DNA of 34,566 nucleotides from Deltaproteobacteria bacterium. GTDB taxonomy: Bacteria > Desulfobacterota > Desulfobacteria > Desulfobacterales > Desulfatirhabdiaceae. Location: positions 1 through 34,566 of the forward strand of contig JACRBZ010000034.1 of the NCBI GenBank assembly GCA_016219185.1. Reading direction: 5' to 3'. Below the pieces are notes generated by a model. It was not told the origin of the DNA. It saw only the letters and a list, made by a program, of their open reading frames with translations, and did not search any database. This document shows, piece by piece, positions 1-34,566 of this stretch. Made by a program: the position numbers and the translations under genes. Every line of letters begins with the position of its first letter. The stretch's first letter is position 1.

Positions 1-1
1 C

Positions 2-1153
2 AAAAATACCCATCGTACGTATCTCAAACCCGATGACGGAAAATGTTTACACTACTATTTTTACTTTATCGATGAGGAACTGGGACTGACCTATGTTCGG
101 GTGCCCACATGGTGTCCTTTCCGCCTACAAATATATTTCAATGGCCATAACAGATTGGCTGCAAGCTTATTGAATCACGGTGTTAAATTTACTTTAATGG
201 ATAATGCGTTTTCTTCTATCAGTGATCTGAGTCTGGCCCAGGAACTCAGTAACGGTTTTGCAGTTGATCCGCTTCACATAAAACTGAATCGGTTTGCTGA
301 AAAATACTGTCCTGTCATAAAGCAATTTGATCTTAATTATCATTGGAGCATCATGCAGGCTGAATATTCAACGGATATCATTTTTAAACGCCAGCAAGAT
401 CTCCATAACATCTATGAGCACCTTGTCCGTTCTGCAATTCATTCGGTTAAACCTGAAAATATCGCAACATTTCTTGGCCGAAACCTCCATGCGAATTACA
501 AAGATGAAATCGGCAACAATTTTAATACACGGATTGAGGGAACCCGTATCAAACATAGCATGGGACCGGTTTCCATAAAAATGTATGATAAGTTTGGTCT
601 GATTCTGCGCATTGAAACAACCGTCAATGACGTTTCTTTTTTTAAGCACTACCGGAAGGTAGAACATAGAGATGGAACAAATTCCAAAAAACTTGCCCAA
701 ATGAAAAAAGGCATTTACAGTCTTCCATCGCTGCAAAATTTACTCATGGCTGCCAATCGCCGATATCTACAGTTCATCTCTGCTATCGATGACGTACAGG
801 CTGGAATTGATAAACTGGATAAGTTATCCCAGACGGTAGTTGATAATGAACGTCCATACAAAGGATTCAATCTGTTTACCGAAGAAGACCAGAAACTTTT
901 TGAATCCATTGCCAGCGGAGAATTCACCATCAGTGGATTTCAGAATAAGCATCTGAGAAAAAAACTTTCAGGCAAAAACAGTTCACAGATTTCCCGTCAA
1001 CTCAAACGCCTGCATGTTCATGGTTTAATCAAGAAAATTGGCCATTCTTACAAATATTACCTCACCAAATTGGGGCTGCAGGTGATTACTCTTGGACTCA
1101 AGCTGAAAGAGATGGTGGTTATTCCCAATCTTGCTGGAAACTTGAGTCTGTAA
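2..1153 (+). CDS. Conserved hypothetical protein with C-terminal winged helix (5' end outside window)
   Basis: The reading frame is open from base 2 with no stop, and the codons before the GTG at 101 read as plausible protein, so the true start lies upstream of the window. About 383 residues are visible. The body contains conserved-looking blocks (VPTWCPFRLQ, IYFNGHN, YHWSIMQAEY, ENIATFLGR, IKMYDKFG, RIETTVNDVSFFKHYR, NRRYLQF). The last ~100 residues look like a winged-helix DNA-binding domain (GFQNKHLRKKL, then SSQISRQLKRLHVHGLIKKI and a YKYYLT wing). I recognise it as a type of hypothetical protein common in anaerobic Deltaproteobacteria but know no function. Base composition is AT-richer than the hut genes downstream. 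It could be regulatory or belong to a mobile element; neither is shown. Confidence 0.75.
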   Translation, partial: KNTHRTYLKPDDGKCLHYYFYFIDEELGLTYVRVPTWCPFRLQIYFNGHNRLAASLLNHGVKFTLMDNAFSSISDLSLAQELSNGFAVDPLHIKLNRFAEKYCPVIKQFDLNYHWSIMQAEYSTDIIFKRQQDLHNIYEHLVRSAIHSVKPENIATFLGRNLHANYKDEIGNNFNTRIEGTRIKHSMGPVSIKMYDKFGLILRIETTVNDVSFFKHYRKVEHRDGTNSKKLAQMKKGIYSLPSLQNLLMAANRRYLQFISAIDDVQAGIDKLDKLSQTVVDNERPYKGFNLFTEEDQKLFESIASGEFTISGFQNKHLRKKLSGKNSSQISRQLKRLHVHGLIKKIGHSYKYYLTKLGLQVITLGLKLKEMVVIPNLAGNLSL

Positions 1154-1263
1154 CAATCGATATATTTTCTGCCACAAAAAACGCGAATTAAAGACGTAAG
1201 ATACTAAAATTGAGGGATCGGCCAGCACCAAGCAACTTGTAGTTGAGAACGAGAGGAGAAGCA

Positions 1264-2307
1264 ATGGAATGTCCGAAATGCCAATATGAGCGGCAAGCGA
1301 AGGATGCAGCGTTTGTGGCTGAAGGTGAATGCCCTCGCTGCGGCATTGTCTACAAAAACTATCTCCGGGCAACTGTTAACCATGTGGAGCGCTCTTTCTC
1401 GGCGGGCGGTTCGGAAAGCCACGGAAGGGGGAATGAAGGCAAAGGGGGCCGCACCCTTGTTTTGATTCTTGCTGGAGTCGTACTGTGCGGTTTGGCATTC
1501 TATGCAGTTCCCCTCATAAACGAAACCTGGAATGGACTCCGCTGGGAAACCTTCTTCAAGCAAGCATCCGACCTATACGCCCAAAAACACTACAAGGACG
1601 CAGCAGCACCGGCAAAGCGAGCACTGGATGGAGCAGAAAGCAAATTCGGTCCCAACGGAATAGAACTGACGAACCTCTTGGTTCTCCTCGGAAATATCCA
1701 CGGTGAAATGGAAGAATATCCGGAAGCAGTCAAATACCTAGAAAGGCTTCAATCCATTCAGGAGAAAACACTTGGAGAAACTCACGAGGAGACAATAGAT
1801 ACGATCCGGCTGCTGGTTACAATGTACGAGAAGCAAGGAACTGGTGAGAAGGCCAAGCCATTGATGGGGAGGCTGGCTCCAGCAAAACCCGAAGAGCAGC
1901 CGGCGGAACTTCAGGTCGTATCCTCTCCTTCCCCTGCAGACGACTCACCTCCTGGGTTTGTACCGCCGGGAGAGGATGCAACAGCCGAAGAGGACCAATC
2001 CCCTCATGAGGACATGCAAACGGCGGCAAAAGATGCTTTCCCGAAAGAGGCTAAACCGAATATTTCAAAAGCGCACCAGGTGGAGCTCTACGTAACGAAC
2101 TGGTGTCCTTACTGCAAAAAAGCCGTGGATTTCTTTCGATCAAGAGGAATTCCCTTCACTGCGTATGATATCGAAAAGGATACAGATGCTGCTCGCCGGA
2201 AGAATCAGCTCGATTCCCGAAGAGGAGTCCCCTTCGCCATAATCGATGGCCAACACATCCATGGCTATTTGGAAACGTCCTATATCAAAGCGTTGGAACA
2301 CAAATGA
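1264..2307 (+). CDS. Zinc-ribbon / membrane / TPR / glutaredoxin-domain protein
   Basis: This 347-residue protein is a mosaic. Residues 1-30 hold a two-pair zinc ribbon (CPKC, later CPRC). One membrane segment lies near residues 62-82 (LVLILAGVVLCGLAFYAVPL). Two or three tetratricopeptide-like repeats follow (about 100-200: YAQKHYKDAAAPAKRAL, LGNIHGEMEEYPEAVKYLERL). An acidic, proline-rich linker leads to a C-terminal glutaredoxin fold (about 275-347) with the dithiol motif CPYC and the cis-proline motif GVPF. The start is ATG 1264, preceded by an excellent AGAGGAG ribosome site; a TTG 21 bases upstream is less likely. The ribbon is predicted cytoplasmic, which would put the glutaredoxin outside the membrane, perhaps as a thiol-disulfide oxidoreductase of envelope proteins. 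Topology and substrate are inference. The gene ends three bases before the convergent hut cluster. Confidence 0.85.
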   Translation: MECPKCQYERQAKDAAFVAEGECPRCGIVYKNYLRATVNHVERSFSAGGSESHGRGNEGKGGRTLVLILAGVVLCGLAFYAVPLINETWNGLRWETFFKQASDLYAQKHYKDAAAPAKRALDGAESKFGPNGIELTNLLVLLGNIHGEMEEYPEAVKYLERLQSIQEKTLGETHEETIDTIRLLVTMYEKQGTGEKAKPLMGRLAPAKPEEQPAELQVVSSPSPADDSPPGFVPPGEDATAEEDQSPHEDMQTAAKDAFPKEAKPNISKAHQVELYVTNWCPYCKKAVDFFRSRGIPFTAYDIEKDTDAARRKNQLDSRRGVPFAIIDGQHIHGYLETSYIKALEHK

Positions 2308-2310
2308 GGC

Positions 2311-2946
2311 TCAAGGGACGACGAGTGCTGAATCCACTTTTTTTTCTGCCGCATCAATGGTTGCATGGATTCCGGATAGGATCAGGCTCACTTTTGCGCG
2401 GCAGTTTTCCGCAAAGACCGGATCCGCGGTCCCTCCCAGGTTGATGCGAACGTTGTAGGCTGCGGCATATGCCGCCGTTCGAACCAGTTGGGCGGCTGTG
2501 CCGGCATCGGTAATGCAGTTGACGTTTCCTTTTTCCACCACCTCATTCACATGATCGGCCAGTGTCAGCATATGTATCAATGTTTCCAGGGGGACCTCGG
2601 CGGCCTTTCGGTTCGCCTGTTCAATGGCTGTCTTTCGAACCGTCTTTTCTTCCTCCGTTTCCGCTGGCAGCCGCATGGCGGCCACGACCTGGTTATAGGC
2701 CTTTGCATCCGCGTCCATCAGCGCAACGAAGCGCTCGGTCAGGGGATCCGCTTCTTGAATCAGGCTTTCCATGGCATCCCAGTGGGCGCGATATTTTTCC
2801 TTGCCACGGGTCAGCCTGGCCACCATGATGCAAAGAGCCGCGCTCAGCCCGGCGCAAAGGGCCGCCACACTGCCGCCGCCTGGCGCCGGCGAAACCGACG
2901 CCAGTTCCCTGATGAAATCAGACACGGTCAAATCCGCAAGTTTCAT
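2311..2946 (-). CDS. fchA: Formimidoyltetrahydrofolate cyclodeaminase / methenyl-THF cyclohydrolase-type protein
   Basis: A 211-residue protein of the FTCD_C / FchA family. It should release ammonia from 5-formimino-tetrahydrofolate to give 5,10-methenyl-tetrahydrofolate, finishing the one-carbon branch of histidine breakdown. The family signature SPAPGGGSVAALCAGLSAAL is present at about residues 19-38, followed by an all-helical body including ADPLTERFVALMDADAKAY and a C-terminal NVRINLGGTAD. Length matches stand-alone family members. Its ATG overlaps the hutI stop by four bases (ATGA), so translation is probably coupled. It is the last gene of the hut cluster. Confidence is high because both the family signature and the neighbours agree. 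Confidence 0.93.
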   Translation of the reverse strand: MKLADLTVSDFIRELASVSPAPGGGSVAALCAGLSAALCIMVARLTRGKEKYRAHWDAMESLIQEADPLTERFVALMDADAKAYNQVVAAMRLPAETEEEKTVRKTAIEQANRKAAEVPLETLIHMLTLADHVNEVVEKGNVNCITDAGTAAQLVRTAAYAAAYNVRINLGGTADPVFAENCRAKVSLILSGIHATIDAAEKKVDSALVVP

Positions 2947-4205
2947 CGGGTATTCCTTTTCGTGTTCATTCTCTCCCCTTTTTTAAACACCGCCTCAACC
3001 GGCAAAACCCCGGCATGATAGGCCAGAATGGCCGGGGACCCCCCGTCCAGAATCAGAAAATCCGCCTGCTTGCCCGGATCCAGGCTGCCTACCCGATCCG
3101 CCATGCCGATGCTATAAGCGGCATTCAAGGTAGCGGCCGTCAGGGCTTCTTCCGGCGTCAGGCCCATGTTCATCACCGAAAGGCCAAAAACAAAGGGCAT
3201 GGACTCCGTGAAACAGGACCCGGGATTGCAGTCCGTGGCAATGGCCACCGGAACGCCGGCCGCGATCATGTCTCTTGCCCTGGCATAGGGTTTTTGCAGA
3301 CTGTAGGCGGTTCCGGGGAGCAAAACGGCAATGGTCCCGGATTTTGCCATACAAACGATGTTGGCATGGCTTGCGGCCAGCAGATGCTCGGCGGAAACGG
3401 CCCGCAGTTCTGCGGCAAGCCCGGCGGCGCCCATATCGTGGACTTCATCGGCGTGAATCTTCAACCCGAATCCCGCGGAATGCGCCGCCGATAAAATCCT
3501 GCGGCTCTGGTTGACCGAAAAAACGCCGGCTTCGCAGAACACATCACAATACCGGGCAATGCCCTGGCGGCTGACCGCAGGAATCATCTCGTTGATCAGA
3601 AGATCGACATAATCCTCGGGCGCCTTTCGGTATTCTTCCGGAACCGCATGGGCCCCCATGAACGTGGCCACCACGTCCAGAGGTGTCAAGCGGCGGACCC
3701 GGTCGATGACCGAAAGCATTTTGAGTTCCGTCTCGGTATTGAGGCCGTAACCGCTCTTGATTTCAAGGGTGGTGGTTCCAAACCGCAGGGCGGACAATGC
3801 GTTTTCCAGCGTTGCCTCCAGAAGGCCCTCTTCGGATGTTTTCCGGACGGCATTCACCGACGAGAGGATGCCTCCGCCTGCCTTTAAAATATCCAGATAC
3901 GAAGTGCCTTTCAGGCGAAGCCCAAATTCCGCTTCCCGTCTGGCGGCAAAGCACATGTGGGTATGGGGGTCCACAAACCCCGGAATGACGCATTTGCCCA
4001 TGCAGTCCACTTCCTCATCGATCCGCCCGGAATCAATATCTGTCAACATATCGGGCTCGGTTCCGATGCGTTCGATCAGGCCGTCGCGAATCAGCATGGC
4101 TCCGTGCTCAAGGCTTGCCACCCGCCCCTGGAAATTACCGGCCAGAGGGCCGCCATTGTCCACGGGCGTAAAAAAATGCGCATTTCGGATGAGTTTACGA
4201 ATCAC
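2943..4205 (-). CDS. hutI: Imidazolonepropionase
   Basis: A 420-residue amidohydrolase-superfamily enzyme that hydrolyses 4-imidazolone-5-propionate to N-formimino-glutamate. Metal-binding and catalytic elements are visible: DPHTHMCFAARREAEF (HxH motif, about residue 80), SGYGL, HADEVHDMGAA, SAEHLLAAS, and TDCNPGSC near residue 325, all typical of HutI. Full length for the family (400-420). It overlaps the ftcD stop by 11 bases on the 5' side and fchA by 4 bases on the 3' side, so the four hut genes form a tight translationally linked operon. Confidence 0.96.
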   Translation of the reverse strand: MIRKLIRNAHFFTPVDNGGPLAGNFQGRVASLEHGAMLIRDGLIERIGTEPDMLTDIDSGRIDEEVDCMGKCVIPGFVDPHTHMCFAARREAEFGLRLKGTSYLDILKAGGGILSSVNAVRKTSEEGLLEATLENALSALRFGTTTLEIKSGYGLNTETELKMLSVIDRVRRLTPLDVVATFMGAHAVPEEYRKAPEDYVDLLINEMIPAVSRQGIARYCDVFCEAGVFSVNQSRRILSAAHSAGFGLKIHADEVHDMGAAGLAAELRAVSAEHLLAASHANIVCMAKSGTIAVLLPGTAYSLQKPYARARDMIAAGVPVAIATDCNPGSCFTESMPFVFGLSVMNMGLTPEEALTAATLNAAYSIGMADRVGSLDPGKQADFLILDGGSPAILAYHAGVLPVEAVFKKGERMNTKRNTR

Positions 4206-5118
4206 CGTTTTCTCCCGTCATCTCCAGCAGGCGCAGCTCGATCACCTGGCGGGTGTCAAAGCCGGCGATCTGCATATAGTACTCGGCGCTGCTGAGCAAA
4301 GCCTCCGCAGGCACCATGCCGTACACCTCGGTATCAACGATCTCAACCCCCCAGCGCCGGGCTTCCATGCGCACAAACTCCTGGACCCGGTAGAGCGGAT
4401 TCTTCTCGTAATCCACGATATTCAGGCTGACCTGCACCATGCCGCGGCCGGCAAGCGGCAGTCCGATACCCTTGACATGACTGAAACCCCCGCCGGATGC
4501 GCGTGCCGCATGGGCAATGGCCTTTGCCACCTTCAGATCGCTGGTGTTCAGATTGACGTTAAAGGCTACCAGAAACGGGCGAGCACCGATGACCGTGGCC
4601 CCCGCGCTGGGATGGAGAGCGGGCCGGCCCACATCCGGACGGCGCTCCGGCCGATTGATCTCGATTTTCAAGACTTCGTACTGGCCTTTTCGAATGACCT
4701 CCAGTTTTTTCCGCTCCGGATTTCGAGCCGCCTCTTCGTAATAATAAACGGGAATGCCGGTTTCCGCATGAAAACGGCTGCCGAATGCATGGGCCAGGTC
4801 CACGCATTCGGCCATGGTGATGGTTTTAATGGGCGTAAACGGAATCACGTCCACGGCCCCGATTCGCGGATGCCCGCCCCGGTGCTTCTCCATATCGATA
4901 TGGCGGACAGCCACTTTGGCAGCCTCGATCAGGGCATCCTGAATCGGATCGGGTTCTCCGACCAGGCTGACAACCAGGCGGTTATGATCCCTGTCCGCGC
5001 GATCATCGAAGAGATAGCAGCCCTTCTTGTTCCGGAAACAGCCCACTATTGCATCAATGACCTCGGGCCGCCGGCCTTCGCTGAAATTGGGAACGCATTC
5101 AATCAGCTTCCTGGACAT
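4195..5118 (-). CDS. ftcD: Glutamate formimidoyltransferase
   Basis: A 307-residue stand-alone formiminotransferase domain, which moves the formimino group from N-formimino-glutamate to tetrahydrofolate. Signatures are the N-terminus KLIECVPNFSEGRRPEVI and HRGGHPRIGAVDVIPFTP around residues 85-103. The partner cyclodeaminase is a separate gene (2311-2946) rather than the fused bifunctional form of animals. The start ATG lies 6 bases after the hutU stop; the ribosome site AGGAAAAAGGA lies inside the hutU 3' end. Choosing this enzyme means the organism funnels histidine carbon into the folate pool instead of releasing formamide or formate by HutG or HutF. Confidence 0.96.
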   Translation of the reverse strand: MSRKLIECVPNFSEGRRPEVIDAIVGCFRNKKGCYLFDDRADRDHNRLVVSLVGEPDPIQDALIEAAKVAVRHIDMEKHRGGHPRIGAVDVIPFTPIKTITMAECVDLAHAFGSRFHAETGIPVYYYEEAARNPERKKLEVIRKGQYEVLKIEINRPERRPDVGRPALHPSAGATVIGARPFLVAFNVNLNTSDLKVAKAIAHAARASGGGFSHVKGIGLPLAGRGMVQVSLNIVDYEKNPLYRVQEFVRMEARRWGVEIVDTEVYGMVPAEALLSSAEYYMQIAGFDTRQVIELRLLEMTGENGDS

Positions 5119-5124
5119 AACCTG

Positions 5125-7155
5125 TCATCCTTTTTCCTGAAACCGCGAATCCACCAGCAAATGAATCAATTCTTCATCCGGCACATAGGGAATCGTGATG
5201 TGGTCGCCGGTCGGGTTATTGGCATTGTATTCCATGGCAACCGACATGGCATTGGGATTCCGGGCCCAGCTTCGGCGGGCCACCCCTCCCATCACATCCC
5301 AGGAAAGCGCCGAGCGGATGATGTCGTCCACCCGCAGGCTGCCGTCCAGAACCAGCCCGAATCCGCCGTTGATGGCCTTGCCGATGCCCGTGCCGCCCCC
5401 GTTATGAAGCGCCACAAGCGACATGCCCCGGGCGCAGTTGCCGGCAAAGCAGTGGGTTGCCATGTCCGCCGCAACGTTGCTGCCGTCCTTGATATTGGAG
5501 GTCTCCCGGAAAGGCGAATCCGTTCCGCCCGGATCATGGTGATCGCGGCCGATCATGATGGGCCCGACTTCGCCGCTTCGGACCATTTTGTTGAAGGCAA
5601 GGGCAATATCCACCCGGCCCCTGGCATCTTGATAGAGAATTCTGGCCTGGGTTCCCACCACCAGTTGGTTCTTTTGGGCATCCCGGATCCAGTTGTAATT
5701 GTCGCGATCCTCGCTACGGCGGCCCGGATCGATGCAGGCCATGGCCGCCCGGTCGGTTCTGAGCAGATCCTCCGGCTTTCCGCTCAGGCACACCCACCGG
5801 AACGGGCCGTATCCATAGTCGAATATGGGCCCCATGACATCCTCGACATACGAGGGAAAAATGAACCCATCCTTGGTGTCTTTTTTGTTGCGGGCGATTT
5901 CCGTGACCCCGGCATCAAAAACCGCCTTCATAAAGGCATTGCCGTAATCAAAGAAATAAACGCCGCGATCCACCAGGATCTTGATGAGTTCATAATGGCG
6001 GCGAAGGCTTTTGTCCACCAGCACGCTGAATGCTTTGCGGTCACTTGCAAGAAGCGCTGTCCGCTCCGCGAATGTCAGGCCCCGGGGACAGTATCCGCCG
6101 CCGTGGGCCACATGACAGGAGGTCTGATCGGACAACAGATCGATTGCGATGTTTTCCGCCACGGCATATTCGAGAAGATCCACCACGTTTCCGTAAAAGG
6201 CGATGGAAAGCGGCTTTTTCGATTTTCTGGCCGCAAGGGCCCAGTCAAAGACTTCCTTCAGGTCGGAAGACGATTTTTGGACCCAGCCCTGATCTTGCCG
6301 GGTCTTGATCCGGGAGGGATCGACCTCGGCCACGATCGAAACCGCGCCGGCGATCTCGGCGGCCCTGGGCTGCGCCCCGCTCATGCCGCCAAGGCCCGAG
6401 GAGACAAAAAGAATGCCTTTCAGATCCCCGTCCTTTGCGGCAAGGCACTTCAGGCGGCCGGCGTTCAGAAGCGTATTGTAAGTGCCGTGCACGATGCCCT
6501 GCGGCCCGATGTACATCCAACCGCCGGCCGTCATCTGACCGTAGCTGGATGCCCCCATCTGGACCGCCACCTCCCAGTCATCCTCGTTGTCATACACGCC
6601 CACCAGAAGACCGTTGGTGATGATGACCCGCGGGTTGTCCGGCTGCGAGCGGAACAGTCCCAGCGGATGACCGGATGCCACTACCAGGGTCTGGTCTTCG
6701 GTGAGAATTTCCAGGTATTTTTTGATCAGCCGGTACTGCATCCAGTTCTGGCATACGCTCCCGGTTTCCCCGTAAGTCACCAGTTCATACGGGTAGAGCG
6801 CCAGGTCAAAATCCAGGTTGTTGTCGATCATGACCTGAAATGCCTTGCCGGCCAGGCACCGGCCCTTGTAGGCATCCACGGGCCTTGCCTTGATGGCACC
6901 GGGCGGACGGAAGCGGTAGCCGTAAATCCGCCCCCGGGTCATCAGCTCGTTTAAAAATTCCGGAGCCAGAACCCCGTGATGGACTTGCGGGATATACCGA
7001 AGCGCATTTTTCAAGGCCACCCGGGTCTGGTCCCGGGTCAGACGGAAACCCCTGTCCGGCGCCCGCCGGATACCCTTGACAAAATCCGGCATTTCAGGCA
7101 GCTCCGTATCCAACTTAATCGTCATGGCATTGAAGATATCGTCATTATTGATCAT
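5125..7155 (-). CDS. hutU: Urocanate hydratase (long form)
   Basis: A 676-residue urocanase, adding water to urocanate to form imidazolonepropionate with NAD+ as an electrophile. Recognisable blocks: ASGHPLGLF, GQMTAGGWMYIGPQGIVHGT, FVSSGLGGMSGAQPRAAEI (NAD-binding region), SDQTSCHVAHGGGYCPRGLT, IGRDHHDPGGTDSPFRET and SLVALHNGGGTGIGKAINGG. It is about 120 residues longer than the common 550-560-residue enzyme and fits the longer urocanase variant seen in several anaerobes. First gene of the hut operon; a GGGGGG stretch precedes the ATG. No hutH (histidine ammonia-lyase) is adjacent. Confidence 0.96.
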   Translation of the reverse strand: MINNDDIFNAMTIKLDTELPEMPDFVKGIRRAPDRGFRLTRDQTRVALKNALRYIPQVHHGVLAPEFLNELMTRGRIYGYRFRPPGAIKARPVDAYKGRCLAGKAFQVMIDNNLDFDLALYPYELVTYGETGSVCQNWMQYRLIKKYLEILTEDQTLVVASGHPLGLFRSQPDNPRVIITNGLLVGVYDNEDDWEVAVQMGASSYGQMTAGGWMYIGPQGIVHGTYNTLLNAGRLKCLAAKDGDLKGILFVSSGLGGMSGAQPRAAEIAGAVSIVAEVDPSRIKTRQDQGWVQKSSSDLKEVFDWALAARKSKKPLSIAFYGNVVDLLEYAVAENIAIDLLSDQTSCHVAHGGGYCPRGLTFAERTALLASDRKAFSVLVDKSLRRHYELIKILVDRGVYFFDYGNAFMKAVFDAGVTEIARNKKDTKDGFIFPSYVEDVMGPIFDYGYGPFRWVCLSGKPEDLLRTDRAAMACIDPGRRSEDRDNYNWIRDAQKNQLVVGTQARILYQDARGRVDIALAFNKMVRSGEVGPIMIGRDHHDPGGTDSPFRETSNIKDGSNVAADMATHCFAGNCARGMSLVALHNGGGTGIGKAINGGFGLVLDGSLRVDDIIRSALSWDVMGGVARRSWARNPNAMSVAMEYNANNPTGDHITIPYVPDEELIHLLVDSRFQEKG

Positions 7156-7203
7156 GGTAGCCCCCCATTCCCGCGGATAGTCTATCTACAACGGCCCGCC
7201 GCA

Positions 7204-7232
7204 TTTAAATCATCACCTTTTGCACAAATCAA
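7204..7232 (-). promoter_or_regulatory. Candidate sigma70-type promoter for the hut operon
   Basis: On the minus strand TTGATT (7232-7227) and TTTAAA (7209-7204) are separated by 17 bases, each matching consensus at four of six positions. This places a transcript start about 40 bases before the hutU ATG. A short palindrome (ATCG-AAA-CGAT, 7250-7260) lies just upstream and could bind a regulator. Prediction only. Confidence 0.3.
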
Positions 7233-7317
7233 GGAAAAGAAATATGAGAATCGAAACGATGTCCCGACCATCCTGAACTTATGGCCGCATTTGTCTTTAA
7301 AGGAACCGCGTGCGCAT

Positions 7318-8838
7318 CTATCCGCGATTGGGATCTTGATGCTTTACATAGGCCAGCATTTCGCGGCTTGCTTCGGTATCCAGTTTGATTGCGTCATAAT
7401 CTATCGCGACATTGTTGAGGTATTGCAGTACGAGTGCTTCCCCGACGGATGCACCGGGAAGTATCCCGCCGAAGAAAAAGCCGAGGGTCTCGAATTCAGG
7501 GACCAGGTGAAAAGTGAGCGGGTCGCGCAGATCCAGGTACAGCGCGATAACATCGTAGCGTTTCAGGCGAAATTCCTTTAATGCGTTTTTTACCTCCGCG
7601 CCGATGTTTTCGCCGCTTCGAAGTACCTCAATGGATGCGTAACCCGGAGGCATCGAGGCAGCGGTCATGGTTTTCAGAATGGACTCCGATTGGAGAACTG
7701 CCGCCTGCGACTTTCCGGGAACCTCGAATCGGGGTGTCACGCCGAGATTGCCGTAAAGTTTCGCAATGAAGTCCTTATGCTTTGATGGCGAATAAAGCTT
7801 CAAGGGGCCGGGTTTTTCGAGATACTTATACTGCACGAGGAAGGTTTCACGCTGAGTCAGCTCTTCCTTGATGTCCCTGAACGTTACGCTTGTCGGCACA
7901 TACCCCAGAAGCAGCGCACATGCCGCAAAGTCAAGCCGCGTGGCGACGCGTTGCGAAAAGGCGTGGCTTGTCACGGCATGGACATACAGACCTGTCATGC
8001 CACGGGATTTTGCCTCGTTTATGAGAAATTCCGTAAGGCGCAGCAGGCATCCTTGTCCCCGAAATTCCGGCTTTACCACGGCCTGGCCGATTTCCGCGCT
8101 TTGAGCCCCGGCGTCCAACCGGAAAATCGCACAGTGCCCCGCAAGTTCTCCGTCAACTGTTACGGCGGTTGCCGATACCAGTTGTCCGCCTTCGTTAAGC
8201 TCCACCATGCGGTCCGGATAATAAATGTGCGCGTTGGGGTACGTGTAGCCATAGGTTTTGTAAGCCGACCTGGAAACTTCCAAAGCCTCGGATGGCTTCA
8301 TCAGGTGGATGTTAAACTGGCCGGCATCCGATATGCGTTTCCGTGTTTTTGGGGACGGCTCCTGAAATTGCTCCAGTTCACAGGCCTGGAAGTAATCTTC
8401 GACACTTTTATCCCTGAGGTACTTCACGAGATGAATCTCTTGTCCGTCCGGTCCGAGATTGTGAATCGAGAACTCATCCACGAGGTCCCTCAGCAAAGGG
8501 ATATCGGGCAGCTCCAGAGGCTCTTGCCTATCTTCCGTCCGGGGCTGAAACAACGGGATCCGTGATGGGTCAAAAGGCATTCCCCTTTCTTTAATGATGA
8601 CCCGAAGGCCCGCGGGAATCCGCTCGCAAGAGATCTCAAAATTCTGCCTGCCGCCGGGTTCAGAGATCAACTCCCTCACGTTGGCTACGGTTTGCTCCAC
8701 CGCCAGAGCGATCTTCTTTCGCTGATCTTCTTCAAACCCTAGTTTTTTTGAAATCTCATCGACATACGCAACCGCGACAGCCACGTACGAACCGTCGATA
8801 GGAACAGTCAATTCCGAGTATTCACATCGGGCTTGCAT
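7318..8838 (-). CDS. Fusion of anti-sigma-type ATPase domain and GNAT acetyltransferase
   Basis: A 506-residue protein. Residues ~1-145 resemble a SpoIIAB/RsbW-type HATPase_c_2 domain (AVEQTVANVRELI for the N box, IKERGMPFDPSRI for the nucleotide-binding turn). Residues ~170-330 are a GNAT N-acetyltransferase, with the acetyl-CoA loop in VVKPEFRGQGCLLRLTEFL. The last ~170 residues are a less familiar alpha/beta region (YDVIALYLDLRDP, FFFGGILPG). Such proteins are known as anti-sigma regulatory factor/GNAT fusions, without a settled substrate. The gene lies 27 bases downstream of the SPFH-like gene and probably shares its transcript. The partner could be a sigma-regulator system or a protein acetylation target; neither is visible here. 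Confidence 0.85.
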   Translation of the reverse strand: MQARCEYSELTVPIDGSYVAVAVAYVDEISKKLGFEEDQRKKIALAVEQTVANVRELISEPGGRQNFEISCERIPAGLRVIIKERGMPFDPSRIPLFQPRTEDRQEPLELPDIPLLRDLVDEFSIHNLGPDGQEIHLVKYLRDKSVEDYFQACELEQFQEPSPKTRKRISDAGQFNIHLMKPSEALEVSRSAYKTYGYTYPNAHIYYPDRMVELNEGGQLVSATAVTVDGELAGHCAIFRLDAGAQSAEIGQAVVKPEFRGQGCLLRLTEFLINEAKSRGMTGLYVHAVTSHAFSQRVATRLDFAACALLLGYVPTSVTFRDIKEELTQRETFLVQYKYLEKPGPLKLYSPSKHKDFIAKLYGNLGVTPRFEVPGKSQAAVLQSESILKTMTAASMPPGYASIEVLRSGENIGAEVKNALKEFRLKRYDVIALYLDLRDPLTFHLVPEFETLGFFFGGILPGASVGEALVLQYLNNVAIDYDAIKLDTEASREMLAYVKHQDPNRG

Positions 8839-8865
8839 GCATTTCTCCCAAGGACCCTGTTTTTC

Positions 8866-10149
8866 CTATTTCTTTGGCGCATTTCCCGCAGATGCCGCTG
8901 AATCCGGACCGGGTTTAAATATTCCGCCCAAAAATTCGCTCAGACTGGGAGGAAGCCACCACAGGGAAACGTTGGTGGGGAGTTTGCCGTCCGACTTGCT
9001 TGCAAAAGTTCTCAAGGCCTCGGCAGTCGCCAGGGCCTGGATGGTTGCGGTGTGCGGTGCAAGCGTCTTGGCAACTTCGACGTCTTGTCCGGCAACGTAG
9101 CGTCGATTGATAGCATCCTGCACCGGCTGGTCGAACGCGAACGTGCCGGCCCAGCCGATGTAATCGAGGGTGATGCCCCTGGACGCAAAGAACGCTGTTG
9201 CCCCTTTCTCAATCGCCTCCATGATCTTGGATGCTTCGGCGTTCGCCCGATCGAGCGTGCGCGTGGTGAACTCATTGCATACCAGGGCCTGGACTTTGCC
9301 ACGTCCCACGGTATCCATGATTTCTGTAAGCGTTCGGCCATAGAATACGGAGGTAAATATGACATCGGGCCGCGTACGATCACCGGCCGGAGGTTTTACT
9401 CCGAAGAAATACAGGTATCTGGCCGCGTTCTCCTCGAGCACCGATGTGGCAATTGAGATCTCGACCGTGATGTTGAGGCCTTCCGAGCTTTGACACGGAA
9501 AGCATTCGTCCTTGGTTGATGTGCCCCGATGACTGGCCTTCACCCATTCCCGGTTGTACGGCGTGCGATCCACGATAATCAGACGGCCGGTCGGAACGTA
9601 AAAGTCGCTCCAAAGGCCGGAGCCGGAAAACTTTGCATGTGGAACAATGAACCGCTTGGCCGGGACCTTGTTTGCCTTCAGATAATCCTCGGAACCGAAT
9701 TGGCTCTGACTGTCCTTATTGGCTCCGACATCCGGGATAAAGAAAGCCGACTCGTTCGGCAGGATGAAGTAGGCCTCGGTGTAGTCCGCCTTGTCGTAGT
9801 AGGCAAAAGCGTTTGCGGCAAAGAAGAGAATGGACGAAAGCATTATGGCCGCGACCCCGCCGGGCTTGATGAAAGATTTGATGGGTTTCCACCAGATCGC
9901 CACAAAGACGATCAGCAAAACCAATGCGGGAATGCCGAGGTTGCCGAAGAAATTCATCCCGAAGTACGATACGGCGTAAGAAGCATCATTGTTCTCGAAT
10001 TGTTTGAGGGCATATTTGCCCGAAAGCAGCGTGGCCACCGGATTAAGAAGGAAATTGATCCATCCATACAAGAGGATGGCAACCAATGTGGCAACACCCC
10101 GCACAACCTGATCCCGAAACCCGTTGTTTTTTTCTGTCTCGTTACGCAT
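8866..10149 (-). CDS. SPFH/Band-7-like membrane protein
   Basis: About 427 residues with three strongly hydrophobic segments near residues 17-37, 70-90 and 97-117, then a soluble part that resembles an SPFH/prohibitin-type domain: a beta-rich stretch containing TPYNREWVKAS and LNITVEISIATSVLEENAARY, and a helical part with DRANAEASKIMEAIEKGATAFFASRGI. An Ala-rich segment (IQALATAEALRTFA) precedes a hydrophilic tail. Two ATG codons are adjacent; the AAGGAGG ribosome site sits 6 bases before the second (10149) and only 3 before the first (10152), so I choose the second. SPFH proteins organise membrane microdomains; this one's role is unknown. It probably forms an operon with the downstream ATPase/GNAT gene. 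Confidence 0.75.
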   Translation of the reverse strand: MRNETEKNNGFRDQVVRGVATLVAILLYGWINFLLNPVATLLSGKYALKQFENNDASYAVSYFGMNFFGNLGIPALVLLIVFVAIWWKPIKSFIKPGGVAAIMLSSILFFAANAFAYYDKADYTEAYFILPNESAFFIPDVGANKDSQSQFGSEDYLKANKVPAKRFIVPHAKFSGSGLWSDFYVPTGRLIIVDRTPYNREWVKASHRGTSTKDECFPCQSSEGLNITVEISIATSVLEENAARYLYFFGVKPPAGDRTRPDVIFTSVFYGRTLTEIMDTVGRGKVQALVCNEFTTRTLDRANAEASKIMEAIEKGATAFFASRGITLDYIGWAGTFAFDQPVQDAINRRYVAGQDVEVAKTLAPHTATIQALATAEALRTFASKSDGKLPTNVSLWWLPPSLSEFLGGIFKPGPDSAASAGNAPKK

Positions 10150-10311
10150 CATCTGCCTCCTTAGCGGCTCCTGCAGCCAACATTGTGGACATTCATCCTC
10201 ATCGCCTCATATTTCTGATGTATTTTATGCTTATGATTTTGACAAGTATTATTTGTATCTTTTTTTACAGTTATCATGAAATTTGGAAGATCAACTCGTT
10301 TTATGAAAATT

Positions 10312-10353
10312 CCCCGTGTGCCCCGTTCCTTCAACATGGGGCACACCATGGGG
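10312..10353 (-). terminator. GC-rich hairpin after the MerB-type gene, probable terminator
   Basis: Perfect 9-bp arms GTGTGCCCC / GGGGCACAC, extended by CCCC/GGGG with a 3-base bulge, enclose a 13-base loop. In the minus direction the hairpin starts about 16 bases after the TGA at 10369 and is followed by AATTTTCAT, a weak U-tract. Position fits a terminator closing the merR/merB unit, which would separate it from the SPFH gene. The remaining bases between 10153 and 10311 show no convincing gene. Confidence 0.6.
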
Positions 10354-10368
10354 CGGTTTTCGATACCC

Positions 10369-11124
10369 TCAATCCTCCTGGCTGAATGAAAAAATAGCGC
10401 TCTGAATAATTTTTGTGACCTTGCCCATCTGCTCCGCTGTCATGTATGCCCCGCGAAGCCTGTGAACCTGCTTTCGATACTCCCTTGCATGTTCTTCCGA
10501 CCAGAAGAAGACGCTCTGCCTTCAGAAGGCATTGATAATGCTTTCTTCTTCAAGTTTAAGAAGATTGATATCGGGTACGAAGACGATCGGGGCGCACCCA
10601 TTTTCTTTCACATGACAGTTAAGATCGCTGTCGATCTCAATTTCCATTTCTCTGGCGCAGTGGGCACATTCCGTACGGATAACGATTGATACGAATTCTT
10701 TTCTGAGTCGCCCTTGCACGAAGGGCGTTGCGAACGCGTCGGCTGCTCAGGCCGCGTAAAGCTGCTCGCCGGTATGAAACGTCACATGGTGAGGCGTCTT
10801 TTCAACCGTCACGGGATAGGCCCACTCGATTTCACCCCGGGAGTTTCTGAAAATAAAGGTCATGTGTGATTCCAGGTCATCCAGGATGGCGATTACCCGC
10901 TCGACGGGAATATTCAATGCATTCGAAATGAATTCCGGCGGCAGCGGTTTTCCTGCAATCGGAAGTTCCCGGACCGCGAAATGGTGTATCAGCCGATGTT
11001 CCTCGGTCATAAAAGCGAGGTGGTCCGCGAATCCCTTTTTTCCATTGGCAATCTGCTTTTCCCATAAGAACGGCGGAACACTGAGCATGTACCGCCACAA
11101 TCCCATCATGAGTTTATTTTTCAT
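10369..11124 (-). CDS. MerB-type organomercurial lyase homologue, predicted selenoprotein with two Sec (U126, U201)
   Basis: A 251-residue frame is open from ATG 11124 to TGA 10369 if TGA codons at 10747-10749 and 10522-10524 are decoded as selenocysteine. The ATG follows AGGAG by 9 bases. Residues ~45-110 form the MerB-like helical N-terminal region (PPEFISNALNIPVERVIAIL, then TPHHVTFHTGEQLYAA). MerB carries LYAWC(96)ALD(99); here the same place reads LYAA-U126-AAD129. TECAHCAREMEIEI aligns with the Cys117 region. MerB's F-C159 block followed by HFFAS aligns with F-U201-RQSVFFWS. So both catalytic cysteines are replaced by UGA and the catalytic aspartate is kept. The family breaks carbon-mercury bonds by protonolysis. 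The alternative, a pseudogene with two nonsense mutations, would need both to be TGA and both to hit catalytic positions in an otherwise intact frame. Substrate is not proven; no merA or merT is nearby. Confidence 0.85.
10492..10509 (-). promoter_or_regulatory. Candidate SECIS hairpin for the second UGA (U201)
   Basis: Twelve bases after the UGA at 10524-10522 the mRNA forms a stem UUCUUC/GAAGAA with loop UGGUCG. If the U-G pair closes, the loop is GGUC, which resembles the apical loop of the E. coli fdhF SECIS. The loop begins 18 bases after the UGA and has G in its second position, meeting the usual bacterial SECIS rules (loop 16-37 bases downstream, G among the first two loop bases). Confidence 0.7.
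10709..10727 (-). promoter_or_regulatory. Candidate SECIS hairpin for the first UGA (U126)
   Basis: Nineteen bases after the UGA at 10749-10747 the mRNA forms a perfect 7-bp stem CGCCCUU/AAGGGCG with a five-base loop CGUGC. The loop starts 26 bases after the UGA and has G in its second position, as expected for a bacterial SECIS element bound by SelB. The hairpin lies entirely inside the coding sequence. Confidence 0.7.
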
Positions 11125-11192
11125 CGTATGGATCTCCTGTTTATTGCCGTGATGTTAACACAACCCCCTATATATAGAATGCAACCCAAAAA

Positions 11193-11726
11193 TCAGGTCC
11201 GGGACAATTGACGGATCAGCGCGATCTCTTTGCCGTCAATGCCAAGCCCTTCGAGAAACTCCTGGTGCAGCAAAGGCGATCGTTTTTCAAACTCCTGATG
11301 CCATTTCTCCATTCCCTTGTCGTCAAGACCAACAGCTCGAAGCAGGGCGATCCATCCATCCTTGTCCATGAAGGGAATCCGTTCACGAAGCGAAGTGTCT
11401 CCCAGCATGCGGATAATCACCTGCTGCTGTTCCCGCAGGCCGTTGATCTCCTTTCCGAGGGCCAGCAAACGTTTCTCCAGGATATCCCGCGCGCCGCTCT
11501 GCGGAGATTCGAGGATTTCATGGATTGACGCCATGGAGAGCCCGACCTGGCGGTACATGCAGATCAACTGCAGCCGATTGCAATCTTCCCGCGTGTATCT
11601 CCGGTAGTTTGCAGGGCTTCTCCCCGATGGCCGCAGAAGACCGATCGAATCATAATAAAGGAGCGTGCTCCGGGAAAGACCGAATTGTTTGGCAAGTTGG
11701 CCGATGGTCATTGTTGTCGATGTCAT
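11193..11726 (-). CDS. MerR-family transcriptional regulator
   Basis: A 177-residue MerR-type regulator. The N-terminal winged helix-turn-helix is clear (MTIGQLAKQFGLSRSTLLYYDSIGLL, then YRRYTREDCNRLQLI), followed by the dimerisation helix with ILEKRLLALGKEINGLREQQQ. The mercury-binding cysteines of true MerR (82, 117, 126) are absent; the only cysteines are two in the DNA-binding half. It therefore probably senses something other than Hg(II) by the classical site. It is longer than MerR (144) and ends with an unassigned ~60-residue acidic helical region. The gene lies 68 bases upstream of, and codirectional with, the MerB-type gene, which suggests it controls that gene and itself. A TCAGGA ribosome site lies upstream of the ATG. 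Confidence 0.93.
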   Translation of the reverse strand: MTSTTMTIGQLAKQFGLSRSTLLYYDSIGLLRPSGRSPANYRRYTREDCNRLQLICMYRQVGLSMASIHEILESPQSGARDILEKRLLALGKEINGLREQQQVIIRMLGDTSLRERIPFMDKDGWIALLRAVGLDDKGMEKWHQEFEKRSPLLHQEFLEGLGIDGKEIALIRQLSRT

Positions 11727-12058
11727 CGTGGCCGTCCTGATTTTCCGAGCATAAAACCGGTCGTCACGAAATGATTGATGCGCATACCCGATGATAAACG
11801 TGTCTTGAATGACAATTGTTCCCCCTATGGACTTGTTCAGATGTCGTCATGTTTACCCCATGCAACGGCATTCTGAACCATGAGGCGGTAGTCGGGTCAA
11901 GCGTTATTTTTTAAAAATGGCCTGGTGTCAACCAGCGCTGCAAAGCAGCCCGATATGACGCTTGGAGATCACAGGCAATATCAAGTGCGCGGGTTGACTG
12001 AAAAATGTTTTTGCAAAGACGGCAAGAAAGCATTAGGATGGTTCATAAAGGAAAGGAC
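11727..12058. other. Intergenic region between merR-type gene and a plus-strand small ORF
   Basis: About 330 bases between divergent genes. No gene was found. It should hold the promoter of the MerR-type regulator (minus strand) and of the plus-strand membrane protein. I saw TTGTCA on the minus strand at 11816-11811 but no convincing partner box. No repeat of note. Confidence 0.5.
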
Positions 12059-12151
12059 ATGACAATTCTCGATATTCGAGTCCCGGCGGATTTCAACACC
12101 ATCAATTCAAAGCAAGGCCGGTTGTATAATTTGATTTTGCATTCAAAATGA
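12059..12151 (+). CDS. Possible 30-residue leader ORF coupled to the channel-like gene
   Basis: ATG at 12059 follows AGGAAAGG at good distance and opens a 30-codon frame beginning MTILDIRVPADFNTIN. Its TGA (12149-12151) overlaps the next ATG (12148) as ATGA, a typical translational-coupling arrangement. The downstream gene has no ribosome site of its own, which supports a real role for this frame. A palindrome CTCGA-TAT-TCGAG lies inside it (12068-12080). No homology recognised. Confidence 0.35.
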   Translation: MTILDIRVPADFNTINSKQGRLYNLILHSK

Positions 12152-12561
12152 TATTCCAGCAAGCATTCAGGCTGAGACCGCGAAATAATCCTGACATGAA
12201 ACAAACCAGGCTTGAACATAAGACGTCTCAACTGCTGCCCAGACGTGATTTCGTGATCCGCATGGGGTGGTATGGGCTGTTCGGGTGCCTGTTCCTGGCA
12301 TTTTCGTTGGGGATCGGTACCGTTGGTTATCACATTACGGCAAATCTGGCCTGGGTGGATGCGTTTTTAAACGCCTCGATGATCCTGACCGGCATGGGAC
12401 CGGTTGATAAGCTTGAAACCGATGCTTCCAAGCTTTTTGCGTCCTTCTACGCCATCTTTAGCGGGGTATCTTTCCTGACGTTTTGCGGCGTACTCTTTAC
12501 GCCAATCTATCATCGTTTCATGCACCGGTTTCATCTCGATCTTGGGGATAAGAAACTGTAA
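12148..12561 (+). CDS. Small membrane protein resembling a two-helix ion-channel unit
   Basis: A 137-residue protein (121 if it starts at ATG 12196). Two hydrophobic helices (about residues 40-65 and 98-120) flank a segment with VDAFLNASMILTGMGP, in the position where two-helix potassium channels carry the pore helix and the TVGYG filter. The filter itself is not present (TGMGP instead), so ion conduction is only a possibility. After the second helix comes a basic, histidine-rich tail (YHRFMHRFHLD). The first ATG overlaps the stop of the preceding small ORF. The 3' end overlaps the convergent glycerate kinase gene by 44 bases. Confidence 0.7.
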   Translation: MIFQQAFRLRPRNNPDMKQTRLEHKTSQLLPRRDFVIRMGWYGLFGCLFLAFSLGIGTVGYHITANLAWVDAFLNASMILTGMGPVDKLETDASKLFASFYAIFSGVSFLTFCGVLFTPIYHRFMHRFHLDLGDKKL

Positions 12562-13711
12562 CGCCCTTTTGTGGCATATCGAGCGCCAGCTTCAGTGCGG
12601 CGGCAATATTGCGTGAAGTCGTGCGGAGATTTTCCGCGGCATGCGTCAAGGCTTCTTCCACGGTACTGATCCGGCTGAGTACGCTGAATACCGCATTGAT
12701 GCCGTGCTCATGAACCACGCCGGCATCCGGCGCCAGGCTGCCGGCGATTCCGATCACCGGTTTGCCGCAGCGTTTGGCCACGCGCGCCACACCCATCGGG
12801 GTTTTACCGTGTATGGTCTGGCTGTCGATACGGCCTTCACCGGTAATCACAAGATCGGCATCCCGGACAGCAGCCTCCAGCCCGACCGCTTCCACGACGA
12901 TTTCAATGCCCGGTCGCAGCTCGGCACCAAAGAAAGCCAGAAGGGCCGCACCTACGCCGCCGGCAGCTCCCGCGCCCGGCACTGAATCCACCTGTATGCC
13001 CAGGTCCCGGCTGATCAGCCGGGCATAGCGGGTAAGATTGGCATCCAGTTGAGCCACCATCTCCGGCGTGGCTCCTTTCTGCGGACCGAAGACAGCACTG
13101 GCGCCATCTGGTCCGGTCAGCGGGTTGTTGACGTCGCAGGCCGCTTCGATCCTGCATGCTTTAAGCCGCGGATCCATGTATCCGATATCGATGCGATCCA
13201 GGTTCGCCAGTTCGCCGCCGCCAAACCCGATCTTCCGGCCCGCATGATCTTTAAGTTTTACCCCCAGCGCCTGGAGCATGCCGGCTCCCCCGTCGTTGGT
13301 CGCGCTGCCGCCGATACCGATGATAAGGTGGCGCGCGCCCGCATCCAGTGCGGCCTTGATGAGCTCTCCGGTGCCATGGGTCGTTGTCTTTAACGGGTTG
13401 CGAAGATTGGGGGCCACCAGCGCCAACCCGCTGGCCTCCGCCATCTCGATAACCGCGGTTTTTCCATCCCCGGTCAGGCCATAGCACGCTTTGACCGCTT
13501 CACCCAGGGGGCCGGTTACGTCCACTGCCACGAGTTTGCCTCGGGTGGCTGCAACCATGGCCGCAACCGTGCCTTCGCCGCCATCGGCCATGGGCAGCTT
13601 GATGAAGTCCGCATCGGGAAAAACCTCACGGAAACCGGCTTCAATCTCTGTCGCCACTTCAAGAGCCGTCAGGCTCTCTTTATAGGAATCGGGAGCAATA
13701 ATAATTTTCAT
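12518..13711 (-). CDS. Glycerate 2-kinase (GarK/GlxK family)
   Basis: A 397-residue glycerate kinase of the bacterial GarK type, phosphorylating D-glycerate to 2-phosphoglycerate and feeding glycolysis or gluconeogenesis. Family blocks seen: MKIIIAPDSYKESLTALEV at the start, KLPMADGGEGT, IEMAEASGLALV, GIGGSATNDGGAGMLQALG, PGAGAAGGVGAALLAFFGA and TGEGRIDSQTIHGKTP. The C-terminus runs about 15-20 residues beyond the usual end (VSYPQDRDETGA) into the convergent membrane-protein gene. It appears to be a single-gene unit; the 94 bases to the HD-GYP gene upstream contain no clear signal. Confidence 0.95.
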   Translation of the reverse strand: MKIIIAPDSYKESLTALEVATEIEAGFREVFPDADFIKLPMADGGEGTVAAMVAATRGKLVAVDVTGPLGEAVKACYGLTGDGKTAVIEMAEASGLALVAPNLRNPLKTTTHGTGELIKAALDAGARHLIIGIGGSATNDGGAGMLQALGVKLKDHAGRKIGFGGGELANLDRIDIGYMDPRLKACRIEAACDVNNPLTGPDGASAVFGPQKGATPEMVAQLDANLTRYARLISRDLGIQVDSVPGAGAAGGVGAALLAFFGAELRPGIEIVVEAVGLEAAVRDADLVITGEGRIDSQTIHGKTPMGVARVAKRCGKPVIGIAGSLAPDAGVVHEHGINAVFSVLSRISTVEEALTHAAENLRTTSRNIAAALKLALDMPQKGVTVSYPQDRDETGA

Positions 13712-13805
13712 GGACCAAAACCTTATGAATACCGTCTCACTTCAACGCCGGCCATTTTCTCATCCGTGTTTGAAAAGGATGGATAGATGCCGTGCGTTAT
13801 CAGAT

Positions 13806-14792
13806 TTATAATTTATAATCTTTCGCGTTAAATAGCCTCAGACAGGCATCGACAACCTCTGAATCATAAAGCGCCCCTTTGTTTTTCGTGATTTCATGCA
13901 GCGCCGTATCTATCCCGAGGGCGGGTCTGTAAGGCCTGTGGGAGCTGATGGCTTCCACCACATCCGCCACCGCGATAATTCTGGCCTCCAGAAGGATGTC
14001 CGGCCCGCGGAGACCTTCCGGATAACCCGTACCATTTATTCTCTCATGATGTTGCAGGACGATTTTTGCTATTGGGGATTGGAACCTCACCTTGCTCAAT
14101 ATCTCGAAGCCGACCCTGGCGTGTTCCTTGATCAGGCTCATTTCATTCTCTTTCAGCCTGGATGGTTTGGACAGAATCTCGGAAGGAACGGAGATCTTAC
14201 CAATATCATGGACGCGACCGGCCATTCTGATGGCATCGATTACCGGATCCGGAAGCCCCATTTCCTCGGCCATGGCGCAGGCAAGGGCGGCAACACGTTG
14301 CTGATGGCCGGCCGTGTAAGGATCACGCATTTCCAGTGATGAAGCCAGGGCATCTATTGTGTCGTCCAGTGTGGCGTGAAGTGCTGCGTTGGCTGTACGG
14401 AGTTCCCGGAGGGCCTGCTTTTCCCTTTCGATTCGGTCGATTTTGGCCTTCAATTCCCCGACAGAGAAAGGCTTTGTAATGAAATCTGAGGCTCCGGCAT
14501 CGATGATGTCGTTATAGGAATACTGGGCCGCATGGCCCGTCATCGTGATGAAGCAAAGCTCGGGGTATTTGCCAAGCGCCTCGCGCGCCAGATCGAGGCC
14601 ATCTTTTCCATGCATTCTTATGTCGGAGATGACAAGATCGAAAGGGTTGCGGTCCAATGCCCTCAAGGCATCAAAGGCATCTGAAGCCATATCGCAACTG
14701 TATCCCATCTTATGGAGGAACTGGCTGACAACCGTTCTTTGTCCCTCCTCATCGTCCACAACCAGGATACGCTCTATAATCCTACCTTCCAT
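13806..14792 (-). CDS. Response regulator with HD-GYP phosphodiesterase domain
   Basis: A 328-residue REC-HD-GYP protein. REC spans ~1-125 (VVDDEEGQ acidic pocket, phosphoacceptor Asp in LVISDIRMHGKDG, TKPF lysine). A short coiled coil follows, then HD-GYP (~155-328) with AGHQQRVAALA, RVHDIGK and HHERINGTGYPEGL, all motif residues intact. It should hydrolyse cyclic di-GMP when phosphorylated. I start it at the ATG that overlaps the preceding kinase stop by one base (TGATG) with AAAGGAG upstream; the frame is open another 34 codons inside the kinase gene, but that part looks non-coding. As the last gene of the chemosensory operon it is a natural output: cluster signals would end in c-di-GMP breakdown. 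Confidence 0.93.
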   Translation of the reverse strand: MEGRIIERILVVDDEEGQRTVVSQFLHKMGYSCDMASDAFDALRALDRNPFDLVISDIRMHGKDGLDLAREALGKYPELCFITMTGHAAQYSYNDIIDAGASDFITKPFSVGELKAKIDRIEREKQALRELRTANAALHATLDDTIDALASSLEMRDPYTAGHQQRVAALACAMAEEMGLPDPVIDAIRMAGRVHDIGKISVPSEILSKPSRLKENEMSLIKEHARVGFEILSKVRFQSPIAKIVLQHHERINGTGYPEGLRGPDILLEARIIAVADVVEAISSHRPYRPALGIDTALHEITKNKGALYDSEVVDACLRLFNAKDYKL

Positions 14793-17700
14793 CAGTTTTG
14801 CTCCTTTCCGTCCAACACTTCTCGAATGGTGCCGGCAATGCGGTTCATGACAACGGGTTTCATGACAAGCGCATGGATGCCCGAGGCCTTGCACTTCTCC
14901 GGAGTCAGACCATCGCTGAATCCCGTACAGAGGATGACCGGCAAATCAGGACGAATGGCCATGAGCTGTTTTGAAAGCTCGATACCCGTCATTTTGGGCA
15001 TGGTCTGATCCGTGATCACCAGATCGAAAGCATCCGGCCGGACGCGAAACGCCTCCAGTGCTTCCACGCCGGACGACTCGGGAGCAACCGTGTAACCGAG
15101 CCGCTCCAGCATTTGGCACACTGCTTCGAGCAATTCTTGCTCGTCATCGATCAGGAGAATGGATTCGGTCCCTCTTTGAAGCGGCGCATGGATTTTCTGT
15201 TCCGGTTCCACCGGGCTTCCTTGCCATTTGGGAAGGAAGACATGAAATATGCTCCCCTTTCCCGGAACACTCGTAACGGTGATGCCGCCCGCATGCTTTT
15301 TGACGATTCCGTGCACGACCGAAAGGCCAAGTCCTGTTCCTTCTTCCTGTATCTTGGTTGTAAAGTATGGCTCGAATATACGCTCCATCACATCCTTGCT
15401 CATTCCATGCCCCGTGTCGCTGACCGTCAATTCTACATAACAGCCGGGGCTCAGATCGGAAGGCATGGCAAGGTTCCCGGAGCTGAACTCAATTAAAGAA
15501 TATTTGATTTCAAGGACACCCCCAGTCTCGCGCATGGCATGTGCCGAATTCGTACACAGATTCAACAGAACCTGGTGGATCTGTGTCGGATCAACCAGGA
15601 CGGCATCCCCGGAGAAGGGAACGTTGATCTCCTGGACAATCTCGATGGTCGATGGAAGGGAAGATCTCAGCAGCTTGACAGTTTCCTTGATGATCGGTGC
15701 GATGTTCAGCGGCATTTGTTCGTGCTCGCTCTGTCTGCTGAAAGTCAGGATCTGCTGCACCAGATCCCTGGCGCGAAAGGCGGCCTTGGTGATGCGCTCC
15801 ATACAACCATGGGCTGGGGCTTCTTCTGGGGTATCAAACAACGCCATTTCAGCATTGCCCATGATTATCCCGAGGATGTTGTTAAAATCGTGGGCAATGC
15901 CTCCGGCCAGCGTTCCTATCGCTTCCATTTTCTGAGCTCGGAAAAGCTGCGCGCGCAAGGCTTTTTCGGAACTCACGTCGGTTATGAAAGCCAGGATGGC
16001 GGGCTGCCCCCTATAATCAACCGGAGTCATCCGGACTGTCACATCAAAATGTTTACCATCTCTGGTCAGTCCGGTCGCCTCGTAAACCGGAGATGTTGCC
16101 TTTCCCGCCTGAGTATCCGCAATGGCTTGCCTGACCCGTTCCCTGTCCTCGGGCGTGTAGAATGTCTCGATCGGCAATCCTTCAATTTCATCGTTGTCCG
16201 CGTAGCCGAACATCCGGATCATTGCAGGGTTCGCATATACATGTCTTCCATGCTGAACAATCCTCATTCCGATGGGTGAGGATTCGATGATGAGGCGCAT
16301 CCTTTCCTCGGATTGTTTAAGAGCATCTTCCGCTTTTTTGCGCTCGCTGATGTCCTTGAAAGTCACGACCGCGCCACGTATTTTCCCTTCTTCCATGATG
16401 GGCGTACCGGTATATTCAATTGGAAAAGAACTGCCATCCTTTCTCCAGAAAACGTCATCCGTTTCCTGGAGGGAAATGCCGTCGGAAAGTAATCCGAGAA
16501 TCATGCTTTTTCCTTCCGGGTTCGGACTCCCATCCAGTCGCGTGTGGTGTATCAGTGCATGACACGACTTCCCGATTTGCTCCTCAATGCCGTATCCGAG
16601 CATTCTGGCCGCGGCAGGGTTGACAAAGGAAAATCTTCCTTCCAGGTCCATTCCGTATATTCCCTCGCCCGCGCAATTCAAAATCATCTCATTCCGCCGT
16701 TCGACGCGTCTCAGGCTCTCTTCGGCGATCTTACGATCATTGATGTCCGCGATTGATCCTTCAAAATAGATCAGCTTTCCCGTCGCGTTGCTTACACAGC
16801 GAGCATTAATAGACACCCAGATTCTGCTGCCGTCATTTTTAAGGAATTGAGTCTCGAAGCCGGTGACAAAGCCCCATTCGTCCATCTCGCGCAGAAATCT
16901 GGCCCGCTCTTCGGGGTCGGCATAAACCTGTTTCCGGATATCCGTTACGGACGACACGAGATCCTCCGGTGAATTGTAGCCAAGGATCCGCGCAAGAGCA
17001 GGATTTGAGGTCAGGAAACGCCCTTCCGGACTGGTCTGGTAAATGCCGTACACCGCATTTTCAAATATGGAACGATATCTCTCCTCAGCCCGTTGTACTT
17101 CGTTGTAAAGCCCCGCACTTTCAAGGGCCGCGGAGATCGTACTCGTGAGGATATGAAGTCCCTTTATCTGCCCCAGGGTGAATTTGCGACCCTTTGTGGA
17201 ATTGACGTTCAGCACTCCGATCAGTCGACCTCCGGCAAGAAGCGGCATGGAAACGGCGGAACAGATCTCCGGGCGGGGACAAAGCGGCGTAAAGCGCTGG
17301 TCATCGACTTGCCCCTCCAACATCACCGTCGACTGGTTGCGCGCTACCCAACCTGCAATGCCCTGGCTGAAAGGAACCCGATTGCCCAGGATGCCCTCCC
17401 TGCGTTCACCGCGCACAACGGCAATGTAGAGATCATTCCCATCCTGGGTGGGCAACATGAGAGAGACCTCGTCCGCCTCCAATTGCTGGAGCGCCGCATC
17501 GGCGGCTTTATTGGCAACCGTGTCAAACTCGAGCGTATGGGCGATGGTCTGGCACATTTCGTAGATCGCCATGGTTTCGCGCAGTTGTATGTTTTCCATG
17601 CTCAACCGTCGAAATGCGAGCGCACGCGTGAGGACCGGCAGGAGCATCTGAAGCTTGAAGGGCTTCAAAATGTAGTCAATGACGCCTGCTTTCATTGCTT

Positions 17701-17983
17701 CGACCGCTGTCGGCACGGTCCCCTGGCCCGTCATGATGATTCCCACCAGGTGCGGATCTATTTCCAGTGCCGCCTGGAACAGGGTAATGCCATCCATTTC
17801 AGGCATCATCAGATCCGTCAGCAGGAGATCAAACGACTGGCTTTTAAGAAGCTCAAGCGCGTCATTTCCCGAGGGAAAGCTTACCGTGTCATAGCCCTGG
17901 GCCTTCAGTGAGTCGCAAAGAGCGGCAGCCAACTCGATCTCATCATCCACAATCAAAATGCGGCCTAATGTTCGTATGGACAT
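14792..17983 (-). CDS. Hybrid sensor histidine kinase REC-GAF-PAS-PAS-PAS-HisKA-HATPase-REC
   Basis: A 1063-residue cytoplasmic hybrid kinase with no membrane segment. Order: REC (~1-125; LLLTDLMMPEMDG), GAF (~140-285; GIAGWVARNQ, SAVSMPLLAGGRLIGVLNVNS), three PAS domains (~300-670; each with a GYN/GYG/GYA-type turn and PAC ending such as GSIADINDRKIAEES), HisKA (GGIAHDFNNIL, phosphoacceptor His), HATPase (LLNLCTNSAHAM, DTGHGM, GTGLGLSVVHGI), and a second REC (~945-1060; LVITDQTMPKMTG). The start is the ATG of a GTG-ATG pair, 6 bases after AAGGAG. Terminal REC and the adjacent REC-HD-GYP gene suggest a phosphorelay. The GAF and PAS domains probably sense small molecules or redox, with no ligand residue I can name. 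Confidence 0.93.
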   Translation of the reverse strand: MSIRTLGRILIVDDEIELAAALCDSLKAQGYDTVSFPSGNDALELLKSQSFDLLLTDLMMPEMDGITLFQAALEIDPHLVGIIMTGQGTVPTAVEAMKAGVIDYILKPFKLQMLLPVLTRALAFRRLSMENIQLRETMAIYEMCQTIAHTLEFDTVANKAADAALQQLEADEVSLMLPTQDGNDLYIAVVRGERREGILGNRVPFSQGIAGWVARNQSTVMLEGQVDDQRFTPLCPRPEICSAVSMPLLAGGRLIGVLNVNSTKGRKFTLGQIKGLHILTSTISAALESAGLYNEVQRAEERYRSIFENAVYGIYQTSPEGRFLTSNPALARILGYNSPEDLVSSVTDIRKQVYADPEERARFLREMDEWGFVTGFETQFLKNDGSRIWVSINARCVSNATGKLIYFEGSIADINDRKIAEESLRRVERRNEMILNCAGEGIYGMDLEGRFSFVNPAAARMLGYGIEEQIGKSCHALIHHTRLDGSPNPEGKSMILGLLSDGISLQETDDVFWRKDGSSFPIEYTGTPIMEEGKIRGAVVTFKDISERKKAEDALKQSEERMRLIIESSPIGMRIVQHGRHVYANPAMIRMFGYADNDEIEGLPIETFYTPEDRERVRQAIADTQAGKATSPVYEATGLTRDGKHFDVTVRMTPVDYRGQPAILAFITDVSSEKALRAQLFRAQKMEAIGTLAGGIAHDFNNILGIIMGNAEMALFDTPEEAPAHGCMERITKAAFRARDLVQQILTFSRQSEHEQMPLNIAPIIKETVKLLRSSLPSTIEIVQEINVPFSGDAVLVDPTQIHQVLLNLCTNSAHAMRETGGVLEIKYSLIEFSSGNLAMPSDLSPGCYVELTVSDTGHGMSKDVMERIFEPYFTTKIQEEGTGLGLSVVHGIVKKHAGGITVTSVPGKGSIFHVFLPKWQGSPVEPEQKIHAPLQRGTESILLIDDEQELLEAVCQMLERLGYTVAPESSGVEALEAFRVRPDAFDLVITDQTMPKMTGIELSKQLMAIRPDLPVILCTGFSDGLTPEKCKASGIHALVMKPVVMNRIAGTIREVLDGKEQN

Positions 17984-18000
17984 CACAAGCTCCTTTTACC

Positions 18001-18041
18001 GTGAACTGTCAACCCGCCACGCTTCGCCGCTGACCGTTCAC
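18001..18041. repeat. Intergenic inverted repeat
   Basis: Arms GTGAACTGTCA and TGACCGTTCAC are complementary at 10 of 11 positions around a 19-base GC-rich centre. It fills the 57-base gap between the two histidine kinase genes, directly after the stop of the upstream one. It may be an intergenic palindromic element or an mRNA-stabilising hairpin; whether it recurs elsewhere in the genome cannot be seen here. Confidence 0.5.
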
Positions 18042-18043
18042 TG

Positions 18044-19435
18044 TCACAGGCATTTCCCGTTCATGCCGTGCTTCAGGGGAAAACTGATCCGTACGGTTGT
18101 TCCCAGGCCAACCTCGCTGGTGATCTCAAATTCCCCGCCATGCTCCTGTGCGATCCGCCTGCATATGGGAAGACCCAATCCCGTTCCCTTGCCTTCCGGC
18201 TTTGTCGTGAAAAACGGGTCCATGACTTTCTGAAGGTTTTCCGGTGAAATACCCTCGCCCGTATCCCGCACTTCGATATGAACTCCCGCTGCCTTCACCA
18301 CCCGGAGTGTCAATGTCCCCCCTTGGGGCATGGCGTCACTCGCGTTGGTGCAAAGGTTCAGGAAGAGCTGTCTCAGTTGCTGCCGGTCGGCGTGGATTGC
18401 GGGCACATCGGGCGAAAATTCCCGCACGACCGTTATGCGGTGGTTGCGCAGGTGGTAGTGGATGAGTTCAAGCGTTTTTTCTATTTCCTCGCACACATCG
18501 ATGGTGGAGATCTGTTGATGGCTTCGGCGGCTGAATTGAAGCAGGTTTGCGACAAGATTGGCCATGCGGTCAAGCTCCTGCTCAATAATGTTCAATGTCT
18601 GCTGCTTGGGATCATCAGGAAGAATCTGCGACTGCAGCGCCTCGATACGCAGACACACCGTGGCCATGGGATTGTTCAGCTCATGGGCAATGCTTGCGGC
18701 CAGTTCTCCCATGGTTGCAAGCTTTGCCGATTGCCAGAGTTGTTGGGACATTGTCCTCACTTCTTCGTTTTTTTCCCGCAACGCCCCTTCGGCCCTGCAC
18801 CGCTCCGCTATTTCAATTCTCAGTTCCGCCGTTCTCTCCTCCACTCTCTTTTCCAGACTTGCGTTTAAAGCTCTTAATTCATCCTGTGTATCGACGAGTT
18901 CCGAGTTCCTCTGGACTGCCATCTCATAAGTGGAAAGAAGGAGATTAAGGATTTGCTGCCTGTCCGCGGTAATGAGGTATTTTTCACTTGCAAACCCTAT
19001 TTCTATGGGAGGCGGCTGTTTCTTTTCTTCTTGATCCCTTCCGTTGGTAAGCGCCCGCTGGATGCATTGCAGAAGATAATTCTCCCGGTAAGGCTTCACG
19101 ATAAAGCCACCGGCGCCGCACTCAAGGCCTTTTATGACATCCCTGGCATCGGAAAGAGAGGTCAGAAGGATGACTGTCAGGCCTTTCAGGTCCTCACGGT
19201 TACTGATTTGGCGACAAAGCTCATAACCATCCATTTCCGGCATGATGATGTCACTGATAACAAGGGCGGGTTTACGCTCATTCAGCCACTCAAGGGCTTT
19301 TTTACCGTCACGAGCGATTGCCGTTCGATAGTTGCGTCTTTTGAGAATGATTGAGAGCTCCGCAGCCTGAGTGCGACTATCTTCAACAATAAGAATTTCC
19401 ACACCATTGCTCATGTTATCGGCTTGTATGTTCAT
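18044..19435 (-). CDS. Response-regulator/histidine kinase fusion (REC-HisKA-HATPase)
   Basis: A 463-residue protein: REC (~10-130; LIVEDSRTQAAEL, phosphoacceptor in LVISDIIMPEMDG, KPYRENYLLQ), a long coiled coil (~175-235; LNASLEKRVEERTAELRIEI), HisKA with ASIAHELNNPMA, then HATPase (LFLNLCTNASDAMPQGG, DTGEGISPENL, KGTGLGLPICRRIA). It lacks a sensor domain, so input should come by phosphotransfer onto REC, most likely from the CheA encoded two genes upstream. It follows the cheB remnant by 14 bases, consistent with one transcript. Confidence 0.93.
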   Translation of the reverse strand: MNIQADNMSNGVEILIVEDSRTQAAELSIILKRRNYRTAIARDGKKALEWLNERKPALVISDIIMPEMDGYELCRQISNREDLKGLTVILLTSLSDARDVIKGLECGAGGFIVKPYRENYLLQCIQRALTNGRDQEEKKQPPPIEIGFASEKYLITADRQQILNLLLSTYEMAVQRNSELVDTQDELRALNASLEKRVEERTAELRIEIAERCRAEGALREKNEEVRTMSQQLWQSAKLATMGELAASIAHELNNPMATVCLRIEALQSQILPDDPKQQTLNIIEQELDRMANLVANLLQFSRRSHQQISTIDVCEEIEKTLELIHYHLRNHRITVVREFSPDVPAIHADRQQLRQLFLNLCTNASDAMPQGGTLTLRVVKAAGVHIEVRDTGEGISPENLQKVMDPFFTTKPEGKGTGLGLPICRRIAQEHGGEFEITSEVGLGTTVRISFPLKHGMNGKCL

Positions 19436-19449
19436 TCTTTCATCTCCCG

Positions 19450-19671
19450 TTATGGGTTCCCGGATTGTTTTCCGTTCATCAGGCTTCCCAGTGCGGATGC
19501 AATGTGCTGAACAATCACGATCGGAGCCGGAAAGTCCCCGGGAATTGCCGAGAGAATGGATTGCAATGCCTGGGGCCCTCCCGTGGATGCTCCGATGGCA
19601 ACGATTTGAATGCGGGTGATAAGCTCTCGCGCAACATGCGAGTCTTCAGCAACAAGGACTTTGATGCTCAT
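19450..19671 (-). pseudogene. cheB remnant with in-frame internal deletion
   Basis: The 73-residue frame begins like the CheB receiver domain ([21 protein letters not shown]) and then passes without a break into the start of the methylesterase domain ([19 protein letters not shown], then [10 protein letters not shown]). After the QHI strand it diverges ([11 protein letters not shown]) and stops at TAA. About 110-120 receiver and linker residues and nearly all of the catalytic domain (the His and Asp of the triad) are missing, although the GASTGG serine is kept. The ATG still overlaps the cheA stop by four bases, the normal place for cheB. I treat it as a non-functional relic; a residual role for the short protein cannot be excluded. 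Confidence 0.85.
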
Positions 19672-21851
19672 ATGAGTCTCTCGATGACTTGCAACAGGTT
19701 GTTCTGATCGAAGCTGCCCTTCACAATGTAGGCGTTGGCACCTGCTTCGATTCCCGCTTCGCGATCCTCCCTGGACTCCAGGGCCGTGACCAGTATTACC
19801 GGCAGCTCGGAAAAAGACCTGTCCGAGCGTATCCGGACCGTGAGTTCAACGCCGCTCATCCGTGGCATTTCAACATCGGAAACCACCAGGTGAAAGCTTT
19901 CGGTCCGAAGCTGCGTGAAGGCGTCCAGCCCGTCCACTGCCGTTCTGACCAGATAGCCCGCTCCTTCCAGAATGTTTTTTAAAAGCACTCTCGATGTGAT
20001 CGAATCCTCAGCAACCAGAATGGATTTCCTCGAATTCCCGGTCGGTTGGACTCCGAGGTCATGACCGGGCAAAGCGGCAGAGATCATCATGACCGATTTC
20101 ATCAAATCGGGAACATTGAGAACGGGAACTACCTTTCCGGTTTCCAGCAGAGTTGCTCCCGATATGTTCCTTACGCGTGAAAGCTGGCTGCCGAGGCCTC
20201 TGACCAATACTTCCTGCTCCCGGAGCACTTCGTCGATCAGAATGGCCATGCGCTTTGCAGATGAGATCAGAATCATTGCCAGCCACCACTGCGGAGCTGT
20301 GCCTGGTCTGTCTCCCCGCCCGATATTCATGATGTCCGCGAGTCGGGCAAAAGGAAGAGCAGTGCCGCCCACTTGAATGATCTCTTTGTTCTCGATGGTC
20401 TTTATGTCCTCTTCCTTGATCCGGATCACGCGCTCAACATTCAAGGATGGTGCAACAAAGTGGTGATCACCCGCACGTATGAGGACTCCGCGATAGGTTG
20501 CCCGACTCAGGGGCAGCGTTATGCGGAACGTGGTCCCCTTGCCGGCCAAAGTCTCCATGGAAATGACTCCGTCGAGCTTTTCCGCCTTTTCCCGCACGAT
20601 GGCCAGACCAAGTCCCCTGCCCGAAATTGTCGTGATGATGGGACTGGTTGTAAGTCCCGATCTAAATACGAGGGGAAGAATCTGCTCTTCGCTCATTTTT
20701 GCCGCGTGCTCCCTCGATGTTATACCGGCTCTGATTGCCGCATCCCGTACCTTGGTTGATTCAATTCCTGCACCGTCATCCGAGATCGAGATCTCGACCT
20801 TACTGCCGTCTTTGAGCGATACGGCAATGGTCAATGCTCCGCAAAGCGTCTTGCCCTTCGCGGCTCGCTCTGCGGGCCCTTCAATGCCATGGTCGATACA
20901 GTTTCTCACCAGATGCAGGAGCGGATCCTTCATCTCCTCCATGATGCGCCTGTCAATCTTGATCTCTCCGCCTTCTATCACCAGGTCCACCTCCTTGCCC
21001 TGGTCCCGTGAGAGATCCCGTACAAACTTGGGAAGCATCGCCAGGGAGGAGGATGCCGGCAGCATCAGGGACACTTTCATCCCATCGAGCAACTCGTCGG
21101 CAATGCTGCTAAGGGCTCTCCGATCGCGCTCCGCCCAAGTCGACAAGGCAGCGAGTTCCTCTTGCCGCGATCCGATGAAATGGAGATTCCAATCGAGGAA
21201 ATCAAAAAGCTTCGCCGCTGCAGCGCCCCATTTCCCGGATACCTGGTCTGAGGAATCATGCAGAGCCTGGTGCATGAGCTGCAATTCGGGGTAGATCCCC
21301 CCCCATTCCTTTTTCCATGCGTCAAAGGATGCGTTGATCTTGCGCAGCTCGCTAATGCGCTGGGAGGTGGCCAGCTTGACACCGAGCAGTTCTTCGACCT
21401 GAAGCAGGAGCGCATCCTGTCTCGATTTGGATATTCTCACCGTCCGCAGCACTTCTTTTTCGATATTTTCGGGCGCCAATATCTGCTGCACCGTGCTCGG
21501 CGGGGCTTGCTCCGCGCACGACGAGGCAAGGACGGCGCCAAGCGCGTCCATTTCCTCGTGGAGCCTGTCGAAGAGGTCTCGGGATAATTCTCTCTCCCCG
21601 CGCTTAAGGGCGGCGAAAACCCCTTCGAGTCCCTGGCAGATGCCTTCCGCCTCGGTGAGATTGACGGATCGGGCAGCACCTTTCAGACTGTGCACTTCCC
21701 GGTAAGTCGTCTCGATGATCTCTTTTTGAGCTTCGCCGGGAGCCGTCTTCTCCAGCTCGATCAAGGCCGAGGAAATCGCCGATAGATACTCTTCAGCTTC
21801 GGGCTTGAAGATCGTCAAAAGCTCTTCCAGTAACTCTCGATCCTTTTCCAA
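19668..21851 (-). CDS. cheA: Hybrid chemotaxis-type histidine kinase CheA-REC
   Basis: A 727-residue CheA variant. Domains: HPt (~1-110, phosphoacceptor His54 in [12 protein letters not shown]), a helical region (~130-270), HATPase (~280-450; [35 protein letters not shown]), CheW-like domain (~455-590; [16 protein letters not shown]) and C-terminal REC (~605-727; [26 protein letters not shown]). There is no obvious separate P2 docking domain, as is common for CheA hybrids of alternative-cellular-function or type-IV-pilus-like systems. The first 59 bases overlap the end of the receptor gene, and the stop overlaps cheB by ATGA. The attached receiver may act as a phosphate sink or pass phosphate to downstream kinases, since no single-domain cheY is present. 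Confidence 0.93.
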
Positions 21852-23352
21852 GAGAGATTTCCTTTCTGACCCTGTACTGTTCGACCAGCATCTTCTGATT
21901 CTGCCCCAGCTTGTGCAGGCCTTGGGCCGTGGCTTCAGCCTGTTTGGTGCTCAGAGCGATCTGCTCGGTCGCCTGCTTGACATTCTCCATGGCCAGTACG
22001 ACCTGGTCCATTCCCACCAGTTGCTGCTGGCTGGAGGCGCCAATCTGAGTGGCTACCTGTGCGGATTCCGCGACGCTGTCGGCCAGAAGCCGCAGAGATT
22101 CGCCCGCCTCCGCTGCCTGCTTTACTCCCGCATCCACAGCCTTGCTCCCTTGCTCGCTGGCCATAACCGCCGAGTTTATCGCCTTCTGAATATCGCCCAG
22201 GATACCGCGCACTCTGCCCGTTGCGAGCTTTGATTGCTCGGAGAGGCTCTTGATCTCCTGAGCCAGAACCGCAAATCCTTTACCGTGCTCACCTGCTCTT
22301 GCCGCCTCGACAGCCGCATTGACGGCCAGCAGATTCGATTGCTCAGCCAGGTCGTTTATCGCTGTGATTATCTCTGCCACAGCCCGGCTCTGCTCGCTGA
22401 GCCGCACGATACTGCCTGCGATTGAGTTCACCTGGTCTCGCAGGTGAGTCATTCCGGCAATCGTTACCTCAATCGATCGCTTGCCTGTTTGGAAGACCTG
22501 AGTGGATTTGGAAGCACTCTGCGATACGTCATTAGCCTTTTCATTGGAGAGCCTGGCGGTTTGCTTCACTTCCTCGAGTGTTACCGTCGTCTCGCTTACC
22601 GCGGTGGATGTCTCCGCGGCACTCGATGCAAGCTGTGCCGTCAAGGCCATGATCTCACTCGTCGAGGATGCCAGTACGCTTACAGCCTGCTGTACCTCAT
22701 CCATTACGGCCAACAGGACCTTGCTCTCACTGAGTTCGGACGCCGTGCGACGAAAAACCGAAAACATATATGCCAGGATAGTGATATAAGCCGCCATGCG
22801 CAGGAAGTGCCACAGCCACCAGGAAGCAAGCCATGCTTCGGAGAAGGGAAAGAGGATGCCTGTCAAGCCGTTTAGTGAGCAGAACCAGGCGAAGAGTATT
22901 CTGTCTGCGGTGCTGGTTTCCCGGTATGCGACGAGGAATCGCACCATCGCCATCATGAAGAAAAAGCCTCCGACAACATTGATGGCTGATGCCAGCTTGG
23001 TAAAACCGCCTTCCGTCACCATCGTCGGCACCCGTTCCGGAAAAGCGACGGAGACGGCGCCCAGGACGATGGACGCAATAGCGACTCCGGCAGGAAGGGT
23101 ATATGGCCTGTTCGGCGGGCCGGCGCTGCCTGCGAGCCATGAAATCGCAAAGAGAGCACCGCCGGACAGCATTGCCATGCTGTGGAGCCAGACGAATCGA
23201 TTGACCGCGAGGATGGGAACGGAGCTGTGAAAGATATCCACGATGCCCATCGCAACCAGAGCGGACACAATCCAGACATAGGAGGAATCAGCATGCTTCT
23301 GCTTTTGCTGCAGCAGTATCAGAGCCAGCGAGATGCCGGCAAAAGATCCCAA
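21793..23352 (-). CDS. Membrane methyl-accepting chemotaxis protein, 5' end damaged or unusual
   Basis: About 519 residues. The first ~210 contain around seven hydrophobic segments with short loops (for instance [25 protein letters not shown]), resembling a MASE-type integral membrane sensor without a periplasmic ligand domain. The signalling domain follows, with the conserved tip [40 protein letters not shown]. The only start in frame is a TTG (23352) without ribosome site. Plausible coding sequence ([10 protein letters not shown]) continues upstream straight to the cheR stop, which is in the same frame. The native start therefore seems lost or replaced. The 3' end overlaps cheA by 59 bases. 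Confidence 0.88.
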
Positions 23353-23376
23353 CGTCTCGATCGCGGAATGAAGGGG

Positions 23377-24813
23377 TCACTTTTCCGACAGCGCAACACT
23401 GCCGGTCTTCCTGCTGATTACCCCAAGGGCGATATGGGCCGGCACGAGATCCTGATCGAGGTAGAGGGCTTGTCTGAGCGCTTTTGCCGCGGCCTCGGTT
23501 TGGTCCATTTCTTGAGCGATGGTCGCCAAAAGGTAGTAATGGACAGCATTCAGCCTTTCAGCGGCAACCGCCCTTCGGCACCATTCCAGCGCCTTTTCGG
23601 CTTCTCCCCCGTTGGCATACGCACGGGCCAGCAGAGCCATCCCTTGCGCGTCGCTCTGCCCCTGATGCAAAAGAGCAAGGGCTTTTGCCGCGGCTTCCCT
23701 GTTGAGGCCCTTTTCGAGCAGCTCGGAAGCCTCGGCATACAAATCCGACCCCGGGGCTGGAGGCCCTGATGTCCTGTTCTCCGTCTCTTCGGATTGTGGT
23801 GGCGGCTCCTGCTCGCTTGAGGCGGAAGCGTGGGTAGGAGAAGTGCCGGGGAAGGGAATAGAAGCTGGCACTTCTCCCATTTCGACATTTGCAGTCTTCA
23901 TGCCACGGCTCGTATCCTTGATTCCGTATTCCGTACCGTGCCCTCTTTTGCGCTCCGCCGCATCGGTCGCCGGCTTCCTGAATAGGATCGCGCCAGGAAA
24001 ATTCTCGGTTGCATATTCCGAAAAGAGAGCTTGAGACGCCTCGGCCGGGCTGACGATCAGCCAGCCGCCATCGGTAAGCGCGTGATAAAAGCGGCGAGCG
24101 GTCTTGCCGGCCCCGGTCGTATCGAAATACATCAGTACATTTCTGCAAAAGATGACGTCCATTGTGCCGATATCTGCGGAAATCAGCGGACTTGGGTCTT
24201 CCACAAGGTTGAAATAGTCAAAGGTCACCATCTTTTTGATGTTCCCGGCAACCCTGAACAGGCGGTCTCCCGATTGGATGAAATATCGCTCTTTGATGTC
24301 GGAGCGGGTGCCGCGGAAGGACCACTCGCTGTAGAGCCCCTCTTTAGCCTTCTTGAGGAAAAAGGGATTGATGTCGGTTGCCAGAATGTTGATGTCCCAG
24401 TCGCAAAGGCTCGGGAGCTTTTGGTCGAGCAGCATCGCAATGGTGTAGGGCTCCTCACCTGTGGCACAGCCTGCGCTCCAGATCCTGATGCGCCGGGTGG
24501 TTTTGGACCGTGAGGCGATCAAATCGGGGAGGATGTGCTTCAGGAACGCCTCAAAGCCCTTCATTTCCCGAAAGAAGTACGACTCGCCAACCGTAAGGCA
24601 AGAGGCAAGGACTTCGATGTGCCGTCTCGAAGGTGGAGAGGAAAGAAGCCATCGAGCACAGGCAGCGGCATTATCAAAGCCGAGCTTCACGGCGGCAGCG
24701 CTCATCGCCCGATCCAGATCCTGCCAGCGCTTCTGTGGGAAGTGCAGGCCGAGATAAAGGGCAATGAAATCGCTGAGCCGTGAAAGATATGGTTCTGAGA
24801 TGCTGTCCGTCAT
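23377..24813 (-). CDS. cheR: CheR-type methyltransferase with TPR tail
   Basis: A 478-residue protein. The N-terminal CheR region covers ~1-270 (FIALYLGLHFPQKRW; SAGCATGEEPYTIAMLL for S-adenosylmethionine binding; NILATDINPFFL; DVIFCRNVLMYFD), methylating receptor glutamates. A low-complexity linker rich in Ser, Pro and Glu (~320-385) precedes tetratricopeptide repeats (~385-478). The last repeat is cut mid-helix at VALSEK followed by TGA, so the C-terminus looks truncated. I start at ATG 24813; the frame upstream is arginine/serine-rich and looks non-coding. CheR without an intact CheB nearby means demethylation would need another CheB in the genome. Confidence 0.92.
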   Translation of the reverse strand: MTDSISEPYLSRLSDFIALYLGLHFPQKRWQDLDRAMSAAAVKLGFDNAAACARWLLSSPPSRRHIEVLASCLTVGESYFFREMKGFEAFLKHILPDLIASRSKTTRRIRIWSAGCATGEEPYTIAMLLDQKLPSLCDWDINILATDINPFFLKKAKEGLYSEWSFRGTRSDIKERYFIQSGDRLFRVAGNIKKMVTFDYFNLVEDPSPLISADIGTMDVIFCRNVLMYFDTTGAGKTARRFYHALTDGGWLIVSPAEASQALFSEYATENFPGAILFRKPATDAAERKRGHGTEYGIKDTSRGMKTANVEMGEVPASIPFPGTSPTHASASSEQEPPPQSEETENRTSGPPAPGSDLYAEASELLEKGLNREAAAKALALLHQGQSDAQGMALLARAYANGGEAEKALEWCRRAVAAERLNAVHYYLLATIAQEMDQTEAAAKALRQALYLDQDLVPAHIALGVISRKTGSVALSEK

Positions 24814-24865
24814 TTCGCCGCTCTGTCGGTAGCAAGGGTTTCGGGTTTTGATCTTTGAATGCCCG

Positions 24866-25315
24866 CTACGCCTCTGTGTCCAGGGACGCGCCGAGCGCCT
24901 TTTCTTCCTCCAGGGAGAGGAATCGGTCGAGGTCGTGGATGAGGACGATGCCGTCCTCGAGCCTGACCGCACCCTCGACATATCCCAGATTTGGAACGAT
25001 CTCCGCTGCTCCCACCATCTCTTCTTCTGAAAGCTGCACGACGCCGGCCGTGGAATCCACCAGCAGAGCCAGAGTGCGGTGTGCCGTGCTTGCGATGATC
25101 ATCTGATCACTCAATTGCATTTCCCGCTCCAACAGACGGAAACGCTTGCGGATGTCGACAACGGGAACGATGCGTCCGTGAACACCGATGACACCGAGCA
25201 CGACCTCGGGTTTCCGGGGCAGAGCGGTCACTGCCACCGCACGGATGATTTTTTCCACTACTGAGAGGCGAAGGGCATAAGACTGTTCGTCGAGCTTAAA
25301 AACCAATAGAAGCAT
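24866..25315 (-). CDS. cheW: CheW-type chemotaxis coupling protein
   Basis: About 149 residues forming a single CheW domain: LLVFKLDEQSYALRLSVVEK, TALPRKPEVVLGVIGVHGRI (the conserved inner strand), VPVVDIRKRF, and LLVDSTAGVVQL near the end. It should link the receptor to CheA. I choose ATG 25315, because the domain begins directly after it; a TTG 39 bases upstream is possible. First gene of the chemosensory operon, 52 bases before cheR. Confidence 0.92.
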   Translation of the reverse strand: MLLLVFKLDEQSYALRLSVVEKIIRAVAVTALPRKPEVVLGVIGVHGRIVPVVDIRKRFRLLEREMQLSDQMIIASTAHRTLALLVDSTAGVVQLSEEEMVGAAEIVPNLGYVEGAVRLEDGIVLIHDLDRFLSLEEEKALGASLDTEA

Positions 25316-25447
25316 CGCCTGGCTCACAAGGTCGCTCCATTTATGACGGATCAAATGCGGTTTCGGGTTGCGAGGTGATGTATTTGGTAATCAGAAATCG
25401 TTTTTTAAGAATATTTTGTTTATAGGGCATTACTGACTGTTATTAGT

Positions 25448-25476
25448 AATCTTGCATAAACCTTAAATGCTGTCAA
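25448..25476 (-). promoter_or_regulatory. Candidate sigma70-type promoter of the chemosensory operon
   Basis: A perfect TTGACA -35 box (minus strand, 25476-25471) is followed after 17 bases by AAGATT (25453-25448), a partial -10 match at three of six positions. It would give a leader of about 125 bases before cheW. Confidence 0.45.
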
Positions 25477-25627
25477 GAATATTTCCAGGCCGATTTCCCG
25501 GCAAGTGATGACAAAAATTATCGGGGCCCGTCTTTATTTAGCGGGAAATACCGGGGCAGTCCGCCGCAAATCGGCCTTCACGCGGATTGTTTCGCCTCCG
25601 GACGCCTTTTATTCAAATCCATTCGAA

Positions 25628-25655
25628 TTGACTTTAACGCAAATTGATTTATAGT
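25628..25655 (+). promoter_or_regulatory. Candidate promoter producing a leaderless ABC transporter mRNA
   Basis: TTGACT and TATAGT, each matching consensus at five of six positions, are spaced by 16 bases. The expected transcript start, about 7 bases past the -10 box, falls on or next to the A of the ATG at 25662. There is no ribosome site in between. Confidence 0.5.
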
Positions 25656-25661
25656 CGGAAT

Positions 25662-27485
25662 ATGAAATCGTTCCAGTTGATCCTGCCCTATTTCCGAAAG
25701 AATCGCCTGATCATTATTACCGGAATCGCCTGCCTGATTCTTGTGGATTTCCTGCAACTGATCATTCCCCGGATCATCAAATGGGCCATTGACGATTTGA
25801 CCACACTTTCCATCAGCCCTGCCGGACTTCTGACGTATGGGCTTTATATTCTGGGAGTCGCCGTCGCCATGGGCGGATTCCGGTATCTGTGGCGGCGCTG
25901 CCTGATCGGCACGTCCCGGGAAGTCGAGGAAGGGCTCAGGAACCGGCTTTTTTTTCACCTGCAAACCCTGTCCGCGCCGTATTTTGATCATGTCAAAACC
26001 GGCGATCTCATGGCGCACGCCACCAATGACATTCAGCATATCCGCATGGGCGTCGGCATGGGCATGGTGGCCCTGACCGATGCCGTCATCATGGGGGCCG
26101 CGGCCATCGGATTCATGGTCTATATCCATGTTCAGCTCACCCTTTATGTGCTGATTCCCATGCCGTTTATCGTGATGGGCACCCGGTTTTTCAGCAAAAG
26201 AATGCATCAGCGCTATCAGGACGTGCAGGCCGCGTTTTCGGATCTCACCGAAGCGGTCCGGGAACGCTTTGCCGGAATACGCATCGTCAAGGCCCATCAC
26301 AGCGAACCGGTTGAAACCGCGCGTGTGGATGCCGTCTCCCGGGAGTATGTCCGGCAAAACATCCGGCTGATTAAAATCACGAGTTCCCTTTTTCCCATGA
26401 TGATGTTTTTTTCAAACATCAGCCTTGTGATCATCCTGTTTCTGGGGGGTCGCCATACCATCATGGCCGAGATCACGCCCGGAGATTTCGTGGCCTTCAT
26501 CAGTTATCTGGGGCTGTTGACCTGGCCCATGATGGCCATGGGCTGGGTAACCAATCTCATTCAGCGCGGCAAGGCTTCCCTGGATCGGATCAACCGGATC
26601 ATGGAAAAGCTTCCGGACATTGCGGACAGGACAAACGACGGACAGCAGACAGCAGAGAGCGGCGGGCAGAGGTCAGGCGTTTTATCGGTTATCGGCCCGT
26701 CATCCGTCATCCCGAATTTAAACAACGAGCTGAAATTTGAAGGGGTCGGCTTTTCCTATCAGGAAAATCTCCGGCCCGCCCTGGATCATATCCATTTTAC
26801 GCTGGCGCCGGGAGCTTTTCTGGGGATCGCGGGGCCGCCCGGCAGCGGCAAAACCACGCTCCTGAATCTGATTCCCAGGCTTTATGACGTCACTCGGGGC
26901 GGGATCAGCCTGAATCGGGCCGATATCCGGGAATGGCCCCTGCACGAGCTGCGGTCGCAGATGGCGCTCATGCCCCAGGAGCCCTTTCTTTTTGCCGGAA
27001 CCATCCGGGACAATATCGCCTTTGGCGATCCGCGGCACAGTGACGCGGATATCATCCGGGCCGCAAAAAATGCCGCGCTTTACGACACCATTCAATCCTT
27101 TCCCCATGGACTCGATACGGTCGTGGGAGAAAAAGGCGTGATCCTGTCCGGAGGTCAGAAGCAGCGGATCGCACTTGCCAGGTGCCTGATCCTGTCCCCG
27201 GCCCTTCTCATTCTGGATGATCCCATCAGCCAGGTGGATACGGAAACCGGAAATACCATTTTGAAAAACCTGCGAACCAGCGCCGGCGAGCGCACCCTGA
27301 TCATCGTCTCCCACCGGCTCTCGGTCCTTAAACCCGCTGATCTTATTCTGGTTCTGGATCAGGGACGGGTCCGCGAATCCGGGACCCATTCCCGGCTCAT
27401 GGCAGCCGATGACTATTATGCCAAAACCTTGCGCCTTCAGGAAATCGAAGAGGAACTGGATGCATACGAACGCCGGGATATTTGA
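25662..27485 (+). CDS. ABC exporter subunit with degenerate ATPase site (MdlA-like)
   Basis: A 607-residue half-transporter: six-helix exporter domain (~15-310) and nucleotide-binding domain (~355-600). Walker A is GPPGSGKTTLL, Q-loop MPQEPFLF, signature LSGGQKQRIALARCL, Walker B LLILDDPISQVD and H-loop VSHRLSVL. The catalytic glutamate after Walker B is aspartate, a hallmark of the degenerate site in heterodimeric exporters. A short linker (~325-350) rich in Gln, Ser and Gly separates the domains. I start at ATG 25662, because a TTG at 25644 lies inside the probable promoter. The next gene overlaps by 26 bases and encodes the complementary half. Substrate unknown; MdlAB/LmrCD-like exporters move drugs, lipids or peptides. 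Confidence 0.93.
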   Translation: MKSFQLILPYFRKNRLIIITGIACLILVDFLQLIIPRIIKWAIDDLTTLSISPAGLLTYGLYILGVAVAMGGFRYLWRRCLIGTSREVEEGLRNRLFFHLQTLSAPYFDHVKTGDLMAHATNDIQHIRMGVGMGMVALTDAVIMGAAAIGFMVYIHVQLTLYVLIPMPFIVMGTRFFSKRMHQRYQDVQAAFSDLTEAVRERFAGIRIVKAHHSEPVETARVDAVSREYVRQNIRLIKITSSLFPMMMFFSNISLVIILFLGGRHTIMAEITPGDFVAFISYLGLLTWPMMAMGWVTNLIQRGKASLDRINRIMEKLPDIADRTNDGQQTAESGGQRSGVLSVIGPSSVIPNLNNELKFEGVGFSYQENLRPALDHIHFTLAPGAFLGIAGPPGSGKTTLLNLIPRLYDVTRGGISLNRADIREWPLHELRSQMALMPQEPFLFAGTIRDNIAFGDPRHSDADIIRAAKNAALYDTIQSFPHGLDTVVGEKGVILSGGQKQRIALARCLILSPALLILDDPISQVDTETGNTILKNLRTSAGERTLIIVSHRLSVLKPADLILVLDQGRVRESGTHSRLMAADDYYAKTLRLQEIEEELDAYERRDI

Positions 27486-29448
27486 AGAAAAAAAGCTGGA
27501 TAAGACTTATGACATCAAGCTGCTGTGGCGGATCTATCCGTTTGTAAAACCCTATGGCCTGCTGCTGACATTTTCCATCCTCATGGCCATGGGGATTACG
27601 TTTCTGGATCTTTCCCTTCCCTACATCACCAAAATCGCCATCGACCGGTACATTGTTCCCAAAGCAGGCGTGGAAACAACGCATGCCACCACGGCCCGCA
27701 ATCTCACGGTGGACATGTCCCGGCAGGATATCGCGGAAATTGTCCGCCGTTACCCGGAAATATTTACGGTTTCCGGAGCATCGGCCGTGATTGCATACAA
27801 CCGGTTGGACAAACTGGCCCCCAGTGATCTCAAGGTGCTTCGGCAAGATGATTTATCCGGGGTTTCCAGGATTGCCGTCATTTTTCTGGGCATCATCATC
27901 CTGGATTTCATTTTCAATTTTTCCCAGCAGATGATCATGGAATATTCCGGCCAGAAAATCATGCACGATTTCCGGATGAAGCTCTTTACCCATATTCAGG
28001 ATATGCCGGTAAGCTATTTCAACCAGAATCCCGTGGCCCGCCTGGTTACCCGGGCCACCAACGATGTTCAGAACATGCAGGAAATGTTCACATCCATCAT
28101 TGCCTTTGTTTTTAAGGACATGTTCCTGCTCGGCGGCATCGCCATCATGCTGATCCACATGAACTGGAGGCTTGCGCTGACCGCTTTTATCGTTTTGCCG
28201 GCGGTCGGTTTTTTTTCGCTTCATTATTCCAGGCAGGCCAGGGACGCGTTTCGCATCATCCGGACCAAAACCGCGGAAATCAACACCCATTTTTCCGAAA
28301 CCATCACCGGCATGAAGGTCATTCAGTTGTTTCGCCAGGAAGCCAACAATTATCAAAAATTTAAAAAAACGAATCACGAATACTATATGGCCGGCATGAT
28401 GCAGGTCCATGTGTTTGCCCTGTTCATGCCGGTCATTGAACTTCTGGGAATCACGGCCGTTGCCATCATCATCTACTACGGCGGCATCTGCGTGCTTTCG
28501 GATCAGATCACCATCGGGGCCCTGGCTGCATTTATCTCCTACATCAAAATGTTTTTTCGGCCCATTCGGGACATCGCCGAGAAATACAACATCCTGCAAA
28601 ACGCCATGTCATCGGCGGAACGGCTCTTTCAAATCCTGGACAACACGGAAAAGGACGCGCCCCGCCGCATTCAAGAAACAGGGCTTTTGGACCGGGCCGC
28701 CGAAGAGCCCCTGTCCGCCATCTCATCCCTGGAAGCCGGGAACATCTCCTTCAGTTATGTCAAAGGGGAGCCGGTATTAAAGAACGTATCCTTTCAGATG
28801 AATGCCGGCGATACCCTTGCCGTTGTCGGGCCGACCGGGTCCGGAAAAACCACCCTGATGAATCTGATCACCCGCTTCTACTCTCCGGATGCGGGGCAGA
28901 TTCTGGTTAACGGCAGGGACATTCAAAGCATCGCATCCGAAGAGCTCAGGGCCAGAATCGCGCTCGTCACTCAGGATCCCTTTCTATTTTCGGAGACCAT
29001 ACGGGAAAACATTCTTCATGGCGCCAAAACGCTTTCAGAGAGTGAACTCGAGCAGGTGCTGAGCGCTGCCAACTGTAAAGACGTCGTGGAAAGACTTCCC
29101 CAGGGCCTGGATACCCTCTTGTCCGAAGGCGGCGCCTCCATATCGAGCGGGGAGCGCCAGCTCATTTCCATTGCAAGGGCCTTTGCCCGGAATCCGGAGC
29201 TGATCATCCTGGATGAAGCCACATCCTACATCGATTCCCAGACCGAGCAGAAAATCCAGAAAGCCCTGGTCAATCTGATGGCCGGAAGAACCGCCATCAT
29301 CATTGCGCATCGGCTGTCCACGGCCCGCCTGGCAAACCAGATCCTGGTCATGAAAAAAGGCCGGATCATCGAATCCGGAACCCATGAGGCATTGATGGCC
29401 CGAAAAGGATTTTACTACATGCTGAACCAGATGGAGAAAATTCAATGA
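27460..29448 (+). CDS. ABC exporter subunit with catalytic ATPase site and periplasmic insertion (MdlB-like)
   Basis: A 662-residue half-transporter. An insertion of about 70 residues lies between the first two membrane helices (~55-125; includes TVDMSRQDIAEIVRRYPEIF and LDKLAPSDLKVL), enlarging the periplasmic loop. The rest is a standard exporter domain and nucleotide-binding domain with Walker A GPTGSGKTTLM, Q-loop VTQDPFLF, Walker B LIILDEATSYID (catalytic Glu present) and H-loop AHRLSTAR. The signature motif is altered (ISSGERQ for LSGGQ). Altered signature here plus altered Walker B in the partner make one degenerate and one working ATP site, as in heterodimeric exporters. Start is ATG 27460 with GAGGA upstream, inside the end of the partner gene. 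Confidence 0.93.
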   Translation: MHTNAGIFEEKKLDKTYDIKLLWRIYPFVKPYGLLLTFSILMAMGITFLDLSLPYITKIAIDRYIVPKAGVETTHATTARNLTVDMSRQDIAEIVRRYPEIFTVSGASAVIAYNRLDKLAPSDLKVLRQDDLSGVSRIAVIFLGIIILDFIFNFSQQMIMEYSGQKIMHDFRMKLFTHIQDMPVSYFNQNPVARLVTRATNDVQNMQEMFTSIIAFVFKDMFLLGGIAIMLIHMNWRLALTAFIVLPAVGFFSLHYSRQARDAFRIIRTKTAEINTHFSETITGMKVIQLFRQEANNYQKFKKTNHEYYMAGMMQVHVFALFMPVIELLGITAVAIIIYYGGICVLSDQITIGALAAFISYIKMFFRPIRDIAEKYNILQNAMSSAERLFQILDNTEKDAPRRIQETGLLDRAAEEPLSAISSLEAGNISFSYVKGEPVLKNVSFQMNAGDTLAVVGPTGSGKTTLMNLITRFYSPDAGQILVNGRDIQSIASEELRARIALVTQDPFLFSETIRENILHGAKTLSESELEQVLSAANCKDVVERLPQGLDTLLSEGGASISSGERQLISIARAFARNPELIILDEATSYIDSQTEQKIQKALVNLMAGRTAIIIAHRLSTARLANQILVMKKGRIIESGTHEALMARKGFYYMLNQMEKIQ

Positions 29449-29459
29449 AAATAAGGGAA

Positions 29460-29759
29460 TCATATCAGAATTCCATTTTTCATTACTTCATCTAAAAAAC
29501 CGCTTTCGTCATTACTTTTTTCCAAAATAACAGGTTCTATTCTGTCGTCCACTTCTCTTCTAATTCTCCATAACAAAGGTCTTGTTGAAAAGAAATCCCC
29601 CTGCATTTCATCAACAACAATCGCAACATCCACATCACTGTCTTCTCTCTGATTTCCTTTTGCATAAGATCCGAATAAAATCATCTTATCAAATGACATT
29701 TCCTGTGATAGAAGCTTTTTATATCTTTTAAGTTTTATAATAACTTCCGTTTTATCCAT
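29460..29759 (-). CDS. Minimal nucleotidyltransferase (MNT) domain protein
   Basis: A 99-residue nucleotidyltransferase with the GSX10DXD motif (ILFGSYAKGNQREDSDVDVA) and a third acidic candidate in DDRIEPVIL, so the catalytic site looks intact. In MNT/HEPN pairs the MNT protein adds AMP to the HEPN toxin or blocks it. It overlaps the upstream HEPN gene by 25 bases, forming a two-gene unit. The pair is AT-richer than the neighbouring ABC genes, suggesting recent acquisition. It converges with the ABC operon across 11 bases. Confidence 0.9.
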   Translation of the reverse strand: MDKTEVIIKLKRYKKLLSQEMSFDKMILFGSYAKGNQREDSDVDVAIVVDEMQGDFFSTRPLLWRIRREVDDRIEPVILEKSNDESGFLDEVMKNGILI

Positions 29760-30124
29760 ATCTGAAGTTCCCTGGAGTTATCCAAAATCTCTTGACATCT
29801 TTCTTCTGTTAAACTTCTCATTAATTGTTCTTTATGGGTTGGATATCTGCATTCAATATTCATTGGTTCCAGCATATCGATAAAATTCTTTTGACTTTCT
29901 GAAAAATTCTCATAGATTTTTGCTTTCTTTGCAAGGTATGAAAGACTATGAGAAAATGGTGCTGTCTCGCCGTTCATTTTGATAAAATATGCTTTAAGTA
30001 TTTTTTCGACAGACTGATGAGACATAAACCCCACATAAAGATATCGCTTACTTTTCAACATTGCATCAGCGGTCTCAATATCGTAGTCTGACATTTCTCT
30101 CCAATAACTTATTTGATCTGACAT
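29735..30124 (-). CDS. HEPN domain protein
   Basis: A 129-residue helical HEPN protein of the COG2250 type (SHQSVEKILKAYFIKMNGE, then FSHSLSYLAKKA). The classical RNase motif R-X4-6-H is not clearly present: the best candidate is ECRYPTHKE with a three-residue gap. It may therefore be a non-nucleolytic HEPN or a degenerate toxin. Start at ATG 30124; a GTG 15 bases upstream is possible. Partner of the MNT protein. Confidence 0.85.
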   Translation of the reverse strand: MSDQISYWREMSDYDIETADAMLKSKRYLYVGFMSHQSVEKILKAYFIKMNGETAPFSHSLSYLAKKAKIYENFSESQKNFIDMLEPMNIECRYPTHKEQLMRSLTEERCQEILDNSRELQIWIKRKLL

Positions 30125-30304
30125 CGCATATACCTGCACTCGATTAATGATTCATTTTCCCGAACAACGCGCACCTGATCGCCCTCTACGACATATCCCT
30201 CGCACGTTAACGATCTATCCAAGCTCCCTTTCGATCCTTTCCTTGATTGTGTTCCTGTGCTGTTTCGTCCAGGCACCAATTGCATTGAATTGGGAAGGGG
30301 ATTT

Positions 30305-31507
30305 TCAAATCCGGTTCTCCAGCTTTTTAGCCCATATCCGCACCCGCAGTTCTTCTCCCACCAGTTCAAATTCCGGTGTCCGTCCGGACACCTGCCGGGA
30401 GAGGCGAACAATCAATCTTGGTATGCCGGTTCCAATAGCGCTCATAAATCCCAATTGCGTCAGGAGCGTGGCGATGACACGGTTTCTCTCGGCGTGAACA
30501 CCCAGACGGATATTGTCCAGGGTAATGGAATTCGGTAGCCGACCCGGGCTTCGCACCTCGATCCGATTGCAAAATATAAAAATACGTATCTGAGATCCGC
30601 TCAGGCTATAGTCCCGATGCGCAATGGCATTCACCACGGCTTCCCCCAACGCCTTCCGGTCATACAACAGGATATCTTCCCTGTGAAATCCGTGCTCGAT
30701 TGCCGGAGTCCGAATATTTCTTTCCAAAAACGCCCGCGTGTCGTCAACGATATCCGGCAGCCGTCCCATGATTTCCCGTCGGTCCAGAATATCTGAATCC
30801 TCATCCTCGCCGGAAAATGCAACTGCCGACAGTCTGCTCTGCGGCATCCACCTTTGAGGAGAATTCCCGAATATCAGCAGCGCCGCAACGCTGAGCGCGT
30901 ATTTTCCGTCCAGATCGTGCAACAGTCGCATATTCTGGAGAAGCCGTGGTAGCTCAATTCCGCTCTGGTTTAACTGCTCTTCCAACGTCAGTCCAAACTG
31001 CACCTGATGGTAAGTATTGAATGTATTCAGAGAAAAATCATCCAGGTTTGCTCCCATCACCGGACTTTCATCAAAGTGCAACTCACCCGATGCTTGCGCA
31101 ATCCGTACCAGCTCGCGACCCGTTGCATCCCGTTTATCTCTGCCGATTCTGAGATAAAAACGGCCGCCTGCGGTCCGGTAAGGCTTCAGTCCATTAAATA
31201 TCGGATTCACCGTCAGGACAACAATGGGTTTCCCATCAAGGGAAAAGGTTTCAATCACGGGACTGACCGGCGGAATACAACGGTCTCGACATATTTGAGA
31301 CAACGATTGAAATACGGCATCCGGATCAGAAAGGCCCGCAATCACACCGTTATCCTCAACACCCACGAAAAGACTTCCCCCGTCGCTGTTTGCAAAGGCA
31401 ACGATTTCACCGGCGATGCTTTCCAGATTATCAATAAGACGCTTGAATTCCCGATGCTGCCCTTCGCCCTGAGAAATGGCTTTCAGCACTTCAGCTTCGG
31501 CTGCCAT
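30305..31507 (-). CDS. AlbA_2 domain / ATP-binding putative regulator
   Basis: A 400-residue protein of the COG2865 kind (often labelled Schlafen AlbA_2 or RecG-like). The N-terminal AlbA_2 region has GQHREFKRLIDNLESIAGEIVAFANSDGGSLFVGVEDNG in two recognisable halves and later YLRIGRDKRDAT. The C-terminal part carries an ATP-binding, HATPase_c_4-like region (REDILLYDRKALGEAVVNAIAHRDYS, GFMSAIGTGIPRLI). Members are found in accessory regions and some in defence contexts; the substrate is unknown. A GGGAGA ribosome site supports the start. After its TGA the frame stays open for 28 codons. Confidence 0.88.
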   Translation of the reverse strand: MAAEAEVLKAISQGEGQHREFKRLIDNLESIAGEIVAFANSDGGSLFVGVEDNGVIAGLSDPDAVFQSLSQICRDRCIPPVSPVIETFSLDGKPIVVLTVNPIFNGLKPYRTAGGRFYLRIGRDKRDATGRELVRIAQASGELHFDESPVMGANLDDFSLNTFNTYHQVQFGLTLEEQLNQSGIELPRLLQNMRLLHDLDGKYALSVAALLIFGNSPQRWMPQSRLSAVAFSGEDEDSDILDRREIMGRLPDIVDDTRAFLERNIRTPAIEHGFHREDILLYDRKALGEAVVNAIAHRDYSLSGSQIRIFIFCNRIEVRSPGRLPNSITLDNIRLGVHAERNRVIATLLTQLGFMSAIGTGIPRLIVRLSRQVSGRTPEFELVGEELRVRIWAKKLENRI

Positions 31508-31813
31508 CCTATGTCTCCCTTATAAAACCGGTTAAAACGCGGGCAGTTTTTCACCGCCATTGTCACACGCCTTCGATATTTTTTAGATTTTTAGACAAAT
31601 TCAGGGATTTTGCAACCAAAATAATCTTCATGCCACCTTGGATCGACCCAGATAGGCAGAATCATCAGATACAATCGCTGAGGTCCGATCTGATCGATCC
31701 TGCCACAATATCAATTTACCGGACAAAGAGTCTGGCAAGGACTGGAACGATATTTTAAAAAATCAGTTGGGGCTGAATTATGGGCAGGGCAACAGGGAAA
31801 GGCTCGCGCCTTT
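31508..31813. other. Gene-poor stretch with a possible decayed fragment
   Basis: No intact gene. In the plus frame from 31656 (no start codon) the translation contains INLPDKESGKDWNDILKNQ. The KDWND-L pattern resembles the end of Toprim/primase or relaxase domains of mobile elements, so it may be a fossil. The frame runs to 31895, but the end overlaps the ParE remnant on the other strand. Confidence 0.25.
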
Positions 31814-31954
31814 TTATGCACCAAATAAAACGGGGATGTTTCGGGCACCATGTAAGACACGTTCAATGCGGATGCCTTGGGCATTTACCGTGTAAAAAAT
31901 CAGGTAGTGCCCAAAAGGCACCATGCGGAGAAAAAACGCATCGCATGAACTGCC
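31814..31954 (-). pseudogene. ParE/RelE-type toxin remnant (C-terminal part)
   Basis: The frame directly after the ParD stop reads LRMVPFGHYLIFYTVNAQ followed by IRIERVLHGARNI, then stops at TAA 31814. This is the typical C-terminal half of ParE toxins (a Y-x-I-F-Y strand and the R-V-L-H-G-A-R-D strand, here with N for D). The N-terminal ~50-55 residues and any start codon are missing. A deletion probably disarmed the toxin and left the antitoxin. Confidence 0.65.
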
Positions 31955-32215
31955 TCAGGTTTCGCTTGTGAGCTTGCTATATTTTGCTTCAAGCCGATTA
32001 ATATTTTTTTCAGCCGGAATACCCGCTCCACTTTTTCGACCATCTTGAAGTTGTTGACGAAGGTTTTTAATTTGTGTCGCCCGTAGTTCTTCGTGCTCCT
32101 CAAACAAGCGTAAAGCATCGCGGACAACCTCGCTTGCGCTGCTGTAGCGTCCACTTTCGATTTTCTGTTTTATCAGGTTCTCAAAATGAGAGCCTATAGC
32201 GTAGCTGGATGGCAT
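31955..32215 (-). CDS. parD: ParD-type antitoxin (ribbon-helix-helix)
   Basis: An 86-residue antitoxin of the CC2985/ParD family. The N-terminal ribbon-helix-helix is clear (SHFENLIKQKIESGRYSSASEVVRDALRLFEE) and a flexible C-terminal arm that would embrace the toxin follows. AGGAG sits 8-9 bases before the ATG. The toxin that should follow survives only as a fragment, so this is an orphan antitoxin, probably still a DNA-binding autoregulator. Confidence 0.92.
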   Translation of the reverse strand: MPSSYAIGSHFENLIKQKIESGRYSSASEVVRDALRLFEEHEELRATQIKNLRQQLQDGRKSGAGIPAEKNINRLEAKYSKLTSET

Positions 32216-32239
32216 GGCTAAATCTCCTGTTATCTGTGT

Positions 32240-32256
32240 TTATCAATTATTGATAA
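32240..32256. promoter_or_regulatory. Palindromic operator for ParD
   Basis: Perfect inverted repeat TTATCAA-TTA-TTGATAA, 25 bases before the parD start codon. It covers the -10 box of the candidate promoter, the usual place for autorepression by ribbon-helix-helix antitoxins. Confidence 0.6.
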
Positions 32257-32278
32257 CATAAGCAGCGCAAAGTTTCAA
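32250..32278 (-). promoter_or_regulatory. Candidate sigma70-type promoter of parD
   Basis: Minus strand TTGAAA (32278-32273) and TATCAA (32255-32250) are 17 bases apart, matching consensus at five and four positions. It overlaps the palindrome at 32240-32256. Confidence 0.5.
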
Positions 32279-32488
32279 ATCAATCCAGATCATTTTCTTT
32301 TTCCTATTGTCAGTTTTTTTAAAAATATTTGTGAGCCGTTAGGCGAACTCATTAACATAGGCAGAAAGTTTCAATCCCGTGAAGTCCGGTCTGATGATTC
32401 TGCCAAAATCCAGACAACTGACGTCGGTCGATACCCGGAGCGGTTTTGTTGACGCGCACCCGTTGCCAGGTTTCGCACTGCAGGTAAA

Positions 32489-33196
32489 TCAGGTTGCTGT
32501 CCGTATTATGGTTGATGGTCTCCCCAGGTTTTCCAGTTTTTCCAACCATTCAGAAAAATGTTTGCATTTTGTCCTGAGGGTCTTCAGTCCAATTTGTTCA
32601 ACCACCGAAACCCCTGCCGTAACTTTATTGTATTCCGGTATCTCTTTTAAAATGCGCTTTGACGGTGCTGTCTCGGAGCCATCATTGATCAGTTCCGGGT
32701 TCCGGTCATCGACCATGACCACCAAATTGTGAATCTGGTTATCGTGCTCAAGATATTCCCATCCAAGTTGTTTTGGATCTGATAGAATCAGTGTTTCGAA
32801 TTCATGGAGTTGAATGTAGGGAATAAAGCGACGGTCTTTAATATCAGCAGCCAGCATTTCTTCCAGAATGCAAACCCTTTCATACGGGTTCGTTTGCTTT
32901 CCCGCCTTGTCGTATCCGGGAAAGTCTTCCGGCAGTGCATAGAGATCGAACATCGTTGTGAATCGACATTCCGGATGACTGTCTTCTTTCAGCCAGGTCA
33001 AAATATCCGCTTTTGCCTTCTGGTAGCTGATCAGGCCTCCGCGATACTCCCGGGCGGCTCTTTTGTCTTTGCCGGTCAGCACGCAGCGCGCATCTGCAAA
33101 GACCGTGAAATGCGCCAGGTGGGGTGCCAGAATTTTTCTGGTAAATACCTGCTTGGTTTGTCCTTCTGCTGTCATGTGCAAGCGAATGATACTCAT
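32489..33196 (-). CDS. DUF4276 family protein, partner of the AAA ATPase
   Basis: A 235-residue DUF4276 protein. The N-terminal strand ends in AEGQTKQVF, matching the family's EG-x-T motif (usually EGQTE, here Lys replaces Glu). FTTMFDLYALPEDFPGY, IPYIQLHEFETLIL and VVMVDDRNPELIN are other family landmarks. The EG motif and later acidic patches recall Toprim-type nuclease folds, so a nuclease or effector role is a reasonable inference but not shown. The start is ATG 33196, which overlaps the AAA gene stop by four bases (ATGA); the frame upstream of it lies inside the AAA gene. Confidence 0.88.
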   Translation of the reverse strand: MSIIRLHMTAEGQTKQVFTRKILAPHLAHFTVFADARCVLTGKDKRAAREYRGGLISYQKAKADILTWLKEDSHPECRFTTMFDLYALPEDFPGYDKAGKQTNPYERVCILEEMLAADIKDRRFIPYIQLHEFETLILSDPKQLGWEYLEHDNQIHNLVVMVDDRNPELINDGSETAPSKRILKEIPEYNKVTAGVSVVEQIGLKTLRTKCKHFSEWLEKLENLGRPSTIIRTAT

Positions 33197-34344
33197 GGGA
33201 GCCCCCCCAGCACATTCTTTTCCCATAATTCCGAGAGGCTGTAACGGGAAAGCCAATCTCCCAATTCCGTCTCATTCAGGCGTTTGAAAACGCTGCAATC
33301 GCGCATCTCGTCACGCTCAACAACGACTATTTCGCCGGCATTGAACTCATCCACAAGGCGAGTGGATTGCGTGGCAACAACAATCCGGGCATTTTTTGAG
33401 GCCATGCGGATCATTCCGGCCAATTCAGCAATGGCGGCAGGATGCAACCCCAATTCCGGCTCATCCAGCACAATTGTATCCGGCAATATCGTCGGAGGCT
33501 GGAGCAGCAGGCTTGCCAAAGCCATGAACCGCAAAGTTCCATCAGAAATCTGATGCGGTCCAAACAGAAAATCGTTTGATATGTCCTTCCAGTTCAGGCG
33601 TACATAAAGATCATTTCCTGTGATTGTCTCAAGATCAAAATCACCGAATTGAGGCATAACTCTTTGGATGTGGTGGACGATTCTTTCATAATATCGCTTG
33701 GTTTTTGGTCCGGTTTTCATCATTTTCAGAAAGGCGGCCAAATTGCCCGCATCACTTCGAAGATAGCGTGAATCATCGATATAGCCATTCGCCCTGATTC
33801 TGGACGTGTCCGAGGTGTCATGAAACTGGTAAGTCCGAATACTCCCCAGTGCGGACAGCAAAATTTTGCTGGTAGTTCTCCGATCTTTGAATAATCCGGA
33901 TTCACTGTTTCCATTATCCAGAAAATACTTCTGGCCTGTTTTTTCGCCCACTTGTTGGCGCGTTACCTGTTCTCTGGCAATGAAAAGTTTGTCGGGCATT
34001 CCATGAGTCAGTGATACGCTGTAGGTAGAAAGGATCGTATTCTCGGCTTCCTGCTTTAAGATTAGAGAAAACTCGATTGCATCCGTGTGCTTTGAGCCAT
34101 AGTGCAGCAGCGCATCCGCGCCACCCTGCTTGCCGATAAAAATCTGTAGCTCTTCACGGGCGATGAAGTTCAGCATTTTCAAGAACGACACCAGATTGCT
34201 TTTGCCGGCGCCATTGGGTCCCAGAAGCACTGTGACGTCACCGAAATTAATGAGCTGTCCATCTGGATGGATGGATTTGAAACCTTTTACCACAAGCTGG
34301 ATCAATTGCATCCGTTTGCTTTTCAAATCCCGCAGTTTACGCAT
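33193..34344 (-). CDS. AAA-family ATPase (AAA_21/COG4637-like, SMC/OLD-type)
   Basis: A 383-residue ABC/SMC-type ATPase: Walker A GPNGAGKSNLVSFL (~40), a long helical and beta middle region, signature-like QISDGTLRFMALASLL, Walker B TIVLDEPELGLHP and the following strand RIVVATQSTRLVDEF. Lacking a fused Toprim, it resembles the ATPase half of split OLD or PARIS-like systems. The downstream DUF4276 gene is translationally coupled and should encode the partner. I start at ATG 34344, 10 bases after a strong GGAGGAG; an ATG at 34368 is upstream of that site. Confidence 0.9.
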   Translation of the reverse strand: MRKLRDLKSKRMQLIQLVVKGFKSIHPDGQLINFGDVTVLLGPNGAGKSNLVSFLKMLNFIAREELQIFIGKQGGADALLHYGSKHTDAIEFSLILKQEAENTILSTYSVSLTHGMPDKLFIAREQVTRQQVGEKTGQKYFLDNGNSESGLFKDRRTTSKILLSALGSIRTYQFHDTSDTSRIRANGYIDDSRYLRSDAGNLAAFLKMMKTGPKTKRYYERIVHHIQRVMPQFGDFDLETITGNDLYVRLNWKDISNDFLFGPHQISDGTLRFMALASLLLQPPTILPDTIVLDEPELGLHPAAIAELAGMIRMASKNARIVVATQSTRLVDEFNAGEIVVVERDEMRDCSVFKRLNETELGDWLSRYSLSELWEKNVLGGLP

Positions 34345-34442
34345 TGTTTGAGTTCTCCTCCCCAACATCTTCTATATCACCGCGTCCGAAGAAAAAACCC
34401 TATATGCAGGGGTAGCGTTCATCTATTAGGGAGAAAGAATTT

Positions 34443-34470
34443 ACAAATTTACCGTTTTAGGGTAAATTGT
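34443..34470. repeat. Strong inverted repeat upstream of the AAA/DUF4276 pair
   Basis: AATTTACC (34446-34453) and GGTAAATT (34461-34468) are perfect 8-bp arms around a 7-base spacer; allowing one bulged A, the arms grow to 10 bp. It lies about 100 bases before the AAA start codon and could be an operator or the terminator of a gene beyond the window. The remaining bases 34471-34566 show no gene. Confidence 0.5.
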
Positions 34471-34566
34471 TATATCCCACCAGTGCAGAACGGGTGATCG
34501 TTGTAATCGTTGCTCAAGGTCTGATTTTTCTTTCCCAGAAATCTTAACGCCTTTCTCATATGGTGC

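What the first reader, a model, noticed from the sequence alone, without database searches (positions are those of the whole stretch)
10369..11124. MerB-type organomercurial lyase with selenocysteine predicted at both catalytic cysteine positions
Seen in the sequence: one minus-strand frame with MerB features is interrupted only by two TGA codons (10747-10749 and 10522-10524). The first falls in LYAA-TGA-AAD, matching MerB LYAWC96-ALD99. The second falls in NAF-TGA-RQSVFFWS, matching the F-C159 block followed by HFFAS. Known: MerB cleaves carbon-mercury bonds with Cys96, Cys159 and Asp99. Inference: Sec replaces both thiols, and selenolates bind mercury far more tightly than thiolates, so this could be a specialised demethylase, a scavenger, or an enzyme for another organometal or organometalloid. 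Normal annotation would split it into two small hypotheticals and miss the C-terminus. UGA is a normal stop in neighbouring genes, so a recoded genetic code does not explain it. I cannot tell whether such proteins are already described.
Basis: partly seen in the sequence, partly recalled or inferred. Interest (0 to 1): 0.95.

Follow-up and report, generated by a model that had tools for sequence, protein, structure and literature searches.

The report
MerB-type lyase with two selenocysteines
A bacterial gene encodes a relative of MerB, the enzyme that breaks methylmercury apart, in which both active-site cysteines are predicted to be replaced by selenocysteine; the same pair of UGA codons recurs in 72 sampled genomes, so a selenium-based, likely metal-carbon-cleaving enzyme has probably been overlooked because gene finders read the UGA codons as stops.

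Summary
A minus-strand frame (11124-10369) matches Pfam MerB and is interrupted by exactly two TGA codons, at the positions of MerB Cys96 and Cys159; Asp99 is kept. It is not a lone oddity. Of 121 MerB-family matches in two genome samples, 85 have TGA at both positions, 23 Cys/Cys, 6 Cys/TGA, no intact one TGA/Cys; 7 are partial or broken. All 80 fetched loci nearest to the window gene (best 80 of 141) are TGA/TGA. The genome has selA, selB, tRNA-Sec and three selD. A hairpin follows each TGA, with frozen codons (CCC and GGG in 80 of 80 loci, about a third elsewhere). A single-Sec relative, SaoL (Cys/Sec), is known; the Sec/Sec form is in no inventory or NCBIfam model I could read, but two key papers were not readable. 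The genome has HgcA over its cut-off and no MerA over its cut-off. Double recoding is close to certain from sequence; carbon-mercury cleavage by two selenolates is likely but untested; another organometal, or metal scavenging, stays open. Verdict: new variant of a known kind, widespread and directly testable.

The parts
10369..11124 (-). MerB-family gene read through two in-frame TGA codons (251 residues, own terminator TGA 10369-10371)
   Evidence: frame and translation; Pfam MerB 56.3 bits against cut-off 27
10747..10749 (-). TGA codon, predicted Sec126, at the place of MerB Cys96
   Evidence: 80 of 80 nearest fetched relatives
10738..10740 (-). codon of Asp129, at the place of MerB Asp99 (predicted proton donor)
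   Evidence: Asp in 81 of 81 aligned rows
10709..10727 (-). hairpin after the first TGA, predicted bSECIS (7 bp, loop CGTGC)
10522..10524 (-). TGA codon, predicted Sec201, at the place of MerB Cys159
   Evidence: 80 of 80 nearest fetched relatives
10492..10509 (-). hairpin after the second TGA, predicted bSECIS (7 bp core, loop GGTC)
11134..11138 (-). AGGAG, likely ribosome-binding site
   Evidence: sequence; by eye
11193..11726 (-). MerR-family regulator gene 68 bases upstream, ends in TGA; possible regulator of the lyase gene (untested)
   Evidence: Pfam MerR_1 5.7e-18; a similar gene lies beside 6 other loci of the same clade

Best explanation
The gene at 10369-11124 (minus strand) encodes a MerB-family protein that is predicted to carry selenocysteine at both catalytic cysteine positions (residues 126 and 201) and that likely breaks carbon-mercury bonds the way MerB does, with two selenolates in place of two thiolates. 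Shown by sequence: the family match, the two TGA codons at the catalytic columns, Asp129 at the proton-donor position, a hairpin with frozen codons after each TGA, and genes for the Sec machinery in the genome. Inferred: both UGAs are read as Sec; both selenols would be ionised at neutral pH and would grip R-Hg+ very tightly; Asp129 would deliver the proton that releases R-H; Hg(II) would then leave to cell thiols, sulfide or selenide, since no MerA over the cut-off was found in this genome. My estimate is about 0.95 for double Sec alone and about 0.5 for double Sec plus carbon-mercury lyase. The order of replacement looks fixed: Sec at 159 occurs alone (SaoL and others), Sec at 96 was seen in intact genes only together with Sec at 159.
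For: Family and fold. Recurrence: 85 Sec/Sec, 23 Cys/Cys, 6 Cys/Sec, 0 intact Sec/Cys among 121 matches, 7 set aside; 80 of 80 nearest fetched loci. Sec machinery: SelA, tRNA-Sec, SelB, three SelD with a TGA each; SelA in 74 of 77 genomes with a Sec-type gene. Hairpins: first site 76 of 85 Sec/Sec against 6 of 23 Cys/Cys; second site 84 of 85 against 13 of 23, loop at 19 nt in 76 of 85 against 2 of 23 (Fisher tests). Codon freeze in the hairpins. Selection on all three segments. MerA over the cut-off in 3 of 72 Sec/Sec genomes and not in this one; HgcA in this one.
Against: No experiment. No recognised mer genes beside the gene; nearest relatives have varied neighbours. SelA is also in 17 of 20 genomes with Cys/Cys forms only, so it does not discriminate. 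Folding energy against synonymous shuffles is only slightly low at the first site (median z -0.21) and moderately at the second (-0.73), and 13 of 23 Cys/Cys genes also pass the loose hairpin test at the second site. 50 of 85 Sec/Sec genes have Glu in place of Asp99 (the window has Asp). A few full-length relatives have Ser/Cys (2) or Gly/Leu (1), and two that end at residue 200 have Trp or Arg at 126. Very tight Hg binding could block turnover. The protein falls below NCBI's cut-offs for MerB proper.
Confidence: 0.5

Rival explanations
1. Double-Sec lyase for another organometal or organometalloid (for example tin, lead, arsenic or selenium compounds, or an organometallic cofactor): same bond-breaking chemistry, not mercury detoxification.
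For: The single-Sec relative SaoL sits in the Sec-assisted organometallic (SAO) system whose substrate is unsettled in what I read (PMC13188914 passages); no mer genes were recognised beside the gene; MerA over the cut-off in only 3 of 72 Sec/Sec genomes.
Against: Asp129 and both chalcogen positions follow organomercurial lyase; this genome has HgcA over its cut-off, a likely own source of methylmercury.
Confidence: 0.27
2. Not an enzyme: a double-selenolate scavenger or sensor that holds mercury or another soft metal.
For: Two selenolates would bind Hg very tightly (established chemistry, recalled); recurrent MerR-like or (by eye) MarR-like genes upstream of some relatives.
Against: The proton-donor Asp is kept in 81 of 81 aligned rows of the clade; a scavenger would not need it.
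Confidence: 0.16
3. No Sec: a pseudogene, UGA read as Trp or another residue in these genomes, or a functional 125-residue truncated protein.
For: 42 of 120 listed homologues are stored as full-length proteins with Trp at both positions, most plausibly from gene calling with code 4.
Against: The same gene and its MerR neighbour end in TGA. Purifying selection on all three segments. TGA only at the two catalytic columns. Frozen hairpin codons. Relatives have Cys, not Trp, there.
Confidence: 0.04

Closest known systems
SaoL, MerB-like organometallic lyase (NCBIfam NF040728)
   Same: MerB family; Sec at the Cys159 position. Three of my six Cys/Sec rows pass its cut-off (165, 175 and 149 bits against 140) and their Sec lies in the same alignment column as the window's second TGA.
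   Different: One Sec in a CU motif (PMC13188914 table) and Cys at 96. The window protein has two TGA, Phe before the second, and scores 43 bits against the cut-off of 140.
MerB organomercurial lyase (PDB 3f0o, 3f2f; NCBIfam NF009710, NF033555)
   Different: TGA in place of both catalytic Cys; about 18% identity; below the NCBIfam cut-offs (51 of 193 and 44 of 200 bits).
MerB2 (PDB 5c17)
   Different: Solved MerB2 is a Cys enzyme with Ser at 99 (recalled); whether the review's entry has one or two Sec is not stated in what I saw.
Double-Sec metal-related families in the inventory (MbdU NF045648; metal-binding protein NF041115)
   Same: Listed prokaryotic selenoproteins with two Sec that bear metal-binding names (PMC13188914 table).
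   Different: No NCBIfam match of the MerB-family proteins I scanned to these families. Here the two Sec lie 75 residues apart.

Membership tests
MerB superfamily (Pfam PF03243) | profile match over the curated cut-off | tested here: met
   56.3 bits against 27, with Cys written for TGA; 40.3 bits in the genome search with stops left in
MerB superfamily (Pfam PF03243) | MerB fold | tested here: met
organomercurial lyase MerB proper | Cys at 96 and 159 | tested here: not met
   TGA at both; met only if Sec is accepted as the equivalent
organomercurial lyase MerB proper | Asp99 and Cys117 | tested here: met
   Asp129 and Cys153 align there; each in 81 of 81 aligned rows
organomercurial lyase MerB proper | NCBIfam cut-offs NF009710 and NF033555 | tested here: not met
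   50.8 of 193 and 43.6 of 200 bits
organomercurial lyase MerB proper | cleaves carbon-mercury bonds | not testable with these tools
   needs an anoxic enzyme assay
SaoL (NF040728) | curated cut-off 140 bits | tested here: not met
   43.3 bits
SaoL (NF040728) | one Sec in a CU motif | tested here: not met
   two TGA, and Phe before the second; motif from PMC13188914
SaoL (NF040728) | Sao genes alongside | tested here: not met
   no Sao family match in the four window proteins besides the lyase that were scanned; a Sao operon lies elsewhere in this genome, on contig 97
bacterial selenoprotein | in-frame TGA at a Cys position with conserved sequence on both sides | tested here: met
bacterial selenoprotein | selA, selB, selC (tRNA-Sec) and selD in the genome | tested here: met
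bacterial selenoprotein | bSECIS-like hairpin after each TGA | tested here: met
   in silico only, by a simple rule written here after recalled bSECIS criteria; shuffle test weak
bacterial selenoprotein | selenium in the protein | not testable with these tools
   needs 75Se labelling or mass spectrometry

The most novel reading that the evidence does not exclude
A widespread, unlisted lineage of MerB enzymes has swapped both mercury-binding thiolates for selenolates, position 159 first and 96 only afterwards, and demethylates methylmercury inside anaerobes that make methylmercury themselves (HgcA) and lack MerA: a selenium-driven demethylation route invisible to surveys that require cysteine.
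Probability: 0.33. Interest if true: 0.93.

Novelty: new variant of a known kind. Interest (0 to 1): 0.82.

Why it matters
A metal-carbon-cleaving site built from two selenolates is not in the inventory I could read (119 families or subfamilies; SaoL, with one Sec, is its only MerB entry). If active, it would give a natural test of what selenium adds at a metal-carbon cleavage site, with Cys/Cys, Cys/Sec and Sec/Sec relatives to compare. It would also bear on merB surveys: the one I read screened for Cys96 and Cys159 and reported that none of the genomes with MerB but no MerA codes for HgcAB (PMC8261052 passages), whereas 28 of 45 Sec/Sec genomes in my order sample have HgcA over the cut-off (my count) and only one of those 28 has MerA over the cut-off.

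Tried and rejected
Independent origins of Sec/Sec: a quick tree splits these rows into three well-supported groups, but the AU test does not reject one clade (p 0.82; the constrained tree was even better by 28.6 log units), so I claim no repeated origin.

Synonymous codon shuffles as proof of RNA-level selection: weak; I rely on the Cys/Cys control and the codon freeze. The counts (156 and 164 of 165 sites against 606 of 1500 control codons) hold some loci twice, because the genome search and genome contigs sets overlap; I quote in preference.

Conserved operon: not found. A gene that looks MarR-like by eye (13 loci, three of them one contig fetched twice; not profile-tested) and the MerR-like gene (7 loci, the window included) recur upstream, but of 71 nearest relatives with more than 700 bases upstream only 8 and 5 have them, at most.

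HgcA link: 28 of 45 Sec/Sec genomes against 134 of 344 others in the order sample (positives among the 45 counted by me at E below 1e-80, total 162 from the tally; Fisher p 0.004). Kinship and genome size are not controlled, so it is only a hint.

Rows set aside before the 85/23/6/0 tally (7 of 121): L050 (TAG, fragment), L055 (first site lost), L066 and L072 (partial), L098 (TAA; Ser/Cys), L137 and L139 (look frame-shifted after the first TGA; L137 aligned as TGA/Cys). The clade labels put one row (L028) in the wrong clade; no count here uses them.

PHROGs: no match for the window protein. Plasmids: no match. Rfam at gathering score and ARAGORN found nothing in the window. VIA-align lists no family besides MerB well above the background.

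Literature: searches (listings only, unless named next). Seen as passages: PMC9312934, PMC7435645, PMC8261052, PMC4525700, PMC10418091. PMC13188914: passages and parts 1 and 2 of 3 of section 7 (its whole Table 1). PMC5029168 and PMC12013277: no hit for MerB, mercur- or lyase. PMC2398784: none for MerB or lyase, one mercur- passage that lists mercuric transport proteins. The two Haft papers (PMC9879109, PMC12013261) are not held, so I cannot exclude that the Sec/Sec form is mentioned there.

Full report

Not a lone case. The genome of the window (unnamed) has three MerB-family genes: this one, a second with TGA at both catalytic columns on contig 21, and a Cys/Cys one on contig 97. In an order-level sample of 389 genomes, 55 have a MerB match; of 63 matches, 50 are Sec/Sec, 8 Cys/Cys, 1 Cys/Sec and 4 partial or broken. 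In a phylum-level sample of 395 genomes, 50 have a match; of the 58 matches not already counted, 35 are Sec/Sec, 15 Cys/Cys, 5 Cys/Sec and 3 broken. 'Sec' in these counts means a TGA codon. The 85 Sec/Sec genes come from 72 genomes, eleven of which hold more than one. No intact gene has Sec at 96 and Cys at 159; the one row aligned that way (L137) looks frame-shifted. A scan of named genomes with the window's own clade found 141 relatives; all 80 that were kept are TGA/TGA. Their record titles name Desulfobacterales and other Deltaproteobacteria, Chloroflexi (Anaerolineae, Dehalococcoidia), Acidobacteria, Nitrospirae, Rokubacteria, Binatia and others; these are metagenome-assembled genomes as a rule.

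In a protein database, 120 of 134 homologues were listed: 64 stop exactly at residue 125 and 7 at residue 200; of these 7, 5 have Cys at 126 (which would fit Cys/Sec, though I did not see their DNA), 1 Trp and 1 Arg. 42 carry Trp at both positions, most plausibly from gene calling with code 4; 2 have Ser/Cys and 1 Gly/Leu; 1 ends elsewhere and 3 leave the frame near the first site.

Why Sec. The genome has SelA, SelB at 375 bits against a cut-off of 242, a tRNA-Sec at 77 bits against 47, and three SelD, each with a TGA of its own. SelA is found in 74 of 77 genomes with a Sec-type gene (72 Sec/Sec, 5 Cys/Sec only); the three misses are 60 to 83% complete. Among genomes with Cys/Cys forms only it is found in 17 of 20, so it supports but does not discriminate. 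Selection against amino-acid change holds before, between and after the TGAs. A hairpin with G among the first two loop bases follows the first TGA in 76 of 85 Sec/Sec genes but the Cys codon in only 6 of 23 Cys/Cys genes, and the second in 84 of 85 against 13 of 23; the second loop starts 19 nt after the TGA in 76 of 85 against 2 of 23. In Cys/Sec genes the hairpin is seen after the Sec site in 5 of 6 and after the Cys site in 2 of 6. The five columns with the largest codon excess lie in these hairpins: Ser209 (TCA, 90% of 80, overall 17%; the window itself has TCG), Gly138 (GGG, 80 of 80, overall 30%), Pro134 (CCC, 80 of 80, overall 33%), Val136 (GTG, 80 of 80, overall 38%) and Gln137 (CAA, 89%, overall 45%), while in the ten other conserved Gly and Pro columns the top codon reaches 29 to 55%. 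Total folding energy against synonymous shuffles gives weaker support.

How it likely works (inferred). In MerB, Cys96, Cys159 and Asp99 coordinate mercury and Asp99 assists proton transfer (PMC4525700 passages). With Sec at both places the selenolates would be ionised at neutral pH, bind R-Hg+ more tightly and weaken the Hg-C bond (recalled chemistry); Asp129, Asp in 81 of 81 aligned rows, would protonate the carbon. Tighter binding makes product release the likely bottleneck, to be met by thiols, sulfide or selenide, as MerA over the cut-off is found in only 3 of 72 Sec/Sec genomes and not in this one (394 bits against 454). 50 of 85 Sec/Sec genes, among them the contig 21 copy, have Glu in place of Asp99; an assay should compare them.

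Setting. No mer genes were recognised beside the gene. HgcA over its cut-off is present in this genome and in 28 of 45 Sec/Sec genomes of the order sample, against 134 of 344 other genomes; kinship is not controlled. A published survey that screened for Cys96 and Cys159 saw no HgcAB in genomes with MerB but no MerA (PMC8261052 passages); genes like this one would escape such a filter. On contig 97 the Cys/Cys relative lies in a Sao-type operon (SaoX and SaoC over their cut-offs); none of the three MerB-family proteins of this genome passes the SaoL cut-off.

Known and new. SaoL is a known MerB-like selenoprotein with one Sec, and three of my six Cys/Sec rows pass its cut-off. The window protein does not. 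The 2026 inventory of 119 prokaryotic selenoprotein families or subfamilies has SaoL as its only MerB entry; it lists several two-Sec families, among them metal-binding MbdU, to which the MerB-family proteins I scanned show no match. So Sec at 159 is known, and Sec at both catalytic positions appears new within what I could read. Two papers by Haft and colleagues were not readable.

Evolution. Sec/Sec rows form three groups in a quick tree, but a single clade is not rejected. The window's gene and the contig 21 gene lie in different groups.

Noticed in passing
L002 (G000:C97:18858-22226): A Sao-type operon in the same genome: SaoX (501 bits against 300) and SaoC (167 against 80; ends in Cys-Cys) pass their cut-offs, SaoE and SaoB stretches match below theirs (both cut by the locus); its MerB-like gene is Cys/Cys and below the SaoL cut-off.
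   Followed up: partly
L229, L230, L231 (G000:C75, C53, C97): Three SelD genes, each over the cut-off and each with one in-frame TGA.
   Followed up: no
G000:C99:72361-73749: A MerA-related reductase frame below the MerA cut-off with one in-frame TGA, a further selenoprotein candidate.
   Followed up: no
P0003-P0020 and others, 42 of 120 listed proteins: Stored full-length relatives carry Trp at both Sec positions, most plausibly because gene callers used code 4; a possible handle for finding other misread selenoproteins.
   Followed up: no
L018, L093, L097, L119, L132 and others: A Cys/Cys MerB-like group, with one Cys/Sec member (L119), lies beside a gene that looks flavodoxin-like by eye in 11 loci.
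   Followed up: no
2311-7155: By eye, a histidine-degradation gene set (imidazolonepropionase, urocanate hydratase, formiminotransferase and cyclodeaminase); not profile-tested, as one search failed.
   Followed up: no
29460-30139: By eye, a nucleotidyltransferase/HEPN-type toxin-antitoxin-like pair; not tested.
   Followed up: no
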